Shown here in pieces: positions 1 to 64,000 of a stretch of 64,000 nucleotides of DNA. A model generated the notes under the pieces. The model saw nothing but the letters and a program-made list of their open reading frames with translations. It did no database searches and had not been told where the DNA came from. Each line of letters begins with the position of its first letter. Positions within the stretch are counted from its first letter, which is position 1. Origin of the DNA: Gemmatimonadota bacterium (GTDB taxonomy: Bacteria > Gemmatimonadota > Gemmatimonadetes > Gemmatimonadales > GWC2-71-9); NCBI GenBank assembly GCA_003221035.1, contig QHUB01000016.1, forward strand, positions 1-64,000, read 5' to 3'. Both the position numbers and the translations under genes were made by a program.

Positions 1-50
1 CCGGCGACAATGACGGCGACGACAATGGCGGCAATTTGTTTCGCCTTCAT
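1..50 (-). CDS. Partial PKD/HAF-type lipoprotein paralogue, 5' end only
   Basis: The complement of bases 48-50 is an ATG, and the bases down to 1 encode the same opening residues (MKAKQIAAIVVAV...) as the complete lipoprotein gene at 652-2418. The 50 bases are identical to those at 2369-2418. The gene therefore starts here and leaves the left edge. It is the downstream copy in a tandem duplication. Its remaining sequence is not visible, so whether it is intact cannot be judged. Confidence 0.7.
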   Translation of the reverse strand, partial: MKAKQIAAIVVAVIVA

Positions 51-494
51 GGCGGCCCCAAGTGAGCGTTTTGAAAAATCCTCGGCGTCCTTGGCCCTGG
101 TCCATCACTCCCGGGTCGATGGGCATTAGTGCCCGAGGGGGACAATCCTTCCCCGCGGCGGAATCCCCGGCTCGAGTTCCAGAATCCCTACGCTCGACCC
201 TATCCCGAATCGTGGCGCACCCGCCCCACCGGGGTTCATCACCGTCACCGTCTTGTCCACCAGCTCGAGCAACGGCCGGCGGCTGTGCCCAAAAATGATG
301 ATCTCCGCATCCGGAAACGCCTCGTGCAGCTTGGCGGGATTGGGACTCCCGAATTGGTCCCCGTGTGTGACGACGATGGGAAAACCGTCCAGCTCGATCG
401 CGGCGACCTGCGGAAGCTGGGAGCGCAAGTCGAGGCCATCGCTGTTGCCGTAGACCGCGGTCACCGGCGCCAGCGCGCGCAGCTCGACCAGCAG
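1..494. repeat. Direct repeat, left copy (494 bp)
   Basis: Bases 1-494 align without gaps to 2369-2862 (offset 2368). Counting by eye I find about 27 differences, roughly 94-95% identity. About half of the differences cluster between 181 and 235. The repeat spans the start of the PKD lipoprotein gene, the intergenic spacer and most of the phosphoesterase gene. Identity stops abruptly at 494/2862 after the shared GCTCGACCAGCAG. The arrangement shows a tandem duplication of a unit about 2.37 kb long. Confidence 0.93.
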
Positions 495-527
495 CAAGCC
501 GATAATGAGAATTGGGAAGCGCGACAT
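126..527 (-). pseudogene. Truncated YfcE/MJ0936-like phosphoesterase remnant
   Basis: The reading frame is nearly the same as the intact phosphoesterase at 2494-2973 from residue LLVELRALAPV onward, but the first ~50 residues are gone. With them go the metal-binding SDTHG and GGD motifs. The last metal-site motif reads GHSRRP instead of GHSHRP, so a histidine ligand is also lost. The 5' sequence upstream of the junction at 494 is unrelated. An ATG at 525-527 would give a hydrophobic start (MSRFPILIIGLLLVEL), so a short exported chimera could still be made, but it cannot be a functional enzyme of this family. Confidence 0.8.
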
Positions 528-552
528 GACAGGCGAACCTTGAAAGTCAGTT

Positions 553-596
553 GCCCGCCCGATGTCGCAAACTCTGTGCTGGGACGCTGGGCGGGC
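553..596 (-). terminator. Possible hairpin downstream of the PKD lipoprotein gene
   Basis: GCCCGCCC at 553-560 and GGGCGGGC at 589-596 are a perfect 8-bp inverted repeat with a 28-base loop. It lies about 56 bases beyond the stop codon of the leftward lipoprotein gene. No clear T-tract follows on the transcribed side, so this is a weak terminator candidate. Confidence 0.3.
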
Positions 597-651
597 GTTA
601 ACCCTGGAGTGGGTGACGGTTATGTCGTTTCGAGCGGCGCCACTGCGCGCC

Positions 652-2418
652 CTAGCCCCTCCGTTTCCAAAGGATCGCGTGCGTCTTGGCGTCCAGGGCA
701 CAAAACTGAGTCCCCTCGACGAACTTGTCACACGTATATCCGATGACATCCCCGCGCGTATTTATCGCCACCGCCACCGCGCCGGCGCTGCGCACATTGG
801 AGGGACCCGTCCCCAGGTCCGTCACCGTCGATTGCCCCGGCTGCCACACGAATACGTGTAGTCTGCCCTCTGCGGCGACGCTCGTTCCGACAAGTGTGCT
901 CTGCCCATTCATTCCCGCCACGAACGTCGCACCACCGAGCGATCCGATGTCTGTGCGCGTGCCATCGCGCCAGAAATAGCCATGCCCGGGGTCGCTGCTA
1001 TTGCCGGCGATGTCTCCCGCATCGTTGATGGTCAGCGCTATTCCGAGGCCGAGATCGTGGACCACACCGTCCACCCATAGAACCGCATGCTGTCGAAAAT
1101 CCGAGTCCCAGCTCGTGCCAACGACGTCGCCCTTGTCGTTGATGTCGTTCGCTCTGGAGTTCCCGCAGTTCGGGTAATCCCCATTCAAGTCGCAAGTGAA
1201 TTCTTGCAGCACGCCCAAATCGCGCGTTGTTCCGTTCTCCCAGATAAAAGCGTGGTAGATATCGCTGTGACCGCCGTGCATTAGACTGGCGCCCACGACT
1301 TGGCGGCTGTCATTCATCCCAGTCGCCTCGGCTTCATCGCTGCTGGGTGAGTAGAGCCCTCCGATAGACTGTCGTGCGCCGTTCCGCCAAATTGCCGAGG
1401 TGAAGCGGTCCATCTCGCTTTCGTGCCAGGCGAGGATGTCGTTTCCCAGCGCGCCTGTGATCTTCACCTGCGGCCCACCCGCGATACCGACAAGCCCGAG
1501 GTTCGTCGTGACGCCGTTCTTCCACTCAAACACTTGCGCTCCGCGATTCTCCGCCATGATCCCGACACCGGCAATGAGTCCGTCTCTCGTAATCTTTTCC
1601 GCTCGGCTCTCGGGAAATCCCACGGCGAGATCCCGGATCGAGCCTTCCTTCCACAAGAAGGCGTGGAGCTCTCCATTCGACGTCGTGCTTGCTCCGACCA
1701 CCGCGTCGTTGTCATTCAGTCCGTAGGGCCGTGCCGATTCGCCGCCGAGTGTGCCGAGATCGATGACTTCATAGCCATCGACAAGCTGGGGCGCCGCGCT
1801 GACGTCGATAGCGGCCGTCTTGCTCGCGCTCGCGCCGTCGTCGTCGGTGACCGTCACCTGCACCGTGTAATGCCCGACAGTCCCGTACTTGTGCGCCCCA
1901 TGCGCCTTGGGGACCGTGTTCTTCTTTCCGTCGCCCCAATCGAAGCTCACGGTCAGACTGTCCGCCTTGCCCGGATCGCTGACGACGACGTCGATCTTGA
2001 CTGAATCGGGCAGGGCCACCGCCGAGGTGGGCGCCGTGATGCTGGCGATTTGCGGCGGGGCATTGGCCACCGTGACCGTCAGCGCCGCCGTATCCGCGAG
2101 CCCCTGCGTATCGCGCGCGACGAGCCGCACGGTTTTGGAGCCGTTGTCGGCATAGGTGTGCTTCACGACGTCGCCCGAATCCGCGCCACCATCGCCGAAC
2201 GTCCACTGATATCGGAGCGGGTCTTCGTCCGGGTCTGTGGAGCTTTTCGCGCTGAACGACATTTCACTGCCTTCGACGCTCGCCGCAGGACTGTCGATTT
2301 TGGCGACGGGCGCGTGATCATCCGGCGGTGGCTCGACCTTCGTGATGTTATCGGATTTCGTGCATGCGCCGGCGACAATGACGGCGACGACAATGGCGGC
2401 AATTTGTTTCGCCTTCAT
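652..2418 (-). CDS. PKD-domain lipoprotein with HAF-type repeats
   Basis: Encodes 588 residues. The N-terminus is a lipoprotein signal (hydrophobic run ending in VAGAC), so it is probably anchored in an outer membrane. Two PKD-type beta-sandwich domains follow, at about 40-120 and 125-210, with the typical WTFGDG and FDWGDG turns. From about residue 215 there are several repeats of the form VIDLGTLGG / AFLWKEGSIRDL / NDxxxVVG, which match the extracellular HAF repeat family. Function is unknown; surface binding or adhesion is an inference. It lies directly downstream of the phosphoesterase at 2494-2973, and a second copy begins at 1-50. Confidence 0.85.
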   Translation of the reverse strand: MKAKQIAAIVVAVIVAGACTKSDNITKVEPPPDDHAPVAKIDSPAASVEGSEMSFSAKSSTDPDEDPLRYQWTFGDGGADSGDVVKHTYADNGSKTVRLVARDTQGLADTAALTVTVANAPPQIASITAPTSAVALPDSVKIDVVVSDPGKADSLTVSFDWGDGKKNTVPKAHGAHKYGTVGHYTVQVTVTDDDGASASKTAAIDVSAAPQLVDGYEVIDLGTLGGESARPYGLNDNDAVVGASTTSNGELHAFLWKEGSIRDLAVGFPESRAEKITRDGLIAGVGIMAENRGAQVFEWKNGVTTNLGLVGIAGGPQVKITGALGNDILAWHESEMDRFTSAIWRNGARQSIGGLYSPSSDEAEATGMNDSRQVVGASLMHGGHSDIYHAFIWENGTTRDLGVLQEFTCDLNGDYPNCGNSRANDINDKGDVVGTSWDSDFRQHAVLWVDGVVHDLGLGIALTINDAGDIAGNSSDPGHGYFWRDGTRTDIGSLGGATFVAGMNGQSTLVGTSVAAEGRLHVFVWQPGQSTVTDLGTGPSNVRSAGAVAVAINTRGDVIGYTCDKFVEGTQFCALDAKTHAILWKRRG

Positions 2419-2862
2419 GGCGGCCCCAAGTGAGCGTTTCGAAAACTCCTCGGCGTCCCTGGCCCTGGTCCATCACTCCCAGGTCGATGGGCATTAGTGC
2501 CCGAGGGGCACAATCCTTCCCCGCGGCGGAATCCCCGGCTCGAGCTCCAGTATCCCCACGCTCGGCGGAATGCCAAAGCGGGGCGCGCCGGCACCGCCGG
2601 GGTTCATCACCGTGATCGTCTTGTCCACCAGCTCGAGCAGCGGCCGGTGGCTATGCCCAAAAATGATGATCTCCGCATCCGGAAACGCCTCGTGCAGCTT
2701 GGCGGGATTGGGACTCCCGAATTGGTCCCCGTGTGTGACGACGATGGGAAAACCGTCCAGCTCGATCGCGGCGACCTGCGGAAGCTGAGAGCGCAAGTCG
2801 ATGCCATCGCTGTTGCCGTAGACCGCGGTCACCGGCGCCAGCGCGCGCAGCTCGACCAGCAG
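2369..2862. repeat. Direct repeat, right copy (494 bp)
   Basis: This is the partner of 1-494. It carries the start of the complete PKD lipoprotein gene, the spacer and the 3' three-quarters of the intact phosphoesterase gene. Because this copy keeps all catalytic motifs, it is more likely the ancestral-like one. Confidence 0.93.
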
Positions 2863-2973
2863 ATCACTCCGGCCCACGTCACCGCCGTGCAGGATGTGAT
2901 CGACCTCTCGAAAGATCTCGAACACCTGCGGCCGCAACATGCCGTGCGTGTCCGAGATGATGCCAAGCCTCAT
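2494..2973 (-). CDS. YfcE/MJ0936-family metallophosphoesterase
   Basis: A small (159 aa) calcineurin-like phosphodiesterase of the YfcE/MJ0936 type. The metal-binding motifs are complete: SDTHG near the N-terminus, GGDVG, YGNSD, THGDQFG and GHSHRP. I chose the start at MRLGIISDTHG (2973) because the homologous fold begins there; it overlaps the stop of the DUF922 gene by four bases (ATGA), so the two are probably translationally coupled. The substrate is unknown. A decayed second copy lies at 126-527. Confidence 0.88.
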   Translation of the reverse strand: MRLGIISDTHGMLRPQVFEIFREVDHILHGGDVGRSDLLVELRALAPVTAVYGNSDGIDLRSQLPQVAAIELDGFPIVVTHGDQFGSPNPAKLHEAFPDAEIIIFGHSHRPLLELVDKTITVMNPGGAGAPRFGIPPSVGILELEPGIPPRGRIVPLGH

Positions 2974-3599
2974 TGCGGCAGTCGCCGAGCAACCTCGGCG
3001 TTCCACGCGGCCTGGCTTGCCGACCGCAGCCCGTGGTTCGTCTCCGCATCGTATCGCTGCTGCTCGGCCTTCTCTTCCTGAATCAGTCGGCCGGCGAGGT
3101 TGGTGAGCTCTGAATCTGTCTTACTGCAGGCGCCGGCGAGCGTGGCAAAGTACCGGCGCATGCGGCGCGCGTGTACCTCGGCCAGATCGAAATGCGTCTG
3201 CTCGTGTCGCAGCGCGCTGCGGCTGAACACACTGTCGCTCAGCGCGACCGTCTTCACCCAGGACTGCCGGGGCCGGAATGTGGCGATCACACGGAAATCG
3301 AACGCCTCGCGCCGGCATTTCCAGGCATAAAACAGCGCATAGGCTGTTTTCGCGACCTCAGGGCCACTGCCTGGTGGCCGCCCGTGGAAATCGTTCCACG
3401 TGAGCCGGCGGGCTGCAGACCATGGGAAGGCGGAGTCCGCGGCCATGTCTTGATGCAGCATGTCGTCCAACGTCGACGGCGGAGCGGGCGGAGGAGGCCG
3501 TCGCACAACTGTCGGCGTCGCCGACCTCGGAGGCGGCGCTCCGTGGCCACAACCCGCAAACGCGAGCAAGAAGCTCAGTAAAGAGAAGCGCCGCGTCAC
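2970..3599 (-). CDS. DUF922 putative zinc-protease lipoprotein
   Basis: About 209 residues from a GTG at 3599 that overlaps the TGA of the M1 peptidase gene (GTGA). The start MTRRFSLLSFLLAFAGC is a lipoprotein signal with lipobox FAGC, followed by a proline-rich linker. The body matches DUF922: a TWNDFHGRPP segment, then SALRHEQTHFDLAEVHARRM, in which HEQTH has the HExxH form of a zinc metalloprotease. Activity of this family is inferred. A longer in-frame start exists upstream but lies inside the peptidase gene and has no signal peptide. Confidence 0.8.
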   Translation of the reverse strand: MTRRFSLLSFLLAFAGCGHGAPPPRSATPTVVRRPPPPAPPSTLDDMLHQDMAADSAFPWSAARRLTWNDFHGRPPGSGPEVAKTAYALFYAWKCRREAFDFRVIATFRPRQSWVKTVALSDSVFSRSALRHEQTHFDLAEVHARRMRRYFATLAGACSKTDSELTNLAGRLIQEEKAEQQRYDAETNHGLRSASQAAWNAEVARRLPQ

Positions 3600-5242
3600 C
3601 GCCCGGGTGTTGAAGTGACGGTCACGTAGAAGTTTTCGTCCACGGTCAGCTCCGTTGCCCTCGGCGATGCTTCGAGTGTCTGCCATGCTTCGGTGGGCTT
3701 GAGCAGTCGGGTGCCCAGCCCTGGAATGCTCACGCGCACCGGCATGTCGAATCCCGGGACGACGTTCGACCAGCGATACGACAGCGTACTCCCCTGCACG
3801 CGAAACTCGAACACCGGGACCTTGGTCGTCGTGAGATATTGCGCGAACACTTTGCTCAGATCGATCCCGGCCTCGCGGCTGATGTAATCCTCCACCTGCT
3901 TGCCGGTGACGGTCTGGTGATAGAACGTCTTCTGCAACCCGCGCAGGATGTCGCGCCACTTCGCGTCGTCATCGATGATGGCGCGGATCGTGTGCAGCAT
4001 GTTCCCGCCCTTGGGATACATGTCGCCCGACCCTTGCGCATTCACCCCGAACACCGGCACGATGGGACGGTCGTTCCGAATGCCGCGCCGCGCGCCGATC
4101 ATGTACGCCGCGCCGGCCATCTTCCCCATCATGCACTCGGTATAAATCCCCTCGGCGTAATTGGCGAAGCTCTCGTGCAGCCACATGTCCGCGTGGTCCT
4201 GGGCGGAGAGGTTGTTGCCCCACCACTCGTGCGCGCTTTCGTGCACGATGATGAAATCCCACTGCAGTCCGAGTCCCGTGTACGAGAGATCGCGGCCCAG
4301 GTAGCCGTTGAGGAAATGATTGCCGTAGGCGACGGCGCTCTGATGCTCCATGCCGAGGTGCGGCGTCTCGACCAGTTTGTAGCCGTCCGTATACCAGGGG
4401 TACGGTCCGAACCAGTGCTCGAAGCATTTGAGCATCGGGATGACCTGTCGGAATTGGCGCTTCGCGGTGTCCGCGTGATAGTCGAGCGGCCAGAAGTCGA
4501 GCGACAGACGCCCCGCCTCACCATCCAGCGTGTCGCTGAAGTGCGTGTATCCGCCGGCATTGATCGTGACGTTGTAGTTGTTGATCGGACTGGTCACGAA
4601 CCATTCGTACGTCGTCGTGCCGTCCGCATTCTTCGTGGTCTTGCGCAGCCGGCCGTTCGAGACGTCGAGCAGTGGATCGGGCACGGTGATCGCGATTCGC
4701 TGGCTGTCGGGCTCATCCGCCAGGTAGTCCTTGGTCGGCCACCAGACGCTCGCGCCGAGCCCCTCGTTGGCGGTCGCGATCCATTGCCGGCCGAGGCTGT
4801 CCTTGGGGAATGTGAAGCCGCCATCCCAGGGAAGCCTCTTGCCGACTCGCGGCTTGCCGTGATACCACACGGTGATCGTCCCGGTGGACCCGGCGCGCGG
4901 CTGCGACTTGAGCGTGACGAAGAACGCATTGCCGTCGCGCCGGTACGCGAGCTTGCGCCGGTCCTGCACGATGCTGTCGATCTCCAGCGGCACCTGCAGA
5001 TCGATCTGCATTTCGCGCGCGGGCTGAAGCACGCGATACGTGATCGCATTCCAACCGCTGATCGTCGAGTCGGCGGGATTCACCCGAGTGTGCAGATCGT
5101 AGAACTGCACGTCCCACCAGGCGCGCCCGGATCCGTTGGAGCCTCGGAGCGTGTCGGCGTGGCTGTAGTGTGTGGTGTCCTGCGCCTGCGCCAACATAGG
5201 GCAGCACAGAGTCGCGAGCAGGAGCATCGATGTCTTTGTCAT
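3596..5242 (-). CDS. Secreted M1-family metallopeptidase
   Basis: 548 residues with a cleavable signal (ending near AQAQD). The aminopeptidase N/leukotriene A4 hydrolase-like core is clear: substrate-binding LGMEHQ in place of GAMEN, the zinc motif HESAHEWWG, and the second glutamate ligand in LHESFANYAEG about 19 residues on. It should trim peptides in the periplasm or outside the cell. It is shorter than classical PepN (~870 aa) and lacks the long C-terminal helical domain. It is coupled to the DUF922 gene downstream and to the dipeptidase gene upstream (3-4 base overlaps or gaps). Confidence 0.92.
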   Translation of the reverse strand: MTKTSMLLLATLCCPMLAQAQDTTHYSHADTLRGSNGSGRAWWDVQFYDLHTRVNPADSTISGWNAITYRVLQPAREMQIDLQVPLEIDSIVQDRRKLAYRRDGNAFFVTLKSQPRAGSTGTITVWYHGKPRVGKRLPWDGGFTFPKDSLGRQWIATANEGLGASVWWPTKDYLADEPDSQRIAITVPDPLLDVSNGRLRKTTKNADGTTTYEWFVTSPINNYNVTINAGGYTHFSDTLDGEAGRLSLDFWPLDYHADTAKRQFRQVIPMLKCFEHWFGPYPWYTDGYKLVETPHLGMEHQSAVAYGNHFLNGYLGRDLSYTGLGLQWDFIIVHESAHEWWGNNLSAQDHADMWLHESFANYAEGIYTECMMGKMAGAAYMIGARRGIRNDRPIVPVFGVNAQGSGDMYPKGGNMLHTIRAIIDDDAKWRDILRGLQKTFYHQTVTGKQVEDYISREAGIDLSKVFAQYLTTTKVPVFEFRVQGSTLSYRWSNVVPGFDMPVRVSIPGLGTRLLKPTEAWQTLEASPRATELTVDENFYVTVTSTPGR

Positions 5243-6150
5243 TGTCTTCGTAGTTGCTCGAAAGTGATGTTAAGAATCGGATAGTGCTCCCAGCCGCGGA
5301 AGTCGAAGTGCCACCACTCGCTGGGATTCACCGTGAACCCTTCGCGCTCGAGCGCCCGCCGCAGCAAAGCACGATGCCAGCGCTGCAAAGAAGTCCCGCC
5401 GAGAAAATCCGCGTAGGCACGCGGCGTCGCTTCGTCGTACGTCGAAGGCATCTCGACGGGCGCTCCGGTCTTGAGGTCATACAACGTGATATCGACCGCG
5501 GCCCCGCGATTGTGCTTCGATCCCTTGCTGGGATCGGCCACGAGCCAGCGCGATGCGGGCGGTGTTGCGTCCCAGAACACCTTGGTGACATACCACGGCC
5601 GATAGGCGTCGTGAATGAGCAGGCCGTAGCCGAGCGGGCGCAGGGCGCGCGCTGCGGCGACGAGCGCGAGCGCGGCTGGGCGCTGCAGGAACGCATGTGG
5701 TGAAGAATAGAAGACGCTGCCGAGGAAGTTGTTCGTCGTCGCGTACCGAATGTCGAGGTGAATGGTCGAATCGAGCCCCGCCGGTTCCACCAGATCCGCC
5801 GCCAGGAACGCCCCGCTCTCGGCGGGCGGCGTGAGCGCACGGTCGGCGCTGAGCAACTCCACGACGGGGCGAGCGGGGGTGATCCGCAGCTGGCCGCCGT
5901 CAGCGGGGCCGAGCTGCAGCCGCGACCAGCGCGCCAGCACGGAGTCTGCGCCGCGTTTGATTGGCAGCGCCACTGAGTCCACCCGCGCGAACAACGCGCC
6001 GTGATCTTCGTAGACGTAGATCGTGTCGGTTCCGCTGAGGTAAGCGCCGACCCGGCTCCGCGCGGCGGCGGGCGCGGGGGCAGGCTTCGGGGGGGGCGAA
6101 TCCGCTGCTTGGACCGCGAGCAGAATCAAGCAGAGAGTCGATCCGATCAT
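5239..6150 (-). CDS. ddpX: D-Ala-D-Ala dipeptidase (VanX/DdpX-like, M15D)
   Basis: About 303 residues from the ATG at 6150, which opens with a signal peptide and overlaps the stop of the upstream gene (ATGA). An N-terminal ~120-residue segment of unknown role precedes the M15D domain. The zinc and catalytic residues are visible: HDAYRPW, SKHNRGAAVDITL (His and Asp ligands) and EWWHFDF (Glu and His). The enzyme hydrolyses D-alanyl-D-alanine; the likely role here is recycling of cell-wall dipeptides. There is no vanHA or regulator nearby, so vancomycin resistance is not indicated. Confidence 0.88.
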   Translation of the reverse strand: MIGSTLCLILLAVQAADSPPPKPAPAPAAARSRVGAYLSGTDTIYVYEDHGALFARVDSVALPIKRGADSVLARWSRLQLGPADGGQLRITPARPVVELLSADRALTPPAESGAFLAADLVEPAGLDSTIHLDIRYATTNNFLGSVFYSSPHAFLQRPAALALVAAARALRPLGYGLLIHDAYRPWYVTKVFWDATPPASRWLVADPSKGSKHNRGAAVDITLYDLKTGAPVEMPSTYDEATPRAYADFLGGTSLQRWHRALLRRALEREGFTVNPSEWWHFDFRGWEHYPILNITFEQLRRQ

Positions 6151-6575
6151 AATTGCGCGAACACGCGCTCTCCTTTGAATTTCCGGGCTCTCGAATCCCA
6201 CGGAAAGAAAATCACCACGCGAAACTCCACCTCGGTGCCCGACGGCGCGTGCGACAGCCACTTTGCCTTGTGCGTGCCCGTCACCTTCGCCTCTTCACAT
6301 ACACCCTGCGGCCCGATCACGATTTGCTGGAGATCGAACTGGATGTCGGGGAAAGCGCCGAGGAGTGTCAGATAGAATTGCGTCGCGCCGGCATGGCCCT
6401 CCCAGCGCGCGCCGGCTTCGCCGATGACTTCATACACGCAGTCGGGTGTGAGCGTCGCGATCAGCCCGGCGATATCGCGTTTGTCTTCGGCGATCGAATG
6501 GGCTTTCCAGAGCTCCCGAATTTCGCGGTACAGCTCCGGCGTGACGTCGCGGGCGAGGAGCTCGCGAACGTCCAT
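6147..6575 (-). CDS. SnoaL/NTF2-like protein
   Basis: 142 residues from MDVRELLARD at 6575. It has the NTF2-like cone pattern (an N-terminal helix, TLTPDCVYEVIG, FPDIQFDLQQIVIG, then a FRVVIFFPWD strand). Families of this fold include polyketide cyclases, isomerases and proteins of unknown activity, so no reaction can be assigned. It starts two bases after the ubiX stop and overlaps the dipeptidase gene by four bases, so it is co-transcribed with both. Confidence 0.7.
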   Translation of the reverse strand: MDVRELLARDVTPELYREIRELWKAHSIAEDKRDIAGLIATLTPDCVYEVIGEAGARWEGHAGATQFYLTLLGAFPDIQFDLQQIVIGPQGVCEEAKVTGTHKAKWLSHAPSGTEVEFRVVIFFPWDSRARKFKGERVFAQL

Positions 6576-6577
6576 GA

Positions 6578-7171
6578 CTATCCCTGCCACGGCTCGATCA
6601 GCTTGATGTCGAGACGCACGTGGTCCACGATCCGCTGCACGATGAAATCCACGAGCTGGCCGATCTCGTTGGGCCGCTGGTAGAATCCCGGCGCGGCGGG
6701 AAGTATGGTCGCGCCGGCCTCGGCCGCGAGCGTCATGTTGCGCAGGTGAACGAGCGACAGCGGCGTCTCGCGAGGCACGAGCACCAGCTTGCGGCGCTCC
6801 TTGAGCGTGACGTCTGCCGCGCGCTCGATCAGCGAGCGACTCGTGCCCTGCGCGATCGCCGCCATCGTCCCCATCGAACAGGGGCACACGACCATGCCGA
6901 GTGTCTGCACCGATCCCGACGCGGGCTCGGCGCCGCGATCCGCGTCATTGAACAGCCGCACACATCCCCAATCGCCGCCAGTGGCTTTCTTGAGTCCAGC
7001 CTCGTCTTTGATGCCGCTTTCCTCCGCAAGAAGACGCCAGCCGTGAGTCGAGACGAGCAGCCACGTCGGGACATGATGCTTGGCGAGCACATCGAGCAGC
7101 CGCACCGCGTACGGCGCGCCCGAGGCGCCGGTGATCGCGAGGACCAAGGGGGTGGTCACGGCTCGAAACAT
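6578..7171 (-). CDS. ubiX: Flavin prenyltransferase UbiX
   Basis: 197 residues from the ATG at 7171 (an upstream ATG at 7192 would add seven residues). It shows LAITGASGAPYAVRLLD at the N-terminus, VVCPCSMGTMAAIAQG in the FMN/prenyl-phosphate site and RETPLSLVHLRNM near the end. UbiX makes prenylated FMN, the cofactor needed by UbiD-type decarboxylases, and a ubiD homologue lies at 10359-11834. The divergent S9 peptidase starts 46 bases away, so the two promoters must share that short spacer. Confidence 0.93.
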   Translation of the reverse strand: MFRAVTTPLVLAITGASGAPYAVRLLDVLAKHHVPTWLLVSTHGWRLLAEESGIKDEAGLKKATGGDWGCVRLFNDADRGAEPASGSVQTLGMVVCPCSMGTMAAIAQGTSRSLIERAADVTLKERRKLVLVPRETPLSLVHLRNMTLAAEAGATILPAAPGFYQRPNEIGQLVDFIVQRIVDHVRLDIKLIEPWQG

Positions 7172-7217
7172 AGCGTTAATTCGACCGGACACATCTTCTT
7201 TCTCTGTTGAGGCTCGT

Positions 7218-9344
7218 ATGCGCGCTCTCGCCCTCGTCGCCCTGTGGCCCGTCGTACTCGTCGGTCAACAAGCACCAGCCACGGCTCCCGCCACGCTCAC
7301 ACCGCCCGTCGCCGCCGTGCGGCCGCATCGCTTCGACGAGCACGGCACTGTGCGCATCGACAACTACTACTGGCTGAAGGACCGCAAAGACCCCGAGGTT
7401 ATCCGCTACCTCGAGGATGAGAACGCATATACCAAAGCCGTCATGGCGCATACCGAGCCGCTGCAGGAGCGTCTGTACGAAGAGTTGAAGGGACGCGTGC
7501 AGCAGAACGATCAATCCGTGCCGTTTCGCGAGGGCAACTATTTCTATTACACGCGCCTCGTCGACGGAAAAAACTATCCGATCTACGCCCGCAAGCGCGG
7601 CGCGCTGACGGCGCCCGAAGAAATCATGATCGACGTCAACGCGCTCGCCGAGGGAAAGTCGACCTACATCGTCCGCGCGTGGGACGTGAGCTCGGCGGAG
7701 GACATCCTCGCGTTCGCCGCCGACACCACCGGTGGTCGGGTGAGCAGCATTCGGTTCAAGAACCTGCGCACCGGCGAGATGCTGTCCGACGTCATCCCGC
7801 GCTCCATCGGCGGCCTCGCCTGGGCCGAGGACAACCGCACGATCTTCTATACCAAGCCGGATTCGGTGTCCGTGCGTCCGTATCAGGTCTATCGCCACAA
7901 ACTCGGCACGCCGGCGGCAACCGATCAGATGGTCTATGAAGACAGGGACGAGCAGTACTACGTCGGCGTCTCCAAGACCAAATCGCGCGGCTACATCATG
8001 ATTCAGTCGTCACAAACGATGGCGACCGAGTACAGCTATATCCGCGCCGATCAGCCGGACGCGCCATTCAAGGTTCTGTTTCCGCGCGAGCGCGGGCACG
8101 AATACTCCGCGAGCCACTTCGGCGATTACTTCTACGTCCTGACGAACGACCATGCCAAGAACTTTCGCCTCATGCGAACGCCGGTCGCTCGGCCCAGCCG
8201 CGCGAACTGGGAAGAGGTGATTCCGCATCGCGCGGATGTCTTGCTCGAGGATTTCGAGTTCTTCAAGGACTTCCTCGTCCTGAGCGAGCGGAAAGACGGG
8301 CTGGTGCAGCTGCGGGTGCGCCCCTGGACCGGTAAGGGCGAGTACTACCTCGATTTCGGCGAGCCGGCATATCTCGCCTTCGTCAGCACGAACCGCGAAT
8401 TCGACACGCCGCTCCTGCGCTACGTGTATACGTCGTTGACGACGCCGTCGTCGTCGTATGACTACGACATGCGGACCAGGCAGAGGACGCTGCTCAAGCG
8501 CGATCAGATCCTGGGCGGCTTCGATCCGTCGAACTACGTGACCGAGCGCTTCTACACGACCGCGCGGGACGGCGCGCGGGTGCCTGTCTCGATCGTCTAT
8601 CGCAAGGGAATGATGCGGCCGGCGCCGCTGCTTCTGACCGGCTACGGCTCGTACGGCTCGAGCAGCGATCCGACCTTTTCCTCCGACCGCCTGTCGCTGC
8701 TCGATCGGGGGTTTGCGTTCGCGATCGCCCACATTCGCGGCGGGTCGGAAATGGGACGCGCCTGGTACGAGAACGGCCGGCAGCTCCAGAAGAAGAACAC
8801 GTTCAACGATTTCGTGGACGTCGCCGACGACTTGATCAAGCGCGGCTACACGTCATCGGATCGCCTGTTTGCCGTCGGACGCAGCGCCGGTGGTCTGCTC
8901 ATGGGCGCCGTGGTCAACCTGCGGCCGGAGCTGTTCAGGGGCGTGATCGCCGGCGTGCCCTACGTGGATGTCATCACGACGATGAGCGACTCCACGATTC
9001 CGCTCACGACCGGCGAATACGATGAATGGGGCAATCCGAACGACTCGACCTTCTACCGCTACATGTTGTCCTACTCGCCGTACGACAACGTGGAGCGCAA
9101 AGCCTATCCGAACATGCTGATCACGGCGGGGCTGTACGACACGCAGGTGTTGTATGTCGAGCCGGCCAAGTGGACGGCGAAGCTGCGGGCGATGAAAACG
9201 GACACGAACCGCCTTATCCTGCGCACCAATATGGAGGCGGGACATGCCGGTGCGTCGGGGCGTTACAAGCGCTGGCGGGATGTGGCGTTCGAGTATGCGT
9301 TCCTGCTCGACTTGGCGGGGTTGGGAGACAGAGCGGCGCCCTAA
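7218..9344 (+). CDS. Secreted S9A oligopeptidase (PtrB/POP-like)
   Basis: 708 residues from the ATG at 7218, chosen because it opens with a signal-like hydrophobic run (RALALVALWPVVLVG). An N-terminal beta-propeller is followed by the alpha/beta hydrolase domain with GYGSYG, HIRGGSEMGRAWYENG, nucleophile motif GRSAGG, the Asp in LYDTQV and the His in EAGHAGASGRY. The family cleaves short peptides after proline or basic residues. The signal peptide is notable because classical PtrB is cytosolic. It converges on the ubiA gene. Confidence 0.93.
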   Translation: MRALALVALWPVVLVGQQAPATAPATLTPPVAAVRPHRFDEHGTVRIDNYYWLKDRKDPEVIRYLEDENAYTKAVMAHTEPLQERLYEELKGRVQQNDQSVPFREGNYFYYTRLVDGKNYPIYARKRGALTAPEEIMIDVNALAEGKSTYIVRAWDVSSAEDILAFAADTTGGRVSSIRFKNLRTGEMLSDVIPRSIGGLAWAEDNRTIFYTKPDSVSVRPYQVYRHKLGTPAATDQMVYEDRDEQYYVGVSKTKSRGYIMIQSSQTMATEYSYIRADQPDAPFKVLFPRERGHEYSASHFGDYFYVLTNDHAKNFRLMRTPVARPSRANWEEVIPHRADVLLEDFEFFKDFLVLSERKDGLVQLRVRPWTGKGEYYLDFGEPAYLAFVSTNREFDTPLLRYVYTSLTTPSSSYDYDMRTRQRTLLKRDQILGGFDPSNYVTERFYTTARDGARVPVSIVYRKGMMRPAPLLLTGYGSYGSSSDPTFSSDRLSLLDRGFAFAIAHIRGGSEMGRAWYENGRQLQKKNTFNDFVDVADDLIKRGYTSSDRLFAVGRSAGGLLMGAVVNLRPELFRGVIAGVPYVDVITTMSDSTIPLTTGEYDEWGNPNDSTFYRYMLSYSPYDNVERKAYPNMLITAGLYDTQVLYVEPAKWTAKLRAMKTDTNRLILRTNMEAGHAGASGRYKRWRDVAFEYAFLLDLAGLGDRAAP

Positions 9345-9410
9345 TTCCTAGCGGCCTCTCCGATTCGGCGTGGGAGAGCGTTTCGGATGTGCTGGGGGGC
9401 GTGGCGGGTA

Positions 9411-9474
9411 GATGGGGGAAGGGAGAGGTACGTTGCGGCGCGGCGTCGGCTTGCGTCTCTCTTCTCCCCTTTTC
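9411..9474. terminator. Possible bidirectional hairpin between S9 peptidase and ubiA
   Basis: In the 128-base convergent gap, GGGGGAAGGGAGAGGTACG pairs imperfectly with CGTCTCTCTTCTCCCC, followed by CTTTTC on the plus strand. It is suitably placed to stop transcription from both convergent genes. The stem has mismatches and the energy was not computed. Confidence 0.45.
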
Positions 9475-10396
9475 ATAGGATCCGATCGACCAGCGCGCCC
9501 AAAAACACCACAATGCTCACGATCCCATTGGCCGTGAAAAACGCCGCATTCAGCTTCGAGAGGTCGCCGGGTTTCACCTGGCGGTGTTCCCAGCTGATGA
9601 TCAGGATCGCCGCGATCACGCCGCCAAAATAGGGCAAGCCCAGTCCCGCGCCTTTGCCGAACACGATGAGCGCCGCAATTGCGGCGCCGTGCAGCAGCTT
9701 GGCCACGATGATTGCCCACCCCTGCCCCAGTCGCACCACGAGGGAGTGCAGTCCCTCTTTGCGATCAAACGCTTCGTCCTGGAGCGCGTAGAAGATGTCG
9801 AAGCCCGCGACCCAGCACGCCACCGCGAACGCAATGACCACGAGCAGCCAGGCGGGGTCGCTCCACTGGCCCGTCACGGCGACATACCCGCCGACTGGCG
9901 CGATCGCGAGTGCGCCACCGAGCCAGAGATGCGACCAGTCCGTGAAGCGTTTGGTGTAGCTGTATGTCGCGATCCAGATCAGCGCGACCGGCGCCAGCGC
10001 CGCACAGAGCGGATTGAGCGCCCAGGCACAGAATAAAAACACCACCATGGCCGCGATCACCGCCGCCCACGCCTGGGCGATCGTGAGCCGAGCGCTCGGC
10101 AGCTCGCGACTCTGCGTGCGCGGGTTGCGCGCGTCGATGCGCCGATCGGCGATCCGATTGAACCCCATCGCCACGAAACGAGCCGCGGTGAAGGCAATGA
10201 CGACGAGGATCGCCACGCGCCACGTTACCGGCTGCTGATACGACGCGACGATCACGCCGAGCAGCGCGAACGGCAGCGCGAAAACCGTATGTGGAAGCTT
10301 CACGAAGTTGACGTAGCGGACGAACAGCGATTCGCCGTCGAACGTCTGTCCTTCTCGATTAGAGCTCAATACCCAGATCCTTCCACATCTCGTCAA
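9473..10396 (-). CDS. ubiA: UbiA-family prenyltransferase (menaquinone pathway, MqnP-like)
   Basis: Up to 307 residues with about eight membrane segments. The two aspartate-rich prenyl-diphosphate/Mg sites are present: NRIADRRIDARN and DIFYALQDEAFD. In an organism with menG plus ubiD/ubiX-type genes and no aerobic ubiquinone hydroxylases in view, it more likely prenylates a futalosine-pathway naphthoate (MqnP) than 4-hydroxybenzoate. The start is uncertain: ATG at 10396 overlaps ubiD by 38 bases and a TTG at 10369 overlaps by 11. Part of the leftward ubiE-ubiD-ubiA operon. Confidence 0.9.
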   Translation of the reverse strand: MTRCGRIWVLSSNREGQTFDGESLFVRYVNFVKLPHTVFALPFALLGVIVASYQQPVTWRVAILVVIAFTAARFVAMGFNRIADRRIDARNPRTQSRELPSARLTIAQAWAAVIAAMVVFLFCAWALNPLCAALAPVALIWIATYSYTKRFTDWSHLWLGGALAIAPVGGYVAVTGQWSDPAWLLVVIAFAVACWVAGFDIFYALQDEAFDRKEGLHSLVVRLGQGWAIIVAKLLHGAAIAALIVFGKGAGLGLPYFGGVIAAILIISWEHRQVKPGDLSKLNAAFFTANGIVSIVVFLGALVDRIL

Positions 10397-11834
10397 CCCG
10401 CTGTTTCGTCGCGGGATCCATCACAATTTTGTTCGGCCATTCGCGCGTAAAGCCTTCTTCCTTCCATTTGCGCGTTGCGTCGATCCCCATCTTCGACCCA
10501 TAGGTGAAGCCGCGGCTCGAGTGATCGAGCACGTCGATCGGCCCCATTGTGAATCGCACGTCGCGCTCGGGATCGATGTGATTCAACGCGACCCACCACG
10601 CTTCCTTGGGATCGCGCACATTGACGTCCTTGTCCACCACCACGATCACCTTGGCAAGCGACATCAGTCCCTGCCCCCACAGACCATTCATCACCTTGTA
10701 CGCCTGCCCCGGGTACTGCTTGTCGATGCTCACAAACACGAGATTGTGGAAGATGCCTTCGGCCGGCATGTGCAGATCCACGATCTCGGGAATCGTCAGC
10801 TTGAGCAGCGGCAGGAAAATCCGCTCAGTCGCGTGACCGAGGTAATAATCCTCCATCGGAGGACGGCCGACGATGGTGTGTGGCCAGATCGGATCGTCGC
10901 GGAACGTAATCGCGGTGACATGCACTTTCGGATAGTAGTCGGCCAGCGAGTAGAAGCCGGTGTGATCGCCGAACGGCCCTTCGAGCACCAGGTCCTCGCG
11001 CGGATCGATCCGTCCCTCGATCACGATCTCCGCCTCGGCCGGCACGTCGAGATCGGATGTAACCGCCTTCGCAAGCCGTACGCCCTCGCCCCGCAGAAAT
11101 CCCGCGAACAGGAACTCATCGATCGTGGGAGGCAGCGGCGCAGACGCGGCGTAGATGCTGGCGGGATCTCCCCCGAGCGCGATCGCCACCGGCATGGTCT
11201 CGCCGCGCTCGGCCATTTGGCGCCAGTGCGCGGCGCCGACTTTGTGCCGCTGCCAATGCATCGCGAGCGAATTCTTTCCGAGGACCTGTACCCGGTACAT
11301 TCCCACATTCCTGACTCCTGACTCCCGATCCCTCGTAATGACTCCACCGAGCGTGATGTACGGCCCCCCATCCTCAGGCCAACAGACCGGCACGGGAAAT
11401 TGCGTGAGGTCAACATCCGATTCTGCGATTACCGTGCTTTGGCACGCGGGACGACTTACCGTCTTCGGTGGGAACTTCGCGATCTCGGCGAGCCGCGGCA
11501 GCATGGCGAGCTTGCCCAGCAATCCTTCCGGCACTTTCATCGCGAGCAGCTCGCTGATGCGCTCGCCGGCGTGGTCGAGGCACTCGACGCCGAGCGCGAG
11601 CGACATGCGTCGCGCTGAGCCGAAGAGGTTCACGGCGACTGGATACCGCGACGCGCCGCCGGTGCGCAGCGTCGGCTTCGTGAACAGGAGTGCCGGTCCG
11701 CCGCCCGGTGATTTCATGCAGCGGTCGGCGACTTCGGTGATCTCTTTGTCTACCGACACGGGGCGCGAGACCCGGGTCAGGTCGCCGGCCTTGTCGATCG
11801 CGCTGACGAACTCGCGGAGGTTAGCGAGTGCCAT
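10359..11834 (-). CDS. ubiD: UbiD-family decarboxylase (MqnL-like or 3-polyprenyl-4-hydroxybenzoate type)
   Basis: 491 residues, full length for the family (E. coli UbiD is about 497). Family segments include FPVPVCWPEDGGPYIT, a VGMYRVQVLGKNSLAMHWQRH prenyl-FMN region, EGPFGDHTGFYS and PHTIVGRPPMEDYYLG. It decarboxylates an aromatic acid with prenylated FMN made by UbiX (6578-7171). In futalosine menaquinone synthesis the equivalent step acts on a naphthoate. The stretch ITRDRESGVRN is encoded by a GACTCCTGACTCC-type repeat at 11307-11334. It overlaps ubiE by 14 bases. Confidence 0.93.
   Translation of the reverse strand: MALANLREFVSAIDKAGDLTRVSRPVSVDKEITEVADRCMKSPGGGPALLFTKPTLRTGGASRYPVAVNLFGSARRMSLALGVECLDHAGERISELLAMKVPEGLLGKLAMLPRLAEIAKFPPKTVSRPACQSTVIAESDVDLTQFPVPVCWPEDGGPYITLGGVITRDRESGVRNVGMYRVQVLGKNSLAMHWQRHKVGAAHWRQMAERGETMPVAIALGGDPASIYAASAPLPPTIDEFLFAGFLRGEGVRLAKAVTSDLDVPAEAEIVIEGRIDPREDLVLEGPFGDHTGFYSLADYYPKVHVTAITFRDDPIWPHTIVGRPPMEDYYLGHATERIFLPLLKLTIPEIVDLHMPAEGIFHNLVFVSIDKQYPGQAYKVMNGLWGQGLMSLAKVIVVVDKDVNVRDPKEAWWVALNHIDPERDVRFTMGPIDVLDHSSRGFTYGSKMGIDATRKWKEEGFTREWPNKIVMDPATKQRVDEMWKDLGIEL
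11307..11334. repeat. Short-period repeat word inside ubiD
   Basis: The sequence reads ATTCCTGACTCCTGACTCC followed by CGATCCCTC, a 7-base period word. On the coding strand it supplies residues RDRESGVRN in a stretch whose length is as expected for UbiD, so residues appear replaced rather than inserted. The same word occurs in gpmI at 27461. Confidence 0.6.
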
Positions 11835-12516
11835 AGTGCAGGGCGCAGATCCCGCCGGTCAGTCGCTCGAAGCCGACGCGCGAGAAGCCGGCGGCGCGCA
11901 GTCTGTCCGCGAGCGCTTCCGGCGCGGGAAACGCGAGCACCGACTCTGGCAGGTAGGTATACGCGTCCCTATGTTTCGAGACGAGCCGGCCGATGGTGGG
12001 GAGAATTCGCCGAAAGTAGAACAGGTAGACCGCGCGCAGCGGCGCGAAGCGCGGCGTCGTGAAGTCGAGGACGACGAAGCGCGCGCCAGGCTTCAAGACG
12101 CGAGCCGCCTCGCGCAACCCGCCGTCGATGTCGGCAAGATTGCGTACGCCAAATCCCACCAGGGCGCCGTCGAAGCGCGCCGCGGGAAACGGCAGCTGCA
12201 AAGCGTCGGCGGCGACGGGCACCGCATGAGGTGCTTTTTTCTTGCCTCGTGCCAGCATCGCAACGGCAAAGTCGGCCCCGATGACTCGGCCGCGAAACCC
12301 TTGCCGGCGCGCCAGTGTGGCGGCGAGGTCGAGCGTGCCGGCGCAGAGATCGAGATAGGTGCCGTCGGGCTTCGACTCCCAGCCGAGGCGCGCGACCGCG
12401 CTGCGGCGCCAGGACCGATCCACGTTGAAGCTGAGCAAGTGGTTTAGGAAGTCGTAGCGCGGTGCGATCGCCGTAAACACACCACGCACGTACGCGGCGG
12501 AGCGGGGGGGGGCCAT
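11821..12516 (-). CDS. menG: Demethylmenaquinone methyltransferase UbiE/MenG
   Basis: 231 residues. Class I SAM methyltransferase with the UbiE signatures: YDFLNHLLSFNVDRSWRR near the N-terminus, DLCAGTLDLA as SAM motif I, and GFGVRNLADIDGGLREAARVLKPGG-like region with VVLDF. It methylates demethylmenaquinone in the last step of menaquinone synthesis. First gene of the leftward operon with ubiD and ubiA. Its start codon lies in the region shared with the divergent sigma factor gene. Confidence 0.94.
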   Translation of the reverse strand: MAPPRSAAYVRGVFTAIAPRYDFLNHLLSFNVDRSWRRSAVARLGWESKPDGTYLDLCAGTLDLAATLARRQGFRGRVIGADFAVAMLARGKKKAPHAVPVAADALQLPFPAARFDGALVGFGVRNLADIDGGLREAARVLKPGARFVVLDFTTPRFAPLRAVYLFYFRRILPTIGRLVSKHRDAYTYLPESVLAFPAPEALADRLRAAGFSRVGFERLTGGICALHYGTR

Positions 12517-12655
12517 AGGCGCGAAAGATAGACCGGACCACTTAAGCGACGCTAGCGATCAGCAGGTTGTCGCGTGGGCAAACCAGGGACACGACGCGGC
12601 ATTCCGCGAGCTGGTCCGTCGCTACGAGCGGCCGCTCTTTTCCCTGCTCTACCGC

Positions 12656-13126
12656 ATGGTGCGGGACCGCGCGCTCGCCGAAGACCTCGCGCAAGAGACG
12701 TTCATCAAGGTCTTGAACGGCATCAAATCGTACCGCCCCGAGTTCAAGTTCTCGTCCTGGATTTTCAAGATCGCCAACAACGCGGCGATCGATCACCTGC
12801 GCCGCAAGAGTATCGACACACTGTCGCTCGACGGCTCGCCCAACGCCGAGACGCCGGAGCAAATGCGGGCGACGTCGCTGCAATTGGGCGACCGGACAGA
12901 AAACCCCCTCGAGGAAGTCGAGAATCGGGAATTGGGAACCGCGATCGAGCGCGCCATAGGCCGGCTCAGGCCGGAGTACCGGTCCTGCATCTTGCTACGG
13001 CACGTGGAGGGGTATTCCTATGAGGAGATCGCGGACACCCTCGAACTCCCTCTGGGAACCGTGAAAACGTATATCCATCGGGCCCGTAATGAATTGCGTG
13101 GTTATCTGGAAGATCGCCGAGACTGA
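12656..13126 (+). CDS. ECF-type sigma-70 factor (start codon unclear)
   Basis: Region 2 and region 4 of a sigma-70 family factor are obvious: AEDLAQETFIKVLNGIKSYRPEF...SSWIFKIANNAAIDHLRRK, and YRSCILLRHVEGYSYEEIADTLELPLGTVKTYIHRARNELRGYL. The first ATG (12656) cuts region 2: the frame is open back to 12458 and the residues from about 12542 (SDQQVVAWANQGHDAAFRELVRRYERPLFSLLYR in two parts) clearly belong to the protein. No ATG, GTG or TTG exists in frame between 12458 and 12656; ATA at 12515 is the nearest plausible non-standard start. The next gene is an anti-sigma candidate. Confidence 0.88.
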   Translation: MVRDRALAEDLAQETFIKVLNGIKSYRPEFKFSSWIFKIANNAAIDHLRRKSIDTLSLDGSPNAETPEQMRATSLQLGDRTENPLEEVENRELGTAIERAIGRLRPEYRSCILLRHVEGYSYEEIADTLELPLGTVKTYIHRARNELRGYLEDRRD

Positions 13127-13159
13127 AACCGGGGCCTGAACCGGCCCGTAGGAAACCCA

Positions 13160-13408
13160 ATGACCGACACCGCCATGCATCTCACAACCGACGAAATCGA
13201 GCTCTGGGCGCAGGGTCTCCTCCCCGCCGCCCGAGCCATGCATCTTGCCGACTGCTCCCTGTGCCTCACCGAGGCCGAGCGCGAGCGCAACGTGATTCTC
13301 GAGCTGGTCCACCTTCTCAAGTTCGCACCGAAAGCCGGGTTTGCTGACCGGGTGATGGCTCAGGTGCGAATCCCGACTCCTTCTGGAGATTGGACTGACG
13401 GTAGATAA
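13160..13408 (+). CDS. Small zinc-finger anti-sigma factor candidate
   Basis: 82 residues starting 33 bases after the sigma gene, with an AGGAA ribosome-binding site. It has an H-x3-C-x2-C arrangement (MHLADCSLC) like the zinc-binding anti-sigma domain, but a membrane segment and sensor domain are absent. A soluble anti-sigma factor is the likely role, from position and motif. The last four codons lie inside a short tandem repeat. Confidence 0.65.
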   Translation: MTDTAMHLTTDEIELWAQGLLPAARAMHLADCSLCLTEAERERNVILELVHLLKFAPKAGFADRVMAQVRIPTPSGDWTDGR

Positions 13409-13480
13409 TACGACGGTAGAAAGACGACGGTAGATAAGACGACGGTAGGAGCCAATGCTTCTACCGTCGTTTCATTTACC
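13397..13480. repeat. GACGGTAGA tandem repeat with hairpin; convergent terminator candidate
   Basis: Four copies of GACGGTAG spaced 14-15 bases apart run from 13397 to 13448, the first within the end of the anti-sigma gene. They are followed by two inverted copies. ACGACGGTAG (13439-13448) and CTACCGTCGT (13461-13470) form a perfect 10-bp stem with a 12-base loop, then TTTCATTT. It sits between two convergent genes and may stop transcription both ways. The repeated word is more structured than a simple terminator. Confidence 0.75.
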
Positions 13481-13481
13481 G

Positions 13482-14792
13482 TCACACTTTCATCGCGCGC
13501 CACCGTCCGCCCCTCCAAAACAGAATCATCGCGATGCCGCGTGAGACGGCCGTCACACTCAACGCGAGCCAGATCCCGAGTAATCCGATGGCGCCCGACC
13601 ACCAGGCAGCGAGTGGAATGCGCATCCCCGTAAGAGTCGTACTCACGATCTGCGGCCAGAATGTGTACCCCGCTCCCGCCAGCGCACCCTCCAGAATGAG
13701 CTCAAAGCTCTGGCCGATCTGCGCCACCGAGATCACACGCAGATACAACACACCGTCCCTGATCACCTGCGGATCCCGCGTGAACAGCCCCACGAGGCTC
13801 CCTGGAATCAGGAGGAAGGCGATGGCCGTGGTTACGGTGACCATCAGGCAGTAGCCGACGGTCAGGCGCACGGCCTCCTGCGCCCGTGCTTCTTGCCGCG
13901 CGCCGAGGTTCTGACCGACCAGCGCGCTGGCGGCGAGCGAAAAGCCGCTGATCGCGATGAAGCCGAGTCCTTCCATTTTATGACCTACGCCGAGCGCGGC
14001 GAGCGCGGCTGTGCCAAACCGGGACGTGAACCGCGTCAGCCACATATAAATGAGGGAGAGGAGCACACCCGCGAGGGACAGCGGGGCGCCGATTCGGACG
14101 ATCGTCGGCAATGATCTCCAATCCGGCTCGCCCACGCGCACCAATCCACGGCGTAGTGCGATCACGAGTCCGACGAGAAACCCTCCACCGCGGACCATGA
14201 CCGAGGCGAGTGCCGCACCCTCGACGCCGAGCCGCGGGAATGGACCAATACCCATGATCAAGAGTGGATCGAGAAGAATCGACACGCCGACCGAGCACGC
14301 CAGCATGAGAAAGGGCGTGCGCGTGTCGCCCGCGGCCCGGAACGTCGCCTCGATGGCGAAGAAGCCGAACACGAGCGGGGCGCCGAGGAGCCAGGTCGAT
14401 AGATAGGCGTGCCCCAGGCTGGCGACCTCGGGCGGCACTCGCATCAGTCGAAACATCGGGCCGGCCACGGACCAGCCGACGATGCTGACGGCGAGTCCCG
14501 CGCACAGCGCGTACATGACGGCGGCGGCCGCGGCTCGCGCCGCGCGCTCGGGATGTCGTTCCCCATGGCGGCGCGCGGCGACAGCGATCAGTCCGATCTC
14601 GACCATCTCGCCCAGGCTCAACGCGACCCAGACGTAAAACCCCGCGGTCGAGACGGCCGCCAACGCGGCGGGGCCGATCAGACGTCCCACCCAGATGCTG
14701 TCGATCAAATTGAACGAGAAATGGCATGCCATCATCGCGACGGCGGGCGCCGCGAGGCGCAGAACGACGGGACGCAGGGCGCCGGTCGTCAA
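13482..14792 (-). CDS. MATE-family efflux transporter
   Basis: 436 residues, about twelve membrane segments, in two related halves typical of MATE (MatE) exporters that expel drugs or organic cations using H+ or Na+. Typical stretches are LVGQNLGARQEARAQEA in the second half and DTRTPFLMLACSVGVS after TM5. It lies 34 bases downstream of the stressosome operon and in the same direction, so it may be its last gene. Substrate not predictable. Confidence 0.9.
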   Translation of the reverse strand: MTTGALRPVVLRLAAPAVAMMACHFSFNLIDSIWVGRLIGPAALAAVSTAGFYVWVALSLGEMVEIGLIAVAARRHGERHPERAARAAAAAVMYALCAGLAVSIVGWSVAGPMFRLMRVPPEVASLGHAYLSTWLLGAPLVFGFFAIEATFRAAGDTRTPFLMLACSVGVSILLDPLLIMGIGPFPRLGVEGAALASVMVRGGGFLVGLVIALRRGLVRVGEPDWRSLPTIVRIGAPLSLAGVLLSLIYMWLTRFTSRFGTAALAALGVGHKMEGLGFIAISGFSLAASALVGQNLGARQEARAQEAVRLTVGYCLMVTVTTAIAFLLIPGSLVGLFTRDPQVIRDGVLYLRVISVAQIGQSFELILEGALAGAGYTFWPQIVSTTLTGMRIPLAAWWSGAIGLLGIWLALSVTAVSRGIAMILFWRGGRWRAMKV

Positions 14793-14826
14793 TGCACCGG
14801 CCGGTGTTGCGGCTATTTCTGGAGAG

Positions 14827-15432
14827 TTATCGGACGTAGCGTGCTACCAGCACGAGCGCGTCGTCGTTCCCTTTCAGATGACGCGCGATCACGAAGTCGG
14901 CGATCTCCTGCGGCGTGTTGGACAGCACCAGCGTTTCGGCGAACCCGTCGCGGATTCCGTCCGAACAGAGGATAATGGTGTCGCCCAGCGCGAGCGGAAC
15001 GGACCGCACGGTCGGATGCGCCGGCTCGCCGCCGATGAAGCCGGCATTCGGCACCATCGTGATCCGCGAGGGCCGGTTGCCGAGATCGGCGCGGAGCAGC
15101 ACGCCGCCGATATTGCCGATGCCGAGCCATGCCATCGTCGCGGCCTGCGGATCGAGGTAGGCGAGTCCGAGGACGACGCCCCGCAGCCCGACGAGCGCGT
15201 CGCGGCACCGGCGCACGAGGTCGATCAGCGGCTCCGTGGAATGACGGTCCAGCGCCCCGATCGCGGCATGGGCGGCAGCTGCCGCTTCCTGGCCATGCCC
15301 GAGCCCATCGACGACGCCGAGCAGCGTCCCCTTCCCCACGCGTTTGATGAGACAGAGATCGCCCGACTCAGTCTGTCCGGGCAGCGGCAGATTGGCGAAC
15401 GCCGCCTCGATCTTCAAATCGACCGCCGCCAC
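14827..15432 (-). CDS. rsbX: RsbX-like PP2C/SpoIIE-family phosphatase
   Basis: 201 residues with the PP2C metal motifs in RsbX form: ESGDLCLI, GVVDGLGHGQEA, GNIGGVLLR and IILCSDGIRDGF. In Bacillus, RsbX removes phosphate from the stressosome proteins RsbR and RsbS and resets the complex. It overlaps the rsbT gene by 19 bases, so translation is coupled. It lacks any N-terminal sensor or RsbU-type kinase-binding domain, which favours RsbX over RsbU. Confidence 0.87.
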   Translation of the reverse strand: MAAVDLKIEAAFANLPLPGQTESGDLCLIKRVGKGTLLGVVDGLGHGQEAAAAAHAAIGALDRHSTEPLIDLVRRCRDALVGLRGVVLGLAYLDPQAATMAWLGIGNIGGVLLRADLGNRPSRITMVPNAGFIGGEPAHPTVRSVPLALGDTIILCSDGIRDGFAETLVLSNTPQEIADFVIARHLKGNDDALVLVARYVR

Positions 15433-15821
15433 TTCTTCATGGTGATCGTCGTGCCGCGGCCGACGACGGAGTCCACCTCGAATTCGTCCATCAGCCGCTT
15501 GGCACCGGGCAGGCCGGCGCCGACGCCGTGCGAGGTCGAATAGCCGTACTGCATGGCGCGATCGATGTCCGGAATGCCGGGCCCCTGATCGATCGCGACG
15601 ACCGAGACGCCCTGGCGGTCGCCGTTCTGGACGAGACCGAGGATGATCTCGCCCTTCTTGGCGTACATGAGAATGTTGCGCGCGATTTCCGAGATGGCGG
15701 CCGCAATGACCGTCTGCTCGCCGCTCGAGAATCCGGCGACGGCGGCTAGAGCGCGGCCTTGTTGACGGGCTTCAACGACATCAACGTCCGCGGCGATTGG
15801 AAGTCGGAGCTCTTCACCCAC
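15414..15821 (-). CDS. rsbT: RsbT-like serine/threonine kinase (stressosome switch kinase)
   Basis: 135 residues of the GHKL ATPase fold: AAISEIARNILMYA (N box), DQGPGIPDID (G1) and HGVGAGLPGAKRLMDEF (G2). RsbT phosphorylates RsbR and RsbS and is released from the stressosome on stress to activate a downstream partner. It overlaps rsbS by eight bases and rsbX by 19. No RsbU, its usual target, is in the window. Confidence 0.9.
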   Translation of the reverse strand: MGEELRLPIAADVDVVEARQQGRALAAVAGFSSGEQTVIAAAISEIARNILMYAKKGEIILGLVQNGDRQGVSVVAIDQGPGIPDIDRAMQYGYSTSHGVGAGLPGAKRLMDEFEVDSVVGRGTTITMKKWRRSI

Positions 15822-16203
15822 GGCCGCGCTTGGGTTTGGTATCCAGGGTGGCTTTGGTTCGACTGTCGAGGAAGGCGAGGCCCTCCTCGAGGTCCAGCAC
15901 CGTGGCCACGCCCTTCAATGTCAGCCCGAGCTGCACCATCGCGAACGCGACGTCGGGCTGGATTCCTACGATCACCGTCTCGGCGCCGCGCAGGCGCGCC
16001 ATGTGCGCGATGTCGCGCAAGGTCCGGACCGCGAACGAGTCCATGACGTCGAGCGCCGTGACGTCGACGATGACGCCGCGGCAGCGCGAGCGCCCGACCT
16101 GGGCGATCAGCGCTTCGCGAAGATGGGAGAGATCGGCGTCAGTGAGGGCGGACTGAATCGAGGCAATGAGGTATTGCCCCTGCCGCAGAATTGGTACTTC
16201 CAC
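15814..16203 (-). CDS. rsbS: RsbS-like STAS protein (stressosome core)
   Basis: 129 residues, a single STAS domain with VIVDVTALDVMDSFAVRTLRDIA, where the serine of DSF is at the place of the RsbS phosphorylation site. With RsbR it forms the stressosome shell that holds RsbT. The tail after about residue 115 is Lys/Arg-rich. Thirteen bases separate it from rsbR. Confidence 0.9.
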   Translation of the reverse strand: MEVPILRQGQYLIASIQSALTDADLSHLREALIAQVGRSRCRGVIVDVTALDVMDSFAVRTLRDIAHMARLRGAETVIVGIQPDVAFAMVQLGLTLKGVATVLDLEEGLAFLDSRTKATLDTKPKRGRG

Positions 16204-16215
16204 GGCATCCTCCTC

Positions 16216-17148
16216 TTAGCGCTGGGATTCTGGGGCGATTTCGCGAACCGGGGTCGCCGTGGGCGCCGCCCGATCCGCCAGCAACCGCTCGGCCTCTTCA
16301 ATGCCTCCCTGCAGGTCACCGACCGTGGCCATTTCGCTGAGGTCGACGCCGATGGTGACGAGCGTCTGCGCGATTTCGGGCGACAGGCCCGTCACGATCA
16401 CGGTGGCGCCGAGCAGGCGGGATGCTTCGACCGTCTGCACCAGGTGGTTCGCGACGCCAGAGTCCATGGCCGCCACACCGGTCACGTCGATCACGACGAC
16501 TTTGGCGCGGTTGGCGCGGATGGCGCGGAGCAGCTGTTCGGTCAATTGCCGGGCGCGCTGCGGATCGATCACGCCGATGATCGGCAGAATGAGCAGGCGC
16601 TCGCGCACCTGCAACACCGGCGTCGACAGCTCCCGGATCGCTTCCTGTTGCTGCCGGATGATGCGCTCGCGCTCTTCCACGAATCCGACGGCCACCGTGT
16701 TCGCGATGCGGTTGGCGGCGGGTTCGTAGGAGTCGAGAATCCGGTTCAGCTTTTCGACGTTGTCCTGGTATTTGTTGAACAGCGAGCGGGCGAGCACGTC
16801 ACGCAGTAAGAGCACGATTCCGACGACTTCGTCTGTCTCGACGCCTCGCGGAATGATTCGCTCCGACAGTCGCCGCGAGTACGCCTGCAGGGCCTCGAAG
16901 GTGCCGGTCTCGAGCGCTTCCACGTAGTTGTCGTACACGGCCGTGGCTTCCGCGAAGATTTCTTCTTCGGTCATCGCCGTGAGCAGCTCGGCGCGCGTGA
17001 TGCGGCGCGCCCACTCTTCGCGCAGCTGCGTGCGGTTCTGTCGCAGGTGCGCGACCAGCTCGCGCAGCAATCCGGCCGAGGATTCGGTCAGCGCCGGCGC
17101 TTCCGACGCGCGCGTCGATACGCTCATGCTTCGCTTGGTGTCAGCCAT
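16216..17148 (-). CDS. rsbR: RsbR-like sensor with C-terminal STAS domain
   Basis: 310 residues. The N-terminal ~170 residues are helical and resemble the RsbRD-type sensor domain (AHLRQNRTQLREEWARRI, then a conserved DEVVGIVLLLRDVL stretch). A linker helix carrying TPVLQVRERLLILPIIG leads into a STAS domain with VIDVTGVAAMDSGVANHL. RsbR paralogues sense signals and pair with RsbS. The N-terminal domain is neither globin nor PAS by eye. The signal is unknown. Confidence 0.9.
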   Translation of the reverse strand: MADTKRSMSVSTRASEAPALTESSAGLLRELVAHLRQNRTQLREEWARRITRAELLTAMTEEEIFAEATAVYDNYVEALETGTFEALQAYSRRLSERIIPRGVETDEVVGIVLLLRDVLARSLFNKYQDNVEKLNRILDSYEPAANRIANTVAVGFVEERERIIRQQQEAIRELSTPVLQVRERLLILPIIGVIDPQRARQLTEQLLRAIRANRAKVVVIDVTGVAAMDSGVANHLVQTVEASRLLGATVIVTGLSPEIAQTLVTIGVDLSEMATVGDLQGGIEEAERLLADRAAPTATPVREIAPESQR

Positions 17149-17172
17149 GGCTCCAAACCTAGTAAGGGTGCT

Positions 17173-18579
17173 TTAGGGAGCAAGCCCTGAGGCCCTGCTC
17201 TTGCGGCGTTCCTTGGTCTCGTAGAGCGCGACGTCAGCGGCATTTAGCAGAGCCTCGACCGTCTCACCGTGGCCGGGGTACACTGCTACCCCTACGCTGA
17301 TGGATAGGTTCGGCTTTTCGGCATCCGTCGCCAGCCGGTCCACCACCCCACGCGCCACATGCCACGCGGCGGCCTCGCCCGTCTCCGGCAGGACCAGCGC
17401 AAACTCGTCGCCCCCGAAGCGGGCCGCGGTATCGGTCGCCCGGCAGGACCCCAGGAGCGCCTCGGCCACACGGCGAATTGCGAGACTGCCGGAGAGATGA
17501 CCGTGCCGGTCGTTGATCTGCTTCAGTCCATCGAGGTCGAGCAGCACCACGGCGAGCGGCTGTGCCGTCCGGCGCGAGCGCCGGATCTCGGCCTCGAGCG
17601 CGTTGATCAGCTGGCGGTGATTGGCGAGGCCGGTGAGCGGATCGGTGACCGCCAGCTCGCGCCACGTTCCCTGAATCTCGCGCTGCGCCGCCACCACCGC
17701 GGCGAGCACGAGACTCGTCACCGCAGTGATGCCGGTCCATACCTGCAGCAGCACGAACGACTCGTCGCGCGACAGGCGCGCGAACGGCCCGAATCCGTGC
17801 AGGGTCTGCAGGACGGCGACGAGTGAGATGATCAAAATCGCGGTGGCCGATTCTCGTGGCGTGAACCGGAACGAGATCCAGATCAACACCGGCCAGAGCA
17901 ACACCGTGAGCGCGTAGTGGCGCTCCGGGAACACACCGCCGAAAATCGCGAACGTCACGAGCGCGGTCGCCACGGCGGCCGCGAGGGCTTCCAGTAATCG
18001 CGTGCCGGCAAATTTCGGCGCCGGTTTCACTCCGATCCAGATGATCAGCACCGGGGCGAAGATGATCGCACCGACCGCGTCGCCGAGCCACCAGGTGAGC
18101 CAGATCCGCGGCGCCTCGCCCAGCTCGCGCGTGCCGCTCGCCACCAGCGCGGCGACGCCGATCGTCGCGCTGACCATCGTGCTGATCAGCGCCGCCAGGG
18201 CGACGAATCGGAAAATGTCGCGCACGCGATCGAACACGCGGCCGCCGCGCGCAAAGCGGTTGACGAGGTAGGCGCCCAGCAGACCCTCGAGCGTGTTTCC
18301 CGCGGCGATGCCGAGGGACATCAGGGGCGAGCCGGCCGTCGCCACGTTGGCGAGGAATGCCCCGGCGAGAACCGCCGGCCAGACCTGGTAGCCATACAAA
18401 ACGAACGCAGCCAACGCGATGCCGGTCGGCGGCCAGACGGTTGTGACGCTTCGATCGACGTAGGCGAACTGAAGGCCGAGGCGTGCTGCAGCGAAGTACA
18501 CGACCGCGACCCCTACCAACAGCGCGACGCGGCGTAATGGTTGGCTCATCCGGCCTAAGCTAAAGGAGGGATTAGCCAT
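17173..18579 (-). CDS. MASE1-GGDEF membrane diguanylate cyclase
   Basis: 468 residues. About eight membrane segments of the MASE1 sensor type (TTVWPPTGIALAAFVLYG is characteristic) are followed by a GGDEF domain with DPLTGLANHR, DLDGLKQINDRHGH and active site RFGGDEFALV at about residue 395. It should make cyclic di-GMP. No RxxD inhibitory site is apparent before GGDEF. An internal ATG at 18549 is an alternative start. It is 24 bases upstream of rsbR in the same direction, so it probably leads the stressosome transcript. Confidence 0.9.
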   Translation of the reverse strand: MANPSFSLGRMSQPLRRVALLVGVAVVYFAAARLGLQFAYVDRSVTTVWPPTGIALAAFVLYGYQVWPAVLAGAFLANVATAGSPLMSLGIAAGNTLEGLLGAYLVNRFARGGRVFDRVRDIFRFVALAALISTMVSATIGVAALVASGTRELGEAPRIWLTWWLGDAVGAIIFAPVLIIWIGVKPAPKFAGTRLLEALAAAVATALVTFAIFGGVFPERHYALTVLLWPVLIWISFRFTPRESATAILIISLVAVLQTLHGFGPFARLSRDESFVLLQVWTGITAVTSLVLAAVVAAQREIQGTWRELAVTDPLTGLANHRQLINALEAEIRRSRRTAQPLAVVLLDLDGLKQINDRHGHLSGSLAIRRVAEALLGSCRATDTAARFGGDEFALVLPETGEAAAWHVARGVVDRLATDAEKPNLSISVGVAVYPGHGETVEALLNAADVALYETKERRKSRASGLAP

Positions 18580-18656
18580 CAGGAGATTTCATCCCCACGA
18601 GGAATGCCACTGGTTCTTGACAGAAAATACATTAGACCCAGGAAGGGGGGTGGAGT

Positions 18657-19484
18657 GTGCCTTGGACAATCCGCCGTGTCGAGCGACGCGTCTCTTCGCC
18701 GCGCCGACGTGGCCTCGATAATAGAGCCAGTGATCGTGATGGTTCGCTGAACCGGCGCCGTGGTGGTGACCGTCGCGTGGGCAGCACGTCCGTGCCTGCA
18801 GCACGCATTCGTGTTCTCGTTCTCGAAGATAATCGTCTGATGCGCGATGGGCTCGCGCGCTTGCTCGCGGCATTTCCCGACGTGGACATCGTCGCGAGCA
18901 CCGACAACGCCGACACCGCAACGCAACAGGTGCGCGACGCCAAGCCGCAAGTCGTCCTGCTCGATGCGGGACTCGCGAACGGTGACAGCTACGCGTTCCT
19001 CGGCAACTTGAAGGCGAGCGCGCCCGACGCCAAAGCCATAATCATGGACTTCGTTCCCGCGCAGCAGGACGTCAATCAATTCATCGACGGCGGCGCCAAC
19101 GGGTTCATCATGAAGGACGCGACCGCCGAGGACATCGTGAAGGCGATTCGTTCCGTGGCGAGCGGCACCGACCTGCCGCCACCACCGGCTGCGCTGCACG
19201 TCTCCGGTCCGGAAAACGTCATCAGCGGCGCGAGTGCCGGTGGCGCTCAGGCCGGAAGCGCGGTGCGCCTGACCAAGCGCGAGCAGGAAATCAGAGACCT
19301 GATCGCGGCCGGCCTGGGCAACAAAGAAATCGCGCAGCGGCTCAACATCGCCACCAACACGGTGAAGAGCCACGTCCACAACATGCTCGGCAAGCTCTCG
19401 GCGATTTCCCCGCCCGACCGGCGCCAGGGGAACCGCAGCCGCCGCGGGACGAGCCGGCGCTCCTACCGGTTCACGCGCGGATGA
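18657..19484 (+). CDS. Response regulator with truncated LuxR-type helix-turn-helix
   Basis: A receiver domain (acidic EDN, phospho-acceptor D103 in VVLLDAGL, K153 in IMKDA, numbered from 18657) precedes a LuxR/GerE HTH at about 205-247 (LTKREQEIRDLIAAGL, NTVKSHVHNMLGKL). After LGKL the family sequence ends and an Arg-rich tail of about 28 residues follows to the stop. The N-terminal ~45 residues are unlike a receiver, so GTG at 18777 or 18792 may be the true start. The new tail is antisense to the TPR-like gene; see findings. No partner kinase is adjacent. Confidence 0.8.
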   Translation: MPWTIRRVERRVSSPRRRGLDNRASDRDGSLNRRRGGDRRVGSTSVPAARIRVLVLEDNRLMRDGLARLLAAFPDVDIVASTDNADTATQQVRDAKPQVVLLDAGLANGDSYAFLGNLKASAPDAKAIIMDFVPAQQDVNQFIDGGANGFIMKDATAEDIVKAIRSVASGTDLPPPPAALHVSGPENVISGASAGGAQAGSAVRLTKREQEIRDLIAAGLGNKEIAQRLNIATNTVKSHVHNMLGKLSAISPPDRRQGNRSRRGTSRRSYRFTRG

Positions 19485-20291
19485 CCTGGTAGCGGGGAGC
19501 TCGCGCAGGAATCGCTGGAAGACCGGATTCGCCGGATAGCGCGCGGCCAACGTTTCGACGTAGCCGCGCGCTTCTGTTTGCAGGGCCGCGCGCGCGCGCT
19601 CGTCGCGCGCCGCTTCTCGCAGCAACGCCGCGGCCAGCACCCAGGCGCTCTCGACGCGCGCGAGGTCGCCGTCACGCGCCACTCTCCGCATATAGCCAAT
19701 CCCGCGTCCTGCGTCGCCGCTGCCGAGGCCGATGATGCGCGCGAAGAAACGCGAGACCGCTCCGGCGCGCGCCAGCCCGTAGTCGTACACACCCAATCCG
19801 AGATAACAATCGATGCACGTGGAGTCGGCTGCGAGCAGGCGGCGGTAGATGTCCCGCATCACCTTCGCATCCTTGGCCGCCGCGTAACCGTGGCCGTGCT
19901 CTTCGCGTTGACGCGCGCGATAGCCGAGGGCGGTCGCGAGCCAGAAATCGCCGGATCCGGCGGGGAGGGCGCGCGCGCGCGCCATCGCGGCGCCAAGCAA
20001 CGAGTCGATTCGCTGCAGCGCAAAATCCGACGAGTCCTTGGCGGAGGCCCACCAGATATACGCGCCCGCCTGGAATACGAGCGGCGCGGGATCGGTGGGT
20101 TCGCGAGCGGCGAGCGCAGCGAAATAATCGGCCGCGGTCCGGAAATCGCCCCCGTACAAGGTGTCGAGCCCGACCCGGAGCGCGCGCAGCGGCTCCGGTG
20201 GGCCGGGCAGCCGCGGCCCCGGCCGCGCCGGGACAGCCAACGGGTGAGAGACCGACTGCAGCAGCAATACGGTTACGGCGAGGGCCAGCAC
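19485..20291 (-). CDS. TPR-like secreted protein lacking its own stop
   Basis: Starts with GTG at 20291, two bases after the mrp stop, and opens with a signal peptide (LALAVTVLLLQSVSHPLA). The body has helical repeat character (LYGGDFRTAADYFAAL, DSTCIDCYLGLGVYDYGLARAG, NPVFQRFLREL) typical of tetratricopeptide-like proteins. After about residue 260 the composition changes, and the frame stays open through the antisense of the response regulator down to 18579. The natural 3' end appears lost, so the end given here is approximate. Function unknown. Confidence 0.55.
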
Positions 20292-20293
20292 GT

Positions 20294-21379
20294 TCAGCGC
20301 GGCGCGGTGATCGGAACCGCTGCGGAGAGTCCCGTGGCGCGAGTCACGACGGTGCGGGCCAAGTCGCGCAACGCGACACCCGCGGGCGAGTCGGGCTGGC
20401 TGACGACGATCGGCTCACCGCGATCCGCAAGCTCCGCCATGCCGGCCTGTAGCGGAATCTGCCCGAGCAGCGGCACACCGAGCTCGGCGGCCAGCCGGCT
20501 GCCGCCTCCGGCCAGGAAGACGTCGGAGTGCTCGTGGCAGTGGGGACAAACGAAGTAGCTCATGTTTTCGACGATACCGATCACACTGACGCCCACGCGT
20601 TCGAACATCTTGGCGCCCCGCAGGCTGTCGCCCACGGCCATCTCCTGCGGCGTCGTCACGATGATCGCGCCATGCAGACGGACGATCTGGGTGAGCGACA
20701 GCTGGGCGTCGCCCGTGCCGGGCGGAAGATCGACGAGGAAATAGTCGAGCTCGCCCCATGCGACGTCGCGCAGAAACTGTCCGATGATTTTCATGATGAT
20801 CGGGCCGCGCCAGATCGCGGGGGCATCGCGCTCCACGATGAAGCCCAGCGACATCAGCTTCACGCCGTGCGCCTCGAGCGGCTGAATCTTGCCGCCCTGC
20901 ACATCGGGCTTCTCGTTCCGTCCGAACATGCGTGGAATGTTGGGCCCATAGATGTCCGCATCCATCAACCCCACGCGATGACCGTCGCGGGCCAGCGCGG
21001 CGGCCAGATTCGCCGACACGGTCGATTTCCCGACGCCGCCTTTGCCGCTCGAGATCGCGAGGACCTTGCCGAGGGCGGGCATTTCATCCGCGGTGGGCGG
21101 CGGTGGTGGCGCAGCCGGCGCCCGGGGGGCGCCATCGGCGGTGTCGACGACGTTCATCTTTACGGCCGTCACTCCGGCCACCCCCTCGACCGCCTTTCGC
21201 GCCTGGCGCGCCAGCGAGCCGGGGTCCTCGCGCGTGAGAACGAACGTGAGCGTCACCGCGCCCGCAGGATCGACAGCAATGTCGCGCACCATGCCGGCGG
21301 CGAGGATGTCGCGACCGTGACGCGGACTCGTGACGTGCTCCAGCGCATGCTCCACAGCAGTCCGAATGGCGTCGCTCAC
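20294..21379 (-). CDS. mrp: Mrp/ApbC iron-sulfur cluster carrier ATPase
   Basis: 361 residues from a GTG at 21379 that shares a base with the nrnA stop codon. An N-terminal MIP18/DUF59-like domain (about 1-85) is followed by a Pro-rich linker and the Mrp P-loop domain with deviant Walker A SSGKGGVGKST, MDADIYGPNIPRM, DLPPGTGDAQL and the cluster-binding CPHC. It carries and delivers Fe-S clusters. A longer upstream in-frame reading exists only as an antisense-like extension inside nrnA. Confidence 0.92.
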   Translation of the reverse strand: MSDAIRTAVEHALEHVTSPRHGRDILAAGMVRDIAVDPAGAVTLTFVLTREDPGSLARQARKAVEGVAGVTAVKMNVVDTADGAPRAPAAPPPPPTADEMPALGKVLAISSGKGGVGKSTVSANLAAALARDGHRVGLMDADIYGPNIPRMFGRNEKPDVQGGKIQPLEAHGVKLMSLGFIVERDAPAIWRGPIIMKIIGQFLRDVAWGELDYFLVDLPPGTGDAQLSLTQIVRLHGAIIVTTPQEMAVGDSLRGAKMFERVGVSVIGIVENMSYFVCPHCHEHSDVFLAGGGSRLAAELGVPLLGQIPLQAGMAELADRGEPIVVSQPDSPAGVALRDLARTVVTRATGLSAAVPITAPR

Positions 21380-22407
21380 TACGATTGTCCGTTCGCCAGA
21401 AAGCCCCGCGCCGCGCTCAAGACTTGCTCCTCGACTTCCGCCATCGTACCGGCAAGCGATGCCCCCGCCGCGCGATGGTGCCCGCCGCCGCCGAACTGAT
21501 GCGCCAGCGCAGCGACGTCGACTTCGCCCATCGACCGAAATGATACCTTGATGCGTCCGTTCCCGATGTGGCGGAACAGCAGCGCCATGCGCACGCCGGC
21601 GATCGAGCGCGGGAATTCGACGATCCCGTCGAGATCGTCGGCGGTGACTTCGTGTCGCCGCAGCGCGTCGGCCGGCACGCTGACCCACGCCAGCCCAACC
21701 TCGGGCTCCACCACGAGCGTCTGCAGCACTTCGGCGAGCAGCCGCACGCGACCTTCCGGCGCGCTCGCGTATACCGATGCATAGATCGACTCGGGATCGA
21801 CGCCCTTCTCGAGCAGCGCGGCGGCCACGCGCAGCGCGCGCGCCGTCGTGTTTGAGAACCGAAAGCCTCCCGTGTCGGTCAGCAGCCCGACATACAGGGC
21901 CTCCGCGACCTCGGCCGTGAGCGTCCAGCCGGCGACGCTCGCAAGATCGAACACCAGCTCTGCGGTCGCCGTCGCCTCGGGCGCTATGAGACACGGCCCG
22001 GGCGGCAGTTTGACGGGACCGACGTGGTGATCGATGCAGACAAATGGCGGCTGGCGCTTGTTGATCACCGCCGCGAGGCTGCCGAGGCGGCTCAAGTCCC
22101 CGATGTCGAGACTGGCGACGATGTCGGCGCGCTCGATTTCCTTCACGGCGTGATCGCTCGCGTCGGCGCCTTCGGGGATCATGAAACTGAAACGTTCGGG
22201 AATGCCGGTGGGATTGGCGATGCTGACTGAGACGCCCCGCGCGCGCAATAGATACCACAGGGCGATTTCGCTGCCCACTCCGTCGCCGTCGGCGTTGACG
22301 TGCGTCGTCAAAACGACGTGGTGGGCACTCGTGAGTGCGTCAGCCACGTCGCGCGCCGCCGACGCGCGAGTCGGCGGAACCGGAACGCCGTTCGGGTTCG
22401 GATTCAT
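21379..22407 (-). CDS. nrnA: NrnA-like DHH/DHHA1 oligoribonuclease/pAp phosphatase
   Basis: 342 residues. DHH domain motifs: THVNADGDGVGSE, SLDIGD, CIDHHVGP, and GLLTDTGGFRFSNT. The C-terminal DHHA1 domain has FGGGGHHRAAGAS. NrnA degrades short RNAs and 3'-phosphoadenosine 5'-phosphate; the same fold also cleaves pGpG and cyclic dinucleotides. It is the first gene of the leftward nrnA-mrp-TPR set. Confidence 0.92.
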   Translation of the reverse strand: MNPNPNGVPVPPTRASAARDVADALTSAHHVVLTTHVNADGDGVGSEIALWYLLRARGVSVSIANPTGIPERFSFMIPEGADASDHAVKEIERADIVASLDIGDLSRLGSLAAVINKRQPPFVCIDHHVGPVKLPPGPCLIAPEATATAELVFDLASVAGWTLTAEVAEALYVGLLTDTGGFRFSNTTARALRVAAALLEKGVDPESIYASVYASAPEGRVRLLAEVLQTLVVEPEVGLAWVSVPADALRRHEVTADDLDGIVEFPRSIAGVRMALLFRHIGNGRIKVSFRSMGEVDVAALAHQFGGGGHHRAAGASLAGTMAEVEEQVLSAARGFLANGQS

Positions 22408-22519
22408 CCCGCAGAAGATAATCGGCTAATGCCCGCTCCCGCCCACTATCCAGCCTTTGATCTAGATCCTTTAGGCGAGCCGGCGCGATCCCGAGTGAAG
22501 CGCACGCGCGCGCTGGATC

Positions 22520-23974
22520 TTAGCGCGGCGGGACCGTCGTCTTCCCGTCCCGGGCGGCCAGCCGGGAGTGCCGCACGCCGTAGGCGAAATACAAGATCAT
22601 ACCGATCACGAACCAGATGATCAGCCGCCGCCAGGTCGTCCACGGCAGCGAGATCATGAGGTAGAGCGCCGAGATCGCGCCGAGCGGCGCGACGACAAAT
22701 ACCGCCGGCGTCTTGAAGGCGCGCGGCAGATTCGGCTCGCGGACCCGCAGCGCCATGATGCCGATCGAGACGATCACGAAGGCCAGGAGCGTGCCGATGG
22801 AGACGAGGCTGCCCGCCTCACGCACGGTCAGCAGCGCCGAGACGATCGCGACGCCGATGCCGGTGACGATCGACGTGATATACGGCGTTTGGAACCGGGG
22901 GTGAACCCGATTGACGAACGAGGGCAACAGCCCGTCGCGCGCCATCGAGTAGAACACGCGCGATTGGCCGAGCAACATCACGAGAATCACCGACGACAAG
23001 CCGGCGATTGCGCCAAGCTTGATGAGCGACGACATCCACCCGAGTCCCGCGTGGTCGGCGGCGACGGCGATGGGATCGGGGACGTTGAGGTCTTTGTAGG
23101 ACATGACGCCGGTGGCGATGCCCGCGACCAGGATATAGAGCACGGTGCAGACGAGGAGCGAACCGATGATGCCGACCGGCATGTCCTTCTGCGGGTTCTT
23201 CGCCTCCTGCGCCGCGGTGCTGACCGCGTCGAATCCGATGTAGGCGAAGAAGACGACGCCGGCCCCGGTCATCACCCCCGTCCAGCCGAACTCCCCGCGG
23301 TGGCCGGTATTCGGCGGCATGAAGGGGTGCCAATTCGCGGGATTGATCGCATGCGCGGCCGCGACAATGAACAACAGCACGACCGCGACTTTCACGAACA
23401 CGATCACGTTGTTGACGTTCGCCGATTCCTTGATGCCGATGACGAGGAGGGTCGTGACGATCGCGATGATGATCACCGCCGGAAGATTGAGGGTGGCCGG
23501 CTCGGTGCAACCCGTCGCGACGACGCCGTGCGCCGCGGCGAGCGAGCAGGGCATGGTGATCCCGATATCCTTGAGAAAGCTCACGACGTACCCCGACCAG
23601 CCGATTGCTACGGTGACCGCTCCCAGCGCGTACTCGAGGATCAAGTCCCATCCGATGATCCACGCGATCAGCTCACCGAGCGTGGCATAGCCATAGGTGT
23701 AGGCGCTGCCCGCCATCGGCACGAGCGACGCGAATTCCGAATAACAGAGGGCCGCGAAGATCGAGGCTACACCGGCCAGCACGAACGACAGCACCACGGC
23801 TGGTCCCGCGTTCAGGGCGGCCACCGTACCGGTCAGGACGAAGATCCCGGTGCCGATGATCGCGCCAATGCCGAGCATGGTGAGGTTCAACGCGCCGAGC
23901 GCCCGCTTCAGGCTGTGGTCGGTCGCCGCCTCGTTCTGCAGCTCGGTGACGCTCTTCCGGCGAAAGAGATTCAT
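22520..23974 (-). CDS. APC-family amino-acid permease
   Basis: 484 residues and about twelve to thirteen membrane segments. It matches the cationic/neutral amino-acid permease branch (YfnA/CAT-like): GIGAIIGTGIFVLTG in TM1, FASLVPMAGSAYTYGYATLGEL, and FFAYIGFDAVSTAAQEAKNPQKD in the middle. It imports amino acids by proton symport. The 112 bases between its stop and nrnA contain no gene that I can support. Confidence 0.9.
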   Translation of the reverse strand: MNLFRRKSVTELQNEAATDHSLKRALGALNLTMLGIGAIIGTGIFVLTGTVAALNAGPAVVLSFVLAGVASIFAALCYSEFASLVPMAGSAYTYGYATLGELIAWIIGWDLILEYALGAVTVAIGWSGYVVSFLKDIGITMPCSLAAAHGVVATGCTEPATLNLPAVIIIAIVTTLLVIGIKESANVNNVIVFVKVAVVLLFIVAAAHAINPANWHPFMPPNTGHRGEFGWTGVMTGAGVVFFAYIGFDAVSTAAQEAKNPQKDMPVGIIGSLLVCTVLYILVAGIATGVMSYKDLNVPDPIAVAADHAGLGWMSSLIKLGAIAGLSSVILVMLLGQSRVFYSMARDGLLPSFVNRVHPRFQTPYITSIVTGIGVAIVSALLTVREAGSLVSIGTLLAFVIVSIGIMALRVREPNLPRAFKTPAVFVVAPLGAISALYLMISLPWTTWRRLIIWFVIGMILYFAYGVRHSRLAARDGKTTVPPR

Positions 23975-24057
23975 TCAGGCTCCGCTTGCAGGGGGAACGG
24001 GGTGACGAATCGACCCAAGGTTCCGCGAGCGGGGCGATCTGTCAATAGAGGAAGGTG

Positions 24058-25852
<1,795 letters not shown>

Positions 25853-25856
<4 letters not shown>

Positions 25857-26914
25857 GGCGTTACTCCTCCCTCCAGCGATATCAAGTCCACAACCGGGTT
25901 GCCGAGGTAGCGGCTGCGGCCGTTGCGCACACGCACCGTGAGCGTCATGGCGGTGAGCGGGTTGAGCGCGCGGAACGCCGGCAGCCGGGCGTCGGGCACG
26001 ATCACGTAGACAAAGCCGCGTTCCGGCAACGGCCCTCGCGCCAATACGTACGACGCGCCGCTCGGAATGTCGGGCCGCAGGTCGTCGGCCTTCTGAATCG
26101 CAATGAACTCGAGATTCCAGCGGAGCGCCTGGCCCACGTAGCGCTGCGGCTCCGCGCGTAATTCGGCGGCGGTCACACCTACCTGGACCCCGGCCGGCGC
26201 CGCCTGGAGATCGCCGCCTTTCACCCAGCCTTCGATCTGCACGCGAGTCCACTCACCGTTGCGGCTCAGCACCCGCAGTGGCGTGTCGGCGGCGATCGTG
26301 CCGGCTTCGGGGCCGCTCTCGTCGGCGGCGCGGTAGAGGGTCGTCATGCGCGTCGGTTGAGCGCGCGTGCTGTCCACGCGCGTGGTGTCGCCCGGGCGCG
26401 GCGGCGCGGGTGCACCCTTGATGGAGCTGGTGTCGGTGGTGGTGTCCGCCGTCCTGGTGGCGACCACGTCGGCGACGGGCGCCAGCGCGCTGCGCTGCAC
26501 CCAGCCCTCGCGGCTCACATGCACCCAGCGGCCGCTCGAGTCGGGCGCGGTCGCCCGTTTCAGTCCAAAGCCCTGCGCCAGCTCGGCGATCAGCGGACCG
26601 GCGGGAGCGGCGCGCAGGTTCTCGTTCGGCGTCCGCGTGACCAGCAGGTCAAAATCGGGGCGGTCGCTCTTCCCGACGGAGGTCGCGAAGATCCAGCCGT
26701 CGAGCGTGACCTGAATCCAGCCGTTGCGCGTCGCTCCGGCGGTCACCAGCGCGCCACGCGTCAGGCGCGCGATGCGGCGCCCGGCGACGTCCTGATAGAA
26801 CCAGGCGTTGTCCACACTGACCCGGTAGCGGCCTGCGTCCTGCGACGCCGCTGGTGCCGGCGTCGCAAGGCTCACCACAACTAGTAGCGCGGGAACGATC
26901 TGGCTAACTTGCAT
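25853..26914 (-). CDS. Secreted protein with SH3-like domains
   Basis: About 353 residues with a signal peptide. Three bacterial-SH3-like segments can be seen (RYRVSVDNAWFYQDVAGRR, ENLRAAPAGPLIAELAQG, TLYRAADESGPEAGTI), each followed by a WV/WI strand (GWIQVTLDGWIFA, WVHVSREGWVQRS, EWTRVQIEGWVKG). A C-terminal ~120-residue domain of unknown type follows. Cell-wall or surface binding is inferred. Its start lies only ten bases from the divergent gpmI start. Confidence 0.78.
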
Positions 26915-26924
26915 CCCCTTCAAT

Positions 26925-28517
26925 ATGCCAACGTCCCGTAGCACGCGCACCTCGCGCGAACCGGTGGTGCTCGTGGTACTCGACGGCTGGGGCTTTCGGC
27001 CCGGGCGCGACGGCAATGCCATCGAGCTCGGCAGGACGCCGGTGTGGCACCGGCTGTGGGAGCGGGCACCGCGCACGCTGCTCGAAGCTTCAGGGTTGGC
27101 CGTTGGCCTTCCAGAAGGACAAATGGGCAACAGCGAGGTCGGCCATCTCAATCTCGGCGCGGGTCGCGTGGTTCCGCAGGATATCGTTCGCATTTCCCAG
27201 TCCGTTGAGTCTGGAGAGTTCTTTCGCATTCCCGCGCTGGCCGAGCTGGTCGAGGACATCCGTCGCCACGACGGTACGTTGCACGTGATGGGGTTGATCG
27301 GAACCGGCGGCGTGCACGCGCTCGACAAGCACCTGCTGGCGGCTGTGGAGCTCGGCAGGCGCGCGGAGCTCAGGATCGCGATCCACGCGTGGCTCGACGG
27401 GCGTGATACGCCGCCGAAGTCCGGGCTGGGATTTATGGAAGAACTGCTCGAGGACGTTGGAGTCAGGAGTCAGGAGTCTGGGACGTCATCCCCGGCTCCC
27501 GGCTCCCGGCGCCCGGCCCCCGTTGTATCCACCGTCACCGGCCGATACTTCGCGATGGATCGCGACAAGCGTTGGGATCGCACTAGGCTCGCCTACGATG
27601 CGATGGTGAAAGGCGTCGGCGTCGCCGTACCGGATCCCATTGCAGCGATCAAGCAGGCGTACGAAGCGGGGGAAACCGACGAATTCGTAAAGCCGCGCGT
27701 GATCGAAGGCGCGCCGCTGATCAAAGACGGCGACGGGATCTTCTGCTTCAACTATAGAGCCGATCGGATGCGGCAAATCGTGCGCGCCCTCGCCATGCCG
27801 GACTTCGACGGTTTCGATGTGAAGGGCCGGCCGCGGGTGCAGCTCGTGACGATGACGCGCTACGACGTAACATTCCCCTTCCCCGCCGCCTTCGAACCGA
27901 TGGTCCTGTCGAAGATCGTGGCCGAGGTGCTGTCGGATCACGGCAAGACGATGTTCCGGACGGCGGAGACCGAGAAATACGCGCACGTCACGTACTTCTT
28001 CAACGGCGGCTACGAGCCGCCGTACAAGGGCGAGGAGCGGCTGCTCGTCCCATCCCAGAAAGTGGCGACGTACGACCTGATGCCGGAGATGAGCGCGCCC
28101 GGCGTCACGGACGTCTTGTGCACGGCGATCGCGGCGCGGAACCACGATTTCATCCTGTGCAACTACGCCAATGGCGACATGGTGGGACATTCGGGCGTCC
28201 TCCCCGCCGCGATCAAAGCGGTCGAAACCGTTGACGACTGCATGGCGCGCGTACTGAACACGGCCGAGCAGGCCGGGGCGACCGTGATCGTGACCGCGGA
28301 TCATGGCAACTGTGAATTGATGATCGATCCGGCAACGGGCGGTCCACACACCGCCCACACGACCAATCCCGTGCCGATTGTGATGGTGGGAGCGGGCGCG
28401 GGCACGAAGCATCTGCGAGCCGGTGGCTCGCTGCGCGACGTGGGGCCAACGATCTTGAACCTGCTGGATATTGAGCCACCCCGTGAAATGACAGGAAAGG
28501 ATCTCAGAGAGGTATGA
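26925..28517 (+). CDS. gpmI: 2,3-bisphosphoglycerate-independent phosphoglycerate mutase
   Basis: 530 residues. It interconverts 3- and 2-phosphoglycerate with Mn2+. VVLVVLDGWGF opens the phosphatase domain, the active-site serine is in GQMGNSEVGHLNLGAG, and TADHGNCE plus HTAHTTNPVP complete the metal site. Residues about 178-199 (GVRSQESGTSSPAPGSRRPA) are a low-complexity insertion from a repeat word, just before STVTGRYFAMDRDKRWDR. Its TGA overlaps the next gene's ATG, so it heads a long chain of coupled genes. A GTG codon at the VVLVVLDGWG start is an alternative start. Confidence 0.95.
   Translation: MPTSRSTRTSREPVVLVVLDGWGFRPGRDGNAIELGRTPVWHRLWERAPRTLLEASGLAVGLPEGQMGNSEVGHLNLGAGRVVPQDIVRISQSVESGEFFRIPALAELVEDIRRHDGTLHVMGLIGTGGVHALDKHLLAAVELGRRAELRIAIHAWLDGRDTPPKSGLGFMEELLEDVGVRSQESGTSSPAPGSRRPAPVVSTVTGRYFAMDRDKRWDRTRLAYDAMVKGVGVAVPDPIAAIKQAYEAGETDEFVKPRVIEGAPLIKDGDGIFCFNYRADRMRQIVRALAMPDFDGFDVKGRPRVQLVTMTRYDVTFPFPAAFEPMVLSKIVAEVLSDHGKTMFRTAETEKYAHVTYFFNGGYEPPYKGEERLLVPSQKVATYDLMPEMSAPGVTDVLCTAIAARNHDFILCNYANGDMVGHSGVLPAAIKAVETVDDCMARVLNTAEQAGATVIVTADHGNCELMIDPATGGPHTAHTTNPVPIVMVGAGAGTKHLRAGGSLRDVGPTILNLLDIEPPREMTGKDLREV
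27458..27522. repeat. Short-period repeat words inserted in gpmI
   Basis: GGAGTCAGGAGTCAGGAGTC (7-base period) is followed after a short spacer by CCCGGCTCCCGGCTCCCGG. It is in frame and encodes a Ser/Pro/Arg-rich loop in gpmI where other family members have none. The first word is the complement of the one inside ubiD at 11307. Confidence 0.75.
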
Positions 28518-29227
28518 CGTTACGACGGTACGTTGTAGGCGCGCTCGTAGGACTCAGCGTCGTAGCGTCGTATGACCTAGCCGGGGCCCAGGTCGGCCAC
28601 GACCCCGGCTCCTCTCCCTATCGCGACATCCCGTGGCACAAAGGACCGGTGTTCTTCGCCGGATATTTGAGCGGCGACCGCGGTGAAGCCGACGCCGGGA
28701 TGACGAACGCGCAGACGGAGGGCGGGCGCTGGGAGATGAACGCCGGTAAGACGATGTTATTTGTGTTTTCCGGCGCCTATCTCATGGGCGATCGCTACAT
28801 CATCGACCCGCGACTCAACAGGCTCGATCCGAACAAGAAGACGGGGCCGTATCCATCGAACATCGGGACGGCGGAGATCGCCTTGCAGCTCAAGCTCACC
28901 GGTAACAAGTCGTGGCACAGACTCGCGCCCTATGTCGGAACCGGGCTTGGCCTCGCGTTCGACATCGACTCGCCCGGCGACACGACCAGGAGCGGCTATG
29001 CCTTCGGCACCAAGTTCACCATCGACTTCATGGGCGGAGTCCGCCTGTACTTTCCGAGGCACTTGATGCTCAACGCCGACGGGCGTTTGCTCTGGTGGCG
29101 TCTCAAATATCCGGTGTCATTCCATTCGACCGCGCCTGACGGGTCGCGCGTGGTGCCCATCTTCCAGGATCTGACGGACTGGACATTGCATCCCTGGGTC
29201 AGCGTGGGCATTGGATGGAATTTCTAG
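28514..29227 (+). CDS. Secreted outer-membrane beta-barrel candidate
   Basis: 237 residues with a signal peptide. The rest alternates polar and hydrophobic residues with many aromatic-ended strands (MLFVFSGAYLMGDRYIIDP, LAPYVGTGLGLAFDI, FMGGVRLYFPRHLMLNADGRL) and ends in IGWNF, a typical terminal aromatic residue for outer-membrane proteins. Unknown role. ATGA coupling to gpmI and a 13-base overlap with tupB link it to the Mo/W operon. Confidence 0.65.
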   Translation: MTLRRYVVGALVGLSVVASYDLAGAQVGHDPGSSPYRDIPWHKGPVFFAGYLSGDRGEADAGMTNAQTEGGRWEMNAGKTMLFVFSGAYLMGDRYIIDPRLNRLDPNKKTGPYPSNIGTAEIALQLKLTGNKSWHRLAPYVGTGLGLAFDIDSPGDTTRSGYAFGTKFTIDFMGGVRLYFPRHLMLNADGRLLWWRLKYPVSFHSTAPDGSRVVPIFQDLTDWTLHPWVSVGIGWNF

Positions 29228-29916
29228 CCGAGGGCTTTCGGCGGGCCTGGTCGCTCCTCCTCGCGGGGGATTCTGAAGTCCTCGGAATCGCAGCCTTAAC
29301 CCTCAAGGTCGCCGTTGTCGCCACCACCATTGCCTGCGTCGCGGGGCTGCCGCTGGGCTATTTCCTGGCTACCCGAAGGTTTTGGGGCCGTCGCGCGGCC
29401 CTGACCGTCGTCAACACCGCGCTCGCATTTCCCACCGTCGTCGTCGGTCTGCTGCTCTACGCCCTGCTGTCGCGCCGCGGACCACTCGGCGCCATGGGGT
29501 GGCTCTACACATGGCAGGCGATCGTGTTGGGCGATGTCTGTCTCGCCCTGCCAATCGCGGCCGCCCTCTCGGCTGCCGCCGTGCAGGGCGTTGACCCGCG
29601 CATTCGCCGCACGGCCGAGACGCTCGGCGCCGGACCATGGCGTACGGCGTGGACCGTCGCGCGCGAGGCGCGGTTTGCGCTTGCCGCCGTGATCACCGCG
29701 GCGTTCGGCCAGGTGGTCGCGGAAATCGGCGCCGCGCTGATCGTCGGGGGCAACATTCGCGGCCAAACCCGCACACTCACGACCGCGGTCGCGCTCTACA
29801 CGTCGCAGGGTGATTTCGGCATGGCGCTCGCGCTCGGCCTCGTGTTGCTGCTACTCGCGCTCGTCGTCAACATCGCGCTGCAGGTGCTGCAGGGCCGGGG
29901 GGGCGGCAGTGGTTGA
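29215..29916 (+). CDS. tupB: Tungstate/molybdate ABC transporter permease (TupB/ModB-like)
   Basis: 233 residues, about six membrane segments. The EAA-type loop RRTAETLGAGPWRTAWTVA and GQVVAEIGAALIVGGNI are typical of TupB/ModB/WtpB permeases. With the ATPase of the next gene it would form the channel for tungstate or molybdate. No substrate-binding protein gene is within the window. Overlaps the next gene by eight bases. Confidence 0.85.
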   Translation: MEFLAEGFRRAWSLLLAGDSEVLGIAALTLKVAVVATTIACVAGLPLGYFLATRRFWGRRAALTVVNTALAFPTVVVGLLLYALLSRRGPLGAMGWLYTWQAIVLGDVCLALPIAAALSAAAVQGVDPRIRRTAETLGAGPWRTAWTVAREARFALAAVITAAFGQVVAEIGAALIVGGNIRGQTRTLTTAVALYTSQGDFGMALALGLVLLLLALVVNIALQVLQGRGGGSG

Positions 29917-30910
29917 GCTCCGGTACGTGCGGCACCGCTACGAAGGGCGCGTGGTGCTCGACTTCGAGCAGTTTGGCCTGCCCAAGAACGGGACCGTGGC
30001 CCTGGTAGGTCACAACGGCGCCGGCAAGAGCACGCTCCTCCGCCTGCTCGCGCTCCTCGAAAAGCCCACGGAAGGTCATGTCCTCTGGAACGGCACACCG
30101 GTCTCCGGCCGCGCGCGAGCTGCGGCGCGCTCGCGCGTCACACTGGTCGAACAACGCCCGATCCTGTTTCGCGGCACGGTTCGCGAGAACCTCGAGTACG
30201 GCCTGCGCGTGCGCGACATTCGGCACGCGGCGGCGGATGGTATCATCGGCGACGTCGTGGACAAGCTGGGGCTGGCGCCGCTGCTCGCCCGGCGACGCAC
30301 CGAGTTGTCCGACGGCGAGGTGCAACGTGTCGCGGTCGCGCGCGCCCTCGTCCTGCGCACCGACGTCCTGCTGCTGGACGAACCGACCAGCTCCGCGGAC
30401 CGCGCGGCCGCTGGTGCGCTGTACCGCGCGCTCAGCGCCGAGCGTGTCGAGCGGCCGTTTGCGGTGTGCATCGCGTCGCATCTGCTCGAGGACGCCTATC
30501 GCTGGGCCGATGACATCCGCGCTCTTGCCGAAGGCCGGCTCTCGCCTGTGACGCCGGAGAATCTGTTTCGCGTCGAGCTGCCCGCCGGAGAGGGACTGAA
30601 GAGCGTACGGGTCGGTAGCATCCACATCGCCGCGGTGACCGACCGTGCCGGCTCCGCGGTGCTCGCCGTCCCGCCGACCGACATCTTCGTGAGCAAAGAG
30701 CCTCTGGCCTCGTCGGCGCGCAACGTCTTCAAGGGCCGCGTGACCGGCATGGCGATCGAGCAGCGCGGTGCCGGAGTCCAGGTGCGCGCCGACATGGGTG
30801 GCGTCGAGCTCGTGGCCAGCGTGACGGCGGAAGCCGCGCGCGACCTGGCGCTCACGCCCGGCGGTGGGGTCGTCTTCTCTTTCAAGGCCACTGCCGTCCG
30901 GGTATTCTAA
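29909..30910 (+). CDS. tupC: Tungstate/molybdate ABC transporter ATPase
   Basis: 333 residues from a GTG at 29909 inside the tupB end. Walker A is GHNGAGKST, signature TELSDGEVQRVAVARAL (LSDGE instead of LSGGQ), Walker B VLLLDEPTSSADR. The C-terminal ~100 residues end in a TOBE/Mop-like domain (RNVFKGRVTGMAIEQRGAGV...) that binds oxyanions such as molybdate. Such a regulatory domain is usual in ModC rather than in TupC. Together with tupB it is a Mo/W importer. Confidence 0.88.
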   Translation: MVELRYVRHRYEGRVVLDFEQFGLPKNGTVALVGHNGAGKSTLLRLLALLEKPTEGHVLWNGTPVSGRARAAARSRVTLVEQRPILFRGTVRENLEYGLRVRDIRHAAADGIIGDVVDKLGLAPLLARRRTELSDGEVQRVAVARALVLRTDVLLLDEPTSSADRAAAGALYRALSAERVERPFAVCIASHLLEDAYRWADDIRALAEGRLSPVTPENLFRVELPAGEGLKSVRVGSIHIAAVTDRAGSAVLAVPPTDIFVSKEPLASSARNVFKGRVTGMAIEQRGAGVQVRADMGGVELVASVTAEAARDLALTPGGGVVFSFKATAVRVF

Positions 30911-30913
30911 GGA

Positions 30914-31309
30914 ATGCCGACCGCGTACCTCACCCGCATCGTCGAATTCACCGCGACGCATCGCTTCCCCGAAACGCCCGAGTTCGCCGGCGCGACCCAC
31001 GATCACAGCCATCAGTACAAGTGCGCCGTGACGGTGAAGGCTGCCGTCGATCCGACCAAGGGCGGCGTGATGAGCCTGCCGGCGCTCAAGAAGCTGTTAC
31101 AGCTGGAAGTCGTGGCGCGCTTCGACGGCCGGCACATCAACAAGGACATCGCGTCGTTCGCCGCCGGGACCTGGGTCGCGACGGGCGAGGCGCTCGCGAT
31201 GTACATATGGGAGCGCATCGTCGACCAGCTGCCTCAGGGCGTGACGCTCCACTGCGTGCGCATCGAGGAGAGTCCCCATCTCTACTCCGAATACCGCGGG
31301 GAAACGTAG
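30914..31309 (+). CDS. PTPS/QueD-family protein with altered active site
   Basis: 131 residues. The tunnelling fold of 6-pyruvoyl-tetrahydropterin/6-carboxy-tetrahydropterin synthases is recognisable: FTATHRFPETP supplies one zinc histidine and HDHSHQYKC two more. The nucleophile region that normally has a cysteine before the HGH motif reads EFAGATHDHSH, with no cysteine there. A zinc-site Glu remains in IEESPHLYSEY. Activity may differ from queuosine synthesis. Position among Moco genes suggests a pterin-related role, inferred only. Confidence 0.75.
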   Translation: MPTAYLTRIVEFTATHRFPETPEFAGATHDHSHQYKCAVTVKAAVDPTKGGVMSLPALKKLLQLEVVARFDGRHINKDIASFAAGTWVATGEALAMYIWERIVDQLPQGVTLHCVRIEESPHLYSEYRGET

Positions 31310-31316
31310 CGGGCGC

Positions 31317-32039
31317 ATGCGGGCCGACTCCGCCGTCGTGGAGGAGTGGCCCGTGTGGCTCGAGGTGAACGGCGAACCCGCCGTCACCTGGATGTGCACG
31401 CCCGACCAGCTCGAGGAGCTCGCCGTCGGCTGGCTGCACGGCGAAGGGTACATCGCCTCGCTCGACGACCTCGTGCAGCTTCGCCCGTGCGCCCCGGACC
31501 TCGGCTTCTGGGCCGACGTAAAGCCCGAGCGGCTGGCGGAAGTGAAAGGCGAGAATCGGAAGCGAGTCCTCGCATCGGGCTGCGGCGCCGTCGCGACCAT
31601 GCTCGCCGACCCGGAGGCGATGGCGCGCTCAACGCCGCCGCGTGGCGATCCGCCTCCTGCCGAGACGCTGCGCGCTTTGTTCAAGCAGCTCTTCGCCGTC
31701 GGCGTGCGCTACAACGACACGGGCGGGATTCACGCCGCCGCGCTCACAGACGGCGCGATCCTGCTCTTTCACGCCGAAGACATCGGCCGCCACAACGCCG
31801 TGGACAAGGTGATCGGCGCGGCGGTGCTCGCGCGCACTCCGATCGCGGGCCGCGGCCTCCTGGTCACCGGCCGCATTTCCGCCGAGCTCGCGTTCAAGGC
31901 AGTGCGGGCGGGGCTGGCGTGGGTCGCGACGCCAAGCGTGCCCTCGACGTTGGCGGTCACCATCGCCGAACGGTCGGGCATGGTGCTGGTCGGTCGCGCG
32001 GTCAGCGGCACGCCGCATCTGCACAGGCGCGAGCCATGA
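31317..32039 (+). CDS. fdhD: FdhD-like sulfurtransferase for molybdenum/tungsten enzymes
   Basis: 240 residues, full length. TPDQLEELAVGWLHGEGYI and FHAEDIGRHNAVDKVIGAAVL are FdhD hallmarks. FdhD passes sulfur from IscS to formate dehydrogenase cofactor. The usual CxxC of the active-site loop reads SGCGAVAT, so one cysteine is missing. No formate dehydrogenase is in the window. Its stop overlaps the next gene's start (ATGA). Confidence 0.9.
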   Translation: MRADSAVVEEWPVWLEVNGEPAVTWMCTPDQLEELAVGWLHGEGYIASLDDLVQLRPCAPDLGFWADVKPERLAEVKGENRKRVLASGCGAVATMLADPEAMARSTPPRGDPPPAETLRALFKQLFAVGVRYNDTGGIHAAALTDGAILLFHAEDIGRHNAVDKVIGAAVLARTPIAGRGLLVTGRISAELAFKAVRAGLAWVATPSVPSTLAVTIAERSGMVLVGRAVSGTPHLHRREP

Positions 32040-32449
32040 CGCTCAGTGATCAGGAGCTCCGCGAGCTCCTGCAGGAATCGCGCACAATCGCCGTTATCGG
32101 CCTGTCGCCAAATCCCATGCGGCCGAGCAACTCCGTCTCACAGTACATGCAGCGCTCGGGCTACACGATCGTGCCCGTGAATCCCGGTCACGGCGAAATC
32201 CTCGGCGAAAAAAGTTACCGCACGCTCACCGACGCGGCACGCAAGCACGACATCGACATCGTCAACATCTTTCGCCGCTCTGAGCACGTCGCCCCGATCG
32301 TGGACGAGGCGATTGCGATCAAGCCCAAGTTGATCTGGCTCCAGCTGGGCATCGTCGACCACGACGCGCAGGAGCGCGCCGCGGCGGCCGGAGTCCCCTT
32401 CATCATGGATCACTGCCTCGCCATCGAACACGGTCGGCTCAAAGACTAG
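32036..32449 (+). CDS. CoA-binding (Rossmann) domain protein, YccU-like
   Basis: 137 residues. A single CoA-binding domain with AVIGLSPNPMRPSN, YTIVPVNPGHGEILGEKSY, and LIWLQLGIVDHDAQERAAAAG then MDHCLAIEH. Small proteins of this type bind CoA or nucleotides and have no known reaction. Overlaps fdhD by four bases; one base before the mobA GTG. Confidence 0.85.
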   Translation: MTLSDQELRELLQESRTIAVIGLSPNPMRPSNSVSQYMQRSGYTIVPVNPGHGEILGEKSYRTLTDAARKHDIDIVNIFRRSEHVAPIVDEAIAIKPKLIWLQLGIVDHDAQERAAAAGVPFIMDHCLAIEHGRLKD

Positions 32450-32450
32450 C

Positions 32451-33056
32451 GTGCGCGGGGCGGTCCTCGCCGGCGGCGCCGCGAGTCGCTACGGCGGTGC
32501 GCCCAAGGGGCTCGGCCTGGTGGGAGGCCGCCGCATTCTCGATCGCGTCATCGACGGAGTGCGCGCCGTTACGAATTCCCCGCCGTTGCTGGTGGCCAAC
32601 GCCTCCGACGCAAAAACCTGGCGACCCGACCTCACGACGATCCCGGATTCACGGCCCGGCTTCGGCAGTCTTGGCGGCATCTACACCGCGGTGACCGCGG
32701 GAGCAGGAGCGGTGCTCTGCGTCGCGTGGGATATGCCGTTCGTACCCGATGCCTTGCTCAGAGCGTTGGTCCATGGATTCACCGCAGGGGCTTATGACGC
32801 CTTTTTACCGGAGAGCTCGGGCCGGCGCGGGCTCGAGCCATTGTGCGCGGTGTACGGCCCCGCGTGTGGCCCGGCGATCGCGCGCCGGCTCGACAGCGGC
32901 GACTTGAAGGCCATCTCCTTCCATGGCGACGTGAGGGTCGGTATCCTCCCCCTCGCCGAGGTCCAGAGGTTCGGCGATCCTGCTATGCTGTTCTTCAACG
33001 TGAACACGCCGGACGACCTTGTGCAGGCGGAGGCGCTGTGGCGGCGACCCGGATGA
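32451..33056 (+). CDS. mobA: Molybdenum cofactor guanylyltransferase
   Basis: 201 residues from GTG at 32451. Nucleotidyltransferase motif VLAGGAASRYGGAPKGL, then PGFGSLGGIYTA in place of GPLxGI, and CVAWDMPF for Mg2+. Transfers GMP from GTP to molybdopterin to give MGD. A homologous adenine/cytosine-specific enzyme cannot be excluded. Overlaps mobB by four bases. Confidence 0.9.
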   Translation: MRGAVLAGGAASRYGGAPKGLGLVGGRRILDRVIDGVRAVTNSPPLLVANASDAKTWRPDLTTIPDSRPGFGSLGGIYTAVTAGAGAVLCVAWDMPFVPDALLRALVHGFTAGAYDAFLPESSGRRGLEPLCAVYGPACGPAIARRLDSGDLKAISFHGDVRVGILPLAEVQRFGDPAMLFFNVNTPDDLVQAEALWRRPG

Positions 33057-33571
33057 TTTCGATCATCGGCCTCAAGAACGCGGGCAAGACGACGTTTCTC
33101 GTCGCGCTCGCGGCGGAGCTCGCGCGCCGCAAGTTCCGCGTCATGACCATCAAGCACGGCTCGCACGCTGCCGACATGGACCAGAAGGGCAAAGACACCT
33201 GGCGTCACTGGCATGAAGGAAAGGCGGAGCGCGTGCTCATGGAGGGACCGGGGCAGCGCGTGCTGTTCGAGCGGACCGAAGTCGAATCCGACCCGATTTC
33301 CCTCACCCAGGAGTACCTCGAGGGTGCCGATATCGTGCTCGTCGAGGGATTCAAGCGCGCGCCGTTGCCCAAGATCGAAGTCTATCGCACGGCGGCGGGA
33401 CCCAAGCCGATTTTCGATCCGGCCGTCCATGATCCGACCGACTGGGTCGCGATGGTGACCGACGATCGCGACCTGCGCATGCCGTTCTCCGTCTTCCGGT
33501 TCAGCGATACCGCGTGGCTCGTCACGCTCGCCAGCCTCGCGTGGGACCGAGCGAAGATTCTCCCTCCCTGA
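33053..33571 (+). CDS. mobB: MobB-like GTP-binding protein
   Basis: 172 residues. Walker A GLKNAGKTTF, MTIKHGSHAADMDQKGKDTWR and VLVEGFKRAPLPKIEVYR are the MobB signature. MobB binds GTP and assists MobA in making the dinucleotide form of the cofactor. Stop and next start overlap in TGATG. Confidence 0.93.
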   Translation: MISIIGLKNAGKTTFLVALAAELARRKFRVMTIKHGSHAADMDQKGKDTWRHWHEGKAERVLMEGPGQRVLFERTEVESDPISLTQEYLEGADIVLVEGFKRAPLPKIEVYRTAAGPKPIFDPAVHDPTDWVAMVTDDRDLRMPFSVFRFSDTAWLVTLASLAWDRAKILPP

Positions 33572-34797
33572 TGACACCCGCGGAGGCCGCGCGCATCATC
33601 CTCGACAATTGCCGGCCGCTCTCCAGCGAGCGCCGGCCGCTGCGCGATGCGCTCGACGCCGTGCTCGCCGAGGATGTCACCAGTCCGATCGACTTGCCGC
33701 CCTGGGATAACTCGGCAATGGACGGATACGCCGTGCGTAGCGCCGATCTGGTGGAGGCGGAGACTGTCCTCGAGGTGATCGAGACGATCCCAGCCGGGCA
33801 GTTTCCTCAGAAATCGATCGGCAAGGCGCAAGCGACACGCATCTTCACCGGCGCGCCGCTGCCGCAGGGCGCGGATACGGTGATCCGGCAGGAGGACACG
33901 GCCCTGGGGGAAGACTCCAACGGCCGGGTCGCGATTCGCAACACGCGCGACGCGAAAAAGAACATCCGGCGTCGTGGCGAGGACATTCGCAAGGGTGTCG
34001 TCGTGCTCACAGCCGGCGCGGCCCTCGGGCCCGCGCAACTCGGCGTATTGGCCTCGATCGCCTGGGGCACTCCGCTCGTGCACCGCCGCCCCCGCGTCGC
34101 CTTCATGGGCTCGGGCGACGAGATTGTCGACCTGGATCGCCGGGACGAGATTCTCGCCGGCACCAAGATCGCGACATCGAACTCCTATACGCTCGACGCA
34201 CTGATCCGTCGCGCCGGCGCGGAGCCGGTCAACCTCGGCGTCGCGCGCGATAGTAAGGAAAGCCTGCGCGAGCATCTGCGCGGGGCCGCCGAGGCCGACC
34301 TTCTGATCACCACGGCCGGCGTCAGCGTCGGGGAGCACGACCTGGTCCGGGACGTGCTCCAGGAGCTGGGCGGCGAGCTGAAGCTCTGGCGCATCGCGAT
34401 GCGGCCGGGCGCGCCGGTCGGATTTGGGTTGCTCCGCGGCATCCCGTGGATCGGGCTGCCCGGGAACCCGGTCAGCACCATGGTTACGTTCGAGCTGTTC
34501 GTGCGACCGGCGATCCGGCGGCTCCAGGGGCATCGCCTGCCCTATCGCCACACCACGCCGGTCACCGCGGCGGAGCCGATCACGTTAGGTCCCAGGCTGC
34601 GACACTACCTCCGGGCCATCGTGGAGAACGGGCAGGCGCGTTTGACAGGGCCGCAAGGGTCTGGCATTCTCACCAGTATGGTGCTCGCCAACGCGCTGCT
34701 TATCGTTCCCGCCGAGCTGTCTACTGTTCCCGCGGGGACGGAGCTCGAGGCGCTCGTCCTCGACGATCCCCGGCACGTCGCGGAGCCGCCCTACTGA
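33571..34797 (+). CDS. moeA: Molybdopterin molybdenumtransferase MoeA
   Basis: 408 residues. DLPPWDNSAMDGYAVRSADL is the MoeA consensus, followed by IFTGAPLPQGADTVIRQED, VAFMGSGDEIVDLD and IPWIGLPGNPVSTMVTFE. It inserts molybdate (or tungstate) into adenylylated molybdopterin. No MogA, MoaA-E or MoeB genes are near. Overlaps the GGDEF gene in TGATG. Confidence 0.95.
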   Translation: MTPAEAARIILDNCRPLSSERRPLRDALDAVLAEDVTSPIDLPPWDNSAMDGYAVRSADLVEAETVLEVIETIPAGQFPQKSIGKAQATRIFTGAPLPQGADTVIRQEDTALGEDSNGRVAIRNTRDAKKNIRRRGEDIRKGVVVLTAGAALGPAQLGVLASIAWGTPLVHRRPRVAFMGSGDEIVDLDRRDEILAGTKIATSNSYTLDALIRRAGAEPVNLGVARDSKESLREHLRGAAEADLLITTAGVSVGEHDLVRDVLQELGGELKLWRIAMRPGAPVGFGLLRGIPWIGLPGNPVSTMVTFELFVRPAIRRLQGHRLPYRHTTPVTAAEPITLGPRLRHYLRAIVENGQARLTGPQGSGILTSMVLANALLIVPAELSTVPAGTELEALVLDDPRHVAEPPY

Positions 34798-35630
34798 TGC
34801 GCGTGCCCTCTTCGCCTGCCCTGCGCCAGGTGCTGCGGCTCACCGGCTACGTTCTGCTCACGTTATTCGTCTATTGGCTCAACGCGATCACGCCGCCCGA
34901 TGCGCGGCTCGGCATCCTGTACATCGTGCCGGTCCTGCTCGTCACGTGGACCGAGGGGCTGGGCTGGGGCATCGTATTCGCGGTCGTCACGACGGGATTC
35001 CGCGAGACGATCGCATGGGTCCAGATGCCGCTCGACACGCCGATCGTGTGGCGCGTGCTCACGGCGCTGGCCTACCTGGTTGTGCTGGGCGTGGCGATGG
35101 CGGGGCTTCAAATGCTGCGTCGCAGCCAGGCCGCCCTCGCGCGACTGGTCATCATCGACCAGCTCACGAATGTCCTCAACGCTCGCGCCTTTGCCGACCG
35201 GCTCGGCCAGGAGCTGGACCGCAATCGCCGCTATCCGCGCCCGCTCGCGCTGATCTACATGGATCTCGACAACTTCAAGGTCATCAACGACACGCACGGC
35301 CACCAGACGGGCGACGCGGTGCTCCGTCTCGTGGCCGATGCCATGCGATCATCAGTGCGGCAGTCCGATATCGTCGGTCGCCTGGGAGGCGATGAGTTCG
35401 CGGTGCTGATGCCGGAAACTGAAGCCGCGCTCGCGGACGCCGCCGCCAAGCGGCTGATCGCGAGCCTGCGCGACGTCTTCAAAGGCACGCCGAACGTCAC
35501 CGCGAGCATCGGCGTCGTATCCTGCATAGCGACGGATGCCAACACCGACGACCTTCTGCGCAGAGCCGATCAGGCGATGTACGACGCCAAAAAGTCCGGT
35601 AAGGACCGCGTGGTGCAGGTCGCGATTTGA
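34797..35630 (+). CDS. Membrane GGDEF diguanylate cyclase
   Basis: 277 residues. About four membrane segments in the first 100 residues (VLLTLFVYWLNAI, LGILYIVPVLLVTW, GIVFAVVTTGF, LAYLVVLGVAMAGL) then DQLTNVLNARAF, DLDNFKVINDTHGHQTGD and active site RLGGDEFAVL. It should make cyclic di-GMP. It is inserted, with TGATG and TTGA coupling, between moeA and the M61 peptidase. Confidence 0.9.
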   Translation: MRVPSSPALRQVLRLTGYVLLTLFVYWLNAITPPDARLGILYIVPVLLVTWTEGLGWGIVFAVVTTGFRETIAWVQMPLDTPIVWRVLTALAYLVVLGVAMAGLQMLRRSQAALARLVIIDQLTNVLNARAFADRLGQELDRNRRYPRPLALIYMDLDNFKVINDTHGHQTGDAVLRLVADAMRSSVRQSDIVGRLGGDEFAVLMPETEAALADAAAKRLIASLRDVFKGTPNVTASIGVVSCIATDANTDDLLRRADQAMYDAKKSGKDRVVQVAI

Positions 35631-37390
35631 TTCTGCTGCTGGCCGCGCTCCTCAGCGCGCAAGACTCCAGTCCGCAACTCCTCTACAGCGTAACGGTTCC
35701 CGACGACCGGTCGGCCTATCTGGTGGAAGTGCAGATCGATCGTCCACCGAATCCAAGCCGTCTCGTCATTCCGAACTGGGCGCCGGGCGCGTATCGGCTG
35801 ATGGACGCCTGGGAAAACATCCGGGGCCTCGACGCCGTCACCGCCGCCGGCGATCCGCTGCCGGTTCGCCGGGACTCGCCGAACTCCTGGCTCATCGACA
35901 CGCACGGCAGCGCGCGGATCACGGTTCGGTATACGGCGGGGCTGACGGATTCCGTCGCATGGCGGCGGCCCAACAACCGCTGGTTCCTGCGCGCGAGCTC
36001 CGGCGTGGTGGACGGTCCGCGCACCTTCATGTATCTCGACGGCTGGAAGCTGGCGCCCGCTCGTCTCACGTTCGAGCTGCCGCGGGGCTGGCGGATCGCC
36101 ACGGGTCTCGCACCGGCCAACAAGGACAGCACCATCTTTGCGGCCCCCAACTACGACGTGCTGATCGACTCGCCGGTCCTGCTCGGCACATTCCTCACGT
36201 ATTCCTTTACCGCCGGCGCGACGCCGCATCGCGCCGTCGTCGATCTCGGTGGTGGCCGAGCCTACGCGCCAACCACGTTTGTGGACATGCTACGCCGCAT
36301 CTCTGCTACGGCGATCGGCATCTTCGGCTCGGCACCTTACCATGATTACACGTTCATCTTTGTGGGCGGACGAGGCGGCGGACTCGAGCATCTCAACTCG
36401 ACCACCATCGGCGTCACGACCGAAACGCTCGCGCGAAATCCTCGCGCTGCCAGATCGGTGAGCGCGCACGAGTTCTTCCATGCCTGGAACGTCAAGCGAA
36501 TCCGGCCGGTGGAGCTCGGGCCGTTCGACTACGAGCACGAAGTGCGCACGGTCAATCTGTGGTGGAGCGAAGGCGTCACCGATTACTACGCCGACGTGAT
36601 TCTCGCGCGCTCGGGACTCGAAGGGCCCGCGGAATTCGCCCAGGGGCTCGCCACATCGATCGGCAATCACCACGGCAATCCCGCCCGTTTGCTGGTCTCG
36701 CCCGAACGTTCGTCGTGGACGGCATGGGATTCTCCCGCCGTCAACAAGGGCGACGTCATCTCTTACTATCTTCAGGGCGAAGTGCTGGGCTTCCTGCTCG
36801 ACTTGGCGATTCGCGATTCGACCAATGACACCAAATCGCTGGACGATGTGATGCGCTACCTGCTGGCGCACTACGCGGGCGAGCGCGGCTTCACGCGCGA
36901 TGAGCTCGTGGCGGCCGTGCGCGAAGCCACGGGACACGATTTCGAGGGGTTCTGGCGGCTCTACGTCACGGGCAGCGCCGAGATTCCCTGGAATGACTAC
37001 GTCCGTGCGGCCGGATGGCAGGTCTCGTTCTCGACGGCGCCCGCCGTCGACGCGCGTATCGGCTCGATTCCGCCGGCGGCGCAAGGCGGCCGGTGGCGCG
37101 CGGTGGCCGAGCCTGGGAGTGCCGCCGCGGCGGCAGGTCTCCAGACCGGCGACGAGCTGGTGCGCATCAATGGGCGTACCATCATCGACAACACGGACGT
37201 GCGGTCGGCGGTCCGCGCCGTCGGTCCGCATGGGGCGGTCGTCGTGGATGTCGTCCGCGACAGCCAGCCCCTCACGATTCGATTCCGCGCCGGCACGTAC
37301 CGGCACGTGCATGCGCAGCTCCGCGATCTCGCTTCGCTCACATCCCGGATGCGCCGCATCCGCGCGGGCCTCCTGAGCGCCGCACGATGA
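35627..37390 (+). CDS. M61-family glycyl aminopeptidase with PDZ domain
   Basis: 587 residues from TTG at 35627, in TTGA overlap with the GGDEF stop. Signal peptide (ILLLAALLSAQ), N-terminal beta domain with NWAPGAYRLMDAW, zinc motif HEFFHAWNVKRIRP, second Glu in WSEGVTDYYADVI. A PDZ-like domain is at about 485-560 (GSAAAAAGLQTGDELVRIN). It cleaves peptides in the periplasm; the family is known for glycyl aminopeptidase activity. Confidence 0.93.
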   Translation: MILLLAALLSAQDSSPQLLYSVTVPDDRSAYLVEVQIDRPPNPSRLVIPNWAPGAYRLMDAWENIRGLDAVTAAGDPLPVRRDSPNSWLIDTHGSARITVRYTAGLTDSVAWRRPNNRWFLRASSGVVDGPRTFMYLDGWKLAPARLTFELPRGWRIATGLAPANKDSTIFAAPNYDVLIDSPVLLGTFLTYSFTAGATPHRAVVDLGGGRAYAPTTFVDMLRRISATAIGIFGSAPYHDYTFIFVGGRGGGLEHLNSTTIGVTTETLARNPRAARSVSAHEFFHAWNVKRIRPVELGPFDYEHEVRTVNLWWSEGVTDYYADVILARSGLEGPAEFAQGLATSIGNHHGNPARLLVSPERSSWTAWDSPAVNKGDVISYYLQGEVLGFLLDLAIRDSTNDTKSLDDVMRYLLAHYAGERGFTRDELVAAVREATGHDFEGFWRLYVTGSAEIPWNDYVRAAGWQVSFSTAPAVDARIGSIPPAAQGGRWRAVAEPGSAAAAAGLQTGDELVRINGRTIIDNTDVRSAVRAVGPHGAVVVDVVRDSQPLTIRFRAGTYRHVHAQLRDLASLTSRMRRIRAGLLSAAR

Positions 37391-38013
37391 GCGCACGCGC
37401 AATGGAGCTGCTGCTCATCTTCACGTCGGTCTTCTTCATCGTAGATCCGTTCGCGGTCATCCCGACTTTCTTGGCGATGACGGCGCGCGATACTCCGCCG
37501 CAGCGCCGTGTGCTCGCTCGGCGCGGCGCGTGGACCTGCGCGATCACCCTCATGCTGTTTGCGTTGGGCGGCAGCCTGATTTTCAAGCTCTTTGGGATTA
37601 CGATCGGGGCCTTCAAGATCGCGGGCGGCGTGCTCATCGGGCTCAACGCGCTCGACATGGTGCAGGCGCGGCGCAGCCAGCAGCGCGAGACCGCCGTCGA
37701 GACGGCGGAAGGCATTCAGAAAGACGACATCGGCATTATGCCGCTCGGTGTGCCGATGCTGGCGGGACCCGGCGCGATCTCCACGGTCATGGTGCTCGCG
37801 CTCGGCGCGAAGTCCGTCGCGGCGGCGGCGACGGTCTATGTCTCCATCGTGCTGACCTCGGTTCTCACATATTTCGTGCTGTCGGCAGCGTCGATCGTCG
37901 AGCGGCGGCTCGGCCAAACCGGCATGCGCATCCTTACGCGCCTGATGGGACTTGTCTTGTGCGCGATTGCCGTTCAATTCATCATCGACGGCGTCAAGCT
38001 CAGTTTCCGCTGA
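37387..38013 (+). CDS. marC: MarC-family membrane protein
   Basis: 208 residues, about six membrane segments: IFTSVFFIVDPFAVIPTFLAMT, KIAGGVLIGLNALDMVQAR, MPLGVPMLAGPGAISTVMVLA, GMRILTRLMGLVLCAIAVQFI. MarC family, function unknown despite the name. Last of the coupled chain from gpmI; start overlaps the M61 stop (ATGA). Confidence 0.9.
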   Translation: MSARAMELLLIFTSVFFIVDPFAVIPTFLAMTARDTPPQRRVLARRGAWTCAITLMLFALGGSLIFKLFGITIGAFKIAGGVLIGLNALDMVQARRSQQRETAVETAEGIQKDDIGIMPLGVPMLAGPGAISTVMVLALGAKSVAAAATVYVSIVLTSVLTYFVLSAASIVERRLGQTGMRILTRLMGLVLCAIAVQFIIDGVKLSFR

Positions 38014-38148
38014 TCCTCAATCCAAAGGATTACACCCTCAGACCGAAAAAAATTCACAGCGACTCCGTCACAAGATTGATTGTAGCGTTTAGGGCGGCTC
38101 GTACGTTACCGCATGCGCGTGCCCGCTACCATTCCGGAAGTCCGCTAA
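38014..38148 (+). other. Intergenic region between marC and MEDS genes
   Basis: 135 bases without a gene. AATCC AAA GGATT (about 38018-38030) could be a small hairpin ending the marC transcript. The AT-rich part downstream should hold the MEDS promoter, but I cannot name convincing -35 and -10 boxes. Confidence 0.35.
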
Positions 38149-38937
38149 ATGCCGTCGCCACTTATCAGTGCGCTGCTGATCAATGCGCCGGTCAACCGGC
38201 ACTTCGCGCAGCTGCACCGTGACCCGCAGGCCCTCACCGAAGCCGTCACGCTCTACTTGCAGACGGGCCTGCGGCGCGGCAACGGCGTCATCGTGATCGC
38301 CACGCCACAGCATATCGATCTCTTCCTGGCGCGCCTGCGGCAGGACGATCTCGAGCCCGGCGTGTTTCTCAAGTCCGGCCAGCTCGAGCTGCACGATGCG
38401 GAGCTTACGCTCCGCAAATTCATGCGGCACGACATGCCCGACTGGGATGATTTTCACGACGCGATGAAGGCGGTGTTTGAACGGGTACGCGCGTTCGGGC
38501 GCGGCACGACCCGGGCGTATGGCGAGATGGTGAACCTGTTGTGGCACGAAGGGAAGCAGGACGCCGCCATTCGTCTCGAGGAGTACTGGAACGAGCTCGC
38601 GCGGCTGTATCCGTTCTCGTTGTTCTGCAGCTACATGCTCGATGTGCATCACCACCACACCTACGACGGACCGATCGAGGAGATCGGCCGCACGCACTCT
38701 GACATCATCGGCACGCCGGAAGATGAGCGCTTCCGCGTCGCACTGGATGCCGCCAGCCGCGACGTGTTTGGGGTGCCGCTCTCGCAGATGGTGGGCTTCT
38801 CCCGCCAGCGCGACAGCGGCGAGCAGCGTTTCCCGAGCGGCCAGCGTACGATGCTCTGGGTCAAGCGCAACCTTCCGTCGGCCAGCGCGGCCGTGCTGGA
38901 GCGGGCGCGCCGGTACTACGAAGAGTCTTTGAAGTAG
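38149..38937 (+). CDS. MEDS-domain sensor protein, copy 1
   Basis: 262 residues. The DcmR/methanogen sensory (MEDS) domain spans about 10-175: HFAQLHRDPQALTEAV, TGLRRGNGVIVIATPQHID, and YGEMVNLLWHEGKQDAAIRLEEYWN. The C-terminal ~85 residues (GRTHSDIIGTPEDERFR... SGQRTMLWVKRNLP...) have no known output domain. The next gene is a paralogue with the same layout. Ligand and partner unknown. Confidence 0.85.
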   Translation: MPSPLISALLINAPVNRHFAQLHRDPQALTEAVTLYLQTGLRRGNGVIVIATPQHIDLFLARLRQDDLEPGVFLKSGQLELHDAELTLRKFMRHDMPDWDDFHDAMKAVFERVRAFGRGTTRAYGEMVNLLWHEGKQDAAIRLEEYWNELARLYPFSLFCSYMLDVHHHHTYDGPIEEIGRTHSDIIGTPEDERFRVALDAASRDVFGVPLSQMVGFSRQRDSGEQRFPSGQRTMLWVKRNLPSASAAVLERARRYYEESLK

Positions 38938-38943
38938 TCGTTA

Positions 38944-39717
38944 GTGTCCCTCCTGCTCGAGGCGCCCCCGGGGCGTCATTTCGCGCAGTTTCATCGCGAG
39001 CCGGATAGCCTCGTCGAATCGGTATTCGCGTTTCTCGAAGCGGGATTACGCCGCGGCAACAGCGTGCTCGTGATCGCCGCGCCCGCTCAGGTCGAGCGGC
39101 TCTTCGAGCGTCTTGCCGCGAGCAAGCTTCATCCGAAGTCGCTGGCCAACTCCGGGCAGCTCGCCGTGCTGCATGCCGACCGCATCCTCGAACAATTCCT
39201 GGAGCATGGCCTCCCCGAATGGGCCGACTTCCGCAGCGTCCTCGGGCCGATGCTGTCACGGCTGCAGCCGTTCGGCCGCGGTATTCGCATCTACTCGGAG
39301 CTCGCGAACACGCTGTGGAACGGGGGTCATACCGACGCCGCAGTGCGGCTCGAAGATTTCTGGAATGCGCTCGGCGCCGCTTACGCGTTTGCATTGTACT
39401 GCGGGTACACGATGGACACGCAGTGCGAACACTCCTACGAGCGACCGCTCGAGGAGCTCGGTCGCACCCATTCCGAGATCCTCGGCACGCCGGAGGACGA
39501 GCAGTTCGGGGCCGCGCTCGACCGTGCCAGCAAGGAGATCTTCGGCATCGCGCTCACGCAGATGGCCGGCGTGACGCGGCAGGACGGTGCGCGCCGCTTC
39601 CCCAGCGGTCAGCGGACGATGTTGTGGGTGAAACGGAATCTGCCGATGTCGACTACGCAGCTCGTGGAGAAGGCTCGTCAGTATTTCAGGCTGAACGGCG
39701 GAAACGGCGCGGCTTAG
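38944..39717 (+). CDS. MEDS-domain sensor protein, copy 2
   Basis: 257 residues from GTG at 38944, six bases after copy 1. MEDS domain with HFAQFHREPDSLVESV, GLRRGNSVLVIAAPAQVE and YSELANTLWNGGHTDAAVRLEDFWN. The C-terminus repeats the copy 1 pattern, GRTHSEILGTPEDEQF then SGQRTMLWVKRNLP. The two arose by duplication and may form a heterocomplex. It ends four bases from the convergent ETF-QO gene. Confidence 0.85.
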   Translation: MSLLLEAPPGRHFAQFHREPDSLVESVFAFLEAGLRRGNSVLVIAAPAQVERLFERLAASKLHPKSLANSGQLAVLHADRILEQFLEHGLPEWADFRSVLGPMLSRLQPFGRGIRIYSELANTLWNGGHTDAAVRLEDFWNALGAAYAFALYCGYTMDTQCEHSYERPLEELGRTHSEILGTPEDEQFGAALDRASKEIFGIALTQMAGVTRQDGARRFPSGQRTMLWVKRNLPMSTTQLVEKARQYFRLNGGNGAA

Positions 39718-39721
39718 TCGA

Positions 39722-41377
39722 TCACATCCTCTTGTACTTCGGGCCGCTCCCGCCTTCTCGTGGTGTCCAGCGAGGCCCTAAGACGTCTGTGGCTTTGCAG
39801 TCCACACAGTTCGGCGCATTGATCCGCAAACTGCCCCCCCCGTCGCCCGCTTCATATACACCGGCCGGACACATGTGGGAGTAGAATCGGGCGACTTCGG
39901 GTGGCACATCGCCCCGGGCAATGAGATGACTCGGAATCGTGTCGCGCGTCGCGTTGCCTGACTTGAACACCGCATCGACCTTGCTCACGCCGCCGTTGCT
40001 CGCTGTCTCGGCACCAACATGCCGCGCCACCTCGGCATCCGCGTGCATCGCGTACTTGCCGCCGGGAAATCGACCGCCCGTGAGCGTCATCAATGCCGCG
40101 CGCAGGCCGCCCAGATAGAATCCATCGCGGAAGCCCAGCCGCATGTTACGCGTGCGATACAGGTCGCGCGCGACGTAGGACGCGTTGACCAAGCGGTCGT
40201 ACTCGGCGAGCGACGCGCCTGTTTGCAGGTTCTGGAAGATGGCGCGCGCCGCGTATATGCCCGATTGGATGGCGTAATGAATGCCCTTGAGCGACGGCAC
40301 ATCGACAAATCCCGCCGCGTCGCCGAGCACAACGACGCCGTCGCCAGCGCGCCGCTCCGGCAGCGCAAAGAAGCCGCCTTCCGGGATCGTCTTGGCGCCC
40401 CACTCCACCATCTCGCCGCCAGCCAGCAAATCGGCCAGCAGCGGATGCCGCTTCAACGTCTGCAGCAACTGATGCACGTCCAGCGTCGAATCGCGATAGT
40501 CGAGCCCGACAACCAACCCGAGCGCGACGAGATTCGGCTCGAGCGGGTAGATGAAACTGCCGCCAAACGCGTCGTTCGGGAGCGGCCAGCCCAGGGTATG
40601 GATCACGCGATCGAGCGGCTGCTTCGTCTCCCACAGCTCCTTGACGCCGAGTGCGAAGATCTGGGGATTGTCCGACGGCACGCGCTGCCACTGGCACCAC
40701 GTTTGGGCCAATAACCCGCGCGTCCCCTCCGCCAGTGCCGTGACTTTGGCGACGAGATCGTTGGGCGCCGCGCCGCCGGCTGTCGGGTTGCCATCGCGAT
40801 CGAGTCCCGCCGGCGCGGTGCGCACCCCCACAACCGCCGAGTCACGCACGAGCAGCTGTGCCGCGGGGAATCCGGTAAACACATTGACGCCGAGCGCTTC
40901 CGCCTTGCCGCCGAGCCAGCGCACGAGCTCGCACAGCGACGCGACGTAGTAGCCGCGGTTGTGCATCGTCGGCGGCGTGGGAAGGCGCAGTCGCCCGCGT
41001 TTGGTCAGCAGGTACACCGTCTCTCGCGAGACCGGCATGCGGAATGGGAAGTCGGAGTCCTTCAGGTCGGGAAACAGCTCGCGCAGCGCGCGCGGATTGA
41101 CGACCGCGCCCGACAGCGAGTGCTCTCCCAACGCTTCGGCCTTCTCCAGAACGCCGATGTTGAGCTCGCTCCCGTCTGCGTTCGCCAGCTGCGCGAGCGC
41201 GATCGCGCACGCGAGCCCCGCCGGCCCCGCGCCGACGATGAGGACGTCAAGATCCATGCGGTCACCGGCACCCTCGGATCCGTCCTGGATGATCAGTTTG
41301 TCCAACGGCAACGACGGCTGGTATCGAGCCGGAATGAACTGCTCCCTGCTCCCATCTCCCTGCTTCTGGTTAGCCAT
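39722..41377 (-). CDS. etfD: Electron-transfer flavoprotein:quinone oxidoreductase, altered cluster site
   Basis: 551 residues, normal length. The FAD motif VLIVGAGPAGLACAIALA is at about residue 45. It moves electrons from reduced ETF to the quinone pool. The C-terminal 4Fe-4S domain reads CPAGVYE and NCVDCKATD, where the fourth cysteine (CKTCD in the usual motif) is threonine, so only three ligands are seen. Starts at 41377 or at the ATG 40 codons later (MDLDVLIVGAG). Overlaps etfA by eight bases. Confidence 0.92.
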   Translation of the reverse strand: MANQKQGDGSREQFIPARYQPSLPLDKLIIQDGSEGAGDRMDLDVLIVGAGPAGLACAIALAQLANADGSELNIGVLEKAEALGEHSLSGAVVNPRALRELFPDLKDSDFPFRMPVSRETVYLLTKRGRLRLPTPPTMHNRGYYVASLCELVRWLGGKAEALGVNVFTGFPAAQLLVRDSAVVGVRTAPAGLDRDGNPTAGGAAPNDLVAKVTALAEGTRGLLAQTWCQWQRVPSDNPQIFALGVKELWETKQPLDRVIHTLGWPLPNDAFGGSFIYPLEPNLVALGLVVGLDYRDSTLDVHQLLQTLKRHPLLADLLAGGEMVEWGAKTIPEGGFFALPERRAGDGVVVLGDAAGFVDVPSLKGIHYAIQSGIYAARAIFQNLQTGASLAEYDRLVNASYVARDLYRTRNMRLGFRDGFYLGGLRAALMTLTGGRFPGGKYAMHADAEVARHVGAETASNGGVSKVDAVFKSGNATRDTIPSHLIARGDVPPEVARFYSHMCPAGVYEAGDGGGSLRINAPNCVDCKATDVLGPRWTPREGGSGPKYKRM

Positions 41378-42245
41378 GCAGCTTGCGGATCTCTTCGGTC
41401 AGCTTGGGAACGATCTCAAATAAGTCTCCGACGACGCCGTAGTCGGCGACTTTGAAGATGGGTGCGTCCTTGTCTTTGTTGATTGCGACGATGACTTTCG
41501 ACGTACGCATGCCCGCCAGGTGCTGAATCGCGCCCGAAATGCCGACGGCGATATAGAGCGAGGGGCTGACGGTCTTGCCGGTCTGTCCGACCTGGTCGGC
41601 ATGCGCACGCCAGCCGGCATCCACCACGGCGCGCGATGCGCCGACCGCCGCGCGACCGCCAAACGCCTGCGCCAGCTCCTCGAGCACCTTGAAGTTGGCC
41701 GGCTCCTTGAGCCCGCGGCCGCCCGAGATGATGACCTGCGCCTCGGCGACGTCGAGCGTGCCCGCGGGCGCCGGCTTGATTTCGCTCACCTTCACCCGCC
41801 CGCTCGATGTCACCGAGAGCGTCTCGGGCTTCACGCCGGCGGCGGCCTCATCAGGCGTGAAGATATTGGGCCGAAGCGACAGCACGGCGGGCCGCGCGGT
41901 GACGCGAACCTTCTGGAGCGCTTTGCCCGCGTAGACCGGGCGCGTGCCGATAATTGCGTCACCGTCGGCCGCAAGATCGGTGAGATCGGCGGCGACACCG
42001 ACGCCGAGCCTGCCCGCGACCCGCGGCGCGAGGTCTCGGCCCGTGGCAGTCGCCGTAAACACTACGGCGCGGTAGCCGCCGGCTTTCGCCTTGTCGGCGA
42101 GCGCTGCCGCACAGCCTTCCCGGTCCGTCGTGTCGCATACGACGGCATCGACCGGGCCGCCGAGGCGCCGGGCGGCGGTGACGACCTCAAACGAGACTTT
42201 GCGCAGCTTGCCGTCGCGCTGCTCGAGCACGGCGAGCGTTTTCAC
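41370..42245 (-). CDS. etfA: Electron transfer flavoprotein alpha subunit
   Basis: 291 residues. C-terminal FAD-binding site: VIISGGRGLKEPANF, GASRAVVDAGWRAHADQVGQTGKTVSPSLYIAVGISGAIQHLAGM and INKDKDAPIFKVADYGVVGD. It pairs with EtfB to accept electrons from acyl-CoA dehydrogenases. Overlaps both etfB and the ETF-QO gene. Confidence 0.95.
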   Translation of the reverse strand: MKTLAVLEQRDGKLRKVSFEVVTAARRLGGPVDAVVCDTTDREGCAAALADKAKAGGYRAVVFTATATGRDLAPRVAGRLGVGVAADLTDLAADGDAIIGTRPVYAGKALQKVRVTARPAVLSLRPNIFTPDEAAAGVKPETLSVTSSGRVKVSEIKPAPAGTLDVAEAQVIISGGRGLKEPANFKVLEELAQAFGGRAAVGASRAVVDAGWRAHADQVGQTGKTVSPSLYIAVGISGAIQHLAGMRTSKVIVAINKDKDAPIFKVADYGVVGDLFEIVPKLTEEIRKLHG

Positions 42246-42994
42246 AGAACCTTGGCCTCTTCGCGAAGCAACCGAACCAGCTCGCCGACGGCAGCGGCGC
42301 CTTCGCCGACGATCTTGCCCTCTTTGCGCTCGGCCGGCGGCGCCAGCGCGACGATTTCCATGCCGCCGGCGGCAGGCTGCACCGGTTTGATCTCGAGGGG
42401 CTTCTTCTTTGCCGCCATGATCCCTTTGAGCGCGGGGTAGCGCGGCTCGTTGAGACCTTTGTCGGCGGTGACGACAGCCGGCAGCGGGAATTCGAGCACC
42501 TCGATGCCGCCCTCAATCTCGCGCTCGGCGACGCCCTTCGCGCCCTGGATGTCGAGATGCGAGACGGCGGTCACACACGGCAGATCGAGGAGCTGAGCAA
42601 CGAGAGATCCGATTTGATGATTGTAGTCGTCGATCGCCATGCGGCCGAAGAGAATCAGGTCCCACGTGTCCGGTTTCAGGGCCGCTGCGATCAGTTTCGC
42701 GGTCTCGTACGGATCGGCGGGAATCTTGTCCGTTTGGAGCAGCACGCCCCGGTCGGCCCCCATCGCAAGCGCGGTGCGAATCGTCTCCTGCGCCGCCGCG
42801 GGACCGAGGCAGAAGACGGCTACTTCGCCGCTTCCGGCTTTCTCTTTGCGCCGCAGCGCCTCTTCGACTGCGAATTCGTCGTAGGGGTTCAACACGAATT
42901 TCACCCCGGCTTCGTCGAGACTTTTGCCGTCAGGCGAAATCTTCACGCGCGTCTCCGAGTCGGGCACGCGCTTGACACATACGGCGATTTTCAT
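42242..42994 (-). CDS. etfB: Electron transfer flavoprotein beta subunit
   Basis: 250 residues. KIAVCVKRVPDSETRVKI start, NPYDEFAVEEALR, and DDYNHQIGSLVAQLLDLPC with the YxHxxG-like AMP site. First gene of the etfB-etfA-ETF-QO operon. It likely works with the dehydrogenase at 45518-46705. Confidence 0.95.
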   Translation of the reverse strand: MKIAVCVKRVPDSETRVKISPDGKSLDEAGVKFVLNPYDEFAVEEALRRKEKAGSGEVAVFCLGPAAAQETIRTALAMGADRGVLLQTDKIPADPYETAKLIAAALKPDTWDLILFGRMAIDDYNHQIGSLVAQLLDLPCVTAVSHLDIQGAKGVAEREIEGGIEVLEFPLPAVVTADKGLNEPRYPALKGIMAAKKKPLEIKPVQPAAGGMEIVALAPPAERKEGKIVGEGAAAVGELVRLLREEAKVL

Positions 42995-43011
42995 GAGGCC
43001 CGAAAGCTACG

Positions 43012-44766
43012 CTAGGGCTTTGCCGATCGGAACAGAGAGATCCCCCAACGTTCGGGATCGTCGGGAGGATTGGCGTTCCAGTTGCCGTAGGAGTGGGAGC
43101 CGTCGGAGGTATAACGCAACACATAGCTGCCGGCCGGGAGCGTAATGACGCCGTCGAACGAGCGATTCTTGTCCGAGCCGCCGGCGGGCTGCGTATCGTC
43201 GTACTTCATCTTCCAGACCACGTCCCCCGCCGCGTCCTCGATCCAGCCGTAGTCGAACATCTCACTATCGCGGCCTTCGCCGATCGCCAGGACCCGCACC
43301 CGGGTCTGCTCGGTCAATTGGAATGTGGTGCGAGCGTCTTCATCGTTGCCCATGTGGTTCAGCTGGGCCATCGTAAAATCCGTGGCGTGCATCGTCATGA
43401 ACGGACCGACGTCGGCCGAATTCAGCTTCCCGGTCGCCGGGAAGATGCTGATGCCCCAGTACCGCTCCTCGGCCGGGGGAGCCCCGTTCCAGTGATCGTA
43501 GGAATGCGAATCGTCGCTCTTGTAGTAGACGAGATAATTGCCGGGCGCGAGATGAATGACGCTGTCGAACAGCCGGTTTTTCTCGGCGCCGCCCGCGTGC
43601 CCGGTGTTCGCGTAGCTCATCCCCCACACCCGCTTGTGCTGCTCGTCGTCCACGATCCACGCGTAGTCCGCCATGTGGTCGGAAAAACCTTCGCCGATCG
43701 CGTAGATCCGCACGTCCATCGGCCGCCGCAGCGCGAACCCGGCACTGCGCATCTCATCGTCCTCGACGCCAATCAGGGAAACGATCGTCTGACCCGCCGG
43801 CACCGGCTCGTAGTCGAAGGGACGGACCGACGCGCGCGCCGCCGGGTCAGCCACGCGCAATGTCAGCCCCCAGGACTCCGGATCGGTGGCCGGCATGCTG
43901 TTCCAGTCGTCGGGACTGTGCGAATCATCGCACGCGAAGTAGGCGACGTAATGGCCCGGTTTGAGCTTGAGGGTCTCGTGCGCGACACGATTCTTCGCTG
44001 CGCCCCCCGCCGGATCGGTCGACTCGTATGACATCGTCCACACGCGCTTGCGCGTGTCCGCGTTCATGATCCAGCCGTAGTCGGCCGCCGCATCGGCCGT
44101 CAACTCGCCGATCGAATAGACCTCGACCGGCGTCGGCCGGGTGATCTCGAAGCCTTTTCGCGCCGTTCGCGCGCGCTCGGGAGCGAGTGTGACGATAGCG
44201 GTGCTGGTCGCCGCCGCGTGCGCGGCGGCAATGTCGTCGGGACTGGCCGGGCGACCAGTGCCGCTGATCGTCACCCCGAACTGCTTGTAGAGCCCGCTCT
44301 CGACGTAGGGACCGCCGTACTTGGCGCGCCTGCCGAGGCGGATCAGGTCCTTGAGGCTGAGATCGAGACTGCTCTCGTTGAACGTGACCGACGAGGATGG
44401 ATATGAGGCGTAATGCGCTTCGTAGGTGCCGGCCGGCAGCCGCACGTTGCCGGAAAAATGCCGCAGGCCGTTGGATTCGCGCTTCGTATCTACTGCCCGC
44501 AGATCCCATACGACGGCGCGGGTCCGCGCATCCAGGATCCAGGCCGCGGCGGGCCAGGTGGTCTGCTCATCGTCCTGCCAGTGCGCGTCGTCCCGGGTGC
44601 GGAGCCTGTCCGGCCATGGTTCAGCGCCCGTTGCGGTGATCGTGACTTCCTGCTCGGACGGCAGCACGAACACGCTCACCCGATGCTCTCGGGAAGCGAG
44701 GTCGTGAATGTCTACAATCTGCATTTGTGCGAGGACGAGCAGCAGCGCGAGGTGCATGGCGCTCAT
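43012..44766 (-). CDS. Secreted protein with four internal repeats, unknown family
   Basis: 584 residues with a short signal-like N-terminus. It holds four degenerate repeats of about 125-130 residues. Three have an element AIGEG...DYGWI...VW.M.Y.... followed by LPAGSYVLRYTSDGSHSY, GNYLVYYKSDDSHSYDHWN and GHYVAYFACDDSHSPDDWN, then a W-G-I/L strand. The first repeat is more divergent (LPAGTYEAHYASYPSSSV). The pattern suggests paired beta-sandwich modules on the surface. I recognise no domain family. Confidence 0.7.
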   Translation of the reverse strand: MSAMHLALLLVLAQMQIVDIHDLASREHRVSVFVLPSEQEVTITATGAEPWPDRLRTRDDAHWQDDEQTTWPAAAWILDARTRAVVWDLRAVDTKRESNGLRHFSGNVRLPAGTYEAHYASYPSSSVTFNESSLDLSLKDLIRLGRRAKYGGPYVESGLYKQFGVTISGTGRPASPDDIAAAHAAATSTAIVTLAPERARTARKGFEITRPTPVEVYSIGELTADAAADYGWIMNADTRKRVWTMSYESTDPAGGAAKNRVAHETLKLKPGHYVAYFACDDSHSPDDWNSMPATDPESWGLTLRVADPAARASVRPFDYEPVPAGQTIVSLIGVEDDEMRSAGFALRRPMDVRIYAIGEGFSDHMADYAWIVDDEQHKRVWGMSYANTGHAGGAEKNRLFDSVIHLAPGNYLVYYKSDDSHSYDHWNGAPPAEERYWGISIFPATGKLNSADVGPFMTMHATDFTMAQLNHMGNDEDARTTFQLTEQTRVRVLAIGEGRDSEMFDYGWIEDAAGDVVWKMKYDDTQPAGGSDKNRSFDGVITLPAGSYVLRYTSDGSHSYGNWNANPPDDPERWGISLFRSAKP

Positions 44767-44795
44767 AACGGGCGACTGGAACCCCGGGTTTCTAC

Positions 44796-45509
44796 TTAGT
44801 CATGTCCGGTCGGAATCTTCAGCTCGGTATACCCAGCCGGAGGCTGAAATAGCGTCGCGTCAGGCCGGCCCCGGTTCAATTGCGTGACGGTCCAGACGGC
44901 CGTGCCGTGCTCTCCCATGATGTTCATTTTGAGCGGGAAGAAGCCCTGATGGGCCAGTTTGGCCAGCGCGGGGTTCTGCGAGCGCATCATCGCAACCGTC
45001 GAAGGCATCATCGAGCCTTCCTGACCAGCCAATCCCATGAATCCCATCCCCGGCGCGCCGCACATGTCGACCTTGTTCTTGGCCTTGGCGGAGTCGGCAT
45101 ACTCGAACAGGTAATGTTCGCAGGAGACCCCCGCGATGGTCTCGCGCTGTCCGGTCGGAGTGACCTTCATCTTGCTGAAGTCCGGCACGTCCCCACCGGC
45201 CCCGCGACCCATCATGGCCCTGGCCATTTGGCGCGCGATGCCGCCCGACTCACGGAGATTCGAGACCAGGTACTTTTTCTGCTGCGGGATGATGTAGAGC
45301 ATGTTGCCCGTCGTCGCGTCAAAGATCGTCACGACGGAATTGCCCTCCATCGTGTACTCCGTCCGGATGTGACTGCCCAGTTGCGCGTAGCGGAAGGGGA
45401 TCACCGTTCCGCTCGCCGTCATCGTCCCGTTCAACGTCCCGTCGAACGTTCCCTGCGCCCACGCACTCACGGGCATCATCGCCAAGACCAGCGCCAGTCG
45501 CCGCGTCAC
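44796..45509 (-). CDS. DUF4412 secreted protein
   Basis: 237 residues with signal peptide (ending AWAQG). It has the DUF4412 pattern: repeated beta strands, IRTEYTMEGNSVVTIFD, NMLYIIPQQKKYLV and TIAGVSCEHYLFEY. The Met/Gly-rich segment MMGRGAGGD and CGAPGMGFMG are unusual. Unknown function. It lies eight bases beyond the next leftward start of the dehydrogenase gene. Confidence 0.78.
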   Translation of the reverse strand: MTRRLALVLAMMPVSAWAQGTFDGTLNGTMTASGTVIPFRYAQLGSHIRTEYTMEGNSVVTIFDATTGNMLYIIPQQKKYLVSNLRESGGIARQMARAMMGRGAGGDVPDFSKMKVTPTGQRETIAGVSCEHYLFEYADSAKAKNKVDMCGAPGMGFMGLAGQEGSMMPSTVAMMRSQNPALAKLAHQGFFPLKMNIMGEHGTAVWTVTQLNRGRPDATLFQPPAGYTELKIPTGHD

Positions 45510-45517
45510 GCATCCTC

Positions 45518-46705
45518 CTAATTGAAGGCGTTGAGCCCCGTGATTTCCTGTCCCAGAATCAGTGTATGGACGTCGTGCGTCCCCTCGTACGTGTACACCG
45601 ACTCGAGATTCGCGAGATGGCGCATCGCCTGATACTCCGCGAGGATCCCATTCGCGCCCAGCAGGCGCCGTGTCTCACGTGCGACGTCGGTGGCCATGTC
45701 GACGTTGTTGCGCTTGGCCAAGCTCACCTGTTGCGGCGTCGATTTGCCGTCGTCTTTCAGTCTGCCGAGCTGCAGACAGAGCAGCTGAGCCTTGGTGATC
45801 TCGGTCAGCATATCGGCGAGACGCGCCTGCTGCAGCTGAAATCCCCCGAGCGGCTTGCCGAACATTACGCGCTGCTTGGAATAGCTCACTGCTTCGTCGT
45901 AGCACGCCATCGCGGCGCCGACCGCGCCCCACGCGATGCCGTAGCGCGCGGCGGTGAGGCACATGAGCGGAGACTTGAGACCGCCCGACTTTGGCAGGAT
46001 CGCGTCCTTGGGCAGATGGACGTCCTGGAGCACCAACTCGCTCGTGTCGCTCGCGCGCAGCGACAGCTTGCCTTTTTGGTCTTTGGCTGAAAATCCCTTC
46101 GTGTCGGTCGGCACGATAAAACCGCGGATCGAGTTCGCGTCGTCGAGCGCACCCGTCTTCGCCCACACGACCGCGGCCTGGGCGGTGGACCCGTTGGTGA
46201 TCCACATCTTGGCGCCGTTCAGGGTCCACCCGTCTTTCATCTCTTTTGCGACGGTGATCATGCCGGCCGGATTCGAGCCATAATCGGGCTCAGTCAGACC
46301 AAAGCAGCCGATGACCTTCCCACTCGCCATCTGCGGCAGCCACGTTTTCTTCTGCTCATCCGAGCCGAAGGCGTAGATCGGATACATCACGAGCGCACCC
46401 TGCACCGACGCGAACGAGCGCACGCCCGAGTCCCCGCGCTCCAGCTCCTGCATGATCAAGCCGTAGGCGACGTTGTTCAGCCCGGCACAGCCGTATTCCT
46501 CCGGCAGATTCGCGCCGAACAGGCCGAGCTCGGCCATGCCGGGGATGAGTTGTTTCGGGAATTTGCCGGCGACATAGGCTTCGCCGATGACCGGCATCAG
46601 GTTTTCATCGACCCAGTCGCGGACCGTGTCGCGAATGGCGCGCTCTTCTTCGGACAGCAGACCGTCGATATTGTAAAAATCAACGCCGGAAAACTTCGGG
46701 GGCAT
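45518..46705 (-). CDS. gcdH: Acyl-CoA dehydrogenase, glutaryl-CoA dehydrogenase type
   Basis: 395 residues. FGLTEPDYGSNPAGM, KMWITNGSTAQAAVVWAK and the catalytic-base region ESVYTYEGTHDVHTLILG, as in GcdH. It probably oxidises and decarboxylates glutaryl-CoA to crotonyl-CoA in lysine/tryptophan breakdown, giving electrons to ETF. A related short-chain dehydrogenase is possible. Confidence 0.88.
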   Translation of the reverse strand: MPPKFSGVDFYNIDGLLSEEERAIRDTVRDWVDENLMPVIGEAYVAGKFPKQLIPGMAELGLFGANLPEEYGCAGLNNVAYGLIMQELERGDSGVRSFASVQGALVMYPIYAFGSDEQKKTWLPQMASGKVIGCFGLTEPDYGSNPAGMITVAKEMKDGWTLNGAKMWITNGSTAQAAVVWAKTGALDDANSIRGFIVPTDTKGFSAKDQKGKLSLRASDTSELVLQDVHLPKDAILPKSGGLKSPLMCLTAARYGIAWGAVGAAMACYDEAVSYSKQRVMFGKPLGGFQLQQARLADMLTEITKAQLLCLQLGRLKDDGKSTPQQVSLAKRNNVDMATDVARETRRLLGANGILAEYQAMRHLANLESVYTYEGTHDVHTLILGQEITGLNAFN

Positions 46706-46727
46706 TCAGGCCTCAAGGTATTGATTG

Positions 46728-46762
46728 GTGGCGAGCCCTGGGCCTGTGGCCCGGGACCACCA
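46728..46762 (-). terminator. Hairpin upstream of gcdH / downstream of phosphoesterase
   Basis: GGTGG...CCACC outside and GGGCC-TGT-GGCCC inside form a hairpin of about 34 bases in the 67-base gap. It is in position to end the phosphoesterase transcript or to regulate gcdH. No T-run follows. Confidence 0.4.
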
Positions 46763-46772
46763 AAACTAACCC

Positions 46773-47645
46773 CTACTCTTGCGCTGCGGGGACGGGCTGG
46801 GAAGCGTGCGGCTTCGACGTGCCCTGCGGCCGAGCAAATGCCGCCGTGTCCGAGGGCTGAAACCGTCGCTTCGCCGAGTCCCACCGGAAGAAGGTGACCT
46901 GCACGGCCGCCGGATCGATGGTGACGAAATTGAAGGACACCGGCCGGCCCCCGCGCGCGCGCGTGCAAAGCGTTCCCGCGGTCGACACCACGACGCGCCC
47001 ATCGAGCATCTCGGCGCCTTCCTGATGGTCGTGCCCGCATAACACGACGTCGGTACCCGCTTCGACGATGCGTCGTTGCGCGCGCTTCCAGCGCGCGAGC
47101 CCCATCCGCCTGGACAGATCACCGCGCAGCAGATTGTGATGAATCACCAGCACGCGCGGCAGCCCCGGCTCGGCCTCGGCGTATACCGTCTTCACGCGCT
47201 CCATCTCCCGCCTGGGCAGGTGTCCTTTCACGGCGATATCGCGCAGCCGCGCGGTCAGCGATCCCCACGCGACACCGTGCGCCGTGAGCGCCGACGCGAT
47301 GACCGCGCCGCCGGGGATGGTGAGCGTGGGCGTCAGATCGGCGCCGAAATAGGCTCGGTACTTCTGGTACACGGCGTCCTTGCCGAACGGAATGAAGGGG
47401 CGCCGCCACCACTGGACGTCGTGGTTCCCGGGAATGACGAGGACGGGCGCCGTTTCGCGGCACAGATTGGCGAACGCTCGACCGCGCTGGAATTCGCCGT
47501 GGCGCGCGCGCTGCGACATGTCGCCGCCGATGGCGATGGCATCCGGCCGGAGGTCGGGCAGCATGCGCTCGAGTGCTTCGACGACCGGGACGTCCGCCAA
47601 TCCGCCGAAGTGCAGGTCCCCGATATGGGCGATCTGGACGGTCAT
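46773..47645 (-). CDS. Calcineurin-like (Icc/CpdA-type) phosphodiesterase
   Basis: 290 residues. Metal motifs: IGDLHFG, IGGDMS, IPGNHDVQWWRRP, IHHNLL and CGHDHQEG. Family members hydrolyse cyclic nucleotides or other phosphodiesters. A proline/alanine-rich tail follows the enzyme domain. Overlaps the DUF4139 stop by four bases, so these are coupled. Confidence 0.9.
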   Translation of the reverse strand: MTVQIAHIGDLHFGGLADVPVVEALERMLPDLRPDAIAIGGDMSQRARHGEFQRGRAFANLCRETAPVLVIPGNHDVQWWRRPFIPFGKDAVYQKYRAYFGADLTPTLTIPGGAVIASALTAHGVAWGSLTARLRDIAVKGHLPRREMERVKTVYAEAEPGLPRVLVIHHNLLRGDLSRRMGLARWKRAQRRIVEAGTDVVLCGHDHQEGAEMLDGRVVVSTAGTLCTRARGGRPVSFNFVTIDPAAVQVTFFRWDSAKRRFQPSDTAAFARPQGTSKPHASQPVPAAQE

Positions 47646-49045
47646 GACTCGATTTGCACGGTGTAGGTCAACGTGGCCGAGCCGCCCGCCGGGACCGAGA
47701 GACGAAAGCGCGACTCTGTGGACGACAGCTTTTCGGCCGCCACACTGCTCTCCACAATCTTCCAGCTCCCGAAGTGCGATTCTCGTACATCGACGTTCAC
47801 CGGCTCGCTCTTGGCATTCGTGAGGGTCACGCGGTAGGCCGCCGTGACGCGTTGACGCGCCGGCATGCCGCGCTGCTGGGGCGGCAACTGCTCCTGATTG
47901 TAATCCGTCTGCACGCGCTCGGCTGTGACGTCGAACGCATCACCGGATTGTACGCGGAGATCGCGGCCGGGCGCGGTGTGGTCGTTCGCAGCTTCGCCGA
48001 TGAGCTGCACACGGCCGCTCGAATCGGCCTGGTAGAGCTGCACGGTGCCCGCGGGCAACGGCCTGTCGCCAAAGGCGGTCTTCGGTGCGCGCTTGATTGT
48101 GTACCACACCTGCACCGGCGGCTTGTCCGGTTCGGCGTTCTGACCGATCCAGCCGCGCCACGGCACGACGCCGGGGACGATGAGCTCTTGAGTCACGGCC
48201 GCGGAGCTGCGCGGGAACAGGGCGGTTGTGACCGGAACATCGGGTTCGATCGAAAGGCGGCCGGGTAGTTGATAGACGTGGGTTTCGCCCACTGCTTCTT
48301 CGCTCACGTCTCGTTTGGCTTCCTCGCGAAGCACGCCAGCCGCCATCATGCGGTCCATGACGGGCTGTGGCGATGCGTTTGGCACTCGGGTCCGTCGAAT
48401 CGCACCTGCCACGAGCTGGATATCCGCGCTGTCGGCCCTCAGCGACTGCGAGATGATCGTTGCCGTGCCTGATACCTGACACTTGGCACCCGACACAATC
48501 ACCTGATACAACGCCTCCCACGTCATCCCCTGCGCGACATACGCGATGTCCGTACGGGGCCGGGCGCGCGCTGCATCGAGGACGATCGACGCTTCGGGTG
48601 CGCTGCGCACCAGCTCCGCGGGAAACAGCGGCTCGCCCGGCAGGCCCAGCAGCAACCGGCCGTCCGTCAGCTTGAACTGCGGCGGATCCGCCCGCACCAC
48701 CGTCGCGCGAATCGTGTCGCCCTTGGCGCGAACGAACGACAGTGTCTGGCCCACCGCGCGGGAGAGCGCGTCGGTCGAGGTGCTGGGATAGCGCACAGTG
48801 GCGGACGCAACGCTGACACTCGTATCGGTCGAGAACAGGGTCGCGGGGTCGAGCCCCTCGAGCTTCAGGGTGAGCGCATTGCGGCCTTGCTGCAGCGCCT
48901 GGGGCAGCGTCCGCCGCACGACCACGCGACCATCTCTATAAATAGAAAGGGATGTCTGCGCCGCAGCTGGTAGAGCGACGCACGCCAGCGCCACGACGCC
49001 CGCCAGTACATTCCGCATTCCGCATTCCGCATTCGGAACTTTCAT
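47642..49045 (-). CDS. DUF4139-domain secreted protein
   Basis: 467 residues from ATG at 49045, which overlaps the small zinc-ribbon gene. Signal peptide after an odd N-terminus (MKVPNAECGMRN). The DUF4139 segment is around LPGRLSIEPDVPVTTALF and AYRVTLTNAKSEPVNVDVRE. Two repeat words lie within the gene, at 48465-48500 (VIVSGAKCQVSGTATI) and at 49010-49037. Function unknown; probably a surface beta-sandwich protein. Confidence 0.8.
   Translation of the reverse strand: MKVPNAECGMRNVLAGVVALACVALPAAAQTSLSIYRDGRVVVRRTLPQALQQGRNALTLKLEGLDPATLFSTDTSVSVASATVRYPSTSTDALSRAVGQTLSFVRAKGDTIRATVVRADPPQFKLTDGRLLLGLPGEPLFPAELVRSAPEASIVLDAARARPRTDIAYVAQGMTWEALYQVIVSGAKCQVSGTATIISQSLRADSADIQLVAGAIRRTRVPNASPQPVMDRMMAAGVLREEAKRDVSEEAVGETHVYQLPGRLSIEPDVPVTTALFPRSSAAVTQELIVPGVVPWRGWIGQNAEPDKPPVQVWYTIKRAPKTAFGDRPLPAGTVQLYQADSSGRVQLIGEAANDHTAPGRDLRVQSGDAFDVTAERVQTDYNQEQLPPQQRGMPARQRVTAAYRVTLTNAKSEPVNVDVRESHFGSWKIVESSVAAEKLSSTESRFRLSVPAGGSATLTYTVQIES
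48465..48500. repeat. Repeat word in DUF4139 gene
   Basis: CCTGATACCTGACACTTGGC and the following ACCCGACAC repeat a CCTGAcAC/TT-type word with a 7-8 base period. On the coding strand it makes VSGAKCQVSG in frame, an unlikely run of codons for this domain. Confidence 0.55.
49010..49037. repeat. ATTCCGC tandem repeat in the start of the DUF4139 gene
   Basis: ATTCCGC is repeated three times, then ATTCGGA, over 28 bases. It lies within the first ten codons after the start of the DUF4139 gene and forms part of the signal peptide region (NAECGMRN). Confidence 0.75.
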
Positions 49046-49317
49046 TTCAACCACTCCATCGTTACGCGCTTTGCGATGACAAACGTCAGGCCGTACGACA
49101 GCAGCGCACTCGCCGCGCCCACCACCCGCGCGGTCCGATCCACCGGCAGCGACACCGCCACATACACCGCCAGCGGGAGCGTCGTGCCGATGGCCACCAG
49201 GCGCGCGATCTTCGTCGCGCGCCGGCTCAAGTCTCGCAGGCAGCGTGCGCACAAGCCGCCGATCGCGATGCCCGGCGTGTCCGTGCCGCACTTCGCGCAC
49301 GGATGGCTAGGCCCCAA
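49042..49317 (-). CDS. Small zinc-ribbon membrane protein
   Basis: About 91 residues from a TTG at 49317 (an ATG at 49359 inside the idh gene would add 14). CAKC and CARC, 14 residues apart, can bind zinc. Two membrane segments follow (IARLVAIGTTLPLAVYVAV, AASALLSYGLTFVIA). Overlaps the idh stop and the DUF4139 start. Unknown function. Confidence 0.7.
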   Translation of the reverse strand: MGPSHPCAKCGTDTPGIAIGGLCARCLRDLSRRATKIARLVAIGTTLPLAVYVAVSLPVDRTARVVGAASALLSYGLTFVIAKRVTMEWLK

Positions 49318-50329
49318 TCCGCTTAACCACGGCGCGGGCGAACTCGGCCGTAGAAGCACGTCCCCCCAAATCAGCGGTGCGAACCTTGTCCTGAATGATC
49401 GTCATTTCGAGCGCGCAGCGCAGCCGCTTCGCGGCGTCGCGCTCGCCCACATGATCGAGCATCATCGCCGCGGCGAGCATCTGCGCCGACGGATTGGCGA
49501 TCCCCTTCCCCGCGATGTCGGGCGCGGAGCCGTGCACCGGCTCGAAGATCGCGGCATGGGTGCCGATGTTGGCGCCGGGCGCGAGTCCGAGGCCGCCGAT
49601 CAGTCCCGCGGCTTCGTCGGACAGAATATCGCCGAACAGATTGGTCGTGACGATCACATCGAACTGCTCGGGCTTTATGACGAGTTGCATCGCCGTGTTG
49701 TCCACGATCTTGTCGTCGGCGGCTACCGTGCCGGCGTACTCCTCCGCCACGTGCCGCGCGACCTCGAGAAACAGGCCGGATGTGGATTTCAGAATGTTCG
49801 CCTTGTGCACGATCGTGACTTTCTTGCGTCCGTGCGCCTTCGCGTATTCGAACGCGTACCGGGCGATTCGTTCGCTGCCCGCGCGCGTCACAATCGACAT
49901 CGCCTGCGCCATGGCACGCCGATCCCCGCCGATCTTGAAGGTGTGGTCGAGCCCGACATACAGCCCTTCGGTATTCTCGCGAATGATGACGAGATCGACG
50001 TGCTCGTAGCGGCCGCCGGGAACGATTGTCTTGGTGGGCCGCACGTTGGCGTACAGATCGAATTCCTGCCGCATCGCGACATTGACCGAGCGGTATCCGC
50101 CGCCGACCGGCGTCGTGAGCGGGCCCTTGAGGCAGAGACGCGTGCGCCGAATGGAATCGAGTGTCGCGTTGGGGAGCGGGGTGCCGGCCTTCTCGACGGC
50201 GGCCATGCCGCCGTACTCCTCATCCCATTCGAACTTGATGCCTAGTGCGTCGATAGCCTGCAGCGTGGCGGCGGTGATCTCCGGCCCGATCCCATCGCCG
50301 GCGATGAGCGTGGCTTCTCGCGTGGTCAC
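49307..50329 (-). CDS. NAD-type isocitrate/homoisocitrate dehydrogenase
   Basis: 340 residues from GTG at 50329 that overlaps the lipoprotein stop (GTGA). Family motifs: IAGDGIGPEIT, IRENTEGLYVG, VHKANI, FGDILSDEAAGLIGGLG and HGSAPDIAGKGIANPSAQML. The RENTEG residues favour isocitrate over 3-isopropylmalate. The short length and organism type suggest the NAD-dependent form, in the citric acid cycle. Confidence 0.93.
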   Translation of the reverse strand: MTTREATLIAGDGIGPEITAATLQAIDALGIKFEWDEEYGGMAAVEKAGTPLPNATLDSIRRTRLCLKGPLTTPVGGGYRSVNVAMRQEFDLYANVRPTKTIVPGGRYEHVDLVIIRENTEGLYVGLDHTFKIGGDRRAMAQAMSIVTRAGSERIARYAFEYAKAHGRKKVTIVHKANILKSTSGLFLEVARHVAEEYAGTVAADDKIVDNTAMQLVIKPEQFDVIVTTNLFGDILSDEAAGLIGGLGLAPGANIGTHAAIFEPVHGSAPDIAGKGIANPSAQMLAAAMMLDHVGERDAAKRLRCALEMTIIQDKVRTADLGGRASTAEFARAVVKRIGA

Positions 50330-51012
50330 GGGACGCCGGGCGTCAGATTCTTGACGGCGCGCGTGAGCGCAGTCCAGACGTCGGGACCCTGACCTCGCGC
50401 GACGGTGCGAAAGCCGACCTTGCCGACGCGCGAATCGATCATGACGATAGACAGCTCCGCGTTGATCTCGCCCGGGACGTCCGCACCCGGGAGCCCCGCG
50501 GCCGGCTTCCGGAACACGAGGCCGGCCGGAATCATCACGTACCGCCCGCCGACGAGTCCCATGAGCGTGCGGAGCTGATAGCGGAGCGGATCGGGGACGT
50601 CGACAATGCCCGCAGCGCGAAGAAACGGCGTGCCCAGCTGATCGGGCTCCGCAACGATGCCGGGCGCGCGGTGGGCAATATGGCGCAGCTCCGCCGGCCC
50701 GACCCACGTGACCTCAGGCGCGCGTGCGGTGAGGAAAGCCATGATCACGCTGTCGCACTTATCCAGTGTCTTGCGCCGGTCGGCGATCAGCGTATCGAGG
50801 TGAAGCGTGTCTTCGGCTCCAACCAACTCGAGCGGCGTCAACGCGACACGCTGGCCGGCGAGCCCGGCGGTCGGCAATGGCGCGGTGGGCTCAGGGGTGG
50901 GTGCTTTCGCGGGTTTCTTGCCGCCGCAGCCGAATACTGCGGCGAGCGCTACGACGTACGACGAACGACGCACGAAGTAGTTGAGTTTTAAGGGGTTACT
51001 CACGCGCCGCAA
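50326..51012 (-). CDS. Hypothetical lipoprotein
   Basis: 228 residues. Lipobox AVFGC after an N-terminus with the odd RRSSYVV word that derives from a repeat (50948-50980). A proline-rich linker then a beta/alpha domain (RYVMIPAGLVFRKP, GEINAELSIVMIDSR). No family recognised. Lies upstream of idh with overlap and downstream of the FabG-like gene by a base. Confidence 0.75.
   Translation of the reverse strand: MRRVSNPLKLNYFVRRSSYVVALAAVFGCGGKKPAKAPTPEPTAPLPTAGLAGQRVALTPLELVGAEDTLHLDTLIADRRKTLDKCDSVIMAFLTARAPEVTWVGPAELRHIAHRAPGIVAEPDQLGTPFLRAAGIVDVPDPLRYQLRTLMGLVGGRYVMIPAGLVFRKPAAGLPGADVPGEINAELSIVMIDSRVGKVGFRTVARGQGPDVWTALTRAVKNLTPGVP
50948..50980. repeat. ACGACG-type repeat word in lipoprotein signal peptide
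   Basis: TACGACGTACGACGAACGAC with CGAAG following repeats an ACGACGTACG word at about 7-10-base period. It codes residues RRSSYVV at the start of the lipoprotein gene in frame. Confidence 0.6.
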
Positions 51013-51013
51013 T

Positions 51014-51820
51014 TTAAGCGAGCGTCAACCCTCCGTCCACTATGATGACCTGTCCGGTGATGTGCCGGGCTGCCTCCGAGCACAGGAACAGGATCACGCG
51101 CGACACGTCCTCAGGCTCCGCGACGCGTCCCAGGACCGACTCGTGCTCGGCGCGCTCTAGAATTTCCCGCGGCAGTTGCGTCAGCAACTCCGTCTTCACG
51201 AACCCGGGCGCGACCGCGTTCACGTTGATCGCGGCAGAGCCGAGGTCCACGGCGGCAGCCTTCGTGAGGCCGATGAGTGCCGCTTTGCTGGCGGCGTAGT
51301 TCGCGATCCCGAATCCGGGACGGAACGCCTGATGGCTGGAGACGCAGACGATCTTGCCGAACCGTTGGGCACGCAGATGCGGCGCGACGGCGTGAATACA
51401 ATTGAAGGCGCCACTCACGTTCGTGTCCATGACTTCCTGCCACGCCTCGGCCGTGAGCCGCCACAGCGCGCCGTCGTGGGTTACGCCCGCGTTGTTCACC
51501 AGGTAGTGCATCGCACCGAGCTTGCTGCGAACGTCGGCCACGAACTGCTCCACCGCCGCCATCCTGCGCACGTCGCACACGGCCGAGTAGCACGGAACGC
51601 CGAGGGCTTTGATGGCCGTCTCGGTGAGCAGCGCCTGCGCGCCGACGTCGCGCCCCGGCATCTCGACGTAGTTGAACGCGACGCCGCAGCCGGCCTGCGC
51701 GAACTCGAGCGCAACGGCGCGGCCGAGACCGGTGGCGCCGCCGGTCACGATGGCGACCCTGCCTCTGAAGCCTTGGGTTTGCTGCTGCGTTTGCGGGCGC
51801 TCCTGCACGGCGGGCGCCAT
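51014..51820 (-). CDS. fabG: FabG-like short-chain dehydrogenase/reductase
   Basis: 268 residues from ATG at 51820. Cofactor motif VTGGATGLGRAVALEF, NNAGVTHD, and catalytic Ser-Tyr-Lys (CVSSHQAFRPG then IANYAASKAA). Closest to 3-oxoacyl-ACP reductase in pattern, but acetoacetyl-CoA reductase or another SDR is possible. The N-terminal ~25 Gln-rich residues (QERPQTQQQTQ) are unusual. Confidence 0.88.
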   Translation of the reverse strand: MAPAVQERPQTQQQTQGFRGRVAIVTGGATGLGRAVALEFAQAGCGVAFNYVEMPGRDVGAQALLTETAIKALGVPCYSAVCDVRRMAAVEQFVADVRSKLGAMHYLVNNAGVTHDGALWRLTAEAWQEVMDTNVSGAFNCIHAVAPHLRAQRFGKIVCVSSHQAFRPGFGIANYAASKAALIGLTKAAAVDLGSAAINVNAVAPGFVKTELLTQLPREILERAEHESVLGRVAEPEDVSRVILFLCSEAARHITGQVIIVDGGLTLA

Positions 51821-51877
51821 CGCGTCGCGCCCACTCGCCGACCAGGGATACGAACGGGAGGGGGGGCTCAAGGCGTT

Positions 51878-51891
51878 CGAACCTATGTTCG
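51878..51891. promoter_or_regulatory. CGAACctatGTTCG palindrome, SOS-box-like
   Basis: CGAAC-N4-GTTCG lies inside GTTCGAACCTATGTTCGAAC, where the half site GTTCGAAC is itself palindromic and repeated. It resembles the Gram-positive LexA box CGAACRNRYGTTCG with one mismatch. It is located between the divergent fabG-like and cstA starts, so it could repress either. Confidence 0.4.
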
Positions 51892-51894
51892 AAC

Positions 51895-53964
51895 TTGAAT
51901 ATCGGCAAGCGGCGCCGCAACTTACGCCGCGTGCGGGCGGCACAGACTGCGATCTGGATCGTCATCTCCGTGCTCGGAGCCGTCGCCTTCGGCGTGCTGG
52001 CGCTGGCCCGCGGCGAGACGATCAGTGCCGCCTGGCTCCTGATTGCCGCTGTCTGCACCTACGTCATCGGTTACCGCTTCTACTCGAAGTTCATCGCAAC
52101 AAAGGTCTTTGGCCTCGATCCGCGCCGCGCCACACCAGCGGAGCGGCTCAACAACGGGCGCGACTTCGTCCCCACGAACCGCTGGGTGCTGTTCGGACAC
52201 CACTTCGCCGCGATCGCCGGGGCAGGCCCGCTCGTCGGCCCCGTGCTCGCGGCGCAATTCGGCTACCTCCCGGGCACGCTCTGGCTCATCATCGGCGTCG
52301 TGCTCGGCGGCGCGGTGCAGGACTTCACGATCCTGTGCTGCTCACTGCGCCGCGACGGCAAGTCCCTCGGGCAGATGGCCAAGGAGGAGGTCAACAAACT
52401 CACGGGCGTCACGGCGATGTTCGCGGTGCTCTGCATCATGATCATCCTCCTCGCGGTGCTCGCGCTCATCGTCGTCAACGCGCTCAAGGCCTCTCCCTGG
52501 GGTCTGTTCACCATCGCCTGCACGATCCCCATCGCGCTGCTCATGGGCTGGTGGATGCGGTCGTGGCGCCCCGGAAAAGTGGGCGAAGCGTCCGCGGTGG
52601 GTGCGGTCCTGCTCATCGCCGCGCTGGTGGGCGGCGGCTGGGTCGCCAATCACCCCACCCTCGGCCCGGCGTTCACGCACTCGGGTATCGCGCTCACCTG
52701 GATGCTGATCGCGTACGGCTTCGTCGCGTCCGTATTGCCGGTCTGGATGCTCCTCGCGCCGCGCGATTACCTGTCGACGTTCCTGAAGGTATCGACCGTC
52801 CTGATTCTCGCAGTCTCGATCCTCATCATCCTGCCGGTGCTGCGGATGCCGGCGCTGACGACGTTCGCCACGGTAGGCGAGGGGCCGGTGTTCGCGGGCA
52901 AGCTGTTCCCGTTCGCGTTCATCACGATCGCGTGCGGCGCAATCTCGGGATTCCATTCGCTCGTCGCGTCGGGGACGACGCCCAAGATGATCACGCGCGA
53001 GCCGGACGCGCGGCTCATCGGATACGGCGGCATGCTGATGGAGTCGTTCGTGGGCGTGATGGCGATGATCGCGGCCTGCACCCTCGACCCGGGCGTCTAC
53101 TTCGCGATGAACACCTCCCCCGCCGCCTTGGCGCAGGCTTCGGACCTGCTCAATCAGGCGGGCTTCGTCGTCACGCCGGAGACGATGCAGGCCCTCGCCG
53201 CGCAGATGGGCGAGCAAACGCTCGTCGCGCGGACCGGCGGCGCACCGTCACTGGCCGTGGGGATGGCCCACATCTTCTCGGGACTCACGACCGCGCTCGG
53301 AGGGGGCGGCAAGAGCCTGACGGCGCTGTGGTACCACTTCGCCATCATGTTCGAGGCGCTGTTCATTCTGACCACGATCGACGCCGGCACGCGCGTGGGC
53401 CGGTTCATGCTGCAGGAGCTCGCCGGCCACTTCTGGCCCAGGCTCGGCAAGACGTCGTGGTACCCGAGCGTGATCGCGGCGAGCGCCGTGATCGTGGCCG
53501 GGTGGGGATACTTCCTCTATCAGGGCGTGGTCGATCCGCTCGGCGGGATCAACTCGCTGTGGCCCCTGTTCGGGATCTCGAACCAGCTGCTCGCCGCGGT
53601 CGCTCTCTGCGTGGCGACGACGATCCTGATCAAGATGGGCCGGCAGCGCTACCTGTGGATCACGCTGGGACCACTGATCTGGCTCATCATCGTCACGATG
53701 ACGGCGGGATATCAGAAGGTGTTTTCGGCCGACCCAAAACTCGGCTTCTTTGCGCATGCGGCCACCCTGGCTGGATCGGTCGATCCGAACGCGGCGCGGC
53801 TGATTTTCAACGATCGATTGAATGCGATCGTCGCGCTGTTCTTCATGGCCGTCGTCGCGATGCTCGTCGTCACGTCGGCGCGGGAGTGGTGGCTGGTCCT
53901 GTCCAAGCGTAAACCGGCGGTTGTGCACGAAACGCCGTTCGTGCCCAGCAGCTCGCCCATCTGA
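51895..53964 (+). CDS. cstA: Carbon starvation protein CstA
   Basis: 689 residues from TTG at 51895, or 677 from GTG at 51931, with about 16-18 membrane segments. NNGRDFVPTNRWVLFGHHFAAIAGAGPLVGPVLAAQFGYLP is the CstA signature. CstA imports peptides or pyruvate. A palindrome stands just upstream. It precedes the hybrid kinase by 77 bases, in the same direction. Confidence 0.93.
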   Translation: MNIGKRRRNLRRVRAAQTAIWIVISVLGAVAFGVLALARGETISAAWLLIAAVCTYVIGYRFYSKFIATKVFGLDPRRATPAERLNNGRDFVPTNRWVLFGHHFAAIAGAGPLVGPVLAAQFGYLPGTLWLIIGVVLGGAVQDFTILCCSLRRDGKSLGQMAKEEVNKLTGVTAMFAVLCIMIILLAVLALIVVNALKASPWGLFTIACTIPIALLMGWWMRSWRPGKVGEASAVGAVLLIAALVGGGWVANHPTLGPAFTHSGIALTWMLIAYGFVASVLPVWMLLAPRDYLSTFLKVSTVLILAVSILIILPVLRMPALTTFATVGEGPVFAGKLFPFAFITIACGAISGFHSLVASGTTPKMITREPDARLIGYGGMLMESFVGVMAMIAACTLDPGVYFAMNTSPAALAQASDLLNQAGFVVTPETMQALAAQMGEQTLVARTGGAPSLAVGMAHIFSGLTTALGGGGKSLTALWYHFAIMFEALFILTTIDAGTRVGRFMLQELAGHFWPRLGKTSWYPSVIAASAVIVAGWGYFLYQGVVDPLGGINSLWPLFGISNQLLAAVALCVATTILIKMGRQRYLWITLGPLIWLIIVTMTAGYQKVFSADPKLGFFAHAATLAGSVDPNAARLIFNDRLNAIVALFFMAVVAMLVVTSAREWWLVLSKRKPAVVHETPFVPSSSPI

Positions 53965-54041
53965 TCTAGCTCCTTCGGGCGAGGCAGACTCACCCCAATT
54001 TCCAGTTGTAGTCGCTTTACGCCTCCACTGTTTCATAGGTA

Positions 54042-57000
54042 ATGCCCGCAACGAATTGCGCGACGCTCGCGCCGACCCCGTCCCCTGCGCATGACTTCCT
54101 CGCGGGCGGCGGCGAGATGGGCGAATTGATCCGAAGACGAGATTGGTCCGCGACCCCGATCGGGCCGGTCGAATCGTGGTCGCCGGCGTTACGCATGATG
54201 GTTCGCTTTCTCCTCGCAAACCGCTTCCCGCTGCTCTTATGGTGGGGTCCCGACTACGTCTCCATCTACAACGATCCGTATCGCCCAGTCCTCGGCGCGA
54301 AGCATCCGGCGGCGCTCGGTCAGCCCGTGCGTGAGTGCTGGAGCGAGATCTGGCACGTGCTCAAGCCGCTCATCGATACGCCATTCCAGGGCGGCCCCGC
54401 GACGTGGAATGAAGACATCTTCCTCGAGATCAACCGCCACGGGTTCGTCGAAGAAACCCATTTCACCATCGCGTATAGCCCCGTTCCCGACGAAACCGTG
54501 CCGAGCGGCATTGGCGGTGTCCTGGCGACGGTCCATGAAATCTCCGCCCGGGTTGTGGCCGAGCGCCGAGTCGTCGTCCTGCGCGATCTCGGCACCGGCG
54601 CAGGCGATGCGAAGACGGCCGAGGAAGCGTGCGCGGTCGTGGCGAACACGCTGTGCGCGCACAGCAAGGACATTCCGTTCGCGTTGCTGTACCTCACCGA
54701 CGCCGACGGCAAGCGCGTGCGCCTCGCCGGCGCCTGCGGCGTCGGGATCGGCGAGGCCGTCAGTCCGCCCACGATTTCGCTGGAACCCGCCGACGGCGGC
54801 TGGCCGGTATCGGAGGCGATGCGGAGCGATGAGATGATTGTCGTCGACGGACTGGCCGCCCGCTTCACCCAAGTGCCGCCGGGTCCCTGGTCCGAGCCGC
54901 CGCGGACGGCGCTGGTCATGTCCATTCCGTCGAATAAGGTGCGCGAGCCGGCCGGACTCATGGTCGTGGGTGTGAGCTCGCGGCTGCAGCTCGATCAGTA
55001 CTACTGGGACTTTCTGGCACTGGTTCGGACTCAGGTCGCGACCGCGATTTCCAATGCGCGCGCGTACGAGGAAGAGAAGCGTCGCGCCGAAGCACTCGCC
55101 GAGATTGACCGCGCCAAGACGGCCTTCTTCTCGAACGTGAGCCACGAATTCCGCACGCCGCTCACGCTGATGCTGAGCCCGGTAGACGACAGCCTTACCG
55201 ACACCACCGAGCCTCTCATGCCGGTGCATCGGGAGCGCCTGGAGCTGATCCGGCGCAACGGGCTGCGCCTGCAGAAGCTTGTGAACACGCTGCTCGATTT
55301 CTCCCGCATCGAGGCGGGGCGCGCGCAAGCGACGTACGTGCCGACCGATTTGGCGGCGCTGACCGCCGATCTGGCCTCGAGCTTCCGCTCGGCGGTCGAA
55401 AAGGCGGGGCTACGTCTCGTCGTCGACACGCCATCGCTCGCGGAGCCGGTCTACGTCGACGAGGAGATGTGGGAGAAAATCGTCCTCAACCTGCTGTCCA
55501 ACGCATTCAAGTTCACGTTCGACGGCGAAATCGCGGTGCGGCTCCGCGTTGCGCCGGCGGGCGACCGCATCACGCTCGTCGTGCGCGACACCGGCACAGG
55601 GATTCCGGCGGCCGCGCTGCCGCACATCTTCGAGCGTTTTCACCGAGTCAGCGGCGGAAAGTCTCGCACGCACGAGGGCACGGGCATCGGGCTCGCGCTG
55701 GTGCAGGAGCTCGTCAAGCTGCACGGCGGTGAGGTCAACGTCGAAAGCCAGGAGGGCCGCGGCACGACGTTTACGGTGACGATTCCCCTCGGAAAAACCC
55801 ACCTGCCCGCGGACCGAATCGGCGCCGCGCCCAGATCGCAAACGTCGGCTCGCGTCGAACAGTACGTCGCTGAGGCGCTCCGTTGGTTGCCGGGTGCTCC
55901 CGATGTGCCGGCCGCGTCACCATCCACAGCCGCGCCCGCCACGCGCCCCCGGATTCTGTGGGTGGACGACAATGCCGACATGCGGGGGTACGTACGGCGG
56001 CTGCTGAGCAGCCGCTACGTGGTGGACACCGTGCCGGATGGCGCTGCGGCCCTCGCCGCGGCGACGGCATGTCCGCCGGATCTCGTCCTCAGCGACGTGA
56101 TGATGCCGGGGCTGGATGGATTCGGGCTGCTTCGGGCGCTGCGGAATAACCCGCAAACGTCCGCGGTGCCGGTGATACTCTTGTCCGCCCGGGCGGGAGA
56201 AGAGAGTCGAATCGAAGGAGTTCAAGCCGGCGCCGACGACTACCTCATCAAACCGTTCAGCCAGCGCGAGCTGCTCGCGTGCGTCGAAGGACAGCTGCGC
56301 CTCGCCCAACAGCGCCGGGAAGCCAGCGCCGCGCTCGAGCAGCGCTCGGCGCAATTCGAGGCGCTGCTCAATCAGGCACCGCTGGGCGTCTATCTCGTCG
56401 ACGCCGATTTCAAGATCCGCCAGGTAAATCCCGTCGCGCTCCCCGTGTTCGGCAACGTTCCGGGCGGCGTCGTGGGACGCGATTTCAACGAGATCATTCA
56501 CATTCTCTGGGAACGACCGTACGCCGACGAGGTCGCGGCGATCTTCCGGCACACGCTCGAAACGGGCGAGCCGTACATCACGCCGGAGCGTGCCGAGTAT
56601 CGCGCCGATCGCGGGATCATGGAGTATTACGAGTGGCGCCTGCACCGCATTCCCCTCCCCGACGGGCGCCACGGAGTCGTCTGCTACTTCCGCGACATCT
56701 CGGCCCAGGTGCACGCGCGCCTGGCGCTTGAAGAGAACCGGCACGCGTTGCAGGAAGCCGACCGGCGCAAGGATGAGTTTCTTGCCACGCTGTCACACGA
56801 GCTCCGCAATCCGCTGGCACCGCTGCGCAACGCTCTGCACGTCATGCGGATCGCGGGCCAAGGCCCCTCGGAACTTGCGCCCGTGCGCCAGATGATGGAA
56901 CGGCAGGTCAACCATCTCGTGCGGCTCGTCGATGACCTGCTCGAGATGTCGCGGATCAGCCGCGGCGTGCTCGAGCTGCGCACCGAGCGCGTGGATCTCA

Positions 57001-57851
57001 ATCAGATCGCCGCGGACGCGCTGGAGGTGAACGAGCCGCACATCAGGTCGCGCGACCATGAGGTCCATGTTGCACTCGCGCCGACTCCCACGTGGGTACG
57101 TGGTGATCCGCTGCGGCTGACCCAGGTGATGGGCAATCTCCTCAACAACGCGATCAAGTATACCCCCCAAGGCGGGCAGATCTGGGTCACCCTGGAGCGC
57201 TCGGGTTCCGACGCCCTCTTTGCGGTGCGCGACAACGGCGTGGGCATCTCGGCGCAGGCACTCCCACGAGTGTTCGATCTGTTTCATCGCGGCGACCGCC
57301 TGGGGGCTGAGACCGGCCTCGGCATCGGGCTCACGCTCGTTCAGACGCTCGTACAGATGCACGGTGGTTCTGTCACCGCCTACAGCGCCGGCCCCGGGAA
57401 CGGCAGCACCTTCACCGTGCGACTCCCGCTGGCCGCGGCGTCGGAGCCCGCTGTAGTGACGGACCGCCGGGTCTCTCGACGGCTGGCGCCCCAACGCGTC
57501 CTGATCGTGGACGACAATCGCGACGGCGCCGACAGCCTCCATACGCTGCTCTGCTTGCTCGGCGCGGAGGTTCAGGTGGCGCGCGACGGCCCGCAGGCGC
57601 TGGCGGCAGTCACGACCTACCGGCCGGCGGTCGTGCTGCTGGACATCGGTATGCCTGGCATGAACGGCTACGAGGTGGCCCAACGGATTCGTGCGGATGC
57701 AACGATCACGCAACCGACGATCGTCGCGCTGACCGGGTGGGGCCAGCCGGAAGATCGCCGCCGCGCCCGGGAGGCGGGGTTCGACCATCACCTCATCAAA
57801 CCCGCCGATCTCGTCGCGCTACAGAGAATCCTCGATCAGAGCTCGACGTAG
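54042..57851 (+). CDS. Double hybrid histidine kinase (PAS-GAF-HK-REC-PAS-HK-REC)
   Basis: 1269 residues, soluble by appearance. A PAS-like domain (~20-165), GAF (~175-345), kinase core 1 with phospho-acceptor H368 (NVSHEFRTPLTLML) and GTGIGLAL, receiver 1 with D685 (LSDVMMPGLDG), PAS (~780-890), kinase core 2 with H919 (LSHELRNPLAPLRN) and GLGIGLTL, and receiver 2 with D1201 (LLDIGMPGMNG). Two full kinases in one chain permit an internal phosphorelay. No output domain. Its stop overlaps the convergent kup gene by 16 bases. Confidence 0.94.
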   Translation: MPATNCATLAPTPSPAHDFLAGGGEMGELIRRRDWSATPIGPVESWSPALRMMVRFLLANRFPLLLWWGPDYVSIYNDPYRPVLGAKHPAALGQPVRECWSEIWHVLKPLIDTPFQGGPATWNEDIFLEINRHGFVEETHFTIAYSPVPDETVPSGIGGVLATVHEISARVVAERRVVVLRDLGTGAGDAKTAEEACAVVANTLCAHSKDIPFALLYLTDADGKRVRLAGACGVGIGEAVSPPTISLEPADGGWPVSEAMRSDEMIVVDGLAARFTQVPPGPWSEPPRTALVMSIPSNKVREPAGLMVVGVSSRLQLDQYYWDFLALVRTQVATAISNARAYEEEKRRAEALAEIDRAKTAFFSNVSHEFRTPLTLMLSPVDDSLTDTTEPLMPVHRERLELIRRNGLRLQKLVNTLLDFSRIEAGRAQATYVPTDLAALTADLASSFRSAVEKAGLRLVVDTPSLAEPVYVDEEMWEKIVLNLLSNAFKFTFDGEIAVRLRVAPAGDRITLVVRDTGTGIPAAALPHIFERFHRVSGGKSRTHEGTGIGLALVQELVKLHGGEVNVESQEGRGTTFTVTIPLGKTHLPADRIGAAPRSQTSARVEQYVAEALRWLPGAPDVPAASPSTAAPATRPRILWVDDNADMRGYVRRLLSSRYVVDTVPDGAAALAAATACPPDLVLSDVMMPGLDGFGLLRALRNNPQTSAVPVILLSARAGEESRIEGVQAGADDYLIKPFSQRELLACVEGQLRLAQQRREASAALEQRSAQFEALLNQAPLGVYLVDADFKIRQVNPVALPVFGNVPGGVVGRDFNEIIHILWERPYADEVAAIFRHTLETGEPYITPERAEYRADRGIMEYYEWRLHRIPLPDGRHGVVCYFRDISAQVHARLALEENRHALQEADRRKDEFLATLSHELRNPLAPLRNALHVMRIAGQGPSELAPVRQMMERQVNHLVRLVDDLLEMSRISRGVLELRTERVDLNQIAADALEVNEPHIRSRDHEVHVALAPTPTWVRGDPLRLTQVMGNLLNNAIKYTPQGGQIWVTLERSGSDALFAVRDNGVGISAQALPRVFDLFHRGDRLGAETGLGIGLTLVQTLVQMHGGSVTAYSAGPGNGSTFTVRLPLAAASEPAVVTDRRVSRRLAPQRVLIVDDNRDGADSLHTLLCLLGAEVQVARDGPQALAAVTTYRPAVVLLDIGMPGMNGYEVAQRIRADATITQPTIVALTGWGQPEDRRRAREAGFDHHLIKPADLVALQRILDQSST

Positions 57852-59764
57852 GCCCCGACTTCGAACACCTGATTCGACGGGATCTTAAAGAATGCCGTCG
57901 CTCTGAGCGCGTTGCGTGACATGAACGAGAACAACCGCTCCCGCCACATCGACATCCCGGGCCGATCCGACGCGATCAGCGTCTCCCGCCCCAGAAAAAA
58001 CGTCGTCCCCTCCATCGGAATATCGAGGTGGTTTTTCTTGCAGGCGGCGAGTACCTCGCCGATGTCGGGATCCTGCATGAATCCGTAGCGCGCGACCACG
58101 TTGTGAAATCCCTTGCCGCTGCGCTTGACCGTCACACGACTATCCGGCGGGACGTGCGGCACGTCCTCGGTCGTGATCGTGAGAAACACGATCTTCTCGT
58201 GCAAGACCTTGTTGTGCGTGAGATTGAGCACCAGCGCCGGCGGCGTGCCGTCCGCGCTGCCGTACATGAACACGGCCGTGCCCGGGACGCGCGTCGGCGG
58301 CTCGGCGGCGAGATCGGCGAGCAACAGCTTGAGCGGAACGGTCTTCTCCATCATGCGCTTGGAGAGAATCTCGCGGCCGCGCTTCCAGGTGCTCATCACG
58401 AAATACAGCGCGACCGCGATCGCGAGCGGCACCCAGCCACCGTGCCAGATCTTCAAGGCATTGGAAACCAGAAACGTCAGATCCACGATCAGGAACACAC
58501 CGGCCACGCTGGCGGCCTTGAGAATGCTCCAGCCCCAGACCTCGCGGCTCATCACGTAAAACATCACCGTCGTCAGCGCCATGAGCGTCGACAGCGCCAC
58601 GCCGTACGCACCCGCCAGGTTGCTCGACGTCTGGAAGTAGAGCACCAACGCGATCGTCAGGACGGCGAGCAACTTGTTCACGGTGGGGACGTAGATCTGG
58701 CCGATTTCCCGTGACGACGTGTGCTCGATGTCCATGCGCGGGATGTAGCCGAGCTGAACCGCCTGGCGCGTGAGTGAGAAGGCGCCCGAAATCACGGCCT
58801 GTGAAGCGATGATCGCCGCGGCGGTCGCCAGTGGAATCATCGGGATGAGCAGCTTCGCCGGCGCGAGCAGGTAGAAGGGGTTTGCGGCGGCTTCGGGCTG
58901 CGACAGCAGCAGCGCGCCCTGTCCGAAATAGTTCAGCATCAACGCCGGCAGCGGAATCGTGAACCAGGCCAGCTGAATTGCCGAGTGGCCGAAGTGGCCG
59001 AGATCGGCGTAGAGCGCTTCACCTCCGGTCACTGCCAGAAATACGGCGCCGAGCACGATCAGACCGCGCCCGGGATCTTCCGTGAGAAAACGGATCGCAT
59101 GCATTGGGGAGACTGCGGCCATCACCGACGGGTTGCGGAGAATACCGTTCAGGCCCAGCACGGCGATCGCCAGGAACCAGACCAGCATCACCGGTCCGAA
59201 CACTGCGCCGACGCGCGCAGTGCCTCGGCTCTGAAACGCGAACAGGCCGACCAGGATGACGAGCGTAATCCCCATGACCCAGTGTTGCAGTCCAGGTGTC
59301 GCGATCTCGAGTCCCTCGACGGCCGACAGCACCGAAATCGCGGGAGTCAGGGCACCGTCGGCATAGAGCAGGGCCGCGCCAAAGATTCCGAGGACGATCA
59401 TGATGCGGCGCGGCGTGAGGCCCCGCGCAACCCGGCTGCCGTTCACCAGGGCCATGAGTGCGAGCACGCCGCCCTCGCCCTTGTTGTCCGCCCGGATGAT
59501 CACGATGTGGTACTTGACCGTCACGATCAGGAGGAGGGACCACAGGATCAGGGATAGAACGCCGAGCACGTTGCCGTGCGTGACCGGGATGGCGTGCGGG
59601 CCATGGAACGCCTCCCGCAGGGCATAGAGCGGGCTCGTTCCGATGTCGCCATATACCACCCCAAGAGCGAGCAGCGCGAGCCGCGCCAGGTAGCGGCCCT
59701 GTGGGGGGGTGGTGTGTGAGCCGGTCGGTGTTGGGGACTTCCTGGGTTCTACGGGGGCGCTCAT
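57836..59764 (-). CDS. kup: Kup potassium transporter
   Basis: 642 residues, about twelve membrane segments plus a cytosolic C-terminus. GVVYGDIGTSPLYALREAF, IIRADNKGEGGVLALMAL and GGEALYADLGHFG are Kup/HAK/KT signatures. K+/H+ symport. The start overlaps the MFS gene stop (ATGA-type), so both are coupled. Confidence 0.96.
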   Translation of the reverse strand: MSAPVEPRKSPTPTGSHTTPPQGRYLARLALLALGVVYGDIGTSPLYALREAFHGPHAIPVTHGNVLGVLSLILWSLLLIVTVKYHIVIIRADNKGEGGVLALMALVNGSRVARGLTPRRIMIVLGIFGAALLYADGALTPAISVLSAVEGLEIATPGLQHWVMGITLVILVGLFAFQSRGTARVGAVFGPVMLVWFLAIAVLGLNGILRNPSVMAAVSPMHAIRFLTEDPGRGLIVLGAVFLAVTGGEALYADLGHFGHSAIQLAWFTIPLPALMLNYFGQGALLLSQPEAAANPFYLLAPAKLLIPMIPLATAAAIIASQAVISGAFSLTRQAVQLGYIPRMDIEHTSSREIGQIYVPTVNKLLAVLTIALVLYFQTSSNLAGAYGVALSTLMALTTVMFYVMSREVWGWSILKAASVAGVFLIVDLTFLVSNALKIWHGGWVPLAIAVALYFVMSTWKRGREILSKRMMEKTVPLKLLLADLAAEPPTRVPGTAVFMYGSADGTPPALVLNLTHNKVLHEKIVFLTITTEDVPHVPPDSRVTVKRSGKGFHNVVARYGFMQDPDIGEVLAACKKNHLDIPMEGTTFFLGRETLIASDRPGMSMWRERLFSFMSRNALRATAFFKIPSNQVFEVGAYVEL

Positions 59765-60948
59765 TGCGGGGGGACTTTACCCGCGCGGCTCCAGAAAGGC
59801 CAGAGGATTGCCAAAGCCAAAGCGCCGGCTGCACTTACGATGAACGCTGTCGTCCCACTCGCCCGCTGGAAGACGAGCCCCAGGGTAATGCCCCCGACGA
59901 GCGCGGCAACGCCGGTCAGTCCGTGGTACACGCCAAACTCAGTGCCGCGATGACCGCGCGTCGCCGCTGTGACGAGCGCGCGCTCGGGACTTTCCGTCAA
60001 ACCTGCGACCACGCCGAGGGCGAGGAACACGATCCACGCGGCCATGGCGCTCGCGGCGAGAGCCATGCCGGCGGCGAGCGCGACGTAGCACAGCCATCCG
60101 ATCCACATCGTCCGCGCCGGACCGATCCGATCTGAGAGCCCGCCCCCGAGGAACGACGTGGACGATCGCACCACATGCAGCAAAGCCCAGAGAAGAGGAA
60201 TCAGCGCGACCGGGACGCCGAGATTTTGCGCTCGGAGGATCATGAGCGTCTCGGGCATGCGGAGGAGGTAGAAGAGGGAGATCGCGATGATGGAGGGCGG
60301 TACGGGGCGGTACATGGCGGGAGGAGGCGGTACAGGCGCGGATGGCTCCGCCGCTCCTACCGCCCCCTTCCGCCTCCTCCCGTCGCTCACCGCCCACATC
60401 GCCAGCACCACCACAAGCACGCCCGGCACGAAGCTCGCCAGGATCACCTTCCGAACGTCCGCACCACGGGTCAGCATCCACCAGGCCACCAACGGTCCGA
60501 TGACCGCGCCGGCGTGGTCGAGACCGCGCTGCAGCCCGAAGGCGCGTCCCACGAGTGGGGCCGGCGTGACGTCGGCGATCAGCGCATCGCGTGGCGGGGT
60601 GCGCAGTCCCTTCCCCAGGCGATCGATCACCCGCAAGCCGATCACCTGCCAGGCCAACGCGGTGACCGCGATGACGGGCCGCACGGCGGCCGCGACCAAA
60701 TACCCGATGACGATCAACGGTCCGCGCCTGGTCGTGCGATCGGCGAGCCGGCCGGAAACGAGCTTGATCAGCGCCGCGGCCGCATCGGCCGCGCCGTCGA
60801 GCACGCCAAGGGCGGCCGCTCCGCCACCCAGCACGCCCGTGACGAATGCGGGGAGCAGCGGATAGACCATCTCGCTCGCGAAGTCGTTGAGGAGCGAGAC
60901 GGCGCCAAACAGTTTGACCTGCCTGGGAAGTTGGTCTGGTTTACTCAC
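59761..60948 (-). CDS. MFS transporter
   Basis: 395 residues, about twelve membrane segments. RVIDRLGKGLRTPPRDALIAD is a characteristic loop of a bacterial MFS subfamily (tetracycline-like). A low-complexity loop GAAEPSAPVPPPPAMYRP between the halves is encoded by repeat words and a 13-bp inverted repeat (60318-60382). Substrate unknown. Overlaps the DUF885 gene by eight bases. Confidence 0.88.
   Translation of the reverse strand: MSKPDQLPRQVKLFGAVSLLNDFASEMVYPLLPAFVTGVLGGGAAALGVLDGAADAAAALIKLVSGRLADRTTRRGPLIVIGYLVAAAVRPVIAVTALAWQVIGLRVIDRLGKGLRTPPRDALIADVTPAPLVGRAFGLQRGLDHAGAVIGPLVAWWMLTRGADVRKVILASFVPGVLVVVLAMWAVSDGRRRKGAVGAAEPSAPVPPPPAMYRPVPPSIIAISLFYLLRMPETLMILRAQNLGVPVALIPLLWALLHVVRSSTSFLGGGLSDRIGPARTMWIGWLCYVALAAGMALAASAMAAWIVFLALGVVAGLTESPERALVTAATRGHRGTEFGVYHGLTGVAALVGGITLGLVFQRASGTTAFIVSAAGALALAILWPFWSRAGKVPPQ
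60295..60390. repeat. GGCGGTAC word repeats with 13-bp inverted repeat inside MFS gene
   Basis: GGCGGTAC occurs three times between 60297 and 60333. CGGGAGGAGGCGG (60318-60330) and CCGCCTCCTCCCG (60370-60382) are perfect inverted copies. The whole element is in frame in the cytoplasmic loop of the transporter and resembles a palindromic repeat insertion. Confidence 0.7.
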
Positions 60949-62554
60949 CCAGGCCGAGTCCCCAGCGGATCAACGCGACGGGCAAACCGCCGTAGGGGAG
61001 GACCGCGTCGTGGAAGCCGCGCAGCGAGAAGTGATTTCCTTTCGCCTTGCGGAAGTCTTCGCGCAGACGCAGCAGCTCGCGCCGGCCGACTGCGTACGCG
61101 AGCTGATACGCCGGCCAGGCGCAATAGCGCCGCACCTCGGCCTCGGCGTTGCCGCGCTCGACGTGCAGGTCGCTCACCATCTGTTCGACCGCCTGCTCGC
61201 GAGTCATCCCGCGCGTGTGGAGTCCGACGTCGAGCAGGATCCGGACGGCGCGCCAGAGCAGATGGACGCGTTGAAAGAACAGCTCCTCATCGGACGAGTA
61301 GAATCCTTCCTCGCCCATCATGTCTTCGCAGTAGAGCGCCCAGCCCTCCACCGTCAGCGGCGTCCACAGATTCTTGCGCACATGCGAGGGCGATTCCTTC
61401 GCAATCACCAGCTGCAAATGGTGCCCGGGATACCCCTCGTGCAGCGCCGTAGCCGCGAGCTCATAGCGGCAGTGGTCGCGCAGAATGCGATCCTGCTGCT
61501 CGCGCGGCAGGCGCGAGTCCGGCACGGTGACGTAAAACCAGCCCGTGCGGTTCCGACTGTACGCGCCCGGGCTGTCGTAGGCGGCGTAGGGGATGACGGG
61601 ACGCATGAAGGCGGGGGTAGGGATCACGTCGAGCGGCGCCTGCGGAATCGGGGCGAGCCCGCGTTCCTCGACGAACGCGCGGGCGCGGGTCATCTCCTTC
61701 GCGTAGGCTTCCACCAGCTCCGTGGGCTGCGGATGGTCGGCACGCAGTTTGTCGACGAGCGCGGGCCAGGGCGTGCCGCCGCCGTCGAGTCGAGCCGCGA
61801 GACGCGCGAGGTCGGCCTCGACCTCTTCCTTGAGCCGCAAGCCGTAGCGCCACAGCTCCGGCGCGGTGTCGCGCAGCGCGTGCTGATAGTGGAGCAGGAA
61901 GTTGAACGACTCTTCGCCGATGGCAAAGTGCTCGGTCCCCATGTCCAACCAGCGCTCGAGGTTGCTCTCGAACTTGAGCAACGCGTCGCTCGCCTGCGCC
62001 GCCGCCGTGACAAGGCGCGCGGCATGCACCGGCGATTGCGCGCCCAGCGCAGCCGCCAGCTCTTTGACCAGGAGGCGGCCACCCTCGGTCATGCGCATCG
62101 CGGTTTCGACGAAGACGCGCACCGGCTCCTCGAGTCCGGCTCGGACGTCGTCGAGAAAGGCGGGAATGTCCTCGAGCCGTCCGATCGCCGCCGTAGCCTT
62201 CTCGGCCGGGGTGCGGTCGGCGGACAGCAACAGGTGATGCAGACCCCCCAGGAGGTGTGAGAGCCAGAATTCAGGATTCTTGGCCTGGGGCCGGAGCCGT
62301 TCGAAACGGCGCAGCATGACGCGGATTTCATTGAGCAACGCCGTGCGGTCGATTTCTGCGTCGAGGTCGACAGCATTCGCTTCCTCGAGCGAGGCGGCGA
62401 TGGATTTGAGCGCGGCGAGATGCGGCGTGAGCGCGGGCGTGCTGAAGCGGCCGTAGCGGTCATCGTGGCCCGCGACTCCGGCCTGCGTGGCGGCGACCGG
62501 GTCCAGGTGCCAATACAAATCGAAGAACGATTTCTCGATGTCGCGCAGATTCAT
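60941..62554 (-). CDS. DUF885 metallopeptidase-like protein
   Basis: 537 residues from ATG at 62554 (overlap ATGA with the LeuA-like gene). The zinc motif ALHEGYPGHHLQL and the second region EGWALYCEDMMGEEGF are the DUF885 signature. Enzymes of this family are thought to be carboxypeptidase-like. No signal peptide, so it is probably cytosolic, unlike many members. Confidence 0.9.
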   Translation of the reverse strand: MNLRDIEKSFFDLYWHLDPVAATQAGVAGHDDRYGRFSTPALTPHLAALKSIAASLEEANAVDLDAEIDRTALLNEIRVMLRRFERLRPQAKNPEFWLSHLLGGLHHLLLSADRTPAEKATAAIGRLEDIPAFLDDVRAGLEEPVRVFVETAMRMTEGGRLLVKELAAALGAQSPVHAARLVTAAAQASDALLKFESNLERWLDMGTEHFAIGEESFNFLLHYQHALRDTAPELWRYGLRLKEEVEADLARLAARLDGGGTPWPALVDKLRADHPQPTELVEAYAKEMTRARAFVEERGLAPIPQAPLDVIPTPAFMRPVIPYAAYDSPGAYSRNRTGWFYVTVPDSRLPREQQDRILRDHCRYELAATALHEGYPGHHLQLVIAKESPSHVRKNLWTPLTVEGWALYCEDMMGEEGFYSSDEELFFQRVHLLWRAVRILLDVGLHTRGMTREQAVEQMVSDLHVERGNAEAEVRRYCAWPAYQLAYAVGRRELLRLREDFRKAKGNHFSLRGFHDAVLPYGGLPVALIRWGLGLGE

Positions 62555-63777
62555 GCGTTCAGCAACCGGTGGCACTCCTCATCGGACAGCACATGGTCGG
62601 TGCGCTTGGCCGCATCGAAGAGCGTTCGGCACGCGGCCTCGTCGTCGGGATCGTATCCGTGGCGCTCGAGCCAGTACTTCACGTTGGAAAGCCCGGAAAC
62701 CGGCGAGATCTCGATGCGCTGCTCAAAACCGAACTCCTCCGCCGGCACGGAGCTATACACCCGATCGGCCAGCCAGTTGTGGCCTTTCTTCTTGGCCTTG
62801 ATGATCGCCGCGGCATGCACTCCGGTGCCGGTGCGGAAAGCGTCGGTGCCCAGCACCGGGTAATTCACCGGGATGGGCACGCCCACGGCCTCCGAGACGA
62901 GGCGGCAGTACTCGGGCAGCTTCCGAATATCCCCCTGGTGCACGCCCAGGAGCTTCAAGTTCACGATCAGCAGATCCATCTCGGCATTGCCGACGCGCTC
63001 GCCGACGCCGAGGGCGGTGGCGTGGACGCGGTCCACCCCGGCCTCGATTGCCGCGAGACAGTTGATCAGCCCCATGCCCCGATCACGATGGCCATGCCAG
63101 TCGATTTTCACATCGTTCTTTCTCACTATTTCCTTCTTCACGAAGCTCACTAACGCCTTCACGCCGGCTGGCGTCGCGTGCCCGACCGTATCGGCGAGGC
63201 AGATCCGGGTCGCCCCGCAGTCGATGGCCGCGCCGTACAGCGCCTTGAGCGTTTCGGGCCGCGCCCGGGTCGTGTCCTCCGTGACGTACATGACGGGCAG
63301 GCCATTCCTGACGGCATGCGTCACCGCCTCCGTCGTCGCCGCGACGATCCGCTCGACGGTCCAGTCTTCCGTGTATTGCCGGATGGGCGAGGAGCCGATG
63401 AACGTCGCCGCTTCGATCTTGATCCCGACTTCCTGCGACACGCGAATGATCGGATCGATGTCGGCGATGACGGTGCGGGCCGCGCAATTCGGCGCGATCG
63501 GCAGCTTCTGATCGACGATCTCGCGGGCGAGCGCCCGGACCTGCTCCACGACGCGCGGCCCCGCTCCGGGCAACCCGATGTCGGCCGCGACGATGCCGAG
63601 GTCGGCCATGAGATGCAGCAGGCGTTTCTTGACGTCCAGCGAGGGGTCTGTGACGGACGGCGACTGCAAACCGTCGCGCAACGTCTCGTCGTTCAGGTCA
63701 ACGCGCGCGCGTGCCCAATCAAAGCCGCCGTTCGTCGCCGAGCCGTTCCAGTCGTAGATAAGCTGGCGCTCGTCCAT
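62551..63777 (-). CDS. 2-isopropylmalate/homocitrate synthase-family enzyme
   Basis: 408 residues from ATG at 63777. DRE-TIM core: LNDETLRDGLQSPS, IGSSPIRQY, DTVGHATPAG, HGHRDRGMGLINCLAAIEAG and GVGERVGNAEMDLL. The usual LeuA C-terminal regulatory domain is absent. It condenses acetyl-CoA with a 2-oxoacid; which one is unclear. Located upstream of DUF885 and coupled to it. Confidence 0.85.
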   Translation of the reverse strand: MDERQLIYDWNGSATNGGFDWARARVDLNDETLRDGLQSPSVTDPSLDVKKRLLHLMADLGIVAADIGLPGAGPRVVEQVRALAREIVDQKLPIAPNCAARTVIADIDPIIRVSQEVGIKIEAATFIGSSPIRQYTEDWTVERIVAATTEAVTHAVRNGLPVMYVTEDTTRARPETLKALYGAAIDCGATRICLADTVGHATPAGVKALVSFVKKEIVRKNDVKIDWHGHRDRGMGLINCLAAIEAGVDRVHATALGVGERVGNAEMDLLIVNLKLLGVHQGDIRKLPEYCRLVSEAVGVPIPVNYPVLGTDAFRTGTGVHAAAIIKAKKKGHNWLADRVYSSVPAEEFGFEQRIEISPVSGLSNVKYWLERHGYDPDDEAACRTLFDAAKRTDHVLSDEECHRLLNA

Positions 63778-63799
63778 ACGTTTAGTATAGTTGCCGGTG
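63778..63799. promoter_or_regulatory. Short divergent spacer
   Basis: Only 22 bases separate the LeuA-like start from the peptidase start at 63800, with the AT-rich TTTAGTATAG in the middle. It must hold one or both promoters' core elements or these extend into the genes. Confidence 0.3.
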
Positions 63800-64000
63800 A
63801 TGCTTCCTTCCATCCACGCGCTCTTCATACACGATGGCATCCGCGCCGCGCGCGCGCACATCGAGCGCAGCGATGAAGCCACGCTCGCGCGACAGGCGGC
63901 GCTGTCCGCGATCCCGGCGCCGACCGGAGCGGAGACGGCGCGCGGCCGGCGCGTCGCGGAAATGTTTGTTGACGCGGGGTTGCATGACGTCGCCATAGAT
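63800..64000 (+). CDS. M20/M28-like metallopeptidase, 5' part
   Basis: The ATG at 63800 opens a frame of 67 codons that continues past the window end. The sequence LPSIHALFIHDGIRAARAH then QAALSAIPAPTGAETARGRR and VAEMFVDAGLHDVAID has the N-terminal pattern of M20/M28-type peptidases (SAIPAPTGxE then RGRRV). A GTG one codon upstream is an alternative start. No metal residue is visible in this fragment, so the family call rests on this segment only. Confidence 0.65.
   Translation, partial: MLPSIHALFIHDGIRAARAHIERSDEATLARQAALSAIPAPTGAETARGRRVAEMFVDAGLHDVAID

Follow-up and report, generated by a model that had tools for sequence, protein, structure and literature searches.

Stressosomes, particles of about 1.8 MDa, normally signal to an RsbT receptor that bears an RsbU_N domain, and a change of output usually means that RsbU_N has been swapped onto another effector. 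How new outputs are acquired is an open question. In the 64,000 nucleotides of Gemmatimonadota DNA analysed (hereafter the window), stressosome genes lie between those of a MASE1-GGDEF diguanylate cyclase and a MATE transporter. What does the RsbT kinase of this operon act on, and how did the arrangement arise? The window genome (G000) consists of 113 contigs and is 98.7% complete; its genus comprises soil bacteria.

The operon, its stressosome core and the missing receptor

Six minus-strand open reading frames exactly span positions 13482-18579 (Table 1), with domains assigned by Pfam: MASE1-GGDEF, rsbR, rsbS, rsbT, rsbX and MATE, in this order. They are separated by gaps of 24 bp (GGDEF to rsbR), 12 bp (rsbR to rsbS) and 34 bp (rsbX to MATE) or overlap by 8 bp (rsbS/rsbT) and 19 bp (rsbT/rsbX), and for this reason we read them as one operon. 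Coordinates and Pfam domains thus agree with the preliminary description, which had located and named the same six-gene operon; its gene content also bears out a module headed by MASE1-GGDEF and without linked RsbUVW-sigB, as none of the RsbU, RsbV, RsbW and sigma-B genes lies inside. The 24-bp gap that separates rsbR from the GGDEF gene showed neither a -24/-12 site nor a clear promoter. The window as a whole contained no -24/-12 site, nor the sigma-70-like promoter TTGAC...TAGCTT that precedes MATE in sister genera. The receiver part of the divergent NarL/LuxR-type regulator is kept in G084, a second genome of the genus, and was not detected in four further species.

Table 1. Genes of the operon and its divergent neighbour
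Feature	Position	Strand	Basis
MASE1-GGDEF diguanylate cyclase, 468 aa, first gene of the operon	17173..18579	-	Pfam MASE1 (2e-50) and GGDEF (9e-39)
RsbR, 310 aa, RsbRD_N-type N-terminus and STAS	16216..17148	-	Pfam; alignment to Listeria-type RsbR
RsbS, 129 aa, single STAS	15814..16203	-	Pfam
RsbT kinase, 135 aa, HATPase_c_2	15414..15821	-	Pfam
RsbX, SpoIIE/PP2C feedback phosphatase, 201 aa	14827..15432	-	Pfam SpoIIE; best PDB match 3zt9
MATE-family transporter, last gene of the operon	13482..14792	-	Pfam MatE
NarL/LuxR-type response regulator, divergent from the operon	18657..19484	+	Pfam

RsbR and RsbS each match a solved stressosome chain in the PDB (1e-32 and 8e-27, respectively). Phosphorylatable residues are present in both: a Ser replacing the first Thr and the Thr of EIAQT in RsbR, and the Ser of MDSFA in RsbS. 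Co-encoded with them is the HATPase kinase RsbT, which keeps the conserved ATP-site residues E45, N49, D78, G80, G82, G101 and G103, and adjoining RsbT is the feedback phosphatase RsbX, whose best PDB match, 3zt9, is a SpoIIE phosphatase that we take to be the one of the Moorella stressosome (next, RsbX 3w40). Judged from these genes, the rsbR-rsbS-rsbT-rsbX set is a genuine stressosome. By homology, stress would lead RsbT to phosphorylate RsbS and RsbR, RsbT would then be released, and RsbX would reset the particle.

The cyclase has, in translation, an intact GGDEF motif with an RxxD (RATD) five residues before it. Its MASE1 (residues 21-300) and GGDEF (310-461) domains leave no room for an RsbU_N domain, and none was detected. 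A GGDEF enzyme with RsbU_N beside RSTX, as in Moorella, is therefore not what the window encodes: its GGDEF enzyme carries MASE1 only, and the RsbT-to-cyclase route of the Moorella MtG type is unavailable to it.

We then examined how general the lack of this receptor is. Our set of 80 RsbT loci from bacteria and archaea included 63 from outside the window family, and an RsbU_N-like domain model was built from proteins encoded after rsbX. Of the 63 non-family loci, 62 have a gene nearby whose product matches this model; the contig of the exception, L191, ends just after RsbT. Among the matching loci, 43 had no part in alignment A3 and gave E values below 1e-13. Pfam confirmed RsbU_N in both non-family proteins tested. 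Within the window family, by this custom model, the domain was found in 0/101 genomes, the control genomes, whose rows themselves belong to the model, being matched in 4/4 cases. Pfam RsbU_N was likewise absent from the window genome. Thus, in this family RsbT must act on its output through a feature that is not a recognisable RsbU_N.

Origin of the arrangement

The MASE1-GGDEF-RSTX order is kept in every genome of the window genus whose contig covers the locus and is therefore not due to chance. Orthologues of the cyclase in sister genera (46-56% identity in the MASE1 part) lie away from RSTX. Eight sister-genus genomes carry Mrp-TPR-MASE1-GGDEF-MATE without rsbRSTX (one of them with a small ORF before MATE); most of these share the flanking ECF sigma and UbiE-UbiD-UbiA genes of the window, and seven of the eight have rsbRSTX-EBP-TPR on another contig. 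By this synteny, rsbRSTX moved between MASE1-GGDEF and MATE in the ancestor of the window genus. In the RsbT tree the genus (100/100) falls inside the family, next to G041 (94/93), which places the move within the lineage; import of the cassette from another phylum was ruled out by the same tree. The GGDEF protein cannot then be taken as the original stressosome partner, since the MASE1-GGDEF/MATE pair predates the arrival of the stressosome and stands alone in sister genera.

The closely related cassette of sister genera has a different neighbour: next after rsbX come an NtrC-type sigma-54 activator (enhancer-binding protein, EBP) and a TPR protein, the latter present in 18/18 genomes with this cassette and in 0/5 with a divergent RsbT type. 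The phospho-Asp and Lys of the EBP receiver are not conserved; the sigma-54-contacting GAFTGA and a Fis-type helix-turn-helix are kept. The predicted structure retains the (beta-alpha)5 receiver fold at the N-terminus, in a model of low overall confidence (55.8) usable only at residues about 21-140 (pLDDT mostly 70-86). The best NCBIfam match of the EBP is TIGR02915, at 375 bits against a cut-off of 502.6. We asked whether the TPR protein hides an RsbU_N fold, and rejected this: its AlphaFold model (pLDDT 88; first 60 residues partly low-confidence) is a helical TPR superhelix from about residue 61, and all of its best 50 Foldseek matches belong to TPR or TPR-like helical-repeat proteins.

A candidate sigma-54 (-24/-12) promoter (TGGCACTAGCCTTGCT) precedes rsbR in 17 of the 18 sister loci. 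The exact TGGCAC-TAGCC-TTGCT lies 38-58 bp before the rsbR start in 15/18; the site has one change in L076 and is upstream of a miscalled start in L081, and L085 has no sigma-54 site before rsbR. In most sister loci the site is followed by a TGTTGC-N6-GCAACA inverted repeat. Over 1.9 Mb strand-bases of non-family loci, the strict -24/-12 pattern turned up four times. Other such sites stand 50-84 bp ahead of nearby genes, most of which encode lipoprotein-like products.

With a sigma-54 promoter and an EBP of its own, the sister-genus cassette is probably autoregulated. The sigB operon is similarly autoregulated by sigma-B. From operon structure, promoter and co-occurrence we infer that sister-genus RsbT acts on the EBP; the ancestral linked output of the family would accordingly be the sigma-54 activator with the TPR protein. 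The full combination (RSTX, pseudo-receiver EBP, TPR protein and a promoter before rsbR) was found in sister genera and not in the window operon. This sigma-54-linked stressosome appears to be a new variant, more striking than the window operon.

Part of the old output survives in the window genome, which also encodes RpoN. On a contig unlinked to the window operon (C63), ftsK is followed by EBP and TPR genes with a second RsbT (RsbT2), 46% identical to the first, and G084 carries the same set. The remaining eight genomes of the genus have no EBP-TPR set after ftsK, and they contain neither the TPR gene nor a second RsbT. An assembly gap was rejected as the reason: the ftsK locus continues into other genes such as recA.

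The two RsbT proteins differ at position 92, which we take to be D92 of B. subtilis from an ungapped alignment with the B. subtilis sequence. The window RsbT has Tyr here, not Asp, as do all 13 window-genus rows (some genomes occurring twice among them), while Asp is found in 19/19 sister-genus rows, in 54/63 rows outside the family and in RsbT2. In B. subtilis, RsbT D92 contacts R91 in the linker of RsbU (PMC12143880). The pattern would fit a division of labour, RsbT2 serving the activator and the operon's own RsbT having been re-specified.

Candidate outputs of the relocated cassette

As a whole, these results are probably best explained by a genuine stressosome rewired by relocation. The family cassette would first have headed an operon ending in the EBP, with its phosphorylation-dead receiver, and the TPR protein, transcribed from a sigma-54 promoter. 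In the genus ancestor, rsbRSTX would have been placed between MASE1-GGDEF and MATE, losing this promoter and becoming co-transcribed with the cyclase, and the relocated RsbT would have lost the conserved contact residue D92. The EBP-TPR pair would have survived elsewhere in the window genome together with the Asp-keeping paralogue, and be lacking in most other species of the genus. A fuller version, to which we lend rather little credence, adds that the family dropped the otherwise nearly universal RsbU_N, that its RsbT acts on the dead-receiver activator, which would be an output class of a new kind with autoregulation from a -24/-12 promoter, and that the transplant re-specified RsbT to c-di-GMP by a new contact.

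The preliminary description had proposed the adjacent GGDEF protein or an unlinked partner as output. Free RsbT (or RsbR/RsbS) may bind MASE1-GGDEF and switch the cyclase, as in Moorella and by a different contact, a reading we advance tentatively. It would account for the retention of the cyclase gene about 24 bp upstream of rsbRSTX on all covering contigs, for the loss of the EBP-TPR output in 8 of the 10 species of the genus, for the intact cyclase and I-site motifs and for the changed contact surface of RsbT, and it has a precedent of RsbT-to-GGDEF signalling in the Moorella system as cited in PMC12143880. It has to contend with an enzyme that has neither RsbU_N nor space for it, with sister-genus orthologues unlinked to any stressosome, and with two Rokubacteria loci (L153 and L161) in which a MASE1 protein directly upstream of rsbR, MASE1-PAS-HisKA, has no GGDEF and no HATPase. 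Because it is the linked regulator throughout the genus and catalytically intact by motif, MASE1-GGDEF is still the best single candidate for the RsbT target, if a tentative one: adjacency and retention point to it, and the contact would be other than RsbU_N. A c-di-GMP output of the window stressosome is thus possible, and we agree with the earlier view that sequence leaves the output unsettled.

Relocation may also have been neutral, the cassette having landed at a permissive junction where it is merely co-expressed, with a real partner that is unlinked (RsbT2-EBP-TPR or another protein). In sister species, unrelated genes also interrupt the GGDEF/MATE junction (L236/L238 carry one for a Big2-type protein there and L239 a small ORF), so that the site may simply be permissive, and EBP, TPR and RpoN are all present in the window genome. 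Such neutrality sits poorly with a linkage kept genus-wide while EBP-TPR is missing from most of the genus, and with the uniform change of position 92; we consider it rather unlikely. As an RsbT target, the EBP, reached through exchange with RsbT2, ranks second and is a doubtful candidate; some other partner comes after it.

The Rokubacteria loci raise another reading, in which MASE1-GGDEF is an input: the membrane MASE1 would feed a signal to RsbR, the cytoplasmic domain being secondary. That a MASE1 protein leads rsbR in two Rokubacteria without GGDEF or HATPase suggests that MASE1 may act so; in L153, moreover, the DHp His is replaced by Gln, and the protein therefore cannot serve as a kinase output there. 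Yet the association arose separately in the window genus, and the conserved GGDEF catalytic motif suggests an enzymatic output, which makes the input reading improbable.

The classical route fared worst. The genome-wide search for RsbU, RsbV, RsbW and sigma-B called for in the preliminary description gave a divided result. Apart from RsbX, one other clear SpoIIE phosphatase was found, a GAF-SpoIIE protein (529 aa) at C65, unlinked to the window operon and in one operon with adjacent single-STAS (111 aa) and single-HATPase (142 aa) genes, together an RsbV/RsbW/RsbU-like trio. No SigB/F/G-type sigma factor was found in the window genome: its three region-3 sigma factors are all nearer RpoD/RpoS (TIGR02980, 111-136 bits against a cut-off of 234). 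Hence the complete rsbUVW-sigB locus that was to speak against the module is present in its V/W/U-like half and lacks its sigma factor, and neither an RsbU with RsbU_N nor a SigB-type sigma, as a SigB-type general stress response has, was found. Activation of the C65 phosphatase by RsbT is most improbable, despite the adjacency of the three genes, and we rejected this protein as a likely direct target because it has no RsbU_N. The RsbW-like protein, moreover, scores 35 against the RsbW cut-off of 145, and no sigma gene is adjacent.

If the preferred explanation, rewiring by relocation, is correct, one conserved core has been rewired twice in a family that lacks the receptor, first to a sigma-54 activator and later, by physical transplantation, to a diguanylate-cyclase operon; the second step was accompanied by the replacement of a residue known for its role in RsbT contacts. 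As close relatives preserve the synteny before and after the move, the rewiring lends itself to testing one gene at a time.

Comparison with known systems

With the RsbRST-RsbX-RsbUVW-sigB system of Bacillus subtilis, the window operon shares the RsbR/S/T core, the phospho-sites and the feedback phosphatase, and the sister-genus cassette is likewise preceded by a promoter of the class that its output acts on. The window family differs in having no RsbU_N receptor and no sigma-B, and the sister-genus output is a sigma-54 activator.

Another close likeness is to Moorella thermoacetica, where MtR/MtS/MtT/MtX go with the cyclase MtG, an RsbU_N-GAF-GGDEF protein (Quin et al. 2012, as cited in PMC12143880). 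As far as that citation describes it, in both a GGDEF diguanylate cyclase accompanies an RSTX set that has no sigma-B, and the best match of the window RsbX agrees; however, MtG has an RsbU_N receptor for RsbT, whereas the window MASE1-GGDEF has none and its pairing with MATE predates the linkage.

In Vibrio vulnificus and other RSTX clusters, a signalling module follows within a few bases downstream, several without a detected RsbU_N (Heinz 2022, PMC9237108); the window cyclase, in contrast, precedes rsbR. c-di-GMP modules are among the stressosome outputs of that survey, in line with the earlier remark that such partners are known, and the domains of its eleven architectures include no sigma-54 activator and no MASE1. 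The C63 EBP and its sister orthologues share the receiver-AAA+-Fis layout and GAFTGA with PEP-CTERM PrsR-type and NtrC-type activators, but their receivers have no phospho-Asp or Lys and they come after rsbX or RsbT2, not a histidine kinase. A literature search that covered few subscription journals found no report that links RsbT to enhancer-binding proteins or a stressosome to MASE1. Coupling of a stressosome to a cyclase is thus already known; the arrangement of the window operon appears to be new.

Surroundings of the window operon and an unlinked partner switch

The receiver part of the NarL-type response regulator divergent from the operon has a match in G084; in four other genomes (G089, G050, G072 and G027) only the HTH part is matched. 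The two genomes with the receiver part, that of the window and G084, are the same two that retain RsbT2-EBP-TPR. The partner-switch operon of contig C65 is flanked by a phosphate-acetyltransferase-like gene on one side and ksgA on the other, and no sigma gene was found at it.

Features at and beyond the window operon
Feature	Location	Strand	Situation
NarL-type response regulator	window 18657-19484	+	divergent, intact
MASE1-PAS-HisKA protein without HATPase	L153 6969-8567		Rokubacteria, immediately 5' of rsbR
MASE1-PAS-HisKA protein without HATPase	L161 3-1115		Rokubacteria, immediately 5' of rsbR
Large Big2-type surface-protein-like ORF	L236 8485-10923		GGDEF/MATE junction
Large Big2-type surface-protein-like ORF	L238 8259-10778		GGDEF/MATE junction
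STAS / HATPase / GAF-SpoIIE operon	G000:C65 17.2-19.5 kb (= L054 3695-6041)		unlinked to window operon
Divergent stressosome	L089 5010-10982		other genera of the family

Related loci

At the DHp histidine position, the Rokubacteria MASE1 proteins carry Gln (L153) or His (L161). The Big2-type ORFs occupy the same junction as rsbRSTX in the window's genus. Complete RSTX with an RsbU_N protein was observed on three contigs labelled archaeal (L146, L150 and L158; labels Methanoperedenaceae, Methanosarcinales and uncultured archaeon).

Candidate regulon members and HATPase fusions

Lipoprotein-like genes near the stressosome, with predicted sigma-54-type promoters 50-84 bp upstream (L069, L071, L073, L079, L081 and L086), are candidate regulon members. 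A divergent stressosome was also observed in other genera of the family (L089, L090, L091 and L093). There, two RsbT-like HATPases occur in fusion proteins, one joined with a SpoIIE phosphatase, the other with a full histidine kinase (HATPase_c_2-HisKA-HATPase_c); these fusions are an alternative signalling route without RsbU_N, the usual RsbT-receptor domain.
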